Positions 1-56,556 of a DNA stretch of 56,556 bases are shown here, in pieces. Position 1 is the first letter of the stretch; each line of letters starts with the position of its first letter. The notes below the pieces were generated by a model. That model was not told where the DNA came from. It was given only the letters and a program-made list of their open reading frames with translations, and made no database searches. A program made the position numbers and the translations under genes. The stretch is taken from NCBI GenBank assembly GCA_020851975.1, contig JADZBS010000112.1, positions 1-56,556 of the forward strand. The letters run 5' to 3'. The DNA comes from Gammaproteobacteria bacterium (GTDB lineage: Bacteria; Pseudomonadota; Gammaproteobacteria; Steroidobacterales; GCA-2729495).

Positions 1-360
1 CGCCAGCGTGCCGATGACGTCGTCGGCCTCCACGCCGGCGACACGCAGCAGCGGCAGCCCGCTCGCCTCGACGGCGGCCACGAGCGGCTCGACCTGGGCG
101 CGCAGTTCCTCGGGCATGGGCGGGCGGGGCGCCTTGTCGTCGGCGAAGAGTGCGTCGCGGACGGTGCGGCCCGGCGCGTCCATGACCACGGCGACCAGCG
201 CCGGGGACTGCTCGCGCAGCAGCTTGTGCAGCATGTTGAGCACGCCGAGCACCGCACCCGTCGGCTCGCCGGAGCGGGTGGTCAGCGGCGGCAGCGCATT
301 GAAGGCGCGGTAGAGATAGGAGGAGCCGTCGACGAGCAGGAGGCGGCGGGGCGTGGCCAT
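1..360 (-). CDS. polA: DNA polymerase I, N-terminal part (runs off the window)
   Basis: Only the first 120 codons are in the window; the gene continues beyond position 1. The start at 360 reads [20 protein letters not shown], the classic beginning of the PolA 5'-3' exonuclease (FEN-like) domain. It is followed by the GxxTGAVLG-type stretch and, near residues 109-117, [14 protein letters not shown] with the acidic EADD pair that binds metal in this nuclease domain. PolA removes RNA primers and fills gaps in replication and excision repair. A TATAAT hexamer ends only 6 nt before the ATG and no Shine-Dalgarno sequence lies between them, so the mRNA may be leaderless. The identification is secure for the N-terminus; polymerase domains cannot be checked. 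Confidence 0.93.
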
Positions 361-366
361 CGCCGG

Positions 367-372
367 ATTATA
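367..372 (-). promoter_or_regulatory. -10 element of polA
   Basis: On the minus strand this is a perfect TATAAT, 6 nt upstream of the polA ATG. Transcription would begin at or one base before the start codon. No convincing -35 hexamer is seen at 16-18 nt. Confidence 0.55.
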
Positions 373-401
373 GGTGTCGGCACTTGGCCGCCGCAGCCCA
401 C

Positions 402-415
402 CTGACGTGGATCAA
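402..415 (+). promoter_or_regulatory. possible FNR/ANR-like site
   Basis: The minus strand reads TTGATCCACGTCAG, close to the FNR consensus TTGAT-N4-ATCAA (left half complete, right half 3 of 5). It is centred about 40 bp before a plausible start for the Rieske gene, whose -10 could be TAGACT at 436-441. That is the spacing used by activators at class II promoters. One weak half-site leaves this tentative. Confidence 0.3.
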
Positions 416-499
416 GTGAGCCCGGGGTGGCGGGCCTAGACTCGGGACGGCATGCCGGCGTGGTTGCCGTCATCGCCATCATCCGGGGGGGAGGACGCC

Positions 500-1648
500 A
501 TGTTCATCAATTTCTGGTACGTGGCCGCGAAGAGCGGCGAGGTCATCTTCGGCGCGGACCGGCCGCTCAAGGTGCAGATGCTCGGGCACCACTTCGCCCT
601 GTGGCGCAACCGCAAGGGTGTCGTGCAGTGCATCAGCGACACCTGCAGCCATCGCGGCGGCGCGCTCGCCGACGGACGCATCCGCGGCGACTGCGTCGAG
701 TGTCCGTACCACGGCTGGACCTTCGACGGCGCCGGCAACTGCGTGCGCCTGCCCTCGCTCGGGCCGAACGCCTCGATTCCGGGCCGCACGCGCGTGGATT
801 CCTACCCGGTGCAGGAGAAGTACGGCTTCGTCCACGTGTTCCTCGGTGACCTGCCGGAGGCCGAGCGCCCGCCGATCATCGACATCCCGGAATACGACGA
901 CCCGGCCTGGCGCTTCATCCAGCTCTCCCTGGAGTGGAAGATCGACTACAAGCGCGCCATCGAGAACACCATGGACCCGGGCCACAACGAGTTCACGCAC
1001 CCGACGCACGGTTTCCTCGGCGTGAAGGAGGACTACCGCGTCGAGGACTTCGAGCTGTCCGATGCCGCCTGGGGCACGGGCTTCTTTGCCAACATGCGGG
1101 CTCCGACGCTCGCCCAGCGCGACATGAACGAGGCAGCCGGCCGGACCGGCGACCAGTGGACCCGCAACGGTGCCGGCAACCACGGGCCGCACTGCACCTG
1201 GACCCACATCCACCCCTCCGACCGTGCGCAGATGCACGGTTACGCCTTCCACACGCCGGTCACCGAGAAGGTCGACCGCATCTACGTCATGTTCGGGCGC
1301 AACTTCCTGCTCGAATCGAAGTACGACCAGACCTTCGAGAACCGCGGCGTGTTCATCGCCGAGCAGGCTCGCTACGTGCTCGAGCCGCTGCACCCCAAGC
1401 TCACGCCGCCCGCCAACCAGCACGAATTCCTCGTGCCGGCCGACAAGTGCATCGCCCGCTACCGGGAGTACTGCCAGGAGTGGGAGCGGCGCGGCTGGCG
1501 CATCGACGTGAAGCGCCTGCGTGCCGACGAAGACACCGTCGCCTACGCCATCCCGAGCCCGTCGCGCCGCGCGCACAAGGGCTGGGTGCTGCCCGCCGTG
1601 CCGCTGGCGCCGGCAGGCGAGGCGGTGGCCGTCGCGAAGAAGGCCTGA
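500..1648 (+). CDS. Rieske [2Fe-2S] aromatic-ring oxygenase, large subunit
   Basis: A 382-residue Rieske non-heme iron oxygenase of the vanillate O-demethylase/phthalate dioxygenase type. The Rieske cluster ligands are Cys49-x-His51 and Cys68-x2-His71. The mononuclear iron motif Asp159-x2-His162-x4-His167 follows. Such enzymes insert oxygen into, or demethylate, aromatic or steroid-like substrates, taking electrons from a separate reductase; none is adjacent (a ferredoxin reductase lies far away at 44543-45772). The start at 500 is preferred over an in-frame ATG at 452 because GGGGGGAGGA sits 5 nt upstream and the domain begins at once (MFINFWYVA). It converges with the flavoprotein gene, 14 bp apart. 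The substrate cannot be told from sequence. Confidence 0.88.
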   Translation: MFINFWYVAAKSGEVIFGADRPLKVQMLGHHFALWRNRKGVVQCISDTCSHRGGALADGRIRGDCVECPYHGWTFDGAGNCVRLPSLGPNASIPGRTRVDSYPVQEKYGFVHVFLGDLPEAERPPIIDIPEYDDPAWRFIQLSLEWKIDYKRAIENTMDPGHNEFTHPTHGFLGVKEDYRVEDFELSDAAWGTGFFANMRAPTLAQRDMNEAAGRTGDQWTRNGAGNHGPHCTWTHIHPSDRAQMHGYAFHTPVTEKVDRIYVMFGRNFLLESKYDQTFENRGVFIAEQARYVLEPLHPKLTPPANQHEFLVPADKCIARYREYCQEWERRGWRIDVKRLRADEDTVAYAIPSPSRRAHKGWVLPAVPLAPAGEAVAVAKKA

Positions 1649-1665
1649 GCGGCGCGGGCCGCTCA
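1646..1665. terminator. inverted repeat joining two convergent stop codons
   Basis: TGAGCGG at 1646-1652 pairs with CCGCTCA at 1659-1665. The outer bases are the TGA stop codons of the two converging genes. There is no T-run, so it is a possible weak or bidirectional transcription end rather than a standard intrinsic terminator. Confidence 0.3.
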
Positions 1666-3411
1666 GTGACAGCGCGAGCAGCTGCGGACCTGGGCCAGCT
1701 GCTGCGCGCGTGTCGTCGCCGGGGCGGGCGGAAAGCTCTCGTCGTGGCAGGTGCTGCAGGTTTCGTTGCGCGCCAGGACCAGCCGGTGCAGCTGCGCGAA
1801 ATGCCAGTACCCGGCACGCGGTGCGCCGATGCGCTCAGCGAGCTCTCGCGCATCGGCCGGGTCCGCGGCCGGCGGCAACACGGGTGGTGGCGCACCGGCG
1901 ACCGGCGCGACATCGGCCGCGGCAGTGCGCCCGGCGATGCGCCCGATGAGGAGCGAGGGGCCGAGGAACGTCCCGGCACCGCCGTGGCTGCCGTTAATGC
2001 CGGCCACGCCCGTGGCCTCGCCCGCTGCGTACAGGCCGGGCACCGGCCGTTGCTGCTCGTCGAGCGCGCGCGCGTCGTGGTCGATGGCGATGCCGCCCAT
2101 GCTCTTGCGCGTCATCGGGTGCAACTCGATGGCGTAGTAGGGCGGCGTGGCGAGCGGCGGCGGCAGCCGGCCCGCCACGTTGGGGCCGAAGCGGGCGAAG
2201 TCCGCATCGCGGCCCTGGGCGAGTGACTCGTTGTAGCGCGCGACCGTGGCGGCGAATGCTGCCGGCGGCAGCCCGGCTGCGCCTGCCCGCGCCTCGAGGC
2301 TGTCGGCCTGCTTCACCAGGGCCGGGTCGGGCATGATCTCGGCGGCGATGGTGCGCGCGTCGAGCCACGGCCCGCCGCGAATCATGAGCTGGCTGCGGCT
2401 GGCGGCGTCGAACACCAGCCAGTAGCTCGGCGGCGAGCGCGACAGGACCAGCGACTCGATCGCCTTCGACGGTGCCGCCTCGTTGACGAAGCGCCGGCCG
2501 GCCTGATCCACCATGATCGCGGCGGCGTTCTGCACCAGCAGGCCGCGGCGGCCGGTCGGGTCGCGCGGGTTGCGCATGCCGGTCACGTAGACGAGCTGGC
2601 GATCGAGGCGCGTGAGCGCCGCGCCGGCTGCCGTGGCGAGCGCCAGCCCGCCGCCGGTGGCGAACTCGCCGGAGCCGACGTACAGCGGCTGCGGCACGGC
2701 CTGCCCGGTGGGCCAGTGCGTGCGCACCAGCTGGTCGTTGCTCTCGAAGCCGCCGGTGGCGATGACCACGGCCGGGGCCCGCAGCGTGAGCATGCGTCCG
2801 CTGCGCAGGTCGCGCGCCACCACGCCGGTCACGCGACCGCGCCCGAGCAGCAGGCGCGTGGCTTCGTGATTCCAGGCGAAGGCGATCGGCTCGCGCCCGA
2901 GCGCCTCGCGCAGCATCGGCAGCACCGCGCTCGCCGCCGCCCCGCGCGGGAAGTGGAACCGCGGCACCGAGTCCTCGGCGCTCGGCAGGATCATCGCGAA
3001 CGTGACGCCCCTGGCCACGAGCCAGTCGTGGACCTCGCGCCGCGACCCTTCGACATAGCGGCGCACCCACCAGGGATCGGCGTTCTCGCCCCAGGCGAGG
3101 ATGTCGCGGATGGCGACCTCGGGATCGTCGTGGTAGCCCTTCTGCGCCTGCAACGGCGTGCCGACCAGCGAAAAGCCCCCGGCGAGGACCGCGTGGCCGC
3201 CGCCCACCGAGTTGGCGTCGAGCACGACCACGCGCGCGCCGGCATCGGCCGCTTCCAGCGCCGCCGCTAGCCCGGCGATGCCGGCACCGACGACGATCAG
3301 GTCGGCATCGCGCTGCGCGCCGGGCCATGTCGTGCAGGCGCCGGCGAGCAGTGCCAGCGCGCAGGCGAGGAACGTGCGCCGCACCGGTGCGGCGTGCCGG
3401 GTGGCTTCCAC
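1663..3411 (-). CDS. exported FAD-dependent oxidoreductase with C-terminal two-heme tail
   Basis: About 582 residues. The likely GTG start at 3411 gives a basic N-terminus, a hydrophobic stretch and a cysteine (LALLAGAC) resembling a weak lipobox, so the product is probably exported and perhaps lipid-anchored. The FAD Rossmann motif VVGAGIAGLAAA follows, and the body matches the fumarate reductase/3-ketosteroid dehydrogenase flavoprotein family (SMGGIAID, PGLYAAGEATG near the C-terminus). The last 36 residues carry two CxxCH heme c motifs, CSTCH and CSRCH, the second ending on the final residue. Flavocytochromes I know, such as periplasmic fumarate reductase, carry hemes at the N-terminus. 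It lies 35 bp after the propeller gene and is probably co-transcribed. The electron acceptor is unknown. The start is uncertain because no clear ribosome site is visible; GTG at 3384 is the alternative. Confidence 0.8.
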   Translation of the reverse strand: MEATRHAAPVRRTFLACALALLAGACTTWPGAQRDADLIVVGAGIAGLAAALEAADAGARVVVLDANSVGGGHAVLAGGFSLVGTPLQAQKGYHDDPEVAIRDILAWGENADPWWVRRYVEGSRREVHDWLVARGVTFAMILPSAEDSVPRFHFPRGAAASAVLPMLREALGREPIAFAWNHEATRLLLGRGRVTGVVARDLRSGRMLTLRAPAVVIATGGFESNDQLVRTHWPTGQAVPQPLYVGSGEFATGGGLALATAAGAALTRLDRQLVYVTGMRNPRDPTGRRGLLVQNAAAIMVDQAGRRFVNEAAPSKAIESLVLSRSPPSYWLVFDAASRSQLMIRGGPWLDARTIAAEIMPDPALVKQADSLEARAGAAGLPPAAFAATVARYNESLAQGRDADFARFGPNVAGRLPPPLATPPYYAIELHPMTRKSMGGIAIDHDARALDEQQRPVPGLYAAGEATGVAGINGSHGGAGTFLGPSLLIGRIAGRTAAADVAPVAGAPPPVLPPAADPADARELAERIGAPRAGYWHFAQLHRLVLARNETCSTCHDESFPPAPATTRAQQLAQVRSCSRCH

Positions 3412-3446
3412 GGTGGCGACCGGTTCGCCGCTTGGGTCGCAGCCGC

Positions 3447-4520
3447 TCAGCGCTTGCCCTTGTAGTGTTCCGGCCCGATGCCGAGCGGCGTGATGTCCAT
3501 GACGTGCGTGTAGAGATCGCTCATGAACCGCTCGCCGAGGCTGCGCGTGAACAGCATCTTCGTCCCGTCCGGGGAGATCGAGGCCAGACCGTCGAAGCTC
3601 GCGTTCCAGGTGAGCCGCTCGGGTTCGGCGCCGAATTTCTCCATGTCGAACAGGAAGATCTCCCAGTTGTTCTTCTCGATCACGCGCACGGCGATGAAGT
3701 GCCGGCCGTCGGGGGCCGGATAGCTGCCCCAGTTCATCCCCGTGTCCGGCGGCGTGCGCGGCGTGAGCTGCGTGCCGTCGTGGCGGATGGTGAATACCGT
3801 CATCGGAGTGGGCCGGATCTTGCCGTACTCCTCGTACTTCCAGGCCCGGAACATCACCGTCTCGCTGTCCGGCAGGTACATCGGCCGGCCCTCGTCCCAG
3901 TCCTTCGTGAAGGTGATCTGCTCCTCGCCGGTGCCGTCGGCGCGCATGCGCCACAGGTCCATGTTGCCGTTGGTCTGGCGGCCGAAGACGATCCACTGCC
4001 CGTTCGGCGACACCGAGATCTCGGCGTCGTACCAGGCATTGTTCGTCAGGCGCCGCACGTTGCCGCCGCTCGCGTCGGACAGGTAGAGCTCGGCGCCCTG
4101 CGGGTAGTCACGCGGGTCGGACCAGTTGCCGAGCGGCTTGTCGAGGTTGTCGCGGATCGAGGTCCAGGCCACCGTCTTCATGTCCGGGAAGAAGTACGAG
4201 CAGGCATCCTGGCCGATGGTATTGATGCGCCGGATGTCGGTGCCCTGGTCGGTGAACGTCCAGGTCAGTGCGCCGCCCGAGGCGCCCTCCCTGGACTGGT
4301 AGGCCTGCGGGTCCTGCACCTGGGCGATGACGTGCCGGTTGTCGGTGGCGTAGTACGCCTCGGCGGCCTCCGGAATGTTCGGGATCTTGTAGACCTTGAG
4401 TTTGCGCGGGCCCTCCTCGGTCACCGGCACGCCGGGCGGCGCCTCGGCGGCCAAGGCGGGTGCGCCGAGCATGGCGGCGGCGAGGATGGCGGTGAGCAGC
4501 GGCTGGACAGCGTGGCGCAT
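3447..4520 (-). CDS. secreted TolB-like (PD40) beta-propeller protein
   Basis: 357 residues with a clear Sec signal peptide (MRHAVQPLLTAILAAAMLGA, cleavage probably after APALA near residue 24). The mature part contains repeated PD40/WD40-like blades, for example ISVSPNGQWIVFGRQ with LWRMRADGTGEEQITF, and ASISPDGTKMLFTRS near the C-terminus. Such propellers bind partner proteins or sugars in the periplasm; no catalytic residues are evident. It lies directly upstream of the exported heme flavoprotein on the same strand, so the two may form one periplasmic redox or binding unit. AGGGGGAT precedes the ATG. The precise function is unknown. Confidence 0.8.
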   Translation of the reverse strand: MRHAVQPLLTAILAAAMLGAPALAAEAPPGVPVTEEGPRKLKVYKIPNIPEAAEAYYATDNRHVIAQVQDPQAYQSREGASGGALTWTFTDQGTDIRRINTIGQDACSYFFPDMKTVAWTSIRDNLDKPLGNWSDPRDYPQGAELYLSDASGGNVRRLTNNAWYDAEISVSPNGQWIVFGRQTNGNMDLWRMRADGTGEEQITFTKDWDEGRPMYLPDSETVMFRAWKYEEYGKIRPTPMTVFTIRHDGTQLTPRTPPDTGMNWGSYPAPDGRHFIAVRVIEKNNWEIFLFDMEKFGAEPERLTWNASFDGLASISPDGTKMLFTRSLGERFMSDLYTHVMDITPLGIGPEHYKGKR

Positions 4521-4679
4521 GGCGGGATCCCCCTGCGGATCGGTGAGCGTGGATCAATAGACCGGATGGGCCGGCGCGTCAACGGACAGGATGTCGCGGT
4601 GCAGCTCTCTTGTGAGGAGAACAATTGCCGCATGCCGGTTCATGACTGCCAACCTCACTGATTTTCTCCGGGGTGCGCA

Positions 4680-4859
4680 TCAGCGGCGCTCCGCCGGGCC
4701 GGGCGTCGGGGGTATGCGCGGCTGTTCCTGCTCCTCATCGGGCGTCGTGGCTGGCGCCTCTGTCGCGGGCGGCTCGGGCGGGGGGAGATAGAGGTCACCC
4801 TTCAGCCCGCAGCCGGCGAGCGCGGGGATGGCCAGGACGGCGATGAGCAGCAGGCGCAT
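4680..4859 (-). CDS. lptM: LPS-assembly lipoprotein LptM (YifL-like)
   Basis: A 59-residue lipoprotein: MRLLLIAVLAIPALAGCGLK, lipobox LAGC with the lipidated Cys17, then GLKGDLYLPPPEPP. The C-G-L-K-G-x-L-Y-x-P-P pattern after the cysteine is the hallmark of LptM/YifL, which assists disulfide maturation of the LPS translocon LptD in the outer membrane. The rest is Pro/Glu-rich and disordered, as usual. It lies 59 bp after argH rather than next to lysA/dapF as in E. coli, and no lysA follows. TATAAT ends 6 nt before the ATG, so it can be transcribed separately, possibly without a leader. Confidence 0.88.
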   Translation of the reverse strand: MRLLLIAVLAIPALAGCGLKGDLYLPPPEPPATEAPATTPDEEQEQPRIPPTPGPAERR

Positions 4860-4865
4860 GCGGGG

Positions 4866-4871
4866 ATTATA
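4866..4871 (-). promoter_or_regulatory. -10 element of lptM
   Basis: Minus strand TATAAT, followed by CCCCGC and then the lptM ATG. This is the same geometry as at polA and argues for a leaderless transcript starting inside the arginine gene run. Confidence 0.5.
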
Positions 4872-4918
4872 CGCAGCCGGCCGGCTCGCCCATCAGGCCC
4901 GGGCAGTCGCTCGCGCCG

Positions 4919-6100
4919 CTATTTCATCTCCCGCCCGATGCGCTGGTACGCCTCGCGGAAGCTGATGCCTTCCTCCAGGACGAGGCGGTTGGCGCGGCCG
5001 GCGGCGTAGATGCCGGCGTCGAGCCGGATGTTTTCCGGGCGGAATTCAATGCCGCCCAGCAGGTGGGCCATGACGGCGCAGCTCTCGGCGGTGACGTCGA
5101 TGGCACGGAACAGCGGGCCCTTCATGCGCTGCAGGTCGCGCTGGTAGCCGGAGGGCAGCTTGGCGGGCAGCGCCAGGATCTCGGCCAGCGCGCCCTGCAG
5201 CGTCGCCGTGGCGCCGCGCACCAGCTCGAGGACGTCGGGGTTGCGCTTCTGCGGCATGATCGAGGAGCCCGTGGTCATGCTGGCTGGCAGGCGCACGAAG
5301 GCGAACTCCTGCGTATAGAAGAGGAGCAGGTCGGCGGCGAGCCGGCCGAGGTCCTGCATCAGCAGGCACAGTTCGAACACCAGCGTCGCCTCGGCCTTGC
5401 CGCGCGAGATCTGCACCGCGGTCACCGGCTCGTGCACGGCGTCGAAGCCGAGCAGCCGGCGCGTGGACTCGCGGTCGATGGGCAGGCCGGGCACGCCGTA
5501 GCCGGCTGCGCTGCCGAGCGGGTTGCGGCTGAGGCGCCGGCGCGTGGCGCCGATGCCCTCGGCATCGTCGCGGATCTCGGCGGCGAAGCCGCCCGCCCAC
5601 AGCGGCACCGAACTGGGCATGGCCTGCTGCATGTGGGTGTAGCCGGGCAGCGCGGTGTCGGCCTCGCGGGTGCCGAGCGCGGTGAGCGCGTCGGCCACCC
5701 CGAGGGCGGCCCGCTGCAGGTCGCCGGCGGCGTCGAGCAGGTACAGGCGCAACGCGGTGAGCAGCTGGTCGTTGCGCGAGCGGCCGAGGTGCACGCGCCG
5801 GCCCGCTTCGCCGATCCGCTCGGTGAGGCGCCGTTCGAGCGCCGTGTGGGCGTCCTCGTCGTCGAGGCCGATGCGCCATTCGCCGGCGGCGTGGGCGACG
5901 GCGAGCGCCTCGAGGCCGGTGCAGATGGCGTCGAAGTCCTGGTCCGTCAGCAGCTTCTGCTGGTGGAGCATGGTGGCGTGCGCGATCGAGCCGCGCACGT
6001 CGTAGGGCACGAGCCGCGCGTCGAGGGCGTGGTCCTCGCCTGCCGTGTAGCGCAGCACCCGTGCGTCGAGGGCGTCGCCTTTGTCCCAGAGTCGGGTCAT
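4919..6100 (-). CDS. argH: argininosuccinate lyase, short form
   Basis: Splits argininosuccinate into arginine and fumarate, the last step of arginine synthesis. The fumarate lyase signature GSSIMPQKRNP is at residues 278-288, with HLGRSRNDQ near 104-112 and PGYTHMQQA near 152-160. The 393-residue protein stops right after FREAYQRIGREMK. As I recall, ArgH of E. coli is about 457 residues and of Xanthomonas about 430, so the C-terminal subdomain is largely missing. The TAG stop is unambiguous and only 59 bp separate it from lptM, so this looks like a natural short form or an old truncation. The start at 6100 has GGAG 11 nt upstream. It is the last arginine gene of the run, 65 bp after argB. 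Confidence 0.93.
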   Translation of the reverse strand: MTRLWDKGDALDARVLRYTAGEDHALDARLVPYDVRGSIAHATMLHQQKLLTDQDFDAICTGLEALAVAHAAGEWRIGLDDEDAHTALERRLTERIGEAGRRVHLGRSRNDQLLTALRLYLLDAAGDLQRAALGVADALTALGTREADTALPGYTHMQQAMPSSVPLWAGGFAAEIRDDAEGIGATRRRLSRNPLGSAAGYGVPGLPIDRESTRRLLGFDAVHEPVTAVQISRGKAEATLVFELCLLMQDLGRLAADLLLFYTQEFAFVRLPASMTTGSSIMPQKRNPDVLELVRGATATLQGALAEILALPAKLPSGYQRDLQRMKGPLFRAIDVTAESCAVMAHLLGGIEFRPENIRLDAGIYAAGRANRLVLEEGISFREAYQRIGREMK

Positions 6101-6165
6101 GGGGTGGTTTCTCCGGTCGGTGAGGCCTGGGTCGCGAAGGGTGTGGCTCCCGCGGTGGTGATCCG

Positions 6166-7101
6166 TCAGGTCGCCGGGGACTTCTCCTCGCTGGAGAGGG
6201 TGTTGATGTTCTCGACCACGAGCGTGCCCGTGCCTTCGTTGGTGAAGATCTCGAGCAGCAGGCTGTCGGGCACCTTGTAGGAAATCACGTGCCCCCGCGA
6301 CACGCCGCCGCGGATCGCCGCCTCGATGGCGCGGGCCTTGGGCAGCATGCCGTCGGCGAGCGCGCCGGCCTGCTCGAGCCGCTTCAGGCCGGCCAGGTCC
6401 ACGTACGAGATCAGCGAAGCCGGGTTGTGGCGATCCTCGAGGATGCCCGGCGCCCCGGTGGTGAGCACGAGCTTCGCGGCGCCGAGTTCGGCGGCCAGTG
6501 CCGCGGCCACCGTGTCGGCGTTGATGTTGAGCAGCGTGCCGGCGGCGTCGGCGGAGAGCGGGCTCACCACCGGCAGGAGGCCGTTCTCGAGCTGCGTGGC
6601 GAGCACGCTGGCGTCGATCTGCTCGATGTCGCCGACGAAGCCGTAGTCGACCGGCTGCGTCTGGCCGGCGATGCGCACCGGGGCGCGCCTGCGGGCGCGC
6701 ACCAGGCCGGCATCGACGCCGGAAATACCGATCGCCGGCAGCTCGAGCTGCCGGCAGGCGGCGACGATCTGGGTGTTGATCTGGCCGTTGAGGACCATGG
6801 TCGCCACGGCCAGCGTGCGCTCGTCGGTGACGCGACGGCCCTCGACCATGCGGGTCTCCACGCCCAGCGACTCGGCGAGCTGCGTGTTCTGCGGCCCCCC
6901 GCCGTGGACCAGCACGGTGCGGATGCCGACCTGGTGCAGGATCGCCACTTGCTCGATCAGCGCGCGCGTGCTCGCGGGATCGGCGAACACCTCGCCGCCC
7001 GCCTTGATGACGAAGGTCTTGCGCCGGTACAGCCGCACGTAGGGCGCTGCGTGGCGCAGGGCGGCGACGACGATGTCCCTGTTGGATGGATTCTGCGACA
7101 T
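6166..7101 (-). CDS. argB: N-acyl (acetyl/succinyl) glutamate kinase
   Basis: 311 residues of the amino acid kinase fold; phosphorylates the gamma-carboxylate of an N-acylglutamate. Visible motifs are FVIKAGGE near residue 30 (catalytic Lys), VHGGGPQN, GISGVDAGLV, the NINADTVAAALA nucleotide and substrate stretch, and the C-terminal LLLEIFTNEGTGTL. An N-terminal helix before the kinase core is like that of arginine-inhibited hexameric enzymes, so feedback control is possible. There is no GNAT domain, unlike the bifunctional synthase-kinase of Xanthomonas, so this protein cannot supply the missing acylglutamate synthase. The ATG at 7101 lies 5 bp after the carbamoyltransferase stop. Given that neighbour, the substrate may be succinylglutamate. 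Confidence 0.92.
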   Translation of the reverse strand: MSQNPSNRDIVVAALRHAAPYVRLYRRKTFVIKAGGEVFADPASTRALIEQVAILHQVGIRTVLVHGGGPQNTQLAESLGVETRMVEGRRVTDERTLAVATMVLNGQINTQIVAACRQLELPAIGISGVDAGLVRARRRAPVRIAGQTQPVDYGFVGDIEQIDASVLATQLENGLLPVVSPLSADAAGTLLNINADTVAAALAAELGAAKLVLTTGAPGILEDRHNPASLISYVDLAGLKRLEQAGALADGMLPKARAIEAAIRGGVSRGHVISYKVPDSLLLEIFTNEGTGTLVVENINTLSSEEKSPAT

Positions 7102-7106
7102 GGTGT

Positions 7107-8120
7107 TCAGGCTCCCGGTCCCATCATCTGGTAGAGCACGGCCATCTGGCCCCACATGCGGTTCTCGGCCTCGTGGATGACGACGCTGCGCGTGCCGTCG
7201 AGCACGCGGTCGGTGACGGCCACGCCGCGGCGCACCGGCAGGCAGTGCATGAAGCGGCAGTCCGGCCGCGTGGTCGCGAACCACGGGTCGTCGACGCGCC
7301 AGTCCTGCAGTTCCTCGCGCAGCTTCGCATCCGCGACGCGATCACCGTAGTGGCGCGTGGAGGACCACTCCTTGGCGTAGATCACGTGCGCGCCTTCGAG
7401 TGCCTCGCGCCGGTCATTGGTCTCGCGCAGCGAGCCGCCCGAGAGATCGGCGGCGCGGCGCGCCTTGTCCATGACCTGCGGGGGCAGCTCGAAGCCGTCC
7501 GGGCGCACCACGGTGACGTCCATGCCGCGCATCGCCGCCATGTGCAGCGTGGCCGAGGGCACGGCGAGCGGCAGCGCCTTCGGGTGCCAGGCCCAGGAGA
7601 GCACGAACTTGCCGCCGTGGCGCGGAATGGCGAGCTCGTCCATGGTCTTCCAGTCGGCGAGGCTCTGGCAGGGGTGCTGGATCGCCGACTCCATGTTGAT
7701 GAGCGGCTTCTTCACCAGCGCGCGCATGGCCTTGTATTCCTTGTCGGCGAGATCGTCGGCGAGGCTCGTGCGATTGGCGAACACGCGGATGCCGACCGCA
7801 TCGCCGTAGGAGGCGATCACCGGCACGCCCTCGCGCATGTGTTCGGCGGCCGCCCCGTCCATGACGATGCCGGAGCGCGTCTCCAGGCCGTGGATCGACA
7901 TCTCCGGCGAGAACACGAAGGAGCCGCCGCCGAGCCGCACCATGGCGGCCTGGAAGGAGGACAGCGTGCGCAGCGACGGCGACAGGAACAGCAGCGCCAG
8001 CACCCTGCCGGCGAGCGCCTGCGGCTCGGGGTGCCGTTGCAGGCGCGTGGCGAGCGCGAGCAGGGCCTCGACCTCCTCGATGCGGAAGTCGGCGAGATCG
8101 TTGAATTCCTTCAGTGCCAT
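7107..8120 (-). CDS. N-acyl-ornithine carbamoyltransferase, probably succinyl-ornithine type
   Basis: 337 residues of the transcarbamylase family, of the branch acting on N-acylated ornithine rather than ornithine. The carbamoyl phosphate loop is SLRTL (49-53), where the usual second Arg is replaced by Leu. HPCQ and HCLPVRR are present. The stretch LETRSGIVMDGAAAEH (79-94) closely resembles the Bacteroides succinyl-ornithine enzyme. Residue 92, Glu in the Xanthomonas acetyl enzyme and Pro (residue 90) in the Bacteroides succinyl enzyme, is Ala here. As I recall, E92A turns the Xanthomonas enzyme into a succinyl-ornithine transcarbamylase. The neighbouring Trp77 is His. It makes N-acylcitrulline, so a deacylase must exist elsewhere. 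It lies between argD (17 bp) and argB (5 bp). Confidence 0.9.
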   Translation of the reverse strand: MALKEFNDLADFRIEEVEALLALATRLQRHPEPQALAGRVLALLFLSPSLRTLSSFQAAMVRLGGGSFVFSPEMSIHGLETRSGIVMDGAAAEHMREGVPVIASYGDAVGIRVFANRTSLADDLADKEYKAMRALVKKPLINMESAIQHPCQSLADWKTMDELAIPRHGGKFVLSWAWHPKALPLAVPSATLHMAAMRGMDVTVVRPDGFELPPQVMDKARRAADLSGGSLRETNDRREALEGAHVIYAKEWSSTRHYGDRVADAKLREELQDWRVDDPWFATTRPDCRFMHCLPVRRGVAVTDRVLDGTRSVVIHEAENRMWGQMAVLYQMMGPGA

Positions 8121-8137
8121 GGACTTGTCTTCCTCGG

Positions 8138-9301
8138 TCAGCGAATGTCGGCGAGCGCGTTCAGCAGCTCGTGTACGTGGTGGCGTTCGAGCACCAGGGG
8201 CGGCAGCAGGCGCATCACCTGCGGATCGGCGCTGGTACCGACCAGGATCCCGCGCTTCAGCAGTTCCTGCAGCATCTCGCGGGCCGGCCGCCGGCAGCGC
8301 AGGCCGAGCAGGAAGCCCTTGCCCTGCACGGCCTCGACCGGCCCGAGCGGCATGGCTTCGATGATCTCCTGCGACAGGGCGCGCACGTTGTCGATGAGCC
8401 GGTCGCGGCCGATGACCTCGATCACCGTGGACATGAGCGCACTGGCGAGCGGCCCGCCGCCGAAGGTGGTGCCGAGGTCACCGGGCTTCAGGCCGGCGGC
8501 GATGCGGTCGGTGACCAGCAGCGCGCTGCACGGGAAGCCGGCGCCGAGCGCCTTGGCGACCGTGAGCATGTCGGGCGTGACGCCGGCGAGTTCGATGGCG
8601 AAGGGCGCGCCGCAGCGGCCCATGCCGCTCTGGATCTCGTCGGCGATGAGCAGTGCCCCGGCCTGTTCGCAGGCGGCGGCCACCGCCTGCACGAAGGCCG
8701 GATCGAGGTCGAAGGCGCCGGCCTGGCCCTGCACCGGCTCGAGGATCACGCCAGCCACGGTGTCGTCGATGAGCCGGCCGGCGGCGGCGATGTCGTTGCG
8801 CGGGATGAATCCGACGTCGAAGGGCGTGCGCGGGAAGCCGTACCACTTGCCCACGGCCGACCAGGTGACGGCTGCCGCAGCCGCGGTGCGGCCGTGGAAG
8901 CCGTGCTCGATGGCGAGGATGCGCCCGCGGCCGGTGACGCGGCAGGCGAGGCGCAGCGCGTTCTCGTTCGCCTCCGCGCCGCTGTTGCCGAAGAACACGT
9001 GGCCGAGGCCGGCCGGGGCGAACGCCGCCAGCCGGCGCGCGGCCTCCTCGCGCACCTCGAGCGCCACCGCGTTGCTCTGGAAGAAGAGCCGGCGGCCCTG
9101 TGTCTCCAGGGCGCGCACGATGTCCGGGTGGGCGTAGCCGAGACCGGCCACGGCGTGGCCGCCGTAGAAGTCGATGATGCGCCGGCCTTCGCCGTGGAGG
9201 TACACGCCCTCGGCCGACTCGGGTCGGAACGGCAGGTAGGGGTAGACGTCGAGCAGGTGGCTCGCTGCGGGCAGGCCGGCGCTCCGGGGTGTGGCGTTCA
9301 T
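8138..9301 (-). CDS. argD: acyl-ornithine aminotransferase
   Basis: 387 residues, class III PLP aminotransferase. Lys250 in TVAKALGAGFP is the Schiff-base lysine, GNSGAEANE at 105-113 binds the cofactor phosphate, and IADEIQSGMGR near 219 carries the PLP-ring aspartate. It converts N-acylglutamate semialdehyde to N-acylornithine. Its position, 10 bp after argC and 17 bp before the acylornithine carbamoyltransferase, fixes the pathway role. ArgD enzymes generally accept both acetyl- and succinyl-ornithine, so it fits either version of the pathway. Confidence 0.92.
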   Translation of the reverse strand: MNATPRSAGLPAASHLLDVYPYLPFRPESAEGVYLHGEGRRIIDFYGGHAVAGLGYAHPDIVRALETQGRRLFFQSNAVALEVREEAARRLAAFAPAGLGHVFFGNSGAEANENALRLACRVTGRGRILAIEHGFHGRTAAAAAVTWSAVGKWYGFPRTPFDVGFIPRNDIAAAGRLIDDTVAGVILEPVQGQAGAFDLDPAFVQAVAAACEQAGALLIADEIQSGMGRCGAPFAIELAGVTPDMLTVAKALGAGFPCSALLVTDRIAAGLKPGDLGTTFGGGPLASALMSTVIEVIGRDRLIDNVRALSQEIIEAMPLGPVEAVQGKGFLLGLRCRRPAREMLQELLKRGILVGTSADPQVMRLLPPLVLERHHVHELLNALADIR

Positions 9302-9311
9302 CGGTGCGTCC

Positions 9312-10382
9312 TCACGCCCAGCCCAGGGCCGGCGCGGTGAGGCCGGTGTCCTCGGCCAGGCCGAGCTTGCGGTTCAGCCACTGGATTGCGCCGCCCGCGG
9401 CGCCCTTGACGAGGTTGTCCTCGACCACCATCACGGCGACGCTGCCGGCGTCCACGCTCACGCCGATCTGGGCGTAGTTGCTGCCGACGATGTCCTTCAC
9501 GCGCGGCATGCCGTCGACGACGCTGACGAACCGGGCGCCGGCATAGAAAGTGCGCAGTGCCTCGCGCAGGGCCTCGGCGCCGGCCGGTTCGCGCAGCGTG
9601 GCCTGCACGGTCATGTGGATGCCGCGCGCGAACGGCCCGGAGTGCGGCACGAAGTGCAGCCGCGGCCGCTGCCCGGTCAGTTGCTCGCACAGGCCGGCCA
9701 CCTCCGGCGCGTGGCGGTGGGCCAGCGGCTGGTAGGCAAAAAGGTTGGCGTGCCGTTCCGGATGGTGCGTGGTGGCGATCGGCGAGCGGCCGGCGCCCGT
9801 GCTGCCGGTGATGCCGGTCGCGAAGAAATCCGGGCCGGCGATCCCGAGTTTCAGCAGCGGCACGGCGGCGAGCAGCATCGCGGTGGCGAAGCAGCCGGGG
9901 TGGGCGATGTGCGGCCGGTCGGTGTGCGCCAGGTGCTCGGGCACGGCGCAGGCGAACGCTTCGAGCAACTGCGGCGCTCCGTGCGGGTGCTTGTACACCG
10001 CCTCGTAGGCGCCGGCGCTCGCGAAGCGGAAGTCCGCCGAGACGTCGACCACGGTGAGCGCCGTGCCGCGTTCGCGGGCCCAGCCGATGAAGCCGGCGAG
10101 GAGTGGTGCGCTCGCTCCGTGCGGGGCGGCGGAGAGTAGCGCGAGCCGCCCCGTGCCGAAGTGTTCGAGGATCGCCTCGCGCGGCTGGAACTTCAGGTCG
10201 CCCAGGCCCGCGCGCAGGTGCGGGAAGGCGCCGACCACGTTCGCGCCGGCCTGGCTCTCCGACATCACGCCGGCCAGCGTGAGCCCGGGATGGCCGAGCA
10301 CCAGGCGCAGCAGTTCACCGGCGACGTAGCCGCTGCCGCCGAGGACGACGGTGGGCACGGCGTTGACGGTGGCGGCGCTCAT
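9312..10382 (-). CDS. argC: N-acyl-gamma-glutamyl-phosphate reductase
   Basis: 356 residues. NADP-binding LGGSGYVAGELLRL at 14-27 and the catalytic Cys164 in HPGCFAT identify ArgC, which reduces the acyl-phosphate made by ArgB to the semialdehyde used by ArgD. SHDxH-type residues of the active site appear as THHPERHAN. The ATG at 10382 overlaps the stop of the P-loop gene in the four bases ATGA, so translation is coupled. Confidence 0.94.
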   Translation of the reverse strand: MSAATVNAVPTVVLGGSGYVAGELLRLVLGHPGLTLAGVMSESQAGANVVGAFPHLRAGLGDLKFQPREAILEHFGTGRLALLSAAPHGASAPLLAGFIGWARERGTALTVVDVSADFRFASAGAYEAVYKHPHGAPQLLEAFACAVPEHLAHTDRPHIAHPGCFATAMLLAAVPLLKLGIAGPDFFATGITGSTGAGRSPIATTHHPERHANLFAYQPLAHRHAPEVAGLCEQLTGQRPRLHFVPHSGPFARGIHMTVQATLREPAGAEALREALRTFYAGARFVSVVDGMPRVKDIVGSNYAQIGVSVDAGSVAVMVVEDNLVKGAAGGAIQWLNRKLGLAEDTGLTAPALGWA

Positions 10383-11437
10383 GCGTTTACCGGGAAGCCG
10401 AGCGTACGCGCCACGGCGTTGCCGAGTTCGACCGCGTCCGTCACCGCATTGATGGCCGGCACCCCGGTGCGCTCGCGGATGATGTCGCGGCCGACCTGGT
10501 TGTCGGTCGAGGGTCCGGTGACGATCTTCGGGTCGATGTCGAACTCGCGGCGCAGCAGCTCGACGCCACCCCAGGCCGCGACCGGGTCGTTGGCCGAAAG
10601 CACCACGCAGCTCAGCGCGGCACGGATGTCGGGCTGGCGCAGGATCGCCTCCACGCCATAGGCGCCGAGGATGCCGTCGCCGAGCTCGAAGACGATCACG
10701 TCGGGCCGGTTGGCGGCGAGCCGCGTGAGCATGGTCCGCGTCACCGCCGGGCCGGTCTTCGCCGTGGTGCAGACCACGCCGAAGTCCGTGAAGATCATGG
10801 TCTGGCGCGCGCCGGCGTCCTCCATGGCGAGGATGTCCCGGCGCAGCGCCACGCCGGTCGACTTGAAGGCGTCGACGGTGAAGCCGAGATGGCGCAGGCG
10901 GCTGACGATGGCGCAGGCCGCCGCCGTCTTGCCGGCGTTCATGCAGGTGCCGGCGAGCGCGACCACCGGCACACCCTGGGTGTCGAGCGCTGCGGCGAAG
11001 TCGAGCCGCTCGGCGCCGGCACGGGCCGGCACGCCGATGCGTTCACCGAGGTAGGGGAAGTCGAGCACGGCGCCGAGCACGCGCGCCTCGAACGGCGGGC
11101 CGAAGCTCGCGTTGATCGAGTCGCACACGCCGATCACGCCGCCCATGTTGAGGACCTGCAGCACGTCGCCCGGCACGACCTGCTCCGGCAGGTGGCCGGA
11201 GTAGCCGAACAGGGCCTTGCGATGGCCGAGCGCGCCGACGATGACGTCGCCGCGCTTGACCTGTGCCTGCCGGCCGCTGGTGAGCTCGAGCGTGTTGTAG
11301 GTGCCCGTGTTGTTGAGGATCTCCACGGCGATCAGCACCCCTTCCTCGCAGGGGATGTCGGCGCCGACCCGCAGCTCGCGCGAGAGCTGCGCGTGCTGGG
11401 CCACCGAGCCGATCTTGTCGGCGATGACGGTCTTCAC
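10379..11437 (-). CDS. unassigned P-loop protein embedded in the arginine operon
   Basis: 352 residues from a GTG start at 11437 that overlaps the argG stop (GTGA); its own stop overlaps the argC start (ATGA). Both junctions imply translational coupling and a job in arginine synthesis. The N-terminal 125 residues look beta-rich (VIVGALGHRKALFGYSGH, then NMGGVIGVCDS). After a linker comes a Walker A loop GTCMNAGKT at 163-171 and a Walker B-like strand DVIVFELGDG at 246-255. The C-terminal half loosely resembles DUF1611/DgcN, MobB and BioD-type P-loop folds; I cannot place it firmly. As I recall, DgcN, a DUF1611 protein, N-acetylates D-glutamate. An N-acyltransferase role acting on L-glutamate is therefore a tempting inference, because no argA or argJ is in the window. 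A regulatory or ligase role is equally open. Confidence 0.7.
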   Translation of the reverse strand: MKTVIADKIGSVAQHAQLSRELRVGADIPCEEGVLIAVEILNNTGTYNTLELTSGRQAQVKRGDVIVGALGHRKALFGYSGHLPEQVVPGDVLQVLNMGGVIGVCDSINASFGPPFEARVLGAVLDFPYLGERIGVPARAGAERLDFAAALDTQGVPVVALAGTCMNAGKTAAACAIVSRLRHLGFTVDAFKSTGVALRRDILAMEDAGARQTMIFTDFGVVCTTAKTGPAVTRTMLTRLAANRPDVIVFELGDGILGAYGVEAILRQPDIRAALSCVVLSANDPVAAWGGVELLRREFDIDPKIVTGPSTDNQVGRDIIRERTGVPAINAVTDAVELGNAVARTLGFPVNA

Positions 11438-12660
11438 GACGCGCTGCCCTTGCCGGCGGCCCGCGTCTGCAGGATGCCGGGCCGCGACAGGATGCGCGAG
11501 TAGCCGAGCGCGTCGCCCGGGGTCCATTCGCCCGCCTTCTCGCCGTACACGCCGCGGGTGGCGGCCATCAGCGAGTGCGCCGAGACCACGCCCTCGACGA
11601 ACAGGTTGCCCGGCCGCAGCATCACCCGCACCTCGCCGGTGACGCGCTGCTGCGAGGAGGTGAGCAGCGCCTCGATGTCGCGGCACACCGGGTCGAGCTG
11701 CTTGCCCTCGTGGATGAAATCGCCGTACTGGGCAGCCACCTGGTCCTTGATGCGCTGCTGCGGGCCGGAGAGCACGAGCTTCTCCAGTTCCCGGTGGGCG
11801 ACGAGCAGCACCTCGGCCGCGGGCGCTTCGAACGCAACCCGGCCCTTGGTGCCGAGCACGGTGTCGCCGAGATGGACGCCACGGCCGATGGCGTAGGGGC
11901 CGGCGAGCTTCTCCAGCGCCTCGATCAGGCGCACCGGGTCCATCGGCTCGCCGTCGATCGCGGTCGGCACGCCCTGCGTGAAGGCGATCGTGTGGCGGCT
12001 GGCCGGCAGGTTCTTCTCGAAGGCGTTGGCCGAGAGCACCCAGGCGCTCTCCGGGATGGATTCCTTCGAGTCGAGCGTCTCGCGCCCGCCGATGGTCACG
12101 CCCCAGAGGCCGCGGTTGATGGAATAGGCCGAGCCGCGCACCGGCACCGGGAAGCCACGCTCCTCGAGGTACTTCTGCTGCTCGGTGCGCACGAAGGCCT
12201 GGTCGCGCACCGGCGCGAGCACTTCGAGTCCCGGCGCGAGCGTGCGCAGTGCCACTTCGAAGCGCACCTGGTCGTTGCCGGCCGCCGTGCAGCCGTGGGC
12301 CACGGTGGCGCTGCCGCGGGCGCGGGCGAGCTCGGCGAGGAGCGTTGCCTGGATGCCGCGTTCGGCGCCGACGCAGAGCGGATAGAGGTGGCCGCGACGC
12401 ACGTTGCCGAACACGAGGTACTTCAGGACCCGGTCGAAGAACACCTGGCGGGCCTCGACCAGGATGTGTTCCTGGGCGCCGAGCGCCTTCGCCCGCTGCT
12501 CGAGGTCGCGGGCGGCTGCCGCGTCGATGCCGCCGGTGTCGATCGTCACGGTGACGACCGGGCGGCCGTAATGCTCCTTCATCCACGGGACGCAGAACGA
12601 GGTGTCGAGTCCACCGGAGAAGCCGAGGACGATGGGGGATGTGCTGGCCTGGGTCGTCAT
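11434..12660 (-). CDS. argG: argininosuccinate synthase
   Basis: 408 residues. The PP-loop FSGGLDTSF at 14-22 binds ATP, HGCTAAGNDQVRFE holds citrulline/aspartate contacts, and SINRGLWG, GVPTAIDGEPM and FIHEGKQLDP are typical of the family. It joins citrulline to aspartate with ATP to give argininosuccinate, the substrate of ArgH. Because the neighbouring carbamoyltransferase makes acylcitrulline, ArgG should act after a deacylase that is not encoded here. It starts 40 bp after argR and overlaps the unknown P-loop gene by 4 nt. Confidence 0.95.
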   Translation of the reverse strand: MTTQASTSPIVLGFSGGLDTSFCVPWMKEHYGRPVVTVTIDTGGIDAAAARDLEQRAKALGAQEHILVEARQVFFDRVLKYLVFGNVRRGHLYPLCVGAERGIQATLLAELARARGSATVAHGCTAAGNDQVRFEVALRTLAPGLEVLAPVRDQAFVRTEQQKYLEERGFPVPVRGSAYSINRGLWGVTIGGRETLDSKESIPESAWVLSANAFEKNLPASRHTIAFTQGVPTAIDGEPMDPVRLIEALEKLAGPYAIGRGVHLGDTVLGTKGRVAFEAPAAEVLLVAHRELEKLVLSGPQQRIKDQVAAQYGDFIHEGKQLDPVCRDIEALLTSSQQRVTGEVRVMLRPGNLFVEGVVSAHSLMAATRGVYGEKAGEWTPGDALGYSRILSRPGILQTRAAGKGSAS

Positions 12661-12700
12661 GAAGGTCGGTCCTTGCAGTATCGGTCGGGCGGCAGGGCCG

Positions 12701-13165
12701 TCAGGCCCCTTCGCGGTTCAACAGGGCGCGCAGCCGCACCAGCAGCCGGCGCTGGTCGCCACCCCCGCGGGTGGCGACGAAGATGGTGTCGTCGCCGGAC
12801 ACGGTGCCGACGATCTCGCCCCAGCCGCTGCGGTCGAGGTACAGCGCCACGCGCTGGGCCGCGCCCTCCACGGTTTTCACCACCGTGAGGTTGCCACCGG
12901 CGGTGCGCACGTCGCGCAGCAGTTCGGCCACCACGGCGGCGTCGCGGTCGGCCTCCGGGTCCGGCTGCTCGAGCGGCTGGTAGCCGGTGTCGAGCTTGGT
13001 GATGCCGAGCTGCTGCAGGTCCCGGCTCACGCTCGACTGCGTCACGCGGATGCCGCGCTCCCTGAGCAGCCGCACCAGCTCGCTCTGGCGCGCGACCCGG
13101 CGGTTGCGCAGGATCGTGAGGATCGCCTTCTGGCGCTTCTCCATCGATTCGGTGGCGACAGGCAT
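12701..13165 (-). CDS. argR: arginine repressor
   Basis: 154 residues, the usual ArgR size. The winged-helix N-terminus has KRQKAILTILRNRRVARQSE and GIRVTQSSVSRDLQQLGI, the ArgR DNA-recognition helix. The C-terminal oligomerisation and arginine-binding domain includes VVKTVEGAAQRVALYLD and GTVSGDDTIFVATRG (GT-x-x-GDDT-I motif). It represses arginine genes when arginine is bound. The ATG at 13165 is chosen because a promoter lies at 13201-13228, inside the longer in-frame reading. It is the first gene of the arg run and its promoter carries repeated candidate operators, so self-control and control of the run are likely. Confidence 0.93.
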   Translation of the reverse strand: MPVATESMEKRQKAILTILRNRRVARQSELVRLLRERGIRVTQSSVSRDLQQLGITKLDTGYQPLEQPDPEADRDAAVVAELLRDVRTAGGNLTVVKTVEGAAQRVALYLDRSGWGEIVGTVSGDDTIFVATRGGGDQRRLLVRLRALLNREGA

Positions 13166-13174
13166 GCCCGGCTC

Positions 13175-13228
13175 ATGCGCATAAGCGAAAATGGATGCGC
13201 ATAATATGCATTTGCGTCCGAAAGTCAA
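13175..13228 (-). promoter_or_regulatory. argR promoter with paired operator repeats
   Basis: On the minus strand, TTGACT (13228-13223) and TATTAT (13206-13201) are separated by 16 bp, a good sigma-70 promoter. The plus-strand decamer ATGCGCATAA occurs twice, at 13175-13184 and 13195-13204, exactly 20 bp apart (two helical turns), and one copy overlaps the -10. This matches the tandem-box layout of ArgR operators, though the sequence differs from the E. coli ARG box. Confidence 0.6.
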
Positions 13229-13315
13229 TACCCGCGTCCGGCTGCTGGTATTCTTGCCGGCCGATCGGTTTTGGTTGGCGTCGTTGCTCCGGACAACCGG
13301 CAGGAGAGGTGTGTC

Positions 13316-13636
13316 ATGGCTGAGGTCGACGTGACGTTCAATCGGGCGATGAAGTTCTGGTGGAGCCTGACCTGGCGAACCTGGGTACTGATGCTGCCGG
13401 TCATGGCGCTGCTGAACGTGGTCGTGTTCTGGGCACTGCTCGGCAACACCGCGATGCGCAGCGGCGGGTCGCCGGACCCCGCGGCCGTCGTCGGTGCGAT
13501 GGCGACGGTCGCGCCGGCCTACCTGGTGGGGCTCCTGCTCTCCGTGGTGGCCATGGTGTGGGCCACGCGCTGGACCCTGCGCACCCGATGGAGCGACTTC
13601 CGTGTGCAGCTGGTTGCGCCGGAGGTGTCTGCGTGA
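13316..13636 (+). CDS. small two-helix membrane protein, function unknown
   Basis: 106 residues from ATG 13316 with AGGAGAG 7 nt upstream. Two hydrophobic segments are clear, WVLMLPVMALLNVVVFWALL (about 23-42) and APAYLVGLLLSVVAMVWATR (about 66-85). The loops contain many tryptophans and arginines (FWWSLTWRTW, TRWTLRTRW). It looks like a small inner-membrane protein. Its stop overlaps the next small gene (GTGA), so the pair is coupled. I recognise no family. It is divergent from argR. Confidence 0.65.
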   Translation: MAEVDVTFNRAMKFWWSLTWRTWVLMLPVMALLNVVVFWALLGNTAMRSGGSPDPAAVVGAMATVAPAYLVGLLLSVVAMVWATRWTLRTRWSDFRVQLVAPEVSA

Positions 13637-13785
13637 CCTCGATGCTCTACAAGCAACCCGTCCTCGGCCTCGTCGCCTTCGGCGTGGCGTTTCTCAGCCA
13701 GTGGATCGGCCACAGCCTCGTCTGCCTGGCCCATCCGCCCGCGCGAGCGCGCCGGCCGGATGTGACCGAATCCGCCGCCGCCTGA
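13633..13785 (+). CDS. 50-residue single-span membrane protein, function unknown
   Basis: Starts at GTG 13633, whose last bases are the stop codon of the preceding gene (GTGA); an ATG at 13642 is the alternative. The product MTSMLYKQPVLGLVAFGVAF continues into LSQWIGHSLVC, forming one transmembrane helix, followed by a basic, disordered tail. Coupling to the upstream two-helix protein suggests the two form a small membrane complex. No family recognised. Confidence 0.5.
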   Translation: MTSMLYKQPVLGLVAFGVAFLSQWIGHSLVCLAHPPARARRPDVTESAAA

Positions 13786-13901
13786 GACGGCGGTCATCGT
13801 CGGGCACCCCCGGCGCGGGAACCTGTCGCCGGCCGGGCCGGTCACAGCATCAGACTTCGCCCGGGGGCGAAGTCCATTCCATCGCAAGAGGGGAACAACC
13901 C

Positions 13902-14282
13902 GTGAAACCATGCAAACCCGGACGCGCTCTGGCCGCCATCGCCGGCAGCCTGCTCGTGCTCGGGATGGCCGATACCGCCCGCGCTGACCATCGCACCAGT
14001 GTCGACATCACCATCGCCACGCCGGGGGGCTACACGCGCTTTGCCACCGGTCCGCGATATCCCTACGGCTATGGCCCGCCCGGCTACTACGCCTGGAGTC
14101 CGCCGCCGGTGCCCGTGTACTGGGGCTACTACCCGCCGCCGGCCTATGGCCACGACCGCCACGACCATCGCTACGACCATCGTGACGACCACCGCCATGA
14201 CTACGACCGCCGGCCGCGTCACCACCACGACCGTGATCACGACCGCGGCCGCCACGGCAACCGGCACCGCCACGACGACTGA
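13902..14282 (+). CDS. secreted His/Tyr-rich protein, possible metal binder
   Basis: 126 residues from GTG 13902 with AAGAGGGG about 9 nt upstream. A signal peptide (GRALAAIAGSLLVLGMADTA, cleaved near ARA-DHR) leads into a Tyr/Pro/Gly-rich middle (PYGYGPPGYYAWSPPPVPVY). The C-terminal third is almost only His, Asp and Arg (HDRHDHRYDHRDDHRHDYDR and more). Such tails can bind Zn, Ni or Cu, so a periplasmic metal buffer is possible; binding itself is inference. No partner gene is obvious. Confidence 0.65.
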   Translation: MKPCKPGRALAAIAGSLLVLGMADTARADHRTSVDITIATPGGYTRFATGPRYPYGYGPPGYYAWSPPPVPVYWGYYPPPAYGHDRHDHRYDHRDDHRHDYDRRPRHHHDRDHDRGRHGNRHRHDD

Positions 14283-14308
14283 CGCCAGCCATCTCCGGCC
14301 GGCGCCGG

Positions 14309-15061
14309 TCAGCCGATCCTGAACCGTTCGTGCACGGTCCCGGCCGGCGCGCCGTCGGCATCGTAGCGGCGTTCGACGAACTCGCAGCCGCCACCGGCAT
14401 CGACGAGCACCACGGTGCTGGCGCGCGTGCCGTAGTCCGTGCCGACGATGAACGGTGCGTGGGCAGTGCCCGGCGTCCCGCCCGGTGACAGGCCCACCGG
14501 GCCACGTCGGACGAGCGCATCGAGCCATGCCGCCGGGTCCGGATGGGTGCCGGCGAGCACCGCGCTGGCGGCGTCGCGCAGGTAGGCGACTTTCGGCGCC
14601 GGATCCTCGGGCGGCGAGTTGCCGATGACCGTGATGCCAGGCGGCAACGTCCATCGCGCCCGATGATTGCCGTTCGGCGAGCGCAGTGCGCGCACCTGCA
14701 CCGGCGTGCCGAGCACGAGGCAGAACCCCGCGTAGCGCTCGGCGGCAACCGACACGGCATCGAGGTAGCGCCCACCCGGCCGGTTGCCCGTCACGAAGTC
14801 GCGCACGAGCTGCCCGCGGCTGGCCGTCCGTGTCGGGCCGGGTGGCCGGCGCGGGTCGTTGACGACCACGGCAAAGCGTCCGTTGCGGCCGATCGCGAGC
14901 CAGCTGCCGCCGGCGACGAGGTCGCGCCCGCCGAGCACGTCCGCCGCTTCGTCCCACCAGGCCGCTGCTGCCGACGGCCGCACGTGGAATTCGTCGCGGT
15001 TGCCGGCGATGACCAGCGGGTAGTCCGGGTGGGCTCGCCAGGCGATGGCAACCAGGCACAT
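14309..15061 (-). CDS. TANGO2/NRDE family protein
   Basis: 250 residues beginning MCLVAIAWRAHPDYPLVIAG followed directly by NRDEF, the family signature: an N-terminal Cys after processing, as in Ntn-type hydrolases, and the NRDE motif. GTWLA-like GSWLAIGRNGRFAVVVN and a distal STVVLVDAGG stretch also fit. Members are widespread, including human TANGO2, and their biochemical role is unsettled (heme handling and lipid metabolism have both been proposed). The gene starts 3 bp after nudC ends and is surely co-transcribed with it. Confidence 0.85.
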   Translation of the reverse strand: MCLVAIAWRAHPDYPLVIAGNRDEFHVRPSAAAAWWDEAADVLGGRDLVAGGSWLAIGRNGRFAVVVNDPRRPPGPTRTASRGQLVRDFVTGNRPGGRYLDAVSVAAERYAGFCLVLGTPVQVRALRSPNGNHRARWTLPPGITVIGNSPPEDPAPKVAYLRDAASAVLAGTHPDPAAWLDALVRRGPVGLSPGGTPGTAHAPFIVGTDYGTRASTVVLVDAGGGCEFVERRYDADGAPAGTVHERFRIG

Positions 15062-15064
15062 GGC

Positions 15065-16012
15065 TCAGCGCTGCTCGGGTGTGGCCCCGGCCGGGCGCAG
15101 GAAGGCACCGTCGTGGCCGAGCGTGGCGAGACCGGGCCCCGGCACGGCGTCGAACCAGGCCTCGATGAGCCGGAAGGCGACGGAAGCGCGTGGCGGCAGC
15201 ACGACGGCGCCGGCGGCGAGATCTTCGCGCGTGAACCACCGCGCCTCGGCGAGCTCGGCGTCGTTCGTGCGGATGGCATCGCTCGCGGCCATGGCGTGAA
15301 AGCCGATCATGAGCGAGGCGGGGAATGGCCAGGGCTGCGAGGCCTGGTAACTGCATTCGCCGACCTGGATGTCGGATTCCTCGGCGACCTCGCGGCGCAC
15401 GGCGTCTTCGAGCGACTCGCCGGGCTCGACGAAACCGGCGATGGTGGAGAAGCGTTGCGCCGGCCAACTGGCCTGCCTGCCGAGCAGGCAGTGCCGGTCG
15501 CGGTGCACGAGCACGATGATCGCCGGGTCGAGACGCGGAAAACTGCGCTGTCCGCAGCCCGGGTTGCTGCACGCGAGCACGAAGCCGCCGTCCTCCACCT
15601 GGTTCACGCCGCCGCAGGCGCCGCAGTGCCGGTGCTGGCGGTGCCAGTTCACCATGGCCCGCGCATAGACGAGGAGTCCGGCATCAGGCTCCGCAACGCG
15701 GCCGATCAGCTCGCGCAGCCCGCCGAACTCGCCGGGTATCGCGGGTGGCTCCGGTCCGGCGAGGGCGATGGCAAACAACGGCCGGCCCTCTTCGAGACCG
15801 AGGAAGATGCCCTGCGGCGGCAGGAGAGCGCCGAGGTCGGCGCGTGTCAGGCGCGCGGCCGCGGCGTCATGGATCAGGCAGCGCGCATCCCACACCGGCA
15901 GGAAGCGGGCCGCGCTGTCCTGCCAGGCTGCCGCGAGCGCGGCGCTGTCGCGGCGCAGGGCGGCGGCGCGGTCGATGCGGGTGCCGGAGAAATGGGTCGG
16001 TGGGAGGGGCAT
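15065..16012 (-). CDS. nudC: NADH pyrophosphatase / NAD-RNA decapping Nudix enzyme
   Basis: About 315 residues from ATG 16012 (GTG 16042 is possible but would overlap flhC-like). A zinc ribbon (CGACGG then CSNPGCGQ) precedes the Nudix box GFVEPGESLEDAVRREVAEE, and the NudC-specific SQPWPFPASLM motif follows. NudC hydrolyses NAD(H) and removes NAD caps from RNA 5' ends. It sits between the flhC-like gene (16 bp) and the TANGO2-like gene (3 bp), in one transcription unit. Confidence 0.92.
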   Translation of the reverse strand: MPLPPTHFSGTRIDRAAALRRDSAALAAAWQDSAARFLPVWDARCLIHDAAAARLTRADLGALLPPQGIFLGLEEGRPLFAIALAGPEPPAIPGEFGGLRELIGRVAEPDAGLLVYARAMVNWHRQHRHCGACGGVNQVEDGGFVLACSNPGCGQRSFPRLDPAIIVLVHRDRHCLLGRQASWPAQRFSTIAGFVEPGESLEDAVRREVAEESDIQVGECSYQASQPWPFPASLMIGFHAMAASDAIRTNDAELAEARWFTREDLAAGAVVLPPRASVAFRLIEAWFDAVPGPGLATLGHDGAFLRPAGATPEQR

Positions 16013-16028
16013 GGCTGCGGGTGCCGGG

Positions 16029-16601
16029 TCAGGCGCGAGCACCCGGGCGCTGGTCTTTCATCTCGCAGAACGGGCAGTGCCGGTAGTCGAGCGCATAGGC
16101 GTCCTGGACGTAATGCCCGCCGCAGAGTGCGCAGGTGGCGAAATACAGTTCGCGGCTGTCCACGAGCGACTGGTACAGATTCCACGCCCACTCGAACGAC
16201 AGCCGCGGTTCCGGATGCAGGTCGCGATAGGCCTCGAACGCCTGGCACAGGCGCTGGCCGAGCGCGATGCGGTCGGCCCCGGCCACGCGTTCCAGGCGGC
16301 CCTCGCGGCCGAGTTCACCGGCGTGGCAGAGCAGGAACAGGCCGGCGAGCACGGTGGCTTCCAGCTGGCGCGGTGCGGAACTGACGAACTGCGCGATGCG
16401 CCGGGGCGACTTGCCGCGCTGTCGACGCACCGTCGTCGCGCCGGCAGCCTTGAAGTAGGCGCCGTAGATCTTGCGGATGCGGTCTTCGCTGAGACCCGTG
16501 CAGGCGCGGATGGTACCGGTGCGGGCCTCGTGCCGGATCATGCGTACCGCGAGATCGAACCGGTCGAGTTCGGCCGCATAGCGATGGTCGGTGACACGCA
16601 T
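16029..16601 (-). CDS. FlhC-like transcription regulator
   Basis: 190 residues, the size of E. coli FlhC (192). The N-terminus has helices like FlhC (LDRFDLAVRMIRHEARTGTI, then TGLSEDRIRKIYGAYF matching the LSRGRLIKLYKEL region). A WAWNLYQSLVDSRELYFATC stretch leads into the four zinc cysteines as C-x2-C and C-x2-C (CALCGG, CPFC). FlhC pairs with FlhD to activate flagellar class II promoters. Here no flagellar gene is near; instead a divergent FlhD-like gene lies 134 bp away across a perfect palindrome. GGAGGAATTC gives a strong ribosome site 4-9 nt before ATG 16601, so the longer in-frame ATG at 16694, whose reading would run through the palindrome, is rejected. The target regulon is unknown. 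Confidence 0.8.
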   Translation of the reverse strand: MRVTDHRYAAELDRFDLAVRMIRHEARTGTIRACTGLSEDRIRKIYGAYFKAAGATTVRRQRGKSPRRIAQFVSSAPRQLEATVLAGLFLLCHAGELGREGRLERVAGADRIALGQRLCQAFEAYRDLHPEPRLSFEWAWNLYQSLVDSRELYFATCALCGGHYVQDAYALDYRHCPFCEMKDQRPGARA

Positions 16602-16664
16602 CGCGAATTCCTCCGAGTTGTGAAATTTCGCTCTAAATGACCTTTTATTGACGTTTTCATGCCA

Positions 16665-16688
16665 TATGTGGGAAAAATTTCCCACATA
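16665..16688. promoter_or_regulatory. perfect 24-bp palindrome between the flhC-like and flhD-like genes
   Basis: Arms TATGTGGGAAA and TTTCCCACATA are exact inverted repeats around AA. The site sits in the AT-rich divergent control region, about 8 bp before a possible -10 (TATAGT, 16696-16701) of the flhD-like gene. It does not resemble the known FlhDC box. It is probably the operator of a dimeric regulator controlling both genes. Confidence 0.65.
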
Positions 16689-16735
16689 CGGCATCTATAG
16701 TACTCGCAGTCTCCCGGGAAGCGAGGAGGGTCCAA

Positions 16736-17359
16736 ATGCGATGTGAAGCGCCGGATTCGCACTTCTTCGCCGAGTTGCGGGACCTCAACCTGGCATTCCT
16801 GTCGCTGGCGGTGGCCGGCCGACAGGTCACTCACGGACCGGTGTTCGGTCTCGACGGCGTGGTGCTCGAAGGGCTGGCGCGACTCGGTCCGGCGCAGCTC
16901 GAGACCGTGGCGCTGGTGCCCTGCCTGCTCGTAGCCTTCACGACGCACGCGGGACGCGCCGTCCTGCGGACGGCGGAGCCCTCGCCCGTGGCCGACCGCG
17001 CCTGGCTCGAGCAGGCGCGGCTGTTCACCGCCGGGCTCCTGACCTACCTGCGCCAGGCGGTGCACCACGACCCGCTGCGCGCGGCCCTGTGCGTCGGCCG
17101 TGCCGGCTGGCTGCCGGTGCCGGAGGCACGCGGCCGCGACATCCGGGCCGAGGCCGATGGCGCGATGCGACACCTCGAGGCGCGCTTCCGCGCCTGCGAC
17201 CGGTTCTGGCCCGACCTGGTGCGCGCAGCCCGCGACGGGCACCCGGAGCGGCTGAAGCTCGCGCGGCTCACCGCCATCCAGCTCGCCACGGTGGAGACCC
17301 GGAGCGTCCCTCCGGGCGCCATCGTGGCGTCGCCGCCGGCGCTGGCCCTCGTGCGCTAG
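16736..17359 (+). CDS. FlhD-like regulator with C-terminal extension
   Basis: 207 residues from ATG 16736 behind GCGAGGAGGG. Residues about 8-105 align by eye with FlhD: AELRDLNLAFLSLAV with FlhD's I-x-D-I-N-L-S-Y-L-L-L-A, GPVFGLDGVVLEGLARL with MFRLG-type sequence, LGPAQLETVALVPCLLVAF with L-x-L-P-Q-M-x-K-L-A, and LEQARLFTAGLLTYLRQ with IHTGIMLSTRLL. FlhD is about 116 residues; the extra 95-residue tail (RFWPDLVRAARDGHPERLKL and beyond) is unexplained. Its divergent FlhC-like partner suggests they form a heteromer, here not arranged as an operon. The similarity is distant, so this is a hypothesis with good pattern support. Confidence 0.6.
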   Translation: MRCEAPDSHFFAELRDLNLAFLSLAVAGRQVTHGPVFGLDGVVLEGLARLGPAQLETVALVPCLLVAFTTHAGRAVLRTAEPSPVADRAWLEQARLFTAGLLTYLRQAVHHDPLRAALCVGRAGWLPVPEARGRDIRAEADGAMRHLEARFRACDRFWPDLVRAARDGHPERLKLARLTAIQLATVETRSVPPGAIVASPPALALVR

Positions 17360-17409
17360 GGCGCCGGGCCGGTGGCCGGACTGCGGCGCCCCATGCACAA
17401 TGGCGCGCC

Positions 17410-18348
17410 ATGCTGGCGCTGCAGGTACGCGATCTCGTCAAGACCTACCCGAACGGTGTGCAGGCGCTGCGCGGCCTCGACCTCGACGTGCCGCAGGGCG
17501 AGTTCTTCGCACTGCTCGGGCCGAACGGGGCCGGCAAGACCACGCTGATCGGCATCATCACCTCGCTGGTGAACAAGACTGCCGGCGAGGTGCGGGTCTT
17601 CGGCCACGATCTCGGGCGCGAGGCCGCAGCGGCGCGCGCCTGCGTTGGCGTGGTGCCCCAGGAGATCAACATCAACTACTGGGACTCGGTGCAGAACATC
17701 GTCACCACCCAGGCCGGTTTCTACGGCATGACACCGCGGCGGGCGCGCTCGCGCGCCGAGACCTGCCTGCGCCGGCTGCAGCTCTGGGACCGGCGGCGTG
17801 ACAGCGGCCGCAGCCTGTCGGGCGGCATGAAAAGACGGCTGATGATCGCCCGCGCGCTGGTGCACGAACCCCGGCTGCTGATCCTCGACGAGCCCACCGC
17901 CGGCGTGGACATCGAGATCCGCCGCTCGATGTGGGACCTGCTGCGGGAACTCAACGAGGCCGGCACCACGATCATCCTCACCACGCACTATCTCGAGGAA
18001 GCCGAGTGCCTGTGCCGGCACGTGGCCATCATCGACCACGGCCGGATCGTGGAGCGCGACGCCATGGCGCGCGTGCTGCGCAAGCTGCACGCCGAGACCT
18101 TTGTCCTGAACCTGCGCGAGGTCGTGACGGCCGCCCCGGCGCTTCCCGGCTACGACGTGCGACACCTCGACGACCACCAGCTCGAGGTGGAGGTCACCAA
18201 GGACCAGGATCTCAACGGCGTGTTCGCCGCTCTCTCCGCGGCAGGACTGCACGTGATCAGCATGCGCAACAAGGCCAACCGCCTCGAGGAGCTGTTCATG
18301 CGCCTCACCGCGCGCGAGGGCGCCACGCGCGCCGTGGAGGAGGCGTGA
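17410..18348 (+). CDS. ABC transporter ATP-binding protein (YadG-like)
   Basis: 312 residues. Walker A GPNGAGKTT near residue 37, signature LSGGMKRRL, Walker B LLILDEPT and the switch His in LTTHYLEEAE are all present, so it should be active. The C-terminal 80 residues form the usual regulatory extension of exporter ATPases of the YadG/ABC-2 group. It pairs with the permease that overlaps its stop by 4 nt. The exported substrate is not known for YadGH. Confidence 0.92.
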   Translation: MLALQVRDLVKTYPNGVQALRGLDLDVPQGEFFALLGPNGAGKTTLIGIITSLVNKTAGEVRVFGHDLGREAAAARACVGVVPQEININYWDSVQNIVTTQAGFYGMTPRRARSRAETCLRRLQLWDRRRDSGRSLSGGMKRRLMIARALVHEPRLLILDEPTAGVDIEIRRSMWDLLRELNEAGTTIILTTHYLEEAECLCRHVAIIDHGRIVERDAMARVLRKLHAETFVLNLREVVTAAPALPGYDVRHLDDHQLEVEVTKDQDLNGVFAALSAAGLHVISMRNKANRLEELFMRLTAREGATRAVEEA

Positions 18349-19118
18349 GCCTGCGCACCCAGGTTGTCGCGCTCCACACGCTGGTGCGCAAGGAGTACAC
18401 GCGCGTCTTTCGCATCTGGGTGCAGACGCTGGTGCCACCGGCGGTCACCACGGCCCTCTATTTCCTCATCTTCGGCAACGTCATCGGCCGGCGCATCGGC
18501 CCGATGGACGGCTTCGACTACGCGCAGTTCATCGCGCCCGGGCTGATCATGATGCAGGTGATCACCAACGCCTACGGCAACGTGGTTTCCTCCTTCTTCT
18601 CGGCCAAGATGCAGCGCCATCTCGAGGAGCTGCTGGTGGCGCCGATGGCCACCTGGACCATCGTGCTCGGCTACACGGTTGGCGGCGTGCTGCGGGGCCT
18701 CGGCGTGGCCACCGCCGTGACGGCCGTGGCGCTGGTATTCACGCGCCTGCACATCACCCACGTGCTGGTGACGTTCTCGGTGATCGTGCTCACCGCCTTC
18801 GTGTTCTCGCTCGGCGGGCTCATCAACGCCATCCTCGCCACCAACTTCGATGACGTCTCGATCGTGCCCGCCTTCGTGCTGACGCCACTGAGTTACCTCG
18901 GCGGCGTGTTCTACTCCATCGATCTGCTGCCGGAGTTCGCCCGGCGGCTGTCGCTCGCCAACCCGATCCTCTACATGGTCAATGCCTTCCGCTACGGCAT
19001 GCTCGGCGTGTCCGACGTCGGCATCGGCACGGCCTACGCCATCATCCTCGGTTTCGCCGCGGTGCTGTTCGCGACCTGCATGCTGCTGATTCACCGCGGC
19101 ACGGGCATCCGCACCTGA
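18345..19118 (+). CDS. ABC-2 type permease (YadH-like)
   Basis: 257 residues from GTG 18345, overlapping the ATPase stop as GTGA. About six transmembrane helices are visible, with the ABC-2 signature region near ATNFDDVSIVPAFVLTPLSY and GGVFYSIDLLPEFARRLSLA. Together with the ATPase it makes a dimeric inner-membrane exporter. The NFDDVSIV and LTPLSYLGGVFYS stretches are those of the YadH group. Confidence 0.92.
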   Translation: MSLRTQVVALHTLVRKEYTRVFRIWVQTLVPPAVTTALYFLIFGNVIGRRIGPMDGFDYAQFIAPGLIMMQVITNAYGNVVSSFFSAKMQRHLEELLVAPMATWTIVLGYTVGGVLRGLGVATAVTAVALVFTRLHITHVLVTFSVIVLTAFVFSLGGLINAILATNFDDVSIVPAFVLTPLSYLGGVFYSIDLLPEFARRLSLANPILYMVNAFRYGMLGVSDVGIGTAYAIILGFAAVLFATCMLLIHRGTGIRT

Positions 19119-19146
19119 GCCGCAGCCGGCGCGGTACCATCGCCCC

Positions 19147-19815
19147 ATGTGCGGGCGCTTCGCGTTCTACTCGCCGCGACAGGCGGTGCTCGACACCTTC
19201 GGTGTGTCGCTGCCCTTCGAGGTCGTGCCGCGCTACAACGTGGCGCCGACACAGCCGGTGGTGGCGCTGCGCGCCGCGGCGGGCGGGGCGATCGAAGGTG
19301 TGCAACTGCGCTGGGGCCTGGTGCCGTTCTGGGCGCGCGACCCCGGCATCGGCAACCGGCTGATCAACGCGCGCGCCGAGACCCTCGGCGGGAAGCCCGC
19401 TTTCCGCGACGCGCTGCGCCGCCGCCGCTGCGCGGTGCTCGCCAGCGGCTTCTACGAGTGGCGGCGCGACACCACCGGCAGGACGCCGTTCTACATCGCT
19501 GCCGCCGACGGCCGGCCGCTCGCCTTCGCCGGTCTGTGGGAACGATGGGAGCGGGGCGAGGCGCCTCTCGAGACCTGCACCCTCGTCACCACCGAGGCGA
19601 ACGGCGCGATGCGCGCCCTGCACGAGCGCATGCCGGTGATCCTGGCGCCGCAGGCCGTGGCCGCCTGGCTCGCGCCCGGCCAGCCGTTGCCGACGCTCGC
19701 CGCCCTGCTGCGCCCCGCGCCGGAGGACCTGCTCACCTGGCACGAAGTCGGGCGCGCGGTGAACAACCCGGCCCACGACGGCGCCGACCTCATCCGGCCG
19801 CGCGCCGTCGGCTGA
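19147..19815 (+). CDS. SRAP-domain protein (YedK/HMCES), abasic-site DNA-protein crosslinker
   Basis: 222 residues. Cys2 after the initiator Met (MCGRF) is the residue that forms a thiazolidine bond with abasic sites in single-stranded DNA. NARAET, the FYEW glutamate and the LHERMPVIL histidine complete the active site. It shields abasic sites at replication forks. A TACCAT hexamer lies 6 nt before the ATG with no ribosome-binding sequence, so the mRNA may be leaderless. It is an isolated gene downstream of the ABC exporter. Confidence 0.93.
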   Translation: MCGRFAFYSPRQAVLDTFGVSLPFEVVPRYNVAPTQPVVALRAAAGGAIEGVQLRWGLVPFWARDPGIGNRLINARAETLGGKPAFRDALRRRRCAVLASGFYEWRRDTTGRTPFYIAAADGRPLAFAGLWERWERGEAPLETCTLVTTEANGAMRALHERMPVILAPQAVAAWLAPGQPLPTLAALLRPAPEDLLTWHEVGRAVNNPAHDGADLIRPRAVG

Positions 19816-19872
19816 GGGCGGGAAGCGGGCCGCGGCCGCGCGCGGTGCCATGCCCGGAAGGCGCAGCGCGCG

Positions 19873-19894
19873 TAAATAGACAAGTGGTCATTTA
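19873..19894. promoter_or_regulatory. possible TetR operator before the flavin oxygenase gene
   Basis: An imperfect inverted repeat, TAAATaGAC and GTCATTTA around AAGTG, lies 54 bp before the oxygenase ATG in an otherwise GC-rich stretch. Its position and size suit the TetR regulator encoded downstream. Confidence 0.35.
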
Positions 19895-19947
19895 ATGCGG
19901 TAGATTCCCCGGCAGGATCGTCACTCACCGACCGCCGGGGGCACACC

Positions 19948-21099
19948 ATGCCAGCAAGCGACCAGGAACTGATCGATCGCGCCAGGGCGCTCATTCCCGC
20001 CATCAAGGCCCGTGCGTCGCAAACCGAATCCCTGCGCAAGCTCCACGACGACACGCTCAGGGAGCTGCTCGACGCCGAATTGGTCCAGATGTTCGTGCCG
20101 AAGCGTTGGGGCGGATCGGAGGCCGACCTGAGGACCATGCTCGAGGTGGTCGCCGCCATCAGCAGCGCTTGCGTGTCCAGCGGCTGGATCACGGCGTTCT
20201 TCATCTCGCACAACGTCTACGTGGCGAAGCTCTCGTTCCAGGCCCAGGAAGAGCTGTTCGGTTCCCGCGGCTACGTGCTGTTGCCCGCGGCCAATGCGCC
20301 GACGATGAGTGCCCGCCGGGTGCCAGGTGGCTGGGAAGTGACCGGGCGCGCTTCATGGGCCTCCGGCATCATGCACGCCGACTGGATGCTGGTTACCGGC
20401 ATCACCCCGGAAGGCCTGCGCATCTTCGTCCTGCCGGTCGAGGATCTGCAGGTGGACGACGTCTGGCACTTTGCCGGCATGGCGGGCACCGGCAGCAATG
20501 ACGTCATCATTGAAAATGCTTTCGTGCCGGACCACCGCACACTGTCCGCTGCCGAATTCCTCGGCGGGCCCACTCCGGGCAACGCGCACCACCAGAATCC
20601 GCTGTATACCATCCCGCTGTTGACCCTCGCTTACTGCACCATTGTCCCGGTCATCACGGGTGGCGTCGGCGGTGCTCTGCGGGAATATGAAAACATGGTG
20701 GCAGGACGCGTGCGGAACTTCGGTGGCGCAGTCGTGAAGGATCAGCAGCATTCCCACATCATGCTCGGCGAAATGCAGATCGCCACGCGGATTGCCGATG
20801 ACCTGGCGCGCCTGGCGTTCGACCGGACTCATGCGATCTTGCACACCCGGCCGTTCCAGCTGGAGGACAGGCTGGCACTGAAGGGGCACGTGGCCTGGGT
20901 ATCGAAACATTGCCGCGGCCTGATCAACGACATGATGAGCAATGCCGGTGCCACGAGTTTTCATCTCAGCCAGCCGCTGCAACGCTACTGGCGGGACCTG
21001 AACACAGTCTGCTCGCACGCCTTCTGGGACTGGGATACCTCGCGGGAGCTGGTCGGTCGCCGACAGCTGGATCTGCCTGTGAAACACCCGCTGGTCTGA
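19948..21099 (+). CDS. acyl-CoA dehydrogenase-fold flavin oxygenase (HsaA/HpaB-C2 type)
   Basis: 383 residues with the acyl-CoA dehydrogenase fold, but in the branch of two-component flavin monooxygenases (HsaA, C2 of 4-hydroxyphenylacetate hydroxylase) and desulfurisation enzymes. The N-terminal helix bundle includes LHDDTLRELLDAELVQMFVP, RWGGSEADLRTM and SSGWITAFFISHN. The middle ASWASGIMHADWMLV and GTGSNDVIIENAFVPDH are typical, and an NAGATSFHLSQPLQRYWRDL stretch near the C-terminus marks the active-site region. It would use reduced flavin from a separate reductase, not found here, to oxidise an aromatic or steroid ring. The TetR gene 11 bp downstream suggests substrate-induced control. 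Confidence 0.8.
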   Translation: MPASDQELIDRARALIPAIKARASQTESLRKLHDDTLRELLDAELVQMFVPKRWGGSEADLRTMLEVVAAISSACVSSGWITAFFISHNVYVAKLSFQAQEELFGSRGYVLLPAANAPTMSARRVPGGWEVTGRASWASGIMHADWMLVTGITPEGLRIFVLPVEDLQVDDVWHFAGMAGTGSNDVIIENAFVPDHRTLSAAEFLGGPTPGNAHHQNPLYTIPLLTLAYCTIVPVITGGVGGALREYENMVAGRVRNFGGAVVKDQQHSHIMLGEMQIATRIADDLARLAFDRTHAILHTRPFQLEDRLALKGHVAWVSKHCRGLINDMMSNAGATSFHLSQPLQRYWRDLNTVCSHAFWDWDTSRELVGRRQLDLPVKHPLV

Positions 21100-21110
21100 C
21101 CCGCCGGCCG

Positions 21111-21791
21111 ATGAGAAGGCTGATCGATGCGCCTGTGCGCCGACGCAGAGGCCGCCCCCCGCAGGACGGCACGCAGGCCGTCGACGTAAGCCGGTGCCTG
21201 CACGTGGCCCTGGAGGTATTCGCCGAACTCGGCTACGAGGGCACATCGGTCCGCGAGATTGCCCGCAAGCTGGGCGTCAGCCACGGCTTGTTGAACGCCA
21301 GGTTCGGTTCGAAGCATGCGCTATGGATGGCTGCCGTGAGCTATGGCATGGACCATCTCCACAGCCATATGGCGCGCATCGACGGCACGCCCGACCTGCA
21401 GGCCGATCTGGTGGAACAGATGCGCTGCGCCTGCCGGAATTTCCTGCTGGGGCTGGTGGAAACTCCGGCCATCATCCAGCTGATGAACACCGAGGGAGGA
21501 CGCCGCAGCGAGCGCCTGGATCACATCGTCGGCACCTTCTTCCGCGGCCGCACCTGGCGCATCGACACGTTGCTGAAGCAGGGGCAGAAGCAGGGCGTCT
21601 TCCGCCCGGTCCATACTGCAGTGCCATTTACCTTGCTGGCGCACGGCGCAGGCGCCCTGGTGATACTGCGGCCGCTGGTGGAAGCGGTCGATGTCCGGCT
21701 GGGAAAGTCGTCCGGCAAGCTCATGCGTGCGGCAGAGGAAGCCGTCGACGTCCTCGTGCGTGGACTGCTGACCGGGCCAGGACCCGGGTGA
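21111..21791 (+). CDS. TetR-family repressor
   Basis: 226 residues. An arginine-rich start (VRRRRGRPPQ) precedes the TetR helix-turn-helix: CLHVALEVFAELGYEGTSVR and EIARKLGVSHGLLNARFGSK. The ligand domain (residues about 85-220) is helical and specific to the subgroup. It lies 11 bp after the flavin oxygenase and probably controls it from the palindrome at 19873-19894. The inducer is unknown, though an aromatic compound fits the neighbour. Confidence 0.88.
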   Translation: MRRLIDAPVRRRRGRPPQDGTQAVDVSRCLHVALEVFAELGYEGTSVREIARKLGVSHGLLNARFGSKHALWMAAVSYGMDHLHSHMARIDGTPDLQADLVEQMRCACRNFLLGLVETPAIIQLMNTEGGRRSERLDHIVGTFFRGRTWRIDTLLKQGQKQGVFRPVHTAVPFTLLAHGAGALVILRPLVEAVDVRLGKSSGKLMRAAEEAVDVLVRGLLTGPGPG

Positions 21792-21819
21792 CCCGCCGGG
21801 CCAGCCGGGCCGCGCGTCG

Positions 21820-22731
21820 TCAGCTGAAGTTACGAAACGGCCCGATGCCGAGCACGAGCCCAGCGGCGACGCCGACGAGCATGAACCCGCCGAGCATCGC
21901 CGGTGTCACGGGCTCGCCGAGGAAGAGCCACCCCCAGAAGATCCCGAAGGCGGGCAGCAGGAAGGTGACGGCGGAGATCTGCGTGGCGCCGATGCGGGCG
22001 ATGAGCTGGTAGTAGAGGAAGAACGCGAGCGCCGAGCAGAACAGGGCGAGCGCGGCTACGGCCAGCCAGGCACCGGCCGGCGGCATGCCTGCCGGCAGGC
22101 TCACTGCGGCGAACGGGGCCAGCACCAGCGCCGCGAACAGCATGGTGCTGGCCGCAGCCCCGTGGGCCGGCAGGCCGGCCAGGTGCTTCTTGGTGTAGGT
22201 GCCGGCGAAGCCGTAGCACACCGTGGCAGCGATGCAGGCGAGCGCGGCGAGGACGACCTCACGGTCGAGGGCCACCGGACCGAGCTGCACCAGCAGTGCC
22301 ACCCCGGCCATGCCGGCCGCCACGCCGGCGAATACCCGCCAGCTGAGCCGCTCGCCGAGCATGAAGGCGGAGAAGAACGCTGCCCAGATCGGCATGAGCG
22401 AGTTCAGGATCGCCGAGTACCCGGTCGGTAGGTGGATTGCGGCGTAGGCGAAGAGGACGAAGGGAATGCCGGTGTTGAAAGCCCCGACGACGAGAAAGCC
22501 GCGCCAGTGCTGCGCGGCGAGCAGCGGCCGGCGCGCAAGCAGCGTGTAGGCGGCGAGCACCGCACCGGCGATGAGCACGCGCAGCTCGGCGGTCGCGAGC
22601 GCACCGAAATGCGGTGCAGCGATGCGCATGAACAGGAACGACCCGCCGAAGAGGGCTGCCAGCGACAGGAAGCGCAGGAGGTCGGAGGTTCTCACGCGGG
22701 CGGGCCAGGCGGCGAGACGAAGGGCCGCCAT
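21820..22731 (-). CDS. EamA/DMT-family permease
   Basis: 303 residues with ten predicted transmembrane helices in two EamA repeats. The second repeat ends FLGEPVTPAMLGGFMLVGVA, the usual drug/metabolite transporter signature. Such proteins export amino acids, metabolites or drugs across the inner membrane; nothing here fixes the substrate. Several in-frame starts exist; 22731 gives a slightly long N-terminus. It converges with the TetR gene, so it need not belong to that cluster. Confidence 0.85.
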   Translation of the reverse strand: MAALRLAAWPARVRTSDLLRFLSLAALFGGSFLFMRIAAPHFGALATAELRVLIAGAVLAAYTLLARRPLLAAQHWRGFLVVGAFNTGIPFVLFAYAAIHLPTGYSAILNSLMPIWAAFFSAFMLGERLSWRVFAGVAAGMAGVALLVQLGPVALDREVVLAALACIAATVCYGFAGTYTKKHLAGLPAHGAAASTMLFAALVLAPFAAVSLPAGMPPAGAWLAVAALALFCSALAFFLYYQLIARIGATQISAVTFLLPAFGIFWGWLFLGEPVTPAMLGGFMLVGVAAGLVLGIGPFRNFS

Positions 22732-22793
22732 GGTGCCCGCAGCCCGGCGCCGCCGTCCAGGGCGGTCCGCGGTTCGCGGCTACGGGTGGCGCA

Positions 22794-23783
22794 TCAGGGC
22801 AGCAGCGCTGTCCAGGTGGTCGTGATCGTCGCCTCGTACTGGCCGTTGCCGTCGGCGTCGACATCGAGGTACACCTCGTCGTCGGCCGTGTCCGAGACGA
22901 GCACGCTGCTGTTGTTGGCGCCGAGGATCTCGAACTGGCCTTCCAGCGGGAACTCCGCCGAATCGCGCTCGACCAGCGGGTCGATGGTTTCGAAGGTCAC
23001 CTTGCCGTCGGCCTGGCTGCTGCCGAGGGCTTCCGCGGTGAGCGTGCCGGAACCGGCCTTCGTGTAGACCCAGTCGTCGGGGTTGGTGATGTCGCTGTCC
23101 ACCGTGAGCTGGAAGTCGGTGAGCGTGCTCGCCTCGCCGTTGACTACGACGTCGAGCGAGCTGCCGGCGACGGCCACGGCGAGGAGGTCGTCGGCGCGCG
23201 TATCCATGTCGAGTTCGACCTCGCCGTCGAGGCGCAGCGACTCGCCGTCGGCCGTGAGCAGCAGGCGATCGAGCGTGGTCTCAGTCTCGAGCAGGAAGAA
23301 ACCACTGCCGAGGTCTCCTGAAAAGACTTCGACCCGCAGGTCGAGTTCGCCGTCGATGATGACGCCGTCGCCGTCGTTGCAGTTGTCGAAGTCGAGTTCG
23401 ATGGTGTCGTTCGGCGTGAGCGTACCCGCCGTCTCGATGTCGCTTGTGATGACGACGTCTCCGGCGACCAGGCATTCCAGGGTCGCGGTCTCGACCAGGC
23501 GGGCACCGGGTCCGCTGCCGTTGCCCGCGGCGGAGGCCATCATGGCGGCCTCGTCGAGTGGCGCGATCAACCCGAAGGCGAGATAGAGGCCGAAGTCGGA
23601 CAGCCAGGCGGCCCCGTCGACGGCGGTGAGCGTGGTACTGGTCACGTCGGCGGCATTGGCCTGGGTGATGGCCACGGCCTGCGCGGGGGTCGATGAGAAA
23701 TTCGAACCACCACCGCCACCGCCACAGCCGGCGAGCAGCGCCACGGTGAAGGTCGTGAGCCAGCCTGCGGGTCGGGTGCGCAT
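22794..23783 (-). CDS. lipoprotein with acidic beta-rich body, function unknown
   Basis: 329 residues from ATG 23783, with GGAGAG 8 nt before it. The lipobox LLAGC is followed by a run of glycines, a common spacer after lipidation. The mature part is rich in Asp, Thr and Glu with alternating hydrophobics (DTIELDFDNCNDGDGVIIDG, then ELDLRVEVFSGDLG), suggesting a beta-sandwich or beta-helix. DxDxDG-like loops (DVDADGNGQYE near the C-terminus) hint at calcium binding. The next gene on the strand is 62 bp away. No family recognised. Confidence 0.7.
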   Translation of the reverse strand: MRTRPAGWLTTFTVALLAGCGGGGGGSNFSSTPAQAVAITQANAADVTSTTLTAVDGAAWLSDFGLYLAFGLIAPLDEAAMMASAAGNGSGPGARLVETATLECLVAGDVVITSDIETAGTLTPNDTIELDFDNCNDGDGVIIDGELDLRVEVFSGDLGSGFFLLETETTLDRLLLTADGESLRLDGEVELDMDTRADDLLAVAVAGSSLDVVVNGEASTLTDFQLTVDSDITNPDDWVYTKAGSGTLTAEALGSSQADGKVTFETIDPLVERDSAEFPLEGQFEILGANNSSVLVSDTADDEVYLDVDADGNGQYEATITTTWTALLP

Positions 23784-23897
23784 CGTCGTTCTCTCCGGCG
23801 TCGGGGCGTTCTGCGGCCCCGTTGCCGCCCAATCTGCCACATCCCGCGGGTCCGGAACCAGCGGGTGAGGACATAAGGCTTTTCCCCGCGGACGAAC

Positions 23898-25742
23898 TCA
23901 GTCGCCGGAGCGCCCGTCGGGGGCGGGCACGAGGGTTGCCGGATCGACATAGGCCTGCACGGCCACACCGAGCGTGCCTGGCCCCCCGTGGGCGCTCGCC
24001 GCCGGCCCGAGTTCGCTGACGTGGATGCCGGCGGCGTCGGGCACGGCCGCAGCCAGCGCGGCGGCAAGGGCTGTCGCTTCCTCCGGGCACCCGGCGTGGG
24101 CGACGGCAAAGCGGTAGCGGACCCCCGGCTCGAGCGCCCGCGTCGCCTGGCGCAGCAACGCGGCCACCGGGCTCGTGCCGCGCCGGAACACGCCGGCGAC
24201 ACCCACGCCACCGCCGATGCGCAGCACGGGCAGCACCGGCAGGAATTTCGCCAGCCAGATGGCGAGTCGCGGCAGGCGCCCGCCGCGCGTGGCGTAGTCG
24301 AGCGTGGCCACCGCCCCGTAGAGGCGGGTGGCGGCAATGGCTCGCTCCACCGCAGCCAGGATGCCGGCCACCGGCAGCCCGGCGCGCGCGCACTCGGCTG
24401 CGTACAGCGCCACCAGGCCCTGGCCGACGGACACGCTCTGGCTGTCGATCACGGTGATCCGCGCCGGGTCGCTGCTGCGGCGGGCGGCCATGCGCGAGGC
24501 CTGCAGCGTGCCGCTGACCCGCCCGAGCAGGCTCACCACGATCACGTGCTCGTAGTGGCTGGCGAGGAAGTCGTACACGCGGCGCAGGTCGCCCGGCGCC
24601 GGCTGCGAGGTTTTCGGGTGGTGGCCGCCGGTGGCGATCTCGCGCAGGAACTCCGCCGGCGTGAGGCCGACCTTGTCGAGGTAGGTGCGGTCGTCGAAGT
24701 GGATCCGCAACGGCACGGTGTGGATGTCGAACTCCTCGAACAGCGCCTCGGGCAGGTCGGCGCCGGTGTCCGTGACCACCACCGCGTGGCGCGTGGTGGC
24801 GCGGCGTGCAGCCGCCTGCAGCGTCATGTCATCGGCCTTCTGGCCGGTGACCGCGCCGTGCCGGGCAGCCAGCGCGAATACCGCCGCCGGCTCGTCCGCG
24901 TGGATGTGGATCTTCACCTTGTTGCGACTGCCGGCGAGCACCAGGCTGTTGCCGAGTTCCGCCAGTTCGTCGCGCAGCCGGCGCCGGTCGATGCTGCTGC
25001 CGCTGACGATGCACTCGGTGCAGTAGCGCCGGCCGCCGGCGTCGTGCTCGGCCTCGGGCGGCGCTGCCTCGGCGGCGAACACGGTTTCCCCGGTGGCGGC
25101 GGTGGCGGCTTCCGGTCGCTCCAGCGCGGCGTCGACCACCCCTTCGATCAGCAGCAGGAAGCCCCTGGCACCGGCATCCTCCACGCCGGCCTTGCGCATG
25201 GCGGGCAGGGTCTCGCGCGTGGTCGCCACCGCCTGGCGCGTCACGGCCGCGGCCGCCGGCAGGATGGCGCGCAGGTCGCGCACCCGCGTGCGGACCTGAT
25301 GGCTGAAACTCGCCGACACCGCGGTGATGGCGGTGAGGATCGTGCCTTCCTGCGGCTGATCGAGCGCGCCGCGCGCATAGCGGTCGGCGCTGGCGAAGGC
25401 ATGGGCGAGGTCGGCGGCGTTGATGCGCCGGCGCTCGCCGACGCCGTCGGCGAGGCCCTGCCGGAATTCCGCCATGATGGCGCCGGAGTTGCCGCGGGCC
25501 CCGTCCACGGCAGCATCGGCCGCCACCGCGAGGACCTCGCCGGCGCTGCGGCTGGCGAGACCCGCGAGTGCGTGGTCGACGGCACTCAGCGTCATTGACA
25601 GGTTCGTACCGGTATCACCATCTGGAACCGGGTAGACGTTGATGCGGTTGAGCAGTCCGGTGGCGGCCAGCACGCGGGCGATGCCGGCGCGCAGGGCGAA
25701 GCGCAGGTGCTGGCCGTCGATGCGCGTCAGGCGGGCGGGCAT
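23898..25742 (-). CDS. DAK2-DegV fusion protein (fatty-acid kinase-like)
   Basis: 614 residues joining two normally separate parts. Residues about 10-200 are a DhaL/DAK2 kinase domain with the ATP-Mg loop NVYPVPDGDTGTNLS and GARGNSGAIMAEF. A middle section includes YCTECIVSG and VKIHIHADEP, as in FakA. From about 330 comes a DegV domain (VVVTDTGADLPEALFEEF, KTSQPAPGDLRRVYDF, LLGRVSGTLQASRMA, VIDSQSVSVGQGLVALYAAE), which in FakB binds a fatty acid. In Firmicutes FakA and FakB act together to phosphorylate fatty acids; this protein could do both in one chain. It lies 22 bp after gspB. The substrate is inferred from family knowledge. Confidence 0.85.
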   Translation of the reverse strand: MPARLTRIDGQHLRFALRAGIARVLAATGLLNRINVYPVPDGDTGTNLSMTLSAVDHALAGLASRSAGEVLAVAADAAVDGARGNSGAIMAEFRQGLADGVGERRRINAADLAHAFASADRYARGALDQPQEGTILTAITAVSASFSHQVRTRVRDLRAILPAAAAVTRQAVATTRETLPAMRKAGVEDAGARGFLLLIEGVVDAALERPEAATAATGETVFAAEAAPPEAEHDAGGRRYCTECIVSGSSIDRRRLRDELAELGNSLVLAGSRNKVKIHIHADEPAAVFALAARHGAVTGQKADDMTLQAAARRATTRHAVVVTDTGADLPEALFEEFDIHTVPLRIHFDDRTYLDKVGLTPAEFLREIATGGHHPKTSQPAPGDLRRVYDFLASHYEHVIVVSLLGRVSGTLQASRMAARRSSDPARITVIDSQSVSVGQGLVALYAAECARAGLPVAGILAAVERAIAATRLYGAVATLDYATRGGRLPRLAIWLAKFLPVLPVLRIGGGVGVAGVFRRGTSPVAALLRQATRALEPGVRYRFAVAHAGCPEEATALAAALAAAVPDAAGIHVSELGPAASAHGGPGTLGVAVQAYVDPATLVPAPDGRSGD

Positions 25743-25764
25743 GCGCGGGGTCCGGGGGTGCGGC

Positions 25765-26430
25765 TCAGTCGCGCGGCAGCAGGAAGCGCTGGCCGTCCTG
25801 GCTGAGGATGGCGCCCTCGGGCGTGATCTCCTCCAGGCGTGGCCCTTCGGCCAGTTGCATGCCCTCGGTGTACTTGCGCATGTTGACGAACACGAAGCGC
25901 CCGGCCGGATCCCCGGCCCAGACGTGGATGTCCAGGTGCAGCGGCGAGCCGGCGAGCGCGCCGCTGGCGGCGAGTTGTTCGGCCGTCGGCAGGCCCTCGC
26001 GGATGGCACCCGCCGGTGTCGCCCCGGCATCCCCGGCGGGCGTAGCCGGTGGCTCGAGCGTTTCGGTGTAGGGCCCGGTCTCGACGGCTGGCAGGTCGGC
26101 GATGGCGGCCAGATCGGCCGGATCGGTGGCGGGCGCTTCGGCCCCGGCGGCCTCGGCGAGCGAGCGGCCGACGGGTGCCGGTGCGGCGGCTGGCGCGGCT
26201 GCGGCGGCTGGTGCCGCGGCCTGACCCGCATCAGGCGGCGGCGCCGGATCGCGTGACCAGAAATAAAACGCCACCAGCGCCAGGTTCGCGCCGAGCACGA
26301 TCACCAGCAGCGGCAGCCAGGGTCCGCGCCGGCGCACGGGCGGCCGATAGCCGGCATCGACCAGACCGGGGCCGGCCTGCCGCTGGCGCTCGGTCTCGCT
26401 CTTGCGCAGGGCATCGAGGATGAACGACAC
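25765..26430 (-). CDS. gspB: type II secretion assembly protein GspB
   Basis: 221 residues from GTG 26430. The start MSFILDALRKSETERQR is the standard GspB/ExeB beginning. One transmembrane helix (LPLLVIVLGANLALVAFYFW, about 40-59), a long Ala/Pro linker, and the GspB C-terminal domain (FVNMRKYTEGMQLAEGPRLE, ending GQRFLLPRD) complete it. With ExeA it places the GspD secretin in the outer membrane. It lies 11 bp after exeA. No other gsp gene is in the window. Confidence 0.9.
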   Translation of the reverse strand: MSFILDALRKSETERQRQAGPGLVDAGYRPPVRRRGPWLPLLVIVLGANLALVAFYFWSRDPAPPPDAGQAAAPAAAAAPAAAPAPVGRSLAEAAGAEAPATDPADLAAIADLPAVETGPYTETLEPPATPAGDAGATPAGAIREGLPTAEQLAASGALAGSPLHLDIHVWAGDPAGRFVFVNMRKYTEGMQLAEGPRLEEITPEGAILSQDGQRFLLPRD

Positions 26431-26441
26431 GGCTGCGACCC

Positions 26442-28052
26442 TCAGTCGGCGCTCGCCAGGCGCGGTGTGCCGGCGCTGCCGAGGTCGGCGATGATGGCGA
26501 CCTGCGTCTGGTGGCTGACGAGGCCATCGGCGGTGAGATGGCGGTCCCGCTGGTACTGGCGCACGCGCTCCTCGAGTGGCGCGTCGTAGAGATCGGAGTC
26601 GGCTGGTGCGATGGGTTCGCCCTGGATGGTGGCGAGGCTCGTGCGCAGCCAGAGCACGTCGCGGTCGCGCATGCCCGGCACCAGCGCCTTGACGTCGGCG
26701 GTCTGCGGGCGCCACAGCAGCAGGTACTCGCCCTGCCAGTGGTCGGCAATGTCGGCGGCTGCCACGCGGTGTTCGCCGCCGGCGAGGGCGAGGCGACCGA
26801 CACCGCCGGCGAGCCCGGCGAGCAGCGCCTGGTGCTCGACGCCGCGGCGGCTGCGCAGCGTCAGGATCACGGGCGTGTTCAGCGTCTGGACCTCCTCGAG
26901 CGTGCCGCGCTGGAACAGGCAACGCAGGCCCTTCGGTTCCGCCTGCTGGCAGGCCCCTCCCGCACCGGCCGCGTAGCTTTCGCCCCACAGGGCGAACAGC
27001 GCCGTGAAAGCCGCATCGGCGTCGGCGGCATCGGGCAGCGCATCGAGGAGCGCGCCCAGTGAGTCCAGCTGCTGCGAGCGGTCGATGGCGCCGGCCGCCG
27101 GCTCCGCGGCGGCCGGTTGCGGCGGCTCCGGCGCCGGGCCGGCCGGCCACAGGACCCACGTCCCGACCGCCAGCAGCACGGCGAGGCCTGCCGGCAGTGC
27201 TGCGAGCCGCAGCCAGCGTTGCCACGGGGCGCGGGCGGCGGCGGGCTCGTCGTACACCTCGGCGGCGGCACGGCGCACGATCACCGCCGTCACCTGGCTC
27301 GACTCGGCCGTGAAGGCACCGAGCAGCGCGCGGTCGGCGATGACGTTGATCATGCGCGGGATGCCGCGGGCCAGCCGGTAGATCTCCCGGCGCGAGCCGT
27401 CGGCGAAGATGCGACCGACGCCGCCTGCCACCTTGACGCGATGGTCGATGTAGGCCTCGGCCTCGTCGCGCGACAGGGGCTCCAGGTGATAGCGCCCGGT
27501 GATGCGCTGCGCGAGCTGGCGCATGTCGGTGCGCGAGAGCAGTTCGCGCAGCTCCGGCTGGCCGATGAGGATGATCTGCAGGAGCTTCTGCTTCGTGGTC
27601 TCGAGGTTGGTGAGCAGGCGCACCTGTTCGAGCACGTCGGGGCGCAGGTTCTGGGCCTCGTCCACGATCAGTACCGTGCGCCGCCCGCGGCTGTGGTTTT
27701 CGAGCAGGAAGCGGTTCAGCGCGTCGGTCAGGGCCTTGATGCTGCCGCGGGCCTCGGGCAGCGCCACGCCGAGTTCCTCGCAGATGGCGCACAGGAATTC
27801 CACCCGCGAGATCTGCGGGTTGAGGATCAGCGCCACGTCGGCCGTGTCGGGCAGCTGCTGCAGGAGGCTGCGCACGAGGGTGGTCTTGCCGGTGCCCACC
27901 TCGCCAGTGAGCTGGATGAAACCACCGGCCTCCTTCACGCCGTAGAGCAGGTGTGCCAGCGCCTCCGCATGGCGCTCGCTCATGAAGAGGTAGCGCGGGT
28001 CGGGCGTGATCGAGAACGGCTTCTCGTGCAGTCCGAAAAAGCTGGTGTACAT
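26442..28052 (-). CDS. exeA: secretin-assembly ATPase ExeA/GspA
   Basis: 536 residues. The AAA ATPase part begins MYTSFFGLHEKPFSITPDPR and has Walker A TGEVGTGKTTLV and Walker B TVLIVDEAQNL, plus GQPELRELLSR. A transmembrane segment (LAALPAGLAVLLAVGTWVLW, around residue 285) divides it from a periplasmic region ending in a peptidoglycan-binding domain (RVRQYQRDRHLTADGLVSHQ). ExeA remodels peptidoglycan for secretin insertion with GspB. TAAGAT lies 11 nt before the ATG, giving a leader of only a few bases. Confidence 0.93.
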   Translation of the reverse strand: MYTSFFGLHEKPFSITPDPRYLFMSERHAEALAHLLYGVKEAGGFIQLTGEVGTGKTTLVRSLLQQLPDTADVALILNPQISRVEFLCAICEELGVALPEARGSIKALTDALNRFLLENHSRGRRTVLIVDEAQNLRPDVLEQVRLLTNLETTKQKLLQIILIGQPELRELLSRTDMRQLAQRITGRYHLEPLSRDEAEAYIDHRVKVAGGVGRIFADGSRREIYRLARGIPRMINVIADRALLGAFTAESSQVTAVIVRRAAAEVYDEPAAARAPWQRWLRLAALPAGLAVLLAVGTWVLWPAGPAPEPPQPAAAEPAAGAIDRSQQLDSLGALLDALPDAADADAAFTALFALWGESYAAGAGGACQQAEPKGLRCLFQRGTLEEVQTLNTPVILTLRSRRGVEHQALLAGLAGGVGRLALAGGEHRVAAADIADHWQGEYLLLWRPQTADVKALVPGMRDRDVLWLRTSLATIQGEPIAPADSDLYDAPLEERVRQYQRDRHLTADGLVSHQTQVAIIADLGSAGTPRLASAD

Positions 28053-28097
28053 AGGCTGCGGCTATCTTACCGGGTTGCCGCCCGCCCGGTGCCGCCC

Positions 28098-28976
28098 CTA
28101 GCGGCTGCGCTGCACGGTGTAGCGGGCCATCCAGCGCAGCCCTTCGGCGGCCTCGCCGAGATCATCGAGGCAGGCGAGCGCGCTGTCGAGGAGCTGGTCG
28201 GCGCGGGCGGTGGCGCGTTCCAGGCCGAACAGCGCGGGGTAGGTGGCCTTCTCCTTGAGGGCATCCGAGCCGTGGGCCCGGTCCGTCGCGGTGTAGTCGA
28301 GGATGTCGTCGCGGATCTGGTAGGCGATCCCGATCGCATCGGCGAAGACCTCGAGCCGGTGCAGCCGCTCGAGCGCGACCTGCGGGGCGCAGTGCGCAGC
28401 CGCCAGCACGCTCGCGCGCAGCAGCCGGCCGGTCTTGAGGCGGAACATGTGCTCGAGTTCCGCGGGATCGAGCCGCTGGTGCTCGGCGGCGAGGTCGAGC
28501 GCCTGGCCGCCGGCGATGCCGTTCGGCCCGCAGGCCGCGGCGAGCAGTGCCACGAGCTGCAGCTGCGCGGCGGGCTCGCCCGCCAGCGCCGGCGAGCTGG
28601 CCAGCACCTCGAAGGCGAGCGGCTGCAGGGCGTCGGCAGCGAGGATCGCGGTGGCTTCGTCGAAGGCGCGGTGCGTGGCGGGCCGGCCGCGACGCAGGTC
28701 GTCGTCGTCCATCGCCGGCAGGTCGTCGTGGATCAGGGAGAAGGCATGCATGAACTCGATGGCGATCGCCGGTGCGTCGAGACGCTCTGTCGCCACGCCG
28801 AGCGCCTCGCCCGTTGCGTAGACGAGCAGCGGGCGCAGGCGCTTGCCGCCGCCGAGCACGGCGTAGCGCATCGCCGCGTGCAGTCGCCGGGGCGGCTGCG
28901 TCGCTTCCGGCAGGGCGGCTTCGAGCGCGCGCTCGGTGCGCTCGCGATAGGCGGCGATGCGATCGGAGAACGACAA
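28098..28976 (-). CDS. ispA: short-chain polyprenyl (farnesyl) diphosphate synthase
   Basis: 292 residues. The first Asp-rich motif is DDLPAMDDDDLRRGRP, with two residues between the DD and MDD elements as in bacterial type II FPP synthases, and the second is DDILDY. GGGKRLRPLLVYA near 42-54 binds isopentenyl diphosphate. It builds C15 farnesyl diphosphate from IPP and DMAPP for quinones and cell-wall lipid. It is divergent from the mevalonate genes, 113 bp apart, which supply its substrate. Confidence 0.92.
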   Translation of the reverse strand: MSFSDRIAAYRERTERALEAALPEATQPPRRLHAAMRYAVLGGGKRLRPLLVYATGEALGVATERLDAPAIAIEFMHAFSLIHDDLPAMDDDDLRRGRPATHRAFDEATAILAADALQPLAFEVLASSPALAGEPAAQLQLVALLAAACGPNGIAGGQALDLAAEHQRLDPAELEHMFRLKTGRLLRASVLAAAHCAPQVALERLHRLEVFADAIGIAYQIRDDILDYTATDRAHGSDALKEKATYPALFGLERATARADQLLDSALACLDDLGEAAEGLRWMARYTVQRSR

Positions 28977-29089
28977 GCGCAGGTCCCGGTGCGTGGAGGC
29001 GACACAGGATAGTCCGGCCCGTGCCCGAACGGGAGGCCGCGACGGCTGCCGCGCGGGGTCCGATCGAGTCCATATAATCCGCTTCCATC

Positions 29090-30070
29090 ATGTCCGTCGC
29101 CGGCTCCGCCACCGCCATCGCCCATCCGAACATCGCCCTGGTGAAGTACTGGGGCAAGCGTGACGATGCCGCCAACCTGCCCGCCGTGGGCTCGCTGTCG
29201 ATCACCCTCGGTGCCCTGTGCACGCGCACCACGGTCCGGTTCGAACCGGGCCGGTGCCAGGACGAGATGCTGCTGGACGGTCGTGCGGACGAGGCCACGC
29301 GCGTGCGCGTCACCCGCTGTCTCGACTGGTTGCGGGCGCAGGCCGGGTCCAGCGCCGGCGCGCGGGTGGAGTCGACCAACGACTTCCCGACCGGCGCCGG
29401 GCTCGCGTCGTCGGCCTCGGGCTTTGCCGCCCTTGCCGTGGCCGGGGCGGCGGCGCTCGGGCTCGACCTGCCGGCCGCGGCGCTCGCCGAGGTGGCGCGC
29501 CTGGGGTCGGGTTCGGCGCCGCGTTCGCTTTTCGGCGGCTACGCCGTGCTGCGTAACCTCCCCGATGGCGGCGTCGGCTGTGAACCGCTCCTGGCCGCCG
29601 CCGACTGGCCGCTGCGCGTGATCGTCGCCGTGACCGGGGTGGCACCGAAGGATGTCGGTTCGCGCGATGGCATGACGCTCAGCCGCGACACCTCGCCCTA
29701 CTACGCGGCCTGGGTTGCCAGCCACGCCGCCGATCTCGAGGCGGCGCTCGGAGCGGTGCAACGGCGCGACTTCGCCGTCCTCGCCGACGTGGCCGAGGCG
29801 AGCTGCCTGAAGATGCATGCGGTCATGCTGAGCACGCGCCCGCCGCTCCTGTACTGGAGCGCGGCGACTGTCGCCGCCCTGCACGCCGTACGTGCCCTGC
29901 GCCGCGCCGGCCATGACGTGTTCTTCACCATCGACGCCGGTCCCCAGGTCAAGGCAGTCTGTGCCCCGCAGGCCGCCGCCGCGGTGGCGGCGGCACTGGC
30001 CGCGGTGCCCGGCGTGACGCGCGTCATCGACAGCGCGCTCGGCGCCGGCGCGCATCTCGTCGATGACTGA
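29090..30070 (+). CDS. mvaD: diphosphomevalonate decarboxylase
   Basis: 326 residues of the GHMP superfamily. HPNIALVKYWGKRDDAANLP at the start, FPTGAGLASSASGFAAL, RLGSGSAPRSLFGGYA and the catalytic aspartate in FTIDAGPQVKAV are diagnostic. It turns mevalonate diphosphate into isopentenyl diphosphate with ATP. The phosphomevalonate kinase gene overlaps it by 8 nt. Most Gammaproteobacteria use the MEP route; some, such as Coxiella and Legionella, use mevalonate. TATAAT at 29073-29078 ends 11 nt before the ATG, giving a very short leader. Confidence 0.92.
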   Translation: MSVAGSATAIAHPNIALVKYWGKRDDAANLPAVGSLSITLGALCTRTTVRFEPGRCQDEMLLDGRADEATRVRVTRCLDWLRAQAGSSAGARVESTNDFPTGAGLASSASGFAALAVAGAAALGLDLPAAALAEVARLGSGSAPRSLFGGYAVLRNLPDGGVGCEPLLAAADWPLRVIVAVTGVAPKDVGSRDGMTLSRDTSPYYAAWVASHAADLEAALGAVQRRDFAVLADVAEASCLKMHAVMLSTRPPLLYWSAATVAALHAVRALRRAGHDVFFTIDAGPQVKAVCAPQAAAAVAAALAAVPGVTRVIDSALGAGAHLVDD

Positions 30071-31109
30071 GGCCACCGCTCCCGGCAAGCTCGTGCTCTG
30101 CGGCGAGTACGCGGTGCTCGACGGCGGGCCCGGCATCGCCGTTGCCGTCGACGCCAGGGCCCGGGCGCGGGTCGAGGCGGCGGCGACCGGGCGGCTGACC
30201 GTGGCCGGCGGCGGTGCGTGGGACTTCGACGCCGGGCCGGACGGGATGCCTCGTTTCGCGCGACCGCCGCCACTCGGCCAGGGCCGCGTGCTCGAGGTCG
30301 TGTGGGCCACGCTCCGGGCAGCGGACCTGGCGCCGGCGCGGCCGCTGTCGGTCGACCTGGATACCGGCGCGTTTCGCTGGCGCTCCCCGCGAGGCGACGA
30401 GGTCAAGCTAGGGCTGGGCTCGAGCGCGGCAATTGTCACGACGCTGACGGCAGCCCTGCTGGCGCATGCGGGACACGCGGCTGGAACGGCACGCGTGCTC
30501 GAACTCGCCATGGCGGCGCACCGGCGTCTGCAGGCGGGAGAGGGCAGCGGCATCGACGTCGCCGCGGCCGTCCACGGCGGCGTGATCGCGCTCGTGCCGG
30601 GCAGCGGCGGTGCCATCGTGCACCGGCTCGCCTGGCCGGCCGGGTTGCACGCCCTGGCGGCCTGGTCCGGTGAGACGGCCTCGACGCCGGCACTGCTCGC
30701 ACGCGTGGCGGCATTCCGCCGGCGGGATCCGGTCGCCTGCCGGTCGGCGCTGGCCGAGGCTGCCGCGGCTGCGTGCGAGGTGCTCGCCCGCTGGGAAGCC
30801 GGCGACACGGCCGCGGTGCTGGCGGGGCTCGATCATTTCGGCCGCCGGTTGCAGGCTTTCGACGCGGCCGGTGCCATCGGCATCGACACGCCGGCGCACG
30901 CCCGCCTGGCCGCGCTGGCACAGGCTGCCGGAGCGCTCTACCGTACCTCGGGCGCCGGTGGCGGTGACTTCGGCCTCGCTCTGGCAGACGCACCCGCGCC
31001 GATCGCCCGGTTCGCCGCGAGCTGCGCCGTGCACGGCATCCTCACCCTCCCCGTCGGCCCCGCCGTACCCGGCCTCACCCCGCCCCCTCCGCGTAGTAGC
31101 ACCCCGTAG
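30063..31109 (+). CDS. phosphomevalonate kinase (GHMP kinase)
   Basis: 348 residues. APGKLVLCGEYAVLDGGPGI at the N-terminus, the GHMP phosphate loop KLGLGSSAAIV (about 115-125), and GEGSGIDVAAAVHGGVI fit bacterial phosphomevalonate kinase. The C-terminal SGAGGGDFGLAL matches the third GHMP motif. It makes mevalonate diphosphate for MvaD. The last residues (GLTPPPPRSSTP) are low in complexity, and the TAG stop lies inside a REP element, so the tail may have been changed by that insertion. Mevalonate kinase itself is not in the window. Confidence 0.85.
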   Translation: MTEATAPGKLVLCGEYAVLDGGPGIAVAVDARARARVEAAATGRLTVAGGGAWDFDAGPDGMPRFARPPPLGQGRVLEVVWATLRAADLAPARPLSVDLDTGAFRWRSPRGDEVKLGLGSSAAIVTTLTAALLAHAGHAAGTARVLELAMAAHRRLQAGEGSGIDVAAAVHGGVIALVPGSGGAIVHRLAWPAGLHALAAWSGETASTPALLARVAAFRRRDPVACRSALAEAAAAACEVLARWEAGDTAAVLAGLDHFGRRLQAFDAAGAIGIDTPAHARLAALAQAAGALYRTSGAGGGDFGLALADAPAPIARFAASCAVHGILTLPVGPAVPGLTPPPPRSSTP

Positions 31110-31125
31110 CGGCGCCAGCCGCGAC
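31106..31125. repeat. REP hairpin, copy 1
   Basis: GTAG head, then stem GCGGC/GCCGC around the loop GCCA, then GACC. This is the form of REP elements of Pseudomonas and Xanthomonadales. The TAG of the head is the stop codon of the kinase gene. Confidence 0.6.
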
Positions 31126-31154
31126 CGATCATGGCACCACGCTCAATCGCCGCC

Positions 31155-31245
31155 GGGTAGGAGCGCCGGGTAGGAGCGCCGGGTAGGAGCGCCGGGTAGG
31201 AGCGCCGGGTAGGAGCGACGGGTAGGAGCGACGGGTAGGAGCGAC
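31155..31245 (+). repeat. seven tandem 13-bp units of the REP head
   Basis: GGGTAGGAGCGCC occurs four times and then GGGTAGGAGCGAC three times, without gaps. The last unit is the left side of a second REP hairpin (stem GCGAC/GTCGC, loop GCCA, 31241-31254). Confidence 0.9.
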
Positions 31246-31253
31246 GCCAGTCG

Positions 31254-31309
31254 CGACCTCTTCCGCGCCCTCTTCCGCGACCTCTTCCGCGACCTCTTCC
31301 GCGACCTCT
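31254..31309 (+). repeat. tandem 12-bp units of the REP tail
   Basis: CGACCTCTTCCG at 31254, CGCCCTCTTCCG at 31266, CGACCTCTTCCG at 31278 and 31290, then a partial copy. It begins directly at the right side of the second REP hairpin. Confidence 0.85.
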
Positions 31310-31816
31310 CTTTCTCCCCCTCAACCCCCAAAACCGCGCACCCCATCCTCAAGCCCCGGCCTCGCTCCTGCCGATGTCACTGATGTGAGCAGGCCCACCT
31401 TTCCGCCACCGTCGCCACCCCGCGTGGATTTCCGTCTCCTCGCCCGCTGGTCGGCGCTCATCCTCTGCAGCACCTGCCTGCGCCGCGGCATTCGCCGGCC
31501 GGTGCCGCAGGTGATCTCGCCCCGGCACCGGCCACGCACGCGCTGCCGCGAATGCCGGGACGTCCCCACCAGTCGTGTCGGGCCCGGCGTGCGACGGCTG
31601 CGCCCGGGTCCACCGTAAAGCCGGCCGACAGCCGTTCCTGCGGTCGACGGTGGATTCCGGTCGCGGCCAGATCGCCCCCTCGCGGGCGCAACGCGCCTTA
31701 CGCGGCGATGCCGCGATTTCTGGTCACGCAACGCCCGAACGCAGGTGTCGAATTCCTTGACGAAATTGACCGTTTAGTAGCATGGCCGTACTGCCAAGTC
31801 CTTGTTCTTCCTGAAA

Positions 31817-31832
31817 TGGCATGGTGTTTGCA
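31817..31832 (+). promoter_or_regulatory. sigma-54 (RpoN) promoter of the PEP-CTERM gene
   Basis: TGGCATGGTGTTTGCA matches the RpoN consensus TGGCAYR-N4-TTGCW at every specified base, with GG and GC ten bases apart. The start of transcription would be near 31843, leaving a 42-nt leader before ATG 31885. PEP-CTERM genes of other species are known to depend on RpoN with PrsK/PrsR. Confidence 0.75.
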
Positions 31833-31884
31833 ATAACCAAGTCGTAGAACTATGCTGTGTGCAAACCCCAATAAAGGACGGATC

Positions 31885-32622
31885 ATGCCCTCCATGCCGC
31901 TGAAGCTCCTCGGAACTCTCGCTCTCGCCGCCACGGCGAGCGCCGCGCAGGCGAGCCTGATCCTCGACACGACAGTGACCGCCGCTTTCCTGCCGGGCGC
32001 CACGACGACCAACACCATCGGCAACGACCTGCCGGCGCCGCGACCGAGCACGCTGTACTACGGCCAGTTGCGCGCCGATGCCGATGGCTTCGTGGACTTC
32101 TACTACGTCGGCAACGAAGCCGGCTACACGAACACGCTGTTCGTCGACGACGCGCTGGTTGCCTCGACGGCCGGCCGGCCCGACTCCTTCAACTCGCCGC
32201 ACCTGCTGGTGGCGACACTCGCCGTCTCGGCGGGTGAACTGATCGACTTCGGTTTCTGCACCAGCGGCGGCGACCGGGTGCTCGGCTCGCGCTGCGTCGC
32301 CAACGACAGCGCGGTCTCGATCATCAGCCAGTACAACCACCGCTTCGTCGGTGGCTACCGCAGCATCGGTTTCGCCGCTCTCAGCGACTACGACCCGGCC
32401 ACCGGCGCGCGCACCTTCACCACGCCGACCGGCAGCCGCGACAACTGGATGGCGTTCTGGGACGATTCCGGCGCCCGCTACGACGACAACCACGACGACA
32501 TGATCGTCGGCCTGAGCTTCCGTCCCGTCGACGTGAGCGAGCCCGGCACGCTCGGTCTCGCGGCGCTCGGCATGATGGGTGCCATCTTCGCAGCCCGCCG
32601 CTCGCGGACGCCCGCCTGCTGA
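31885..32622 (+). CDS. PEP-CTERM exosortase-sorted secreted protein
   Basis: 245 residues from ATG 31885 with AAAGGACGG upstream. A signal peptide (LKLLGTLALAATASAAQA) is followed by a beta-rich domain containing GQLRADADGFVDFYYVGNEA and ending FWDDSGARYDDNHDDMIVGL. The C-terminus is a PEP-CTERM tail: SEPGTLGLAALGMMGAIFAA then RRSR, i.e. S-E-P motif, hydrophobic helix, arginines. Exosortase (EpsH) cleaves such tails and passes the protein to the surface or exopolysaccharide matrix. An extra PAC follows the arginines. A terminator lies 25 bp downstream. Two cysteines (GFCTSGGDRVLGSRC) could form a disulfide. Confidence 0.85.
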   Translation: MPSMPLKLLGTLALAATASAAQASLILDTTVTAAFLPGATTTNTIGNDLPAPRPSTLYYGQLRADADGFVDFYYVGNEAGYTNTLFVDDALVASTAGRPDSFNSPHLLVATLAVSAGELIDFGFCTSGGDRVLGSRCVANDSAVSIISQYNHRFVGGYRSIGFAALSDYDPATGARTFTTPTGSRDNWMAFWDDSGARYDDNHDDMIVGLSFRPVDVSEPGTLGLAALGMMGAIFAARRSRTPAC

Positions 32623-32647
32623 TCCGGCAACTACCCTGACCGATACG

Positions 32648-32677
32648 AAAACGGCGCCCATCGGGCGCCGTTTTTTT
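32648..32677. terminator. strong intrinsic terminator, usable from both sides
   Basis: AAAACGGCGCCC (32648-32659) and GGGCGCCGTTTT (32663-32674) form a 12-bp stem with an ATC loop, followed by a run of T. On the minus strand it also ends in TTTT. It separates the convergent PEP-CTERM and fadE genes. Confidence 0.9.
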
Positions 32678-32709
32678 CATCGCTCCGGTGGCGGGTGCCG
32701 CCGCGCGCT

Positions 32710-35187
32710 CTACGCCACCCGGCTGTCCGCCGCGGGCGGTGCGGCGGCGATGCGTCCGATCTCGCGCGGATCGAAGTCGTCGACGCCCGTCAGTTCCATC
32801 ACCAGCGCGTCCTGGCGGCGCAGCTGGTCGGCCTCGGCCGCATTGAGGATGCCCTGGCGCTCGGCCGCCTCGATCTGTTCGAGCGGATGGTCGCTCGTGA
32901 CGAGGCCGCTGCGGATGGCATCGCGCAGCCGTTGTTCGAGCGGCACCAGCGCCTCGGCACGTTCGAGCGCGCGTTGCAGGGCACCCAGCGGGCTGCCCGG
33001 CTCGTCGGCGGCGTAGATCCCGGCGCACAGCCGCTCGCGGGTCTCCGTCGGGTGCATGATCAGCGCCACGATCTGCTCGCCGAGTTCGTCGGCCGGTGCG
33101 GAGTACTGGCGCCCGCGCGGGAAGATCAGCGCCCGCAGCAGCCCGGCAACCCAGCGGTTCGGCAGGTTGCGCAGGAAGCCGTGCAGCTGCTCCTGGGCGT
33201 GGTAGAGCAGGGTGCGGCAGGACCACTCCACCAGCGGCAGGTCGGCGGCATGCTGGCCCTGGTTCTCGTAGTGCTTGAGCACCATGCTGGCGAGGTACAT
33301 GGCGCTGAACACGTCGCCGAGGCGTGCGGAGAGCAGCTCACGGCGCTTGAGCCCGCCGCCGAGCGTGAGCATGGCGACGTCGGCCGACAGCGCGAAGGCG
33401 GCGCTGAAGCGGTTGATGTGCTGGTAGTAGCGTGCCGTCGGCCCGCTCACCGGCACGCCGCTGTAGCGGGCGTGACTCAGCGCCAGCCAGAAGGACCGCG
33501 CCGCGTTGCTGATGGCGAAGCCGACATGGCCGAAGAGGTGACGGTCGAATTCGGCCAGCGCCCGCTCGAAATCCGGCTCCTGGGCCGCTTCCATTTCCTT
33601 CAGCACGAACGGGTGGCAGCGCACCGCGCCCTGGCCGAAGATGATGAGGCTGCGGGTGAGGATGTTGGCACCCTCCACCGTGATCGCCACCGGCAGCACC
33701 TGGTAGCTGCGGGCGAGGTAGTTCGAGGGTCCGAGCATGATGCCCTTGCCGCCGTGCACGTCCATGGCGTCGTTGGCGACGCGGCGCGCCATCTCGGTGC
33801 AGTGGTACTTGAGGATCGCCGAGGGCACGGCCGGCTTCTCGCCGCGGCCGAGCACGGTGCAGGTGACGGTGACGGCGGCGTTGATGATGTAGGCGTGGCC
33901 GGCGATACGGGTGAGCGCCTCGCCAACGCCCTCGAAGCGGCCGATCGGCAGGTTGAACTGCCGGCGGATGCGGGCATAGGCACCGCAGGCGTGCGCCGCT
34001 GCGCGCGCACCGCCCATGGCGTTGGCCGGCAGGGTCACGCCGCGACCCGCCGACAACTGCTCCATCAGCATCTTCCAGCCCTGCCCGGCACGCGCCCGGC
34101 CGCCGATGATGTAGTCGACGGGCACGAACACCCCCCGGCCCCGGGTCGGCCCGTTCTGGAACGGGATGTTGATCGGGAAGTGGCGTCGCCCGATCTCGAT
34201 GCCCGGCAGGTGGGTCGGGATCAGGGCAGCCGTGATGCCGTATTCGTCGCGCTCGCCGATCAGGTGCTCCGGATCGTAGAGCTTGAACGCGAGCCCGAGC
34301 ACCGTGGCGATCGGCGCCAGCGTGATGTAGCGCTTGTCCCAGTCGAGCCGGATGCCGATCACCTCGCGGCCCTCGAACATTCCGCGGCAGACCACGCCGG
34401 TGTCGAGGATGGCGGCCGCGTCGGAGCCCACGCGCGGGCTGGTCAGCGCGAAGCAGGGAATCTCCTCGCCACGCGCCAGCCGCGGCAGGTAGTGGTCCTT
34501 CTGCTCCTCGGTACCGTAGTGCAACAGCAGCTCGCCCGGGCCGAGGGAGTTCGGCACGCCGATGGTGGAGGCGGCGACGGTGCTGCGGCTGGCGAGCTTG
34601 GCGAGCACCATGGCCACGGCGAGCGGGGAGAACTCCAGGCCGCCGTAGCGCTTCGGGATGATCATGGCGAAGAAGCGCTGTTCGACGATGTACTCCCAGA
34701 TCTCGCGCGGCATGTCGCCGAGTTCGTGGGTGATTTCCCAGTCGTCGAGCCGCCGGCAAAGCTCCTCGGTCGGTCCCTCGAGGAAGGCCCGCTCCTCGGC
34801 AGTGAGCTGCGGCGCCGGCAGCGCCGTCAGCCGCGTCCAGTCGGGCAGGCCCGTGAACAGCTCGCCATCCCACCACACGGTGCCGGCTTCCAGCGCCTCG
34901 CGTTCCGTCACCGAGAGCTGCGGTACGAGCGTGCGGTAGAAGCGCAGCAGCGGCGCCGTCACCTGCTCCCGGCGCAACTGCGTGAAATTCAGTGCCAGCA
35001 GGCCGGCCCAGGCCGCCACCAGCAGCAGGGCCCAGAGCCAGTGCGGTCCGGCCAGGGCGAAGTAGGCGACGAGCGCGAGCCCGAGCGTGGCGGTCGCGGT
35101 GCGCAGGTCGACCCGCCGGTACGCGAGCGTCACGGCGACGGCCGCCAGCGCCAGGGTCCAGAACAGCCAGTTGAGGAAAGCGAGCAC
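32710..35187 (-). CDS. fadE: acyl-CoA dehydrogenase FadE
   Basis: 825 residues, the length of E. coli FadE (about 814). Two N-terminal membrane helices (LNWLFWTLALAAVAVTLAY and ALVAYFALAGPHWLWALLLV) anchor it. The dehydrogenase core includes SLGPGELLLHYGTEEQKDHY, CFALTSPRVGSDAA (FAD and substrate loop), GGARAAAHACGAYARIRRQF, GGKGIMLGPSNYLA and EGANILTRSLIIFGQGA (catalytic Glu region). The 250-residue C-terminal extension is that of FadE. It performs the first oxidation in beta-oxidation of fatty acyl-CoA. Monocistronic, with a terminator 30 bp past its stop. Confidence 0.95.
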   Translation of the reverse strand: MLAFLNWLFWTLALAAVAVTLAYRRVDLRTATATLGLALVAYFALAGPHWLWALLLVAAWAGLLALNFTQLRREQVTAPLLRFYRTLVPQLSVTEREALEAGTVWWDGELFTGLPDWTRLTALPAPQLTAEERAFLEGPTEELCRRLDDWEITHELGDMPREIWEYIVEQRFFAMIIPKRYGGLEFSPLAVAMVLAKLASRSTVAASTIGVPNSLGPGELLLHYGTEEQKDHYLPRLARGEEIPCFALTSPRVGSDAAAILDTGVVCRGMFEGREVIGIRLDWDKRYITLAPIATVLGLAFKLYDPEHLIGERDEYGITAALIPTHLPGIEIGRRHFPINIPFQNGPTRGRGVFVPVDYIIGGRARAGQGWKMLMEQLSAGRGVTLPANAMGGARAAAHACGAYARIRRQFNLPIGRFEGVGEALTRIAGHAYIINAAVTVTCTVLGRGEKPAVPSAILKYHCTEMARRVANDAMDVHGGKGIMLGPSNYLARSYQVLPVAITVEGANILTRSLIIFGQGAVRCHPFVLKEMEAAQEPDFERALAEFDRHLFGHVGFAISNAARSFWLALSHARYSGVPVSGPTARYYQHINRFSAAFALSADVAMLTLGGGLKRRELLSARLGDVFSAMYLASMVLKHYENQGQHAADLPLVEWSCRTLLYHAQEQLHGFLRNLPNRWVAGLLRALIFPRGRQYSAPADELGEQIVALIMHPTETRERLCAGIYAADEPGSPLGALQRALERAEALVPLEQRLRDAIRSGLVTSDHPLEQIEAAERQGILNAAEADQLRRQDALVMELTGVDDFDPREIGRIAAAPPAADSRVA

Positions 35188-35240
35188 GGCGGGTTCCTCC
35201 GTCGGGGCAGCAGTTGGCCGGACAGGGTCGAATATAAGCG

Positions 35241-35269
35241 AAAAAGGGCCCGGACTCGCGTCCGGGCCC
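35241..35269 (-). terminator. intrinsic terminator of mdh
   Basis: GGGCCCGGAC and GTCCGGGCCC flank a TCGC loop at 35246-35269. On the minus strand a TTTTT run (35245-35241) follows. It lies 40 bp after the mdh stop. Confidence 0.85.
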
Positions 35270-35309
35270 CTCGCAACGGGATGCAGGCGCCGCGGCGCCT
35301 GCCCTGTGC

Positions 35310-36293
35310 TCAGCGCGGCAGCAGGTCGGCGATGGCGGCACGCTCCTCGCGCAATTCGCGGTCGGTGGCGTCCATGCGCTCGCGGCTGAAGTCACTCACC
35401 GGCAGCCCCTGCACGATCTCGTAGCGGCCCTTGGCGCAACGCACGGGGAAGGAATAGATGATGCCTTCCGCGATGCCGTAGCTGCCGTCGGCCGGCACGG
35501 CCATGCTCACCCAGTCCTCACCCGGCGTGCCGAGTGTCCAGTCGCGCACGTGGTCGATCGCAGCCGAAGCGGCCGAAGCCGCGCTCGACAGCCCGCGCGC
35601 CTTGATGATGGCCGCACCCCGCTGCTGCACGGTGGGGATGAAGTCGTTCGCGATCCAGTCCTGGCTGACGAGATCGCGGGCGGCGCGGTCGCCCACCACG
35701 GCCTGGCTGATGTCCGGGTACTGCGTCGAGGAGTGGTTGCCCCAGATGGTCATGCGCTTGATCCGGGTGACGTGCGTGGCCGTCTTCGCCGCCAGTTGCG
35801 CCAGCGCGCGGTTGTGGTCGAGCCGCGTCATGGCGGTGAAGTGGGCGGGATTGAGGTCCGGGGCGTTGCGCTGGGCGATCAGGGCATTGGTGTTGGCCGG
35901 GTTGCCGACCACCAGCACGCGGATGCCGCGGCTGGCGTGCTCGTTCATGGCCTTGCCCTGGACGGAGAAGATCCGGGCGTTCTCCTTCAGCAGGTCGGCG
36001 CGTTCCATGCCGGGCCCCCGCGGCCTGGCGCCGACGAGCAGCGCGTAATCGGCGTCGCGGAAGGCATCCTCCGGGCGGTCGGTCGCCACCACCCCTTGCA
36101 GGGCCGGGAAGGCGCAGTCCTCGAGTTCCATGACCACGCCCTTCAGGGCGTTGAGTGCCGGCGTGATCTCGAGGAGCTGCAGGATCACCGGCTGGTTGGC
36201 GCCGAGCAACTGGCCCGAGGCGATGCGGAAAGCGAGCTGGTAGCCGATCTGGCCGGCGGCACCGGTGATGGCGACTCTGGCGGGCTGGGTCAT
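35310..36293 (-). CDS. mdh: malate dehydrogenase
   Basis: 327 residues. NAD-binding [17 protein letters not shown] at 11-27, substrate arginine loop [21 protein letters not shown] and the catalytic histidine in [12 protein letters not shown] identify cytosolic-type bacterial MDH (the group common in Proteobacteria other than E. coli). It interconverts malate and oxaloacetate in the TCA cycle. ATG 36293 has GGAGGAAG 8-14 nt upstream. Followed by a clear terminator. Confidence 0.96.
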
Positions 36294-36334
36294 GAAAGGA
36301 CTTCCTCCGAGGCTGTCGAAACGATGTGATGGGG

Positions 36335-36682
36335 CTACGGCTTCTTCGCCTTGTGCAGGCGGACCTGCTCGTTGTAGCGGGCGGCCACGGCGTTCAGCGC
36401 ATCGACGGCGGCGTTGTGGCGCGCCGTGTGCACCTTCTTCTGCTCGTCGGTGATGGTGTCGCCGAGCGCCTTCTCCTCGTCGTCCATGCAGGCGAGGTAG
36501 GCCTCCACCTGGGCCATGTACTCGCGCACGGCGGCGTTGGCGGCCTGCATGTCGGCCTCCGACGCGCTGTTGCCGTCCGGGATGGTCACCTCCGGCGGGT
36601 ACGTGCAGGCCGCCTCGGCGAGGGGCGGGACGGCGAGAGCCGCGATGGTGATCAGCGACCAGGCAAACCGGTTCATGGGCAT
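36335..36682 (-). CDS. small secreted protein, unknown function
   Basis: 115 residues. The signal peptide ([20 protein letters not shown], cleaved after AEA) precedes a Cys-containing N-terminus ([20 protein letters not shown]) and a helical body with a second cysteine ([20 protein letters not shown]), so one disulfide is likely in the periplasm. The pattern P-DG-x-A-S-x-x-D-M-x-x-A followed by a helix resembles a small conserved family I have seen in Xanthomonads without known function. GGAGAGG precedes ATG 36682; ATG 36676 is the alternative start. It sits 41 bp upstream of mdh on the same strand and may be co-transcribed with it. Confidence 0.75.
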
Positions 36683-36773
36683 GGATCCTCTCCGTGTCGG
36701 GACGGCGCCGATTATGCCGCAGCCCGGCGCCCGGGGTCATGACCTGGGAGGGCGGCGATGCAGCGCATCGCCG

Positions 36774-38831
36774 TCAGGCGAGCAGGCGGCCGAACACGGG
36801 CTGGCCCTGCTGCTGGGATCGCAGCAGGCGCATGAACTCGGTGGCGTCCATCGGCTCGCCGAACAGCAGCCCCTGCACGTAGTCGCAGCCGGCGCTGCGC
36901 AGGAAGGCGAGCTGGCCGGCGGACTCCACGCCCTCGGCGACGACGTCGAGCTTCAGCCCGTGGCCCATCTGGATGATGGTGCCGACGATGGTGGCATCGT
37001 CGGCATCCTCGGCCGCATCGCTCACGAAGGAGCGGTCGATCTTCAGCGTGTTGATCGGAAACTTCTGCAGGGCGCTCAGCGAGGAATAGCCGGTGCCGAA
37101 GTCGTCGATGGCGAGCGACAGGCCCATGTCGTATAGCTCGTCGAGTACCTTGAGCGTGCGCTCGGCGTTCTCCATCAGGGTGCTCTCGGTGATCTCCAGC
37201 TCGAGGCTCGCCGGTGGCACGCCGTGGCGGCGGCAGATCCCGTGGACGCGCTGGCTGAAGTTCGGCTGGCGCAGCTGCTTCAGCGAGAGGTTCACGGCGA
37301 TGCGCCCCGGGAAGAGCTTCTGGGCCTGCCAGGACTGGAAATCGCGGCAGACGCGATCGAGCACCCACTCGCCGATGTCGAGGATGAGGTTGCTCTCCTC
37401 GGCGAGCGGGATGAACTCCGAGGGCAGCACCAGGCCGCGCTCGGACAGGTCCCAGCGCACCAGGGCCTCGGCGCCGGCCACCCGCCCGGTGACCACGTCC
37501 ACCTTCGGCTGGTAGTGCAGCAGCAGCTCGTTGCGCTCGTAGGCGCGGCGCAGCTTGCTCTTCAGCATCAGCCGCTCGGTGGCCAGCGCATTCATCTCCG
37601 GATCGAAGAACTCGAAGCTGTCCCCGCCGGAGCGCTTGGCGTGGTACAGGGCGGAGTCGGCGCTGCGCACCAGGTCGATGACGTTGCGCGCATCCTGCGG
37701 GTAGGTGGCGATGCCGGCGCTGGCGGTCATGTGGATCTGGTGGCCGTGGAAGGCCAGCGGCCGGGCGATGTCGCGCAGGATGGCGCGTGCCGTGTCGGCG
37801 AGCCCGGCCGTGGCATCGCCGGCGATCCAGTCTCCCTCCAGAATCACCCCGAACTCGTCACCGGCGAAGCGCCCCATGACGGTGCTCTCGGGCAGCAGGT
37901 GCCCGACCCGCTCGGTCAGGGACTCCAGGCAGAGGTCGCCGGCGCTGTGGCCATAGATGTCGTTGATGTCCTTGAAGCGGTCGATGTCGAGGTACAGCAG
38001 GGCGAACTGCCGCCCCTGGCGGCCGGCACGGGCGATGGCCCGCTGCAGGAGGTGCTGGAACTGCATGCGGTTCGGCACCTTGGTGAGCGCATCGATGCGG
38101 GCCAGGTAGCGGATGCGCTGCTCGGCGATCTTGCGCTCGGCGATGTTGCGGGCGGTGACGACGAAACTGCCGGCGACCGGGTCGCCTTCCTCGATGGCGG
38201 CGACCGTGTAGGAGACCGGGATCTCCTGCCCGCTGCTGGCGACGAGCGCGCTCTCCCGGGCGCGGGGCCCGGTGTCGGCCAGGCTGAATTCCTCGCGCGG
38301 ACCCGCGGCGAAGAGTTCTGCCACGGGCCGGCCCACCAGCTCATGCTCGTCGCACTGGAGCAGTTGCCCGGCTGCGGGATTGGCACGCGTGATGCGCCCT
38401 TCCGGGTTCACGAGCATCAACGCCTCGCCCATGCTGGCGAGGACCTTGTCCAGGTAGTCACGCGAGATGGTGGTGGTTCGCAGCCGCTCGCGTAGCATGT
38501 CGAGGCGCCGGGCGAGGTCGCCGAGTTCATCGAAGCGCGCCAGGGCCATCGCGCCGTCGTAGTCGCCGCTGGCCAGGCGTTCGGCACAGCGGCTGAGGGC
38601 GCGGATGTCGGCGACCTGCCGTCGCGCCAGGACGATGAGCGAGGCGAAGAGGCCGGCCGTGACGAGCAGGGCCAGCACCAGGCCGCAGAGGACGGCCCAG
38701 TGGGTCGATGTGGTGTCGTCAGGGGCCACACGCAGGGCGAGGTACAGGCCGAGCCCCGCTGCCGTCATGGCAATCGTCCAGATCGCCACCGTGGTCAACA
38801 GGAACTTGGGCACCAGGCTCAGGGGCCTCAT
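36774..38831 (-). CDS. membrane GGDEF-EAL cyclic-di-GMP enzyme with HAMP and PAS
   Basis: 685 residues. Two membrane helices (about 8-32 and 44-68) are joined by a short periplasmic loop, then HAMP (70-120), PAS (125-230), GGDEF (245-410) and EAL (420-670). The GGDEF site reads AGDEF, a variant still found in active cyclases; [18 protein letters not shown] is intact. The EAL part has [37 protein letters not shown] and EGVES, so phosphodiesterase activity is expected. The short periplasmic loop argues for internal (PAS) rather than external sensing. It is divergent from a membrane-anchored response regulator 213 bp away, which may belong to the same pathway. Confidence 0.93.
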
Positions 38832-39044
38832 CGCATGATCCGCCCTCCGGCAGGCCGTTCGTTGTTCTTGTCGCGGAACCCGCCGCCGGCCGGATCCCGT
38901 CGCGACATTCTAGCAGGCAGGGGACGGCCGCGCGGCAGCCGCTGGCGGCGGCCGGGACTGTGACGCAGGCGCTGTTTTTCCCGGGGCCGGCGCTACAATC
39001 ATCCCGGCATCCCAGGCCTGCTTCCGGCGTGAGAAGACCCGCGT

Positions 39045-40373
39045 ATGGCGCACAAATGTGCCCTGATCGTCGACGACAGCCGCACGGCGCGCCAGGTTCT
39101 CGGCGAGATGCTCCTTGCCAACCAGCTGCGCGTCGAGACGGCGTCGTCCGCGGAGGAGGCGCTCGAATACCTGAGCCGCAGCCGGCCCGACGTGATCTTC
39201 ATGGATCACATGATGCCGGGCATGGACGGTTTCCAGGCGGTGCAGGCCATCAAGAACAACCCGGCTACCGCCACGATCCCGATCATGATGTACACCTCGC
39301 AGGAGGGCGAGGTGTACGTCGGCCAGGCGCGCGCTCTCGGTGCTGTCGGCGTGCTGCCCAAGCAGATCAAGCCGGTCGAGGTGTCCGAGGTGCTGAAGTC
39401 GCTGCACCTGATCGATGCCGCCGCCGGGCAGCGCACCGTGGTTCCCGCGCCACCCGACGAGGCGCCGGCGGAGGCAGCGCGCGACATGCAGCACGCGATC
39501 AACGATCGCGACTGGACGGACCTGCACCGCTGGCTGCGCGAGATGTTCGAATACCACGCGACGGGCCTGCGCAGCGACGTGGAGACGACGGTAACCCGGG
39601 TGCTGCGCGAGCAGGCCGCGGCGCTGCGCGAAGAGCCGCCGCCGGCCGCGCCGGTGGCGCCACGCCGCCCGTTGCTGACCCCGCTGCTCGTGCTCGCGCT
39701 CACCGCGCTCGCCGGCGTGTTCTTCTGGCTGCACCTCGACACGCAGCGGAAATGGCGCGCCGCGGTCGAGCAGAACACGAGCCTCATGGCCGTCATGACC
39801 TCGCGCCGGGCCGCGGCTGCGGCATCGGCGGCGAGCACGGTGCGCCAGCTCGATGCCGAGCGCGACGAGCTGTCTGGCCGCTTCGGTGAATTCATCCGTG
39901 CACTCGAGTGGAGCGTCAACCAGGCATCTACCTATCCGCCCGGTGCCGACCCCTTCGATGCCCGCCGCCTGGAAACCCTGCGCGGGCTGCTCGAGCAGCT
40001 CGCCACGCTCGGCTTCACCGGCGTGGTGCAGCTCGACAGCCATGTGGGCGACTTCTGCTATGGACGCGGTGGCGATGAGGCGCCGGTCATCGCGCCGGAT
40101 GGCATGGCTGCAACGGACTGCGTGCGCATCGGCCTGCCGGCCGACGAGGCCCGCGCCCTCTCGGCGCGCCAGTCGGTGGCATTCGCGAATTTCCTGGGCA
40201 CGCGGGCAGAGGATGCCGCCGTGCGCATCGAGATCGTCCCCCACGGCAATGCTGCGCCGCGGATACCGTATCCGCCTGATGCCCAGGGCCTGACGGCCGG
40301 CGAGTGGAACGCCATCGCGCGCGAGAATCAGCGCGTCAGCGTCACGCTGCTGCCGGACGCTCTGCTACCCTGA
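39045..40373 (+). CDS. response-regulator receiver domain tethered to the membrane
   Basis: 442 residues. Residues 1-125 are a full CheY-like receiver: acidic pair Asp10-Asp11, phospho-acceptor Asp54 in DVIFMDHMMPGMDG, MYTS and the lysine in LPKQIKP. A helical linker (DRDWTDLHRWLREMFEYHAT) and Pro/Ala stretch lead to one transmembrane helix (LLTPLLVLALTALAGVFFWL, about 211-230), followed by a coiled-coil-like segment (SAASTVRQLDAERDELSGRF) and a C-terminal extracytoplasmic domain (GFTGVVQLDSHVGDFCYGRG then a VAFANFLGTRAEDA segment). There is no DNA-binding or enzymatic output. A receiver coupled through the membrane to an outside domain is rare. TACAAT at 38994-38999 is a possible -10. Confidence 0.85.
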   Translation: MAHKCALIVDDSRTARQVLGEMLLANQLRVETASSAEEALEYLSRSRPDVIFMDHMMPGMDGFQAVQAIKNNPATATIPIMMYTSQEGEVYVGQARALGAVGVLPKQIKPVEVSEVLKSLHLIDAAAGQRTVVPAPPDEAPAEAARDMQHAINDRDWTDLHRWLREMFEYHATGLRSDVETTVTRVLREQAAALREEPPPAAPVAPRRPLLTPLLVLALTALAGVFFWLHLDTQRKWRAAVEQNTSLMAVMTSRRAAAAASAASTVRQLDAERDELSGRFGEFIRALEWSVNQASTYPPGADPFDARRLETLRGLLEQLATLGFTGVVQLDSHVGDFCYGRGGDEAPVIAPDGMAATDCVRIGLPADEARALSARQSVAFANFLGTRAEDAAVRIEIVPHGNAAPRIPYPPDAQGLTAGEWNAIARENQRVSVTLLPDALLP

Positions 40374-40452
40374 AACGCGGGCGCACCGGCACAGCACCGG
40401 TGCGGCAAGGGGGGCGTGCTGCGCGCGCCGCAGGGACGGGATCCACGACACC

Positions 40453-41424
40453 ATGGTGCCATTCGAGCCGCCCGCCCTCATCCGCGGCGGGCATCTGCAG
40501 TCGGCGCTGGCCAGCAGCGGCTGGCGGCAGCGTCGGCTGTGGCGGCGCACGGCCGCCGACCTTGCTGGCACCCGGCCCGGGATCGTCGATGGCGGCGCCG
40601 GCGTGCGGCTGCTCGTCGAGCACACGCCGCCGCCACCCGGCCGCGCCGGCCGCATGGCGGTCCTCATCCACGGCTGGGAAGGCAGCGCGAGTTCGACCTA
40701 CATGCTGTCGCTCGCCGCCAGGCTCGCCCGCGACGGCTATCGCGTGCTGCGCCTGAACCTGCGGGATCACGGCGATTCACACCACCTCAACGAGGAACTG
40801 TTCCACTCCTGCCGGCTCGACGAGGTGGTGCACGCGGTGCGCGCCCTGCAGCAGGGCCATCCCGGCGAGAGGCTCTTCCTCGGTGGCTTTTCGCTCGGCG
40901 GCAACTTCGCGCTGCGGGTCGCTGCCGCGGCAGGCGAGGCCGGGCTGGTCATCGAGAAGGCGCTGGCCATCTGCCCGGTGCTCGAGCCGCGCTCGACGCT
41001 TGCCGCGCTCGACGGCGGGCTGCCGGCGTACCGGTTGCACTTCATCCGCAAGTGGCGCCGCTCGCTCGAGCGCAAGCGCGCGGCCTTCCCGCAGCGCTAC
41101 GACTTCGGCGAGCTCGGCCGCTTTCGCGACCTGCGCGCGATGACCGACTACTTCGTGCGCCACTACACGGAGTTCGCCGATCTCGACAGCTACCTCGACG
41201 GCTATGCGCTCACCGGCGGACGGCTCGGCGGTCTCGAAGTGACGAGCGAGATCCTGCTCGCCGACGACGACCCGGTCATCCCGATCGGCGATGTGACGCG
41301 CCTGGCACGGCCGCCGGCGCTGAGTGTCCGGCGCAGCCGCTACGGTGGCCACTGCGGCTTCATCGCCAACTACCGGCTGGAGAGCTGGCTCGACGACTAC
41401 GCCGCCCGCTTCTTCGGCGCCTGA
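40453..41424 (+). CDS. alpha/beta hydrolase, YheT-like
   Basis: 323 residues. The start (FEPPALIRGGHLQSALAS) matches YheT/ABHD1-3, as do HGWEGSASSTYML, LRLNLRDHGDSHHLN and the nucleophile serine in GGFSLGGNFALR. Asp in LADDDPVIP and His in GGHCGFI complete the triad. Relatives hydrolyse lipid esters; the bacterial substrate is not known. It starts 79 bp after the receiver protein and 127 bp before gshA. Confidence 0.88.
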   Translation: MVPFEPPALIRGGHLQSALASSGWRQRRLWRRTAADLAGTRPGIVDGGAGVRLLVEHTPPPPGRAGRMAVLIHGWEGSASSTYMLSLAARLARDGYRVLRLNLRDHGDSHHLNEELFHSCRLDEVVHAVRALQQGHPGERLFLGGFSLGGNFALRVAAAAGEAGLVIEKALAICPVLEPRSTLAALDGGLPAYRLHFIRKWRRSLERKRAAFPQRYDFGELGRFRDLRAMTDYFVRHYTEFADLDSYLDGYALTGGRLGGLEVTSEILLADDDPVIPIGDVTRLARPPALSVRRSRYGGHCGFIANYRLESWLDDYAARFFGA

Positions 41425-41551
41425 CCGCCCGGCGGGCGCCGGGGCCGGCCACCGGCCGGCGGCGGCCCGTCCGGCAGCCGGTGCATGTACCCTATGGAAA
41501 GTCCCGGCGCTGCCGGTACCTGACCTCCACTGAACACGGGAGCGCGTTGAG

Positions 41552-43114
41552 TTGACTGCGTCGTACGACGAGAGGCTCGCCACCCTGGCCGCCGCGGCCG
41601 GCCCGGCACTGCTGCAGGGCGGGCTGCGCGGTGTCGAGAAGGAGTGCCTGCGCGTCACGCCGGAGGGGTTCATCGCCGCCACGGATCACCCGCAGGCGCT
41701 CGGTTCGGCGCTCACCAACCGCCACATCACCACCGATTATTCCGAGGCGCTCCTCGAATTCATCACGCCGCCCACGCACGCCACGGCCGACACGCTGCAG
41801 TTCCTGAGCGACATCCACCAGTTCGCCTACGGGGCCATCGGTGACGAACTGCTGTGGGGGCTGTCGATGCCCTGCCGGCTGCGGGGCGAGCAGGACATCC
41901 CGATCGCCCGCTACGGCAGCTCGAACGTGGGCACGATGAAGACCGTCTACCGGCGCGGACTCGGCCATCGCTACGGGCGCTACATGCAGGCCATCGCCGG
42001 GGTGCACTTCAATTTCTCGTTGCCCGACGCCTTCTGGCCCGTCTACGCCGGGATCGCACGCATCCCGGGCAGCATCGCCGACGTGAAGTCCACGGCCTAC
42101 CTCGGGCTGGTCCGCAACGTGCGCCGTCTCGACTGGCTGCTGTTCTACCTCTTCGGGGCATCGCCGGCGGTCTGCAAGTGCTTCCTGCCTGGCGGCGCCG
42201 CCGGGCTGGAGGAACTCGACCCGGGCAGCTACTTCGCGCCCTGGGCGACGTCGCTGCGCATGAGCGACATCGGCTACAAGAACGCGAGCCAGGCGGGCCT
42301 GTGGGTCTCGGCCAACAGCCTGGAGGAGTACATCGCCGATCTCACGCGCGCCATCCGCACGCCTCACCCGCCGTACGGGCAGATCGGCGTGCGCGTGGAT
42401 GGCGTCTGGCGCCAGCTCAACACCAATCTGCTGCAGATCTCGAACGAGTACTACAGCACCGTGCGTCCGAAGCGCTCCGCGCTGAGCGGCGAACGGCCGA
42501 CGGCGGCACTGCGCCGGGGCGGCGTGGAGTACATCGAGCTGCGCGCGCTCGACCTCGACCCGTACGCGCCGGTCGGCGTCAACGAGGCGGAGCTGCGCTT
42601 CGCCGAGGTGTTCCTGGTCCACTGCCTGCTCGCCGACAGTCCGCCGATCAGCGATGAGGAGCGCCGGGACATCGATTTCAATCATGCCGCCGTGGCGCGC
42701 CGCGGCCGGGAACCGGGTCTGGTCCTGCAGCGCTGGTCGCGCCACACGGCCATGCGGGACTGGGCCCGCGAGGTGCTCGATCGCATGCAGGGTGTGGCCG
42801 AGCTCCTCGACGCCGGCACGGGCGATGCCTGCCAGCGTGCCTGTCGGGAGGCCGCCCTGCGCCTGGAGGATCCCGGGCGAACGCCATCCGCCCGTCTGCT
42901 GCAGGACCTGCGTGACGGGGGCCGGACACTCGGCGAGTTCGGACTCGAACTCTCCCGTCGCCACCGCGACCACTTCCTCGCGCTGTCTCCGGAAGCCAAT
43001 CGCCACTTCGGCCTGCTCGAGACCGAGGCGCTCGCGTCCCTGGACCGCCAGTGCTGGATCGAGGAGCACGACACACTCGATTTCGAAGAGTACCTCGCCG
43101 CCTACTACGCCTGA
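41552..43114 (+). CDS. gshA: glutamate-cysteine ligase
   Basis: 520 residues, the gammaproteobacterial GshA size. GGLRGVEKECLRVTPEGFIA near the N-terminus, TDYSEALLEFITPP, GSSNVGTMKTVYRRGLGHRY and MQAIAGVHFNFSLPD are characteristic. It joins glutamate and cysteine, the first and limiting step of glutathione synthesis. The TTG start at 41552 is chosen because no ATG precedes the conserved region and GGGAG lies 9 nt upstream. gshB is not in the window. Confidence 0.94.
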   Translation: MTASYDERLATLAAAAGPALLQGGLRGVEKECLRVTPEGFIAATDHPQALGSALTNRHITTDYSEALLEFITPPTHATADTLQFLSDIHQFAYGAIGDELLWGLSMPCRLRGEQDIPIARYGSSNVGTMKTVYRRGLGHRYGRYMQAIAGVHFNFSLPDAFWPVYAGIARIPGSIADVKSTAYLGLVRNVRRLDWLLFYLFGASPAVCKCFLPGGAAGLEELDPGSYFAPWATSLRMSDIGYKNASQAGLWVSANSLEEYIADLTRAIRTPHPPYGQIGVRVDGVWRQLNTNLLQISNEYYSTVRPKRSALSGERPTAALRRGGVEYIELRALDLDPYAPVGVNEAELRFAEVFLVHCLLADSPPISDEERRDIDFNHAAVARRGREPGLVLQRWSRHTAMRDWAREVLDRMQGVAELLDAGTGDACQRACREAALRLEDPGRTPSARLLQDLRDGGRTLGEFGLELSRRHRDHFLALSPEANRHFGLLETEALASLDRQCWIEEHDTLDFEEYLAAYYA

Positions 43115-43205
43115 GCGGCCGTCACCACGGAGCGTTCGGTTGTGCCGTACCAGCCCGCCCGTTTACCATCGGCTGGCCCGTCACGGGCATCCGGAAGCAG
43201 GACTC

Positions 43206-43883
43206 TTGGCGCGACTCTTCTACGGTTCGGTGCTCGGCGGCGTGCTGCTCAGCGTGCTGGTGGCGGGCGTGTTTCCGTTGCCACATTCGCAGCGCTATCG
43301 CTCCACCATCGAGGTGGTCCCCGACGGTGGCCGCGAGGAAACCTTCGTCATCGAGTGGCCGGCAGACCGCATCCAGCCCTTGCGTGACGGCGGAGCGGGC
43401 AGCGTGCATCCGGCCGGCCTCGTTGCCGTGGTCGACGGACCGGCCGGTGTCGTTGCCGCCGCCGAGGTGTTCCGCCTGCGTGACGTTGCCGGCAACGTGG
43501 TGGGCCTCGCCAGTCGCACGGCCACGCCGGCGGATCCCGGCGACCGCGGTCGCGGCACACGCTCGGAGTGGATGCTGCTTCTGCCGAGTCGTGGCGCGCT
43601 GTTCCTGTCGCAGATCGATGCGCTCGACACCCTGCCGCGTGCCGTCACCGGCCCCATGCCCGTGCCGGTCGTCGATACACCGGGATTCTGGGCGGGCGGC
43701 GAGCGCCGGCGCATCACGACCGGGCCGGCCGATGGGGGCGCAGGCCGTGTCGGCGGCGGCACTGCGGAGTTTGCCGGTCTGCAGGGCAGCTACGACGAGA
43801 CCTGGGAACGGCGCGAGTCGGCGGCAGGCGGCGTGAACCACGGCCGCATCGTGCTGCGCACGCGGGTGCTGGCCGGCCCATGA
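43206..43883 (+). CDS. membrane-anchored protein of unknown function (first of a coupled pair)
   Basis: 225 residues from a likely TTG at 43206 (no ATG fits). The N-terminal helix FYGSVLGGVLLSVLVAGVFP anchors a mainly beta periplasmic domain: RYRSTIEVVPDGGREETFVI, AAEVFRLRDVAGNVVGLASR, LLLPSRGALFLSQIDALD and a C-terminal FAGLQGSYDETWERRESAAG. The start codon is the weakest part of the call. The stop overlaps the next gene (ATGA), so the two are made together. I recognise no family. Confidence 0.6.
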   Translation: MARLFYGSVLGGVLLSVLVAGVFPLPHSQRYRSTIEVVPDGGREETFVIEWPADRIQPLRDGGAGSVHPAGLVAVVDGPAGVVAAAEVFRLRDVAGNVVGLASRTATPADPGDRGRGTRSEWMLLLPSRGALFLSQIDALDTLPRAVTGPMPVPVVDTPGFWAGGERRRITTGPADGGAGRVGGGTAEFAGLQGSYDETWERRESAAGGVNHGRIVLRTRVLAGP

Positions 43884-44533
43884 TGAAGGCGCTGGTGATC
43901 ATCGCAGGCCTGCTGATCGGCATCTTCGCCGGCGCCACCGTGCTGCTGTTCAATCCGATCACGTTCATGCAGGGAGCACCGGCCGGCCTGTCGGGCGCGA
44001 TCCGCAGCTTCGAGTGGCAGAGCGGCGCCGGCCATCAGGGCATGGTGCTGACCCCCGCCGGCCTGCTCGGTTTCGGCACTGACACATCCGGTGCGCCGTT
44101 CAGGGATCCTGGTATCCGTTACGCCCGTGCCGAGGTGGTGAGCCTCGACGACGAGGGCGAGGGGACGCCCGCCCTGGCGGTGCGGCTGTCGGCGCTGGCG
44201 CGCTCGAATTCGCTCCTGCAGGCCCGCCTCGGCATGGCCACGACATGGAACGTCGTCTGGCCAGGCCGCGGCAGCGTGCTGCTCGCCGGTTCGGAGACCC
44301 TCTGGACGCCGGTCCGCGACGGGTTGTGGTCGGCCTTGCGGGGTCGCGGCTTTCATCCCGGCCGTGCGCGCTATCCGCTGCCGCCGGTACCCGGCTTCGG
44401 CCCGAGCCTGCTGATCGCCGGCAGCGGCGAGTTTGCCGCCGCCAGCGGCAGCTTCCGCGAGGAATTCGCGCCGGTCGACGACGCGCCGGGCGACCTGGTC
44501 GGCCTGCGCCGCCTGCACCTCGCCATCGAGTGA
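43880..44533 (+). CDS. membrane-anchored protein of unknown function (second of the pair)
   Basis: 217 residues, starting ATG 43880 within the stop of the gene before. One N-terminal helix (LVIIAGLLIGIFAGATVLLF) is followed by a periplasmic domain with SFEWQSGAGHQGMVLTPAGL, DEGEGTPALAVRLSALARSN and ARLGMATTWNVVWPGRGSVL, and later SLLIAGSGEFAAASGSFREE. The build (single anchor, beta-rich domain of 190 residues) mirrors the preceding protein, so the pair may form a heteromeric periplasmic complex. It ends 9 bp before the convergent ferredoxin reductase gene. Function unknown. Confidence 0.7.
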   Translation: MMKALVIIAGLLIGIFAGATVLLFNPITFMQGAPAGLSGAIRSFEWQSGAGHQGMVLTPAGLLGFGTDTSGAPFRDPGIRYARAEVVSLDDEGEGTPALAVRLSALARSNSLLQARLGMATTWNVVWPGRGSVLLAGSETLWTPVRDGLWSALRGRGFHPGRARYPLPPVPGFGPSLLIAGSGEFAAASGSFREEFAPVDDAPGDLVGLRRLHLAIE

Positions 44534-44542
44534 GCGGGAGCC

Positions 44543-45772
44543 TCAGGCGCCGAGTGCGCCCTCGGCGATGTCCTTGAACGGAATGCCGGTATCGGCCACG
44601 GCCTGGTGGTCGAGGCGGGCACGCTGCGCGATCAGTTTCTTCGACAGCATGAACTCGCGCGGGCTGTTCACCGCGTGTACCGCGACCAGCCGTGCGCCCT
44701 CGAAGTAGAACGCCGCGAACGAGCGGCTGGCCGGCTCGCCGCGTACCACCAGGGTGGCGTGCGCGTCGGTGAGGCCCGTCATCTGCAGCTTCAGGTCGTA
44801 CTGGTCCGACCAGAACCAGGGGATCTGCGCATAGGCCTGCGGCCTGCCGAGGATCGACAGCGCCGCGGTCTTGCCCTGTTCCTGCGCGTTGTGCACGGAC
44901 TCCAGCCGCAGGCGGCGGCCGAGCAGGGCATTGGGGTGGCTGGTGCAGTCGCCGGCCGCATGGATGGCCGGGTCGCTGGTCCTGCAGAACTCGTCGACGA
45001 CGATGCCGTCATCGCAGGCCAGGCCGGCAGCCTCGGCCAGCTCCGTCGTCGGCAGGATGCCGACGCCGACCACGACCCGGTCGGCCGGCAGCGTTTCGCC
45101 CGTGGTACAGACCACCTCGACCTGGCCGCTGGCGCGACGGATTCCGGTGACGCCGGTCTGCAGGCGGAAGCCGACACCGGCTTCCTGGTGGGCATCGAGG
45201 TAGAAGCGCGAGAGCAGCGGTGCGACCGAGCGCGCCATCACCCGGTCGGCGATCTCCACCACGGTGACATGGAGACCGGCCTGCACGGCGACGGCGGCCA
45301 CCTCGAGCCCGACATAGCCGGCACCGACCACGACGAGGCGCTGCCCCGGGCGGAAGCCCGCCTGCAGTCCGCGCACGTCGTCGATGGTGCGCAGGTAATG
45401 CAGCTCGGGCAGATCGGCGCCGGGAATCGATAGGCGACGCACGTGGCTGCCGGTAGCGAGGATCAGTCGGTCGTAGGCGAGGTCGGCGCCATCGACGCGC
45501 ACCGTGCGCCGGCTGCGGTCGATGGCCTGCACACGGGTGCCGAGGCGCAGCCCGACCCGGTTGTCCGCGTAGAACTCCCGAGGGCGCAGGTACAGCCGCT
45601 CCAGTTCCATCTCGCCGGCGAGGAATTTCTTCGACAGCGGCGGGCGCTGGTACGGAAGGTACGGCTCCTCGCCGACCAGCAGGATGTCGCCGCCGAAGCC
45701 GCCGTGCCGGAGCGTGACGACGGCCTGGGCGGCGGCCTGGCCGGCGCCGGCGATGATGACTGTGTCGGGCAT
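44543..45772 (-). CDS. NAD(P)H-dependent ferredoxin/rubredoxin reductase
   Basis: 409 residues of the HcaD/BphA4/rubredoxin reductase group. FAD-binding TVIIAGAGQAAAQAVVTLR at the start, PYQRPPLSKKFL, the NAD(P)-binding VVVGAGYVGLEVAAVA and FAD-binding IHAAGDCTSHPN are plain, and the C-terminal reductase domain (WSDQYDLKLQMTGL) is present. It passes electrons to a ferredoxin serving an oxygenase or P450; the Rieske oxygenase at 500-1648 is a possible client, but that is speculation. The ATG at 45772 is chosen over upstream in-frame codons because it directly precedes the FAD motif. Confidence 0.92.
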   Translation of the reverse strand: MPDTVIIAGAGQAAAQAVVTLRHGGFGGDILLVGEEPYLPYQRPPLSKKFLAGEMELERLYLRPREFYADNRVGLRLGTRVQAIDRSRRTVRVDGADLAYDRLILATGSHVRRLSIPGADLPELHYLRTIDDVRGLQAGFRPGQRLVVVGAGYVGLEVAAVAVQAGLHVTVVEIADRVMARSVAPLLSRFYLDAHQEAGVGFRLQTGVTGIRRASGQVEVVCTTGETLPADRVVVGVGILPTTELAEAAGLACDDGIVVDEFCRTSDPAIHAAGDCTSHPNALLGRRLRLESVHNAQEQGKTAALSILGRPQAYAQIPWFWSDQYDLKLQMTGLTDAHATLVVRGEPASRSFAAFYFEGARLVAVHAVNSPREFMLSKKLIAQRARLDHQAVADTGIPFKDIAEGALGA

Positions 45773-45858
45773 GCGCGTCGTGGTTCGGGTCGTTGCGGGG
45801 CCGGTGACGGGGCGGGCGATTATACTCGCCGCCACCAGCGAGCCAGGAAACCAGGCCC

Positions 45859-46830
45859 ATGAAGGCGATCCAGATCAGCCGCTACGGCGGCCCCGAGGTG
45901 CTCGAGTACGTCGACCTGCCGCAGCCCGTGCCGGCGGCGGGCCAGGCGCGGGTGCGCCACGAGGCCATCGGCCTGAATTTCATCGACACCTACCAGCGTT
46001 CCGGCCTCTACCCGCTCACCCTGCCGACGGCGCTCGGCATGGAGGCCGCCGGCGTGGTGGAGGCTGTCGGCGAGGGCACGACCGGCGTGCGGCCCGGGGA
46101 CCGCGTCGCCTACTGCAGCCCGCCGCCGGGCGCCTACGCCGGGGCGCGCGTGATCGCCGCCGACCGGCTGATGAAACTCCCGGCGGGCGTGGATGCGCGC
46201 ACGGCGGCAGCCAGCATGCTCAAGGGGCTCACCGCCTGGTACCTCCTGCGGCGCAGTTACCCGGTGAAGCCCGGCGACACGGTGCTGTCCTACGCGGCGG
46301 CCGGCGGCGTGGGCCTGATCCTGTCACAGTGGGCCGCGAGCCTTGGCGTGCGGGTCATCGGCGTGGCGGGCACGCTCGCCAAGGCCGCACTCGCCCGCGA
46401 GCACGGCTGCACGGATGTGGTGGCGGCCGATGACCCGGAATTCGTCGCGCGCGTGCGCGAGCTGACCGGCGGGGCGGGGGTGGCGGCCGTGTACGACTCC
46501 GTCGGTCGCAGCACCTTCATGCAGTCGCTCGACTGCCTGCGCCGGCACGGCGTCATGGTGAGCTACGGCAACGCATCCGGTCCGGTCGAGCCGTTCAGCC
46601 CCATGGAACTCGCCCGGCGGGGCTCGCTCTACGTGACGCGCCCGTCGCTCTTCGATTTCATCGCCGCCCGCGCCGACCTCGAGGCCGGCGCGGGCGAGCT
46701 CTTCGACCTGATCGCCCGCGGCACGATCCGGATCCACGTCGGCCAGGAGTACGCGCTCGCCGACACGGCCCGTGCCCACGCCGATCTCGAAGCGCGCCGC
46801 ACCACGGGTTCGACGGTCCTCGTGCCCTGA
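45859..46830 (+). CDS. qor: NADPH:quinone oxidoreductase (zinc-free MDR)
   Basis: 323 residues. MKAIQISRYGGPEVLEYVDL at the start, EAIGLNFIDTYQRSGLYPLT (the quinone oxidoreductase signature region) and the nucleotide-binding YAAAGGVGLILSQWAASLG fit QorA. No structural zinc cysteines are present. It reduces quinones with NADPH. TATACT at 45821-45826 may be its -10, with GGAAACCAGG before the ATG. It is divergent from the ferredoxin reductase. Confidence 0.92.
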   Translation: MKAIQISRYGGPEVLEYVDLPQPVPAAGQARVRHEAIGLNFIDTYQRSGLYPLTLPTALGMEAAGVVEAVGEGTTGVRPGDRVAYCSPPPGAYAGARVIAADRLMKLPAGVDARTAAASMLKGLTAWYLLRRSYPVKPGDTVLSYAAAGGVGLILSQWAASLGVRVIGVAGTLAKAALAREHGCTDVVAADDPEFVARVRELTGGAGVAAVYDSVGRSTFMQSLDCLRRHGVMVSYGNASGPVEPFSPMELARRGSLYVTRPSLFDFIAARADLEAGAGELFDLIARGTIRIHVGQEYALADTARAHADLEARRTTGSTVLVP

Positions 46831-46835
46831 CCGGT

Positions 46836-49193
46836 TCAGTCGATCGGCCAGAACACCTGCAGCAGCACCATCACCACCGCGAACACGATCAGCATCAGCG
46901 GCACGCCGAGGCGCACGTAATCGCCGAACCGGTAGCCGCCGGGGCCCATGACCATCAGGTTCGCCGGGTGGGCGATCGGCGTGGCGAAGGCGGAGGAAGC
47001 CGCCATGGCGATGGCCATGAGCGAGGTCTGCGGCGCGATGCCGAGTTCGCGCGAGGCGGTGATGCAGATCGGCGCCATCAGCACCACCAGCGCCGGGGTG
47101 GGAATCACCAGCGTGGCGAGCGCCGTGACGACATACAGGCCGGCGATGATCGCCCAGGGACCCAGGCCGCCGATCGCGGCGAGCATCTGCGTGGCGAGGT
47201 ACTGGGCGGTGCCCGTCTCCGCCATGGCGGTGCCGAGCGGCAGGGTGCCGGCGATGAGAAACACGGCGCGCCACTCGATGGCGCGATAGGCCTGTTCCAT
47301 CGTGAGGCAGCGGCCCAGCACCATGGCCGTGGCACCCAGTACGGCGGCCACGCCGATCGTGAGCCAGCCGAGCAGGACGCTGCCGACGATGCCCGCCATG
47401 ACGAGCGCGGCCAGCGGTGCCCGCGAGCTGTCGGTGACGGGCAGCATCACGGGGGTGAGCACCAGCAGGTCCGGGTCGTCGTTGAGAAGCGCCAGCTTCT
47501 GGCGTGGCCCGACCAGCAGGAGGGCGTCGCCGAACTGCAGCGCGAGCTTGTCGAGACCGGTACGCAGCGCCTTGCCGGAGCGCCACACGGCGACGAGTTC
47601 CAGCCCGTAGCGATCGCGGAAGTTCAGCTCGTTGACGGTCTTTCCGGCCAGTGGCGACTGCGGCGCGAGCGTGGCTTCCAGCGTGGCGAGCCGGTCGGAC
47701 TCGAAGATGTTGAGGTTCGGTGACACGTGGTCCTCGACCTGCAGTTCCTGCAGGCCGCGCATCACGTCGAGATCCTCGGGTCGGCCCTGGATCAGCAGCA
47801 GGTCGCCGCCGAGGATGATCTCCTCCGGTGGCGGCATGATGCGCAACCCGCCCTCGCGGAAGGTGGCGAGCAGGCGGAAGTCGAAGGCATCACCCAGGCG
47901 GCTGCGACCGAGCGTCTGGCCGCCGAGCACGGAATCTCGCGGCACGCGCACGACGAACAGCCGTTCCTGCATGCGGTACGTGTCGCGCAGCTCCTCCTCG
48001 GTGATCGTGCGGATCTCGCCGAACTCACCGGTCGTGGTCAGCGCTGCCAGCGCCTCCTCCTCGCCCTGCAGCAGCAGCCGGTCGCCGGCGCGCAGCGGCA
48101 CGTAGGCGAGGTTCACCCGGCGCACGAGGTCGCGACGGCGGATCGCGAGCACGTTGGCGTTGAACCGGCGGCGGAATTCGGCGTGATGCAGCAGATCCTT
48201 CGCGAGCGTGGAGGTTTCCGCGACGCTCGCCTCGACCAGCCTGATCCGCTCCGAGACGAGCGCCTGCAACACCGGGGCCTCGCGTTCGATGACCAGCTCG
48301 CTCCAGCGGCGCAGTTCCTCGAAGCGCTCCAGGCGCCCCTGGACCAGCAGCCGGTCCCCGCCCTGGATCACGGTGGTGCGTGACGGCAGGGCATCCACCT
48401 TGTTGCGCCGCTCGAGCGCGATGACGATCATGCCGGCCGCCGACACCAGCCGGCTGTCGGCGAGCGTGCGCCCCACCAGCACGGAGCCGTCCGGCACGCG
48501 CATCATGAAGTTGCGGTCCTGCAGGCCGTATTGCGTGCGCAGGTTGCGCTGGCTGCGCTGGTGTGCCTCGAGCCCCGGGTCCTTCTGCGGCAGCAGGCGG
48601 CGCCCGGCAAAGGCCATGAAGATCGTCCCGGCGGCGAGCGCACCGAGGCCGACCGGTGCGAAGTCGAACAGCGTGAAGGGCCGCTCGCCGGCGGCCGCGA
48701 GCGCACCACTGATCAGCAGGTTCGGTGGCGTGCCGATCAGCGTCGTCATGCCGCCGAGCAGGGCCGCGAACGCGAGCGGCATCAGCAGCCGGGATGCCGG
48801 GATCTCCGTGCGTCGGGCGATCTCCACCGCCACCGGGAGCATCAGCGCGGCGACGCCGACGGTCGGCATGAATGCCGATAGCGCACCGCCGGCGAGCATC
48901 ACGGTGGCGATCACGGGCCCTTCACGACGCCCGGCGAGCTGCAGGATGCGCCGGCTGACGATCTGGCCGCTGCCGCTGCGGGTCAGCCCCTCGCTCAGGA
49001 TGAACATGGCCCAGACCGTGATCACGGCCTCGTCGCTGAAGCCGGCGAGTGCCTGCGGCGGCGTGACCACGCCGGTGACGGCGAGCATGCACATCACCAG
49101 CAGGGCCACCAGGTCCATGCGCAGCAGTTCGGTGGCGAACATGATCACCGCGAAGGCGAGGATCAGCAGACAGAGCGCGATGTCCTGAGTCAC
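46836..49193 (-). CDS. SLC13/DASS-type transporter with four RCK_C domains
   Basis: 785 residues. Two halves of a sodium/anion symporter (TMs in 1-205 and 590-785), with the hairpin motif GMTTLIGTPPNLLISGAL in the first half and ATPIAHPANLMVMGPG in the second, enclose a cytoplasmic block of about 380 residues. That block contains four TrkA_C/RCK_C repeats ending GGDRLLVQG, AGDRLLLQG, GGDLLLIQG and FGDALLLVG. Relatives I know usually carry two. Substrates in the family are sulfate, citrate, dicarboxylates or other anions; none can be chosen here. It ends 5 bp after the convergent qor. Confidence 0.9.
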   Translation of the reverse strand: MTQDIALCLLILAFAVIMFATELLRMDLVALLVMCMLAVTGVVTPPQALAGFSDEAVITVWAMFILSEGLTRSGSGQIVSRRILQLAGRREGPVIATVMLAGGALSAFMPTVGVAALMLPVAVEIARRTEIPASRLLMPLAFAALLGGMTTLIGTPPNLLISGALAAAGERPFTLFDFAPVGLGALAAGTIFMAFAGRRLLPQKDPGLEAHQRSQRNLRTQYGLQDRNFMMRVPDGSVLVGRTLADSRLVSAAGMIVIALERRNKVDALPSRTTVIQGGDRLLVQGRLERFEELRRWSELVIEREAPVLQALVSERIRLVEASVAETSTLAKDLLHHAEFRRRFNANVLAIRRRDLVRRVNLAYVPLRAGDRLLLQGEEEALAALTTTGEFGEIRTITEEELRDTYRMQERLFVVRVPRDSVLGGQTLGRSRLGDAFDFRLLATFREGGLRIMPPPEEIILGGDLLLIQGRPEDLDVMRGLQELQVEDHVSPNLNIFESDRLATLEATLAPQSPLAGKTVNELNFRDRYGLELVAVWRSGKALRTGLDKLALQFGDALLLVGPRQKLALLNDDPDLLVLTPVMLPVTDSSRAPLAALVMAGIVGSVLLGWLTIGVAAVLGATAMVLGRCLTMEQAYRAIEWRAVFLIAGTLPLGTAMAETGTAQYLATQMLAAIGGLGPWAIIAGLYVVTALATLVIPTPALVVLMAPICITASRELGIAPQTSLMAIAMAASSAFATPIAHPANLMVMGPGGYRFGDYVRLGVPLMLIVFAVVMVLLQVFWPID

Positions 49194-49320
49194 GGTGACC
49201 TGGATGGCGGCGGGAAGGAGCCCCGCACCGGCCGGCGCGTGACGGCGGCGCGGGGGAATGTCGCGAATCTACTGCGGAATCCTTCGTGCGGGAAGTCGTG
49301 TGCGACGGCATACTGGTGCG

Positions 49321-49716
49321 ATGACACTCCGGCCGTCGCCAGATCCCGATGACGACCCGCAGGCACGCTACCGGCGCATCTATGCGGTCGTCGCCGGCAT
49401 TCCGCGCGGCTGCGTGGCCACCTACGGACAGGTGGCTGCCGCTGCGGGCCTGCCGCGGCGGGCGCGGCTGGTGGGCCGCGCGCTCGCCGTCTGCCCGCAG
49501 GCCCTGCCCTGGCATCGCGTGGTGAACGCCGCCGGCTGTGTCTCGCTGCCGCCGGGATCGGCTGCGCATGCCGAGCAGCTGCGCCGGCTCGAGGCCGAGG
49601 GTGTCGAGGTCCATGACGGTCGCGTGGCGCTCGGCCGGCGGCGCTGGCAGGCGGCGACACTCGACGAAATGCTCTGGGGCCCGCCGGTGCGGGGCAGTCG
49701 CACGAGGCGGTCCTGA
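49321..49716 (+). CDS. alkyltransferase-like protein (ATL)
   Basis: 131 residues with the MGMT DNA-binding domain: IPRGCVATYGQVAAAAGLPR is the helix-turn-helix with its arginine finger region. The methyl-accepting PCHRV motif is replaced by PWHRVV, so it cannot repair O6-alkylguanine itself. ATLs bind such lesions and hand them to nucleotide excision repair. The C-terminus (LDEMLWGPPVRGSRTRRS) is basic. CATACT lies 6 nt before the ATG and no ribosome site is seen, so the mRNA may be leaderless. It is the first of a tight three-gene set. Confidence 0.88.
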   Translation: MTLRPSPDPDDDPQARYRRIYAVVAGIPRGCVATYGQVAAAAGLPRRARLVGRALAVCPQALPWHRVVNAAGCVSLPPGSAAHAEQLRRLEAEGVEVHDGRVALGRRRWQAATLDEMLWGPPVRGSRTRRS

Positions 49717-49717
49717 C

Positions 49718-50236
49718 ATGGTCGCCGCCGGTCATGTCTGCTTCGCGCACGGCAAGGAGAGCGGGCCGTGGGGCACGAAGATCCGGGCACTCGCCGAGGT
49801 GGCGCGTGCGCGCGGCTGGAGCGTGGAGTCGCTCGACTTCCAGGGCATGGAAGATCCGCATGAGCGCGTGGCGAAGCTGACCGGCCATTGCCGGGGGCTG
49901 GCCGGTCCGCCGGTGCTCGCCGGCAGCAGCATGGGCGGCTTCGTCGCGGCGGCAGTCGCCGCCGCGTTGCCGGTGCGCGCGCTCTTCCTGATGGCGCCGG
50001 CATTCTACGTACCGGGCTACGAGCAGTACGTGCCGCCGGCGCCCGCCTGTCCGGTGACGCTCGTCCACGGCTGGCGTGACGACGTCGTGCCGTGGGAGGG
50101 CAGCGTGCGTTACGCGGCCACCTGCCGGGCGCAGCTCACGCTGCTCGACGGTGACCACCGCCTGACCGCCAACCTGCCGGAGCTCTCGCGCCTGTTCGGA
50201 TGGTTTCTCGGCGATGTGGAGGAGGCTGCCCGATGA
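49718..50236 (+). CDS. small alpha/beta hydrolase
   Basis: 172 residues. FAHGKESGPWGTKIRALAEV at the start, the nucleophile elbow AGSSMGGFVAAA, Asp in GWRDDVVP and His in GDHRLTANLP form a full triad. The family is close to YqiA-like esterases. It starts one base after the ATL stop and its own stop overlaps the lipoprotein start (ATGA). The substrate is unknown. Confidence 0.85.
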   Translation: MVAAGHVCFAHGKESGPWGTKIRALAEVARARGWSVESLDFQGMEDPHERVAKLTGHCRGLAGPPVLAGSSMGGFVAAAVAAALPVRALFLMAPAFYVPGYEQYVPPAPACPVTLVHGWRDDVVPWEGSVRYAATCRAQLTLLDGDHRLTANLPELSRLFGWFLGDVEEAAR

Positions 50237-50445
50237 AAGCACGACACATTTCCGGGCTTCTGCTGGCCGGCATGCTGGCCGCCTGCGGCGGGCAGGAAGC
50301 GCCGCCGCCGGAGGAGGCGACCGGCGACCGCGTCCTGCTCGAGTCGGCGCGTGCACCGCTGGAACGCGCACACGCGGTCGAGGACATCGCCGCCGGACGG
50401 CGCGAGGAACTCGATGCGGCCGTCGAGGCCGCGGGCGATCAGTAG
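50233..50445 (+). CDS. small lipoprotein, unknown function
   Basis: 70 residues. The signal MKARHISGLLLAGMLAACGG has a lipobox (MLAAC) with Cys18. The rest is acidic and helical (LESARAPLERAHAVEDIAAG and onward). The start overlaps the hydrolase stop by 4 nt. Its end overlaps the glk end on the other strand by 7 bp. No family recognised. Confidence 0.75.
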   Translation: MKARHISGLLLAGMLAACGGQEAPPPEEATGDRVLLESARAPLERAHAVEDIAAGRREELDAAVEAAGDQ

Positions 50446-51374
50446 TCGCGCCGCACCCAGGCGGCGAGCCCGGTCAGCGTCGGCTGCGCCGCGACCACGA
50501 GCCAGGTCGGGATGGCGCGCAGGTAATCCCGGTAGCGGCCCTTGGCCTCGAAACGCTCGCGAAAACCCGAGGCGAGGAACGCTTCCCGGTAGCGCGGCCC
50601 GATGCCGCCGGCGATGTACACCCCACCGGCGGCCCCCAGCGTGAGCGCGGTATCCCCGGCCACCGTACCGAGCAGCTGGAAGAACGTCGCGAGCGTGGTG
50701 CCGGCGGTGGCCTCGCCGGCGAGCGCCTGCTCGCCAATCCGTTCCGGTGGCAGTGCCGGCAGGTCGTGCAGCGCGGCGTGCAGGAAGCTCAGCCCCGCAC
50801 CGGAGAGCAGCCGCTCGGCCGAGCAGTGCCCGAAACGGCGGCGGGCGAGCGCGATGACGCGCTCCTCGGCCTCGTCCTGCGCGGCGAGCGTGACGTGGCC
50901 GCCTTCACCCGGCAGCGCCCGCCAACTGCCGTCGGGCAGGGGTACGAGGCTCGCCACGCCGAGTCCCGTGCCCGGTCCGAGCACCACCCTCGGTGCCGCG
51001 GGGTCGGCAGTCCCGCCGCCGACCGCGACCAGGTCGGCCGGCTCCAGAGCGGGCAGCGCATGGGCGAGCGCCGCGAAGTCATTCATCACCTCGAGCCTGT
51101 CGAGCCCGAGGGCGTCGCGCAGCGCCGGAATCGAGTCCCGCCAGCCGCGGTTGATCATGACGAAGTGCTCGCCCCGGATCGGCGCCGCGAGGGCGAGCAC
51201 GGCGCGTCGCGGTCTGTCGGCCGGCGACAGCGTGTCGAGGTAGGTGGTGAGCAACGGGCTCAGCGCGGCGAAGTCAGCGCAGGCATAGATCCGCACGGCC
51301 TGCGGCTCGCCGCTGGCCGCGGCCAGGGCGCATCGGGCGTGCGTGCCACCGATGTCGGCGATGAGGACCGGCAT
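50439..51374 (-). CDS. glk: glucokinase
   Basis: 311 residues, E. coli Glk-type. ADIGGTHARCALA at the start is the phosphate-1 loop, EVMNDFAALAHALP includes the catalytic aspartate, VVLGPGTGLGVASLVP binds phosphate, and GEGGHVTLAAQDEAEERVIA carries the sugar-contacting GEGGH. AAGGVYIAGGIGPRY is the adenosine motif. It makes glucose 6-phosphate. The ATG at 51374 is chosen because TACACT, a likely -10, lies 7 nt upstream of it, making the longer reading unlikely and the mRNA probably leaderless. Confidence 0.93.
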   Translation of the reverse strand: MPVLIADIGGTHARCALAAASGEPQAVRIYACADFAALSPLLTTYLDTLSPADRPRRAVLALAAPIRGEHFVMINRGWRDSIPALRDALGLDRLEVMNDFAALAHALPALEPADLVAVGGGTADPAAPRVVLGPGTGLGVASLVPLPDGSWRALPGEGGHVTLAAQDEAEERVIALARRRFGHCSAERLLSGAGLSFLHAALHDLPALPPERIGEQALAGEATAGTTLATFFQLLGTVAGDTALTLGAAGGVYIAGGIGPRYREAFLASGFRERFEAKGRYRDYLRAIPTWLVVAAQPTLTGLAAWVRRDY

Positions 51375-51909
51375 GGCGGGCAGTGTACGGGGCCCGGTTG
51401 GCGCTGGGTATCCGCAGGCGATGCGTGCGGGGGCCACGAAAAAAAACCGCCCCGTTGCGGGGCGGTAGGGTTGGGCGCGGAAATTGTCGATTTTTTTCTT
51501 GTTGTTGTCGTGCCTGCGTTCTTCTTGTTCTTATGCAGGCTGTGCGTTGGGTTGTTGCGTTGCGTTGCGTTGGGTTGTGAAGCGCAATGGCTTGTTGCGT
51601 CTCGGGTGTACTGATGCACCTCCCATGCCAGCCGGGGCCCGGCGTTACCCCGGTTTGACAGAAGACCCTCGATGGACCTTCTTATGTGATGCCGGTCACG
51701 CTTCGGCCTGCGGTCCCGGCCGTTCGGTCCGGGATGCTGACCCCGCCCGGGCAGGTGGGATGCGCCGTTTGTCAACGCCGTCGACAGGTAACGCGCGCGC
51801 GGCGTGTCGAACACGTCACAGCAGTTTCTGATTATTCTTTGGAAACAGCAGCTTGTGATGGCTGCGACACTGTCAAGTCAGCCGACGATTCGCGGCCGGC
51901 GCGTGGCGT
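51375..51909. other. 535-bp gene-free region with terminator and CAA-rich strand
   Basis: No reading frame here looks coding. From the glk side it holds the glk promoter, a minus-strand terminator (51439-51466), a low-GC stretch to about 51600 rich in TTG/TTC on the plus strand (so CAA/GAA-rich on the minus strand, including ACAACAACAAGAAAAAAA), and GC-rich hairpin-prone sequence to about 51780. The layout (structured part, unpaired A/C-rich part, terminator) resembles a small RNA transcribed on the minus strand. A minus-strand TTGACA at 51876-51871 lacks a matching -10. Confidence 0.4.
51439..51466 (-). terminator. intrinsic terminator, minus strand
   Basis: ACCGCCCCG and CGGGGCGGT (51446-51466) form a 9-bp stem with a TTG loop. 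On the minus strand it is followed by a run of eight T. It ends transcripts arriving from the ydcH-like side before the glk promoter. Confidence 0.9.
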
Positions 51910-52128
51910 TCAGGCGTTCAGGTCGGGGATGAGCTGGCTCTCGAGCCGGGTGATCAGGTCCTTGAGCCGCAGCTTTTCTTTTTTCATGCGGCTCACGCGG
52001 AGCTGGTCGGCGTCGGGATTTTTCGCCAGTTCGGCGATGGCCACGTCCAGCCGGCGGTGCTCCACCCGCAACTCCTTCAACCGCACGCGGTTGCCGAAGG
52101 TATCGGTGTCGACGTTGCTGGTGATCAT
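51910..52128 (-). CDS. YdcH/DUF465 family small protein
   Basis: 72 residues: LKELRVEHRRLDVAIAELAK, then ADQLRVSRMKKEKLRLKDLI and TRLESQL. The L-x-x-E-H-R-x-L-D start and K-K-x-K-L-x-L-K-D-x-I core are the DUF465 pattern, a short helical hairpin found across Proteobacteria with no settled function. It lies 47 bp after cysQ on the same strand, and a terminator is about 440 bp downstream. Confidence 0.85.
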   Translation of the reverse strand: MITSNVDTDTFGNRVRLKELRVEHRRLDVAIAELAKNPDADQLRVSRMKKEKLRLKDLITRLESQLIPDLNA

Positions 52129-52175
52129 GGTCGTGCCCGGACCGGGCTTTGCATTCTAATCCATTTGCCGGGTCA

Positions 52176-52991
52176 TCAGACGGCGCAATCGCCGCGCAGC
52201 CAGCCGGCCCAGTCCCGGCCGTCGTCGCCGAACACGACAAAATGCGGGTTGAGCACGCCGGGGCCGCGGTTGTACGCCAGGCGGGTGCCGGCGAGGTCGA
52301 CCACCCGGCCGCCGGCCGCCTCGACCACCGCCTGGGCGGCGGCCGTATCCCACTCGGACGTGGGGCCGAGGCGCGGGTAGACGTCGGCGCCGCCCTCGGC
52401 AACCACGCAGAACTTGAGCGAGCTGCCCATCGGCACGAGCTCGTGCGGGCCGACCCGCTGCAGGAAGGCGGCGAGTGAGTCCCCGGCGTGCGAACGGCTG
52501 CCGACCACGCGCAGCGGCGTGTGGGCGGGGCAGCTCACGGCGATGCGCTGCGCCGCGCCATCCCCGTCCCAGCGCAGGGCCCCGGTGGTGGCGCAGCCGG
52601 CATAGTCGCGTCCCGGGACCGGTACATGCACGACACCGAGGACCGGGCCGTGACCCTGCACCAGCGCGATATTCACGGTGAACTCGCCGTTGCGCTGGAT
52701 GAACTCGCGCGTGCCATCGAGCGGGTCCACGAGCCAGAACCAGGGCCAGGTGGCGCGCACGGCAAATTCGGCGGTGGCTGATTCCTCCGACCAGACCGGG
52801 ATGCCGGGCGTCAGCCGCGCCAGCGCCCGCGTGATCACCTCGTGCGCCGCACGGTCGGCCGCGGTGAGCGGCGAGCGATCCGCCTTGGCTTCGACGGCAA
52901 AGTCGGACTGATAGATTTCGAGGATGGCGCGCCCTGCCTCGCGGGCGATGGCGCGCACGGGTTCGAGCAGGTCGGCGGGAACGGGGATCAT
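52176..52991 (-). CDS. cysQ: 3'(2'),5'-bisphosphate nucleotidase
   Basis: 271 residues of the inositol monophosphatase fold. DRSPLTAADRAAHEVI (first metal ligands), WSEESAT, FWLVDPLDGTREFIQRNGEF and the distal SEWDTAAAQAVVEAAGG are the four metal-site motifs and match CysQ in particular (F-I-x-R-N-G-E-F). It clears 3'-phosphoadenosine 5'-phosphate made by sulfate assimilation. It is divergent from the yrfG-like gene, 82 bp apart. Confidence 0.93.
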   Translation of the reverse strand: MIPVPADLLEPVRAIAREAGRAILEIYQSDFAVEAKADRSPLTAADRAAHEVITRALARLTPGIPVWSEESATAEFAVRATWPWFWLVDPLDGTREFIQRNGEFTVNIALVQGHGPVLGVVHVPVPGRDYAGCATTGALRWDGDGAAQRIAVSCPAHTPLRVVGSRSHAGDSLAAFLQRVGPHELVPMGSSLKFCVVAEGGADVYPRLGPTSEWDTAAAQAVVEAAGGRVVDLAGTRLAYNRGPGVLNPHFVVFGDDGRDWAGWLRGDCAV

Positions 52992-53073
52992 GGTGTCTCG
53001 CTGGACGCCGTGGCGACAGGCGACGGCAGTAGAATCGGCGCCTGGTGAATCAAGGGGCCGGCCAGTATAGGCC

Positions 53074-53742
53074 ATGGACAGGACTGCACCCACGCAACTG
53101 CTGGCGCGCTGCGATACCGTGCTGCTCGACATGGACGGCACGCTGCTCGACCTCGCCTTCGACAACTGGTTCTGGCATGAGGCCGTCCCGCGCTGCCTCG
53201 CGAGGGCGCGCGGCGAACCCGAACCGGCAGTGCGGCAGGATCTGCTCGAACACTATGCGAGCAAGCAGGGCACGCTCGAGTGGTACTGCCTGGACTACTG
53301 GTCGCAGGCGGTGGGGCTCGACCTGCACTCGCTCAAGGTGGCCTCCAGCCAGCGCATCCGCTACCTGCCGGGTGCACGCCCCTTCCTGCAGCAGATGCAG
53401 TCTTCCGGTCGGCGCCTGGTGCTGGTGACCAACGCGCATGCGAAAACCCTCGCCGTCAAGAAAGGGGTGAGCGGGCTCGGCGAGTTCTTCGAGTGCTGCG
53501 TGACTTCCCACGAACTCGGCCTGCCCAAGGAATCGGCCGGGTTCTGGCCGCGACTGCAGGCGCGGCTCGGGTTCGAATCGCAGCGCACGCTGTTCGTCGA
53601 CGACAGCCATGCGGTACTGGATGCGGCGGCCGCCTTCGGGCTCGCCGGCGTGGTCGCCGTCACGCGACCGGACACGCGCCAGCCGCCGCGTGTCGTGCCG
53701 GGGCACGTGGCGGTCGAGTCGGTGTCCGAACTGCTTGGTTGA
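53074..53742 (+). CDS. HAD-family nucleotidase, YrfG-like (GMP/IMP)
   Basis: 222 residues. The nucleophile motif DTVLLDMDGTLLDLAFDNWF is that of YrfG, a GMP/IMP 5'-nucleotidase; LVLVTNAHAKTLAVKK (motif II), GLPKESAGFW (motif III Lys) and LFVDDSHAVLDAA (motif IV acids) are intact. The long helical cap at 30-100 (EWYCLDYWSQAVGLDL) also matches that subgroup. In E. coli yrfG follows nudE; here it is next to cysQ. A TAGAAT at 53030-53035 may be the -10. Confidence 0.85.
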   Translation: MDRTAPTQLLARCDTVLLDMDGTLLDLAFDNWFWHEAVPRCLARARGEPEPAVRQDLLEHYASKQGTLEWYCLDYWSQAVGLDLHSLKVASSQRIRYLPGARPFLQQMQSSGRRLVLVTNAHAKTLAVKKGVSGLGEFFECCVTSHELGLPKESAGFWPRLQARLGFESQRTLFVDDSHAVLDAAAAFGLAGVVAVTRPDTRQPPRVVPGHVAVESVSELLG

Positions 53743-53757
53743 GGAGTCGTTGCGCGG

Positions 53758-55071
53758 CTAGCGCGAGCGCGGGTGGCGGCGCCCGCCAGGCGGTCCGCTG
53801 CGTCCGGGTGGCCCGCTGCGCCCACGTCCGCCGCCCGGTCCGCCCCGCCCGCGACCGCCGCCACCGCGAAAGTGCGGCCGGCTTTCCCGCGGCGGTATCT
53901 TCACCTCGACGAGCAGGCCCGGGTCGACCTGCCCGACCGGGATGCGATGGCCGATGTAGGCCTCGATCTCCGGCAGCGTGATGGCGTAGCTCTCGCAGGC
54001 GAAGCTGATGGCGTCGCCGCTGGCCCCGGCGCGGGCGGTCCGGCCGATGCGGTGGACGTAGTCTTCCGGGTCCTGCGGCAGGTCGTAGTTGATGACGTGG
54101 CTCACGTCGGGCACGTGCAGGCCGCGCGAGGCGACGTCGGTGGCGACCAGTACCGGCAGCGTGCCGGCCTGGAAGTCCTTGAGCATGCGCAGGCGCTTCG
54201 GTTGCGGCACGTCGCCGGAGATGACCGCAGCCCCGACGCCGTTGGCATCGAGTACCGCACCGACGTGCTCGGCCTCGCGCTTGGTGTTGACGAAGACCAT
54301 GGTGCGCGAGGCCTGCATGCGCTGCATCAGGCTGATCATCAGCGCCGGCTTCTCGTGGTTGGCCGGGAAGTAGACCACCTGCGTCACCTTGTCGACGGTC
54401 TTCTTGTCCGGTTCGATCTGCACCAGGTGCGGGTCGTTCATGTGCTCGTAGGCGAGTTCGAGCACCCGGTAGCTCAGGGTCGCGGAGAACAGCAGGTTCA
54501 GCCGGCGGTCGAAGGGCGGCAGCCGGCGCAGCACGAAGCGGATGTCCTTGATGAAGCCGAGGTCGAACATGCGGTCGGCTTCGTCGAGCACCATGACCTG
54601 CACATGGCGCAGGCTGAAGACGTGCTGCTTGAAGTAGTCGATCAGGCGGCCGGGCGTGCCGATCAGCACGTCGACGCCGGCAGTGAGCTGATCGCGCTGC
54701 TTGTCGTAGTCGGCGCCACCATACACCACCACCATGCGCAGGCCGGTGGCCGCGCCGAGCACCTGGGCGTCGGCGTGGATCTGGACGGCCAGTTCACGCG
54801 TCGGCGCGAGGATCAGCGCCCGCGGGCCGTCGAGGTCGGCCACGTTGCGGGGCGGGTGGCGCAGCAGCCGCGCGAACGTGGCGATGAGGAAAGCAGCGGT
54901 CTTGCCGGTGCCGGTCTGCGCCTGGCCGGCGATGTCGCGCCCGGTGAGAGCCAGCGGCAACGTCTGCGCCTGGATCGGGGTGCAGGCCTGGAAACCGGCG
55001 CGTCGTACGCCCTCGAGAATCTCTCCGGGCAGGCCGAGGTCGGCAAAGGATACTGGGGTGGGTCCGCTCAT
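53758..55071 (-). CDS. rhlB: DEAD-box RNA helicase RhlB
   Basis: 437 residues. Q motif [20 protein letters not shown], Walker A AQTGTGKT at 51-58, [21 protein letters not shown], and [10 protein letters not shown] are all in order. The C-terminal tail is Arg/Gly-rich ([20 protein letters not shown]), an RNA-binding feature also of E. coli RhlB. The gene order rhlB - trxA - rho is as in E. coli, which supports RhlB over RhlE. It unwinds RNA for the RNase E degradosome. No -10 of comparable quality is seen in the 296 bp to trxA. Confidence 0.92.
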
Positions 55072-55367
55072 GGGGCGCTAACGATAGCCGAAAACGTGAT
55101 CGGGTACTTGCAAATTCCCCATCGACAGGTTCAAATTGACGCCAATTCGCCGCGGACCATTACCGCACCTGCCCGGCTCAACAGCAACCTCGCTGACCGA
55201 TCCTGTCGAAGCAGACTTCGCATCCGATCCCAGCATCGTGCCTGAGCGGGCTGGCCGCTTCCCACTGAAGCGACCGTCTTTCGAGCATTGAACGCCGCTG
55301 CCCTCGGGCGGGCAGCCGCGATCCACCCGGATTCCGAGATCCTCTGTCACAGCAGAATCCCCAACGT

Positions 55368-55688
55368 ATGAGCATAGTTCACATCACCGAAGACAGCTTC
55401 GATGCCGAGGTCCTGAAGGCGCCCACCCCCGTGCTGGTGGATTTCTGGGCCGAATGGTGCGGGCCCTGCAAGATGATCGCCCCGGTGCTCGACCAGATCG
55501 CCGCCGAATACCAGGGCCGGCTGCGCATCGCCAAGGTCGACGTCGACTCCAACCAGGCGACCGCCATGCGCTACGGGGTGCGCAGCATCCCCACCCTCAT
55601 GCTGTTCCGGAACGGGGTCGTCGAGGCCCAGCAGGTCGGCATGCTTTCCAAGGACAACCTCAAGAAATTACTGGACGCAAAACTGTGA
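55368..55688 (+). CDS. trxA: thioredoxin
   Basis: 106 residues. [20 protein letters not shown] has the active-site WCGPC, and [15 protein letters not shown] holds the cis-proline. It reduces protein disulfides in the cytoplasm and serves ribonucleotide reductase. The stop overlaps the rho start as GTGA. The 296-bp region before it shows no coding signal and only weak promoter-like bases (TTGACG near 55135). Confidence 0.97.
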
Positions 55689-56556
55689 GAGGCTATCTCG
55701 GCAATTCCGCGCGCGGGCGCGGCAAGCAGCAGGGCAACCGCAACAAGGGCGGCAACGGCAACGTCGCCGACCCGATGATGCGCCACCAGCACCAGAAGAT
55801 GCGTCGCATGGGGCACGAGGAAGACGCCCCGACCTTCAGCGAGGACGACGTCATCTCCAAGAGCGAGCTGGATCTCGCCGGCCGCAACGTCATGAACCTC
55901 AACGAGCTGAAGAACAAGCCGGTGGGGGAACTGGTGAACCTGGCGGAGTCCATGGGCCTGGAGAACATGGCCCGCTCGCGCAAGCAGGACGTCATCTTCG
56001 CGGTCCTCAAGGGCCATGCCCAGAGTGGCCAGGACATCTACGGCGACGGCGTGCTCGAGATCCTGCAGGACGGCTTCGGTTTCCTGCGCTCGGCCGACGG
56101 TTCCTACCTTGCCGGACCGGACGACATCTACGTTTCCCCGAGCCAGATCCGTCGCTTCAACCTGCGCACCGGCGACACCGTATCCGGGCTCATCCGCCCG
56201 CCGAAGGACAACGAGCGTTATTTCGCGCTGCTCAAGGTCAGCGAGATCAACTACGACGCGCCCGATTCCTCGCGCAGCAAGGTGCTGTTCGAGAACCTGA
56301 CGCCGCTGTTTCCGAAGAAGCGGCTGAAACTCGAGCAGGGCAACGGCAGCACCGAGGACATGACCGCGCGCATCATCGATCTGGTGGCGCCGATAGGCCT
56401 CGGCCAGCGCGGCCTGATCGTCTCCCCGCCCAAGGCGGGCAAGACGATGCTGCTGCAGAACATCGCGCTCTCGATCACGGCGAACTACCCGTCGGCCTAC
56501 CTGATCGTGCTGCTCATCGACGAGCGGCCGGAGGAGGTCACCGAGATGCAGCGCTC
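55685..56556 (+). CDS. rho: transcription terminator Rho, 5' part, with N-terminal extension
   Basis: The gene runs off the window after about 290 codons. From residue 70 it is standard Rho: [20 protein letters not shown], the RNA-binding cold-shock part [20 protein letters not shown] and [20 protein letters not shown], then Walker [13 protein letters not shown] and [17 protein letters not shown]. The reading frame is open 69 codons further upstream to GTG 55685, which overlaps the trxA stop. That extension begins [20 protein letters not shown] and is rich in Arg, Gly, Asn and His, so probably disordered and RNA-binding. The ATG at 55892 lacks a ribosome site, which favours the longer form. 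Confidence 0.95.

Follow-up and report, generated by a model that had tools for sequence, protein, structure and literature searches.

The window analysed here, a stretch of 56,556 nucleotides, contains a run of arginine biosynthesis genes in the order argR-argG-PL-argC-argD-argF'-argB-argH (Table 1), in which PL codes for a protein with a P-loop. The PL reading frame is real, and its 4-nt overlaps with argG (GTGA) and argC (ATGA) are exact. As originally predicted, these are the tightest couplings of the run, being the only overlaps in it; the other gaps are 5 to 65 nt long, namely, 40 nt between argR and argG, 10 nt between argC and argD, 17 nt between argD and argF', 5 nt between argF' and argB, and 65 nt between argB and argH. 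The Walker A assignment was also correct, and its key residues, G163, M166, G169, K170, and T171, are invariant in 67 aligned PL proteins (alignment A1, with 66 of the 80 loci described below besides the window), in which the mean column identity is 76%. The argD and argR products missed the NCBIfam cut-offs and reached those of Pfam. It had been claimed that argA, argJ, and a deacylase gene are missing from the run, and all three are indeed absent from it.

Table 1. Features of the arginine gene run in the window
Feature	Position	Strand	Basis
argR-like repressor	12701..13228 (start maybe 13144)	minus	Pfam Arg_repressor and Arg_repressor_C above cut-off
argG	11434..12660	minus	TIGR00032 above cut-off
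GTGA overlap, PL start / argG stop	11434..11437	minus	read from sequence
PL (352 aa)	10379..11437	minus	GTG start 11437, stop 10381-10379; beta-rich N-terminal domain and SIMIBI-type P-loop domain
PL N-terminal beta-rich domain, about residues 1-125	11063..11437	minus	structure model, pLDDT 57-87 per 10-residue block
PL P-loop domain, about residues 157-346, SIMIBI type	10400..10969	minus	structure model; fold matches Ffh/FtsY, BioD, HypB
Walker A GTCMNAGKT, PL residues 163-171	10925..10951	minus	read from sequence
ATGA overlap, argC start / PL stop	10379..10382	minus	read from sequence
argC	9312..10382	minus	TIGR01850 above cut-off
argD-like acylornithine aminotransferase	8138..9301	minus	Aminotran_3 above cut-off; TIGR00707 312 bits, below its cut-off of 410
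argF', knotted-type transcarbamylase with A92, P184, A301	7107..8120	minus	NF003384 above cut-off
argB, kinase domain alone, no fused acetyltransferase domain	6166..7101	minus	TIGR00761 above cut-off
argH, without acetyltransferase domain	4919..6100	minus	TIGR00838 above cut-off

Relatives of PL are encoded on 458 stretches from contigs of one genome per species, and the loci of the best 80 of these 458 were compared. In all 80, argC is the next gene downstream of PL; in 79, PL directly follows argG, the exception being L040, which has no argG there. The tight coupling predicted from the window stands for the window but is not universal among the relatives: by mechanical count the argG stop and the PL start touch or overlap at 33 of 79 loci (one value, -1080, arose as an artefact of measurement), and contact or overlap between the PL stop and the first in-frame argC start was counted at 68 of 80. 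The argG-PL-argC order recurs in other families, with the operon permuted to argD-F'-B-H-G-PL-C in L134, L135, and L137 and with argG-PL-argC in L118. PL is conserved, and this observation is far beyond chance. Distant PL-like genes may be undercounted because the genome searches scored only 5 to 7 first-look candidates per genome where there were many.

The known enzymes for the first step were sought by profile search in 20 genomes with PL, and neither ArgJ (0/20) nor ArgA above its cut-off (0/20) was found. The same holds in a sample of 258 genomes of the class: ArgJ is present in 194 and ArgA above cut-off in 174, and none of the eight PL genomes of the arginine type has either. The best ArgA matches in those eight genomes have E values of 1e-31 to 1e-47; matches of that strength scored below 165 bits in the 20-genome search, where the cut-off is 203. 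The eight are not independent, four being from one order, and they share two genomes with the set of 20, namely, G000 and G263 (the same as G011); in all, 26 different PL genomes gave no ArgJ match and no ArgA match above cut-off. Taken alone, the absences in G000 are weak because this genome is 92% complete. Thus, a complete argA or argJ does not lie elsewhere in every genome with PL, and the possibility that either is hidden in the PL genomes tested was rejected. The existence of 458 related stretches suggests many more species with PL but no ArgA or ArgJ. NAGS fusions were rejected too, since ArgB is a kinase domain alone and ArgH matches PRK12308, which we take to be the model of the ArgH-NAGS fusion, to position 390 of 624 and no further.

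The transcarbamylase points to the acyl group that the pathway uses. In an excerpt of the review PMC4581275, the acetyl type has E92, N185, and K302, and the succinyl type has A/S/P/V/Q, P, and V/I/E at these positions. With A92 and P184 the window ArgF' has succinyl-type residues at 92 and 185 (Xanthomonas numbering), while its Ala at the K302 position is outside the listed succinyl set V/I/E. The E92 position is Ala in all 73 locus matches that cover it; the K302 position is Ala in 49 and Val in 22 of the 71 matches covering it and Glu in L134, L135, and L137, so that the acetyl-type Lys is found in none of these or the window. The acetyl-type control loci L177-L179 have E/N/K. In the class sample a knotted-type transcarbamylase is above cut-off in 11 of 258 genomes, and eight of these 11 are exactly the eight PL genomes, which have A/P/V at E92, P at N185, and A/V/E at K302, whereas the three without PL have E/N/K. 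In all eight, the specificity residues are not of the acetylornithine type and are of the succinylornithine type at two or three of the three positions. The original prediction had named an N-acetyl- or an N-succinyltransferase of L-glutamate, and judged by these residues the succinyl branch is favoured.

For deacylation, G000, G001, and G013, the genome of the window among them, each have a single M20 match that is stronger than E 1e-20, and it is DapE, above its cut-off. DapE could plausibly remove succinyl; that it is the desuccinylase of the pathway is a guess because the amidase search covered the M20 family alone. In the part of PMC7311316 consulted, the candidate succinylcitrulline desuccinylase of Bacteroides is distantly DapE-like. 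Because ArgJ and ArgA are absent, ArgF' has this residue type, and DapE is the only strong M20 match, the arginine pathway here is probably succinylated, with a first step that has no recognised enzyme. Outside the arginine clusters, two PL-like branches adjoin M20 amidases. The PL sister branch occurs in a gene cluster of phosphonate type and in a cassette that also encodes an enzyme resembling glutamate carboxypeptidase.

In HMM searches no Pfam or NCBIfam model reached its cut-off with PL. The likeness of its P-loop domain to DUF1611, which had been suggested, holds as a remote relation but no cut-off is reached. PF07755 matches 43 of the 67 PL relatives at E<=10, the best at 3.2e-4 and below cut-off, and does not match the window PL at E<=10. 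By hhalign, PL and the DUF1611 profile align over 172 columns with E 4.1e-4 and a probability of 34.6%, and with the less diverse A1 profile over 58 columns with E 0.0079 and a probability of 5%; alignment A2 comprises 11 of the 14 DUF1611 loci considered, the distant-paralogue alignment (A4) 11 of 14 paralogues, and A5 and A8 are hand-picked subsets. PL was not accepted as a member of DUF1611 because the whole-genome search with PF07755 did not report PL in G000. The DUF1611 N-terminal domain matches neither PL nor its relatives, the PL N-terminus being modelled as beta-rich, and the three DUF1611 structures found are absent among the 50 fold matches listed for the PL model. MobB and BioD match PL about as well as DUF1611 does, with MobB scores of 15.4 bits against a cut-off of 26.6 and 15.9 against 76.2, and no BioD model matched in the Pfam and NCBIfam searches. 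A GNAT domain was found neither in PL nor in its relatives. The N-terminal domain shows weak matches to EF-G_D2 of Pfam in 16 of the 67 members, and when modelled alone (pLDDT 67) it had no significant fold match, the AgrE chains at E 0.8-1.7 not being significant. A PDB sequence search with PL gave no useful match. In plasmid records two distant PL relatives are named DUF1611 domain-containing protein. The PL gene is not named in the excerpts found of the literature on arginine biosynthesis, DUF1611, N-succinylglutamate, or succinylglutamate synthase.

A short cluster in G530, a genome of another class, bears on the step at which PL acts. This cluster consists of argR-PL-argC-argB alone, while an ordinary argG-argF-argH with a canonical ornithine transcarbamylase lies elsewhere in the genome. 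The G530 PL adjoins that of Povalibacter uvarum in two trees (96/94 and 85/91), and the cluster was probably acquired by transfer. Since PL accompanies argC and argB here beside a canonical argG-argF-argH, it is tied to the early steps, starting at acylglutamate, and the earlier alternative that PL handles acylcitrulline is weakened.

Going by sequence and genomic setting, we lean slightly towards PL being a non-GNAT glutamate N-acyltransferase, probably a succinyltransferase. PL would acylate L-glutamate at its alpha-amino group, most likely with succinyl taken from succinyl-CoA; the N-acyl compound would be converted by ArgB, ArgC, ArgD, and an ArgF' of the succinylornithine type into N-acylcitrulline, from which a general desuccinylase such as DapE would release citrulline for ArgG and ArgH. 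We infer the PL reaction and its acyl donor, as well as the part played by DapE; the P-loop may hold the nucleotide part of CoA or use ATP, and the substrate may sit between the two domains. Such an acyltransferase would be unusual because SIMIBI P-loop proteins are mostly NTPases.

In a second explanation, PL would serve ArgB and ArgC as an NTPase for regulation or assembly, such as a chaperone or a sensor, and an unrecognised GNAT elsewhere would acylate glutamate, as BT3761, presumably a GNAT, would in Bacteroides. The fold matches of the PL model, SRP GTPases and HypB among them, include regulatory and maturation NTPases, and PL keeps company with ArgB and ArgC in G530 too. GNAT matches are present in all eight genomes searched, and because the genome of the window has nine of them, with RimI as the single named cut-off reached among the eight ORFs scanned, an unrecognised GNAT synthase may exist. 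In an excerpt of PMC7311316, BT3761 is the protein proposed as succinylglutamate synthase in Bacteroides, and it is different from PL. In six of the 80 loci a GNAT-like ORF is found no more than 2 kb from the cluster: just downstream of argH in L004, L006, and L008, 1.4-1.8 kb farther out in L041 and L031, and upstream on the opposite strand in L062. However, there is none within 2 kb in the other 74 (flank lengths vary, and the scan profile was built from 30 GNAT-match segments, three probably from the wrong strand), and a conserved GNAT beside the operon was rejected. No gap inside the 80 clusters is big enough for a GNAT gene, the largest of the 518 gaps between neighbouring gene matches being 330 nt, and the contig of the window has no PF00583 match. 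In the 20 PL genomes, the acetyltransferase part of TIGR01890, the ArgA model, gave a weak match in seven and nothing in 13, and a strict tie to genomes without ArgA and ArgJ is not required of a regulator. We consider this explanation unlikely, though it deserves to be kept in mind.

PL might instead be an ArgJ-like recycler that passes the acyl group of N-acylcitrulline or N-acylornithine on to glutamate, which would fill both missing steps. In favour are the single orphan gene for two steps that lack a gene in the operon and DapE as the sole strong M20 match in three of the 20 genomes. This role is improbable: DapE could plausibly remove succinyl, the Pfam search gave no match of PL to PF01960, the ArgJ family, and G530 has an ordinary ornithine transcarbamylase, so that the PL partner there is not acylcitrulline. 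Very improbable is an ATP-dependent ligase like dethiobiotin synthetase that would join a free acid, or attach another protecting group, to glutamate, for although the P-loop domain resembles BioD and CbiA/MobB and a plasmid record calls one distant PL relative dethiobiotin synthase, nothing direct speaks for ATP use or a free acid and the ArgF' residues do not discriminate donors.

As a glutamate N-acyltransferase PL would differ from the closest systems known. DgcN of the DUF1611 family is reportedly a D-glutamate N-acetyltransferase, and it shares with PL a P-loop domain in which a TG motif comes after GTxxxxGK, as well as the N-acylglutamate product class proposed here; PL differs in matching PF07755 below cut-off alone, in its N-terminus, and in sitting in arginine operons. 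ArgA/NAGS (GNAT) and the Xanthomonas NAGS-kinase share the proposed pathway step with PL, and ArgJ would likewise provide N-acylglutamate in arginine operons, but PL has no match to either family and neither enzyme was found in the PL genomes tested, ArgA by its cut-off. BioD, MobB, and HypB share the SIMIBI P-loop fold, whereas PL is below their family cut-offs, has an extra N-terminal domain, and belongs to an arginine operon. DgcN is treated in PMC12363236 and PMC10845958, each consulted in excerpt. In the excerpt of PMC7311316, the succinylated pathway of Bacteroides (BT3761, BT3549) shares the succinylornithine-type transcarbamylase residues, and its probable first enzyme is BT3761, which shares more than 50% identity with Cabys_1732, an N-acetylglutamate synthase, whereas here PL is in the operon.

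More tentatively, and possible at best, PL may found a new family of acyltransferases whose SIMIBI P-loop domain, fused to a beta-rich one, binds acyl-CoA and N-acylates glutamate, replacing ArgA and ArgJ in a succinylated pathway of Gammaproteobacteria, and the sister branch beside M20 amidases may represent protection/deprotection pairs of the same chemistry. PL is a single candidate gene and makes the gap testable in the culturable Povalibacter uvarum and Steroidobacter gossypii. If the proposal is true, PL would bring a new fold to the small number of known ways to N-acylate glutamate, the annotation of the transcarbamylase as acetylornithine-specific, which is automatic, would be corrected, the succinylated pathway, described in the excerpted sources for Bacteroidetes, would be extended to Gammaproteobacteria, and a family whose distant members are now named hypothetical or DUF1611 would gain a function.

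The gene for the P-loop protein (PL, 352 residues) lies in an operon of the order argR-argG-PL-argC-argD-argF'-argB-argH, with every gene on the minus strand and argF' coding for a knotted-type transcarbamylase. As originally predicted, PL overlaps both neighbors, GTGA being common to its GTG start and the argG stop and ATGA to its TGA stop and the argC start. It was also correctly predicted that genes making acylglutamate (argA, argJ) or removing the acyl group are missing from the run, as none was found within the operon, and that PL resembles no known arginine enzyme, as it passed no cut-off in a Pfam and NCBIfam scan, where MobB was the best weak match.

Relatives of PL were found in 458 stretches from one-genome-per-species contigs. 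In the best 80 of these, PL adjoined argC in all 80 loci and argG in 79, and the full eight-gene order was seen in 63; the largest of 518 gaps between neighboring gene matches in the clusters was 330 nt. Mean column identity of 67 aligned PL proteins was 76% and the Walker A core was invariant. In three genomes of other families (G055, G273, and G120) the gene order is argD-F'-B-H-G-PL-C, a permutation that leaves PL flanked by argG and argC; a short contig of G226 shows argG-PL-argC. ArgH in the permuted operons has 453-460 residues versus 393 in the window, where the TIGR00838 alignment stops at position 388 of 455 and the C-terminal domain, ASL_C2, is essentially absent (E 0.15).

The survey of PL homologues against argA and argJ proposed in the original prediction found neither gene in 26 different genomes with PL, ArgA being judged by its cut-off. 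These genomes come from two sets that overlap (in the window's genome, G000, and in G263, which is apparently G011). In the first set, neither ArgJ (PF01960) nor ArgA (TIGR01890 over cut-off) was found in any of 20 genomes; the ArgA model matched argB in all 20, and isolated weak acetyltransferase-domain matches occurred in seven. The second set is the eight genomes with PL inside an arginine cluster in an even class sample of 258, and these are not independent, four being from the window's order and four from three other families. ArgJ was found in none of the eight versus 194 of the 258 overall. ArgA over cut-off was likewise found in none, the best model matches (E 1e-31 to 1e-47) being far under cut-off strength, and in 174 of the 258. 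Completeness is 92% for G000 and 96-100% for G034, G263, G055, and G120, which have the same absences. When the M20 family alone was searched, DapE, over its cut-off, was the only match stronger than 1e-20 in three of the 20 genomes (G000, G001, and G013); therefore DapE may carry out the deacylation, which would leave the first step without a recognized enzyme.

The NCBIfam label of argF' is N-acetylornithine carbamoyltransferase. Passages of a review (PMC4581275) assign Glu92, Asn185, and Lys302 to the acetyl enzyme; in the succinyl enzyme these positions are A/S/P/V/Q, P, and V/I/E, respectively (Xanthomonas numbering). The window argF' has A, P, and A, two of three on the succinyl list and none of the acetyl type. 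All 73 locus matches that include position 92 carry Ala there, and of 71 that include position 302, 49 carry Ala and 22 carry Val; three loci have P/P/E (L134, L135) or V/P/E (L137). E/N/K occurs in G029, G166, and G262, one family without PL, which serves as a built-in positive control. A knotted-type transcarbamylase over cut-off was found in 11 of the 258 genomes, namely, the eight with PL and these three; a twelfth, a contig-end fragment under cut-off in G155, has A/P/A. The arginine cluster of G166 includes an M20-like gene and a PRK04531-type ArgB (421 residues, 870 bits), which by analogy with Xanthomonas (PMC1865377) would be a NAGS-kinase. Because of the argF' residue types and the co-occurrence of this transcarbamylase with PL, the arginine pathway of the PL genomes is likely succinylated. 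It would be of the same kind as in Bacteroides, for which sections of PMC7311316 describe BT3761 as the probable succinylglutamate synthase and a candidate desuccinylase that is distantly DapE-like.

By a small margin of confidence, we propose that PL is a glutamate N-acyltransferase of a new, non-GNAT kind (probably an N-succinylglutamate synthase) that would acylate glutamate at the head of this pathway. The operon context, the co-occurrence pattern, the argF' residue types, and the PL-argC-argB module of G530 described below are observed; the catalysis, the acyl donor, the role of the P-loop, and that of DapE are what we infer. The main rival is that a scattered GNAT synthase acylates glutamate and PL is a regulator, because G000 has nine GNAT matches and six of the 80 loci carry a GNAT-like ORF no more than 2 kb from the cluster, which in three close kin of the window (L004, L006, and L008) is found shortly after argH. 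Eight GNAT ORFs of G000 were scanned and gave one RimI over cut-off; against the CG3035 N-acetylglutamate synthase model, which has a cut-off of 280 bits, RimI and one other ORF scored 27-29 bits. The three GNAT proteins encoded after argH, used as queries, had no match in the other 55 of 58 loci with room.

The proposed role of PL can also be viewed from G530, the one genome of another class with PL in an arginine cluster in a phylum sample of 398. Its PL is probably laterally acquired because trees group it with the PL of Povalibacter uvarum (support 96/94 and 85/91). The later steps in G530 are in an ordinary argG-argF-argH cluster elsewhere (L245), and its ArgF is an ornithine transcarbamylase over cut-off. 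Since the PL cluster of G530 comprises argR-PL-argC-argB alone, PL travels with the kinase and reductase acting on N-acylglutamate, without the transcarbamylase or a deacylase.

Coordinates of PL, related loci, and neighboring genes
Feature	Locus	Genome	Position
PL gene (minus strand)	window	G000	11437..10379
argH	window	G000	4919-6100
GNAT gene after argH (spacing 221-312 nt)	L004		16760-17293
GNAT gene after argH (spacing 221-312 nt)	L006		16715-17245
GNAT gene after argH (spacing 221-312 nt)	L008		16675-17247
argR-PL-argC-argB, whole cluster	L195	G530	6089-9709
PL-like + ABC exporter	L142		5212-8800
PL-like + ABC exporter	L145		8364-11745
PL-like + ABC exporter	L146		3602-7298
PL-like + ABC exporter	L255		
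PL-like + ABC exporter	L256		
PL-like + ABC exporter	L257		
PL-like + M20 amidase + flavin-reductase-like cassette	L139	G168	7399-10225
PL-like + M20 amidase + flavin-reductase-like cassette	L198	G506	6133-8922
PEP mutase, two ATP-grasp, ornithine carbamoyltransferase, M20 amidase, PL-like	L258	Priestia megaterium plasmid	3730-12418
Second transcarbamylase + M20-like + carbamate-kinase-like (by eye)	L200	G168	7317-9532

In the predicted model of PL (mean pLDDT 81.6), a beta-rich domain at the N-terminus is followed by a P-loop domain that matches SIMIBI proteins, namely, SRP GTPases, dethiobiotin synthetase, and HypB. The suggested likeness to DUF1611, the family of DgcN, survives as a remote similarity (hhalign E 4.1e-4) but the Pfam match is under cut-off and the hhalign probability is 35%; DUF1611 is at best a remote relative, and the acyltransferase claim would not stand on this argument alone.

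Distant PL-like proteins outside arginine clusters form two groups. The usual neighbor of the first is an ABC exporter, frequently together with an alpha/beta hydrolase, the exceptions being a second copy in G265 (L141) and a Microvirga match. These exporter-linked proteins, of about 28-33% identity, are found on chromosomes and plasmids; ArgJ is also present in 11 of 12 class-sample genomes with this type and is absent in G175. The second group adjoins M20 amidases in G168, G506, and a Priestia megaterium plasmid, whose cluster looks like a phosphonate natural-product cluster. The M20 proteins of G168 and G506 are 59% identical, and that of G168 is glutamate-carboxypeptidase-like, under cut-off. 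The G168 cassette is near hypF and hypD; elsewhere in G168 the second transcarbamylase is under the NF003384 cut-off, and its gene set is perhaps catabolic and YgeW-like. In the tree the M20-linked group (support 94/58, with long branches) neighbors the arginine group (98/98), which at most hints that N-acyl protection and removal is a theme common to the PL groups.
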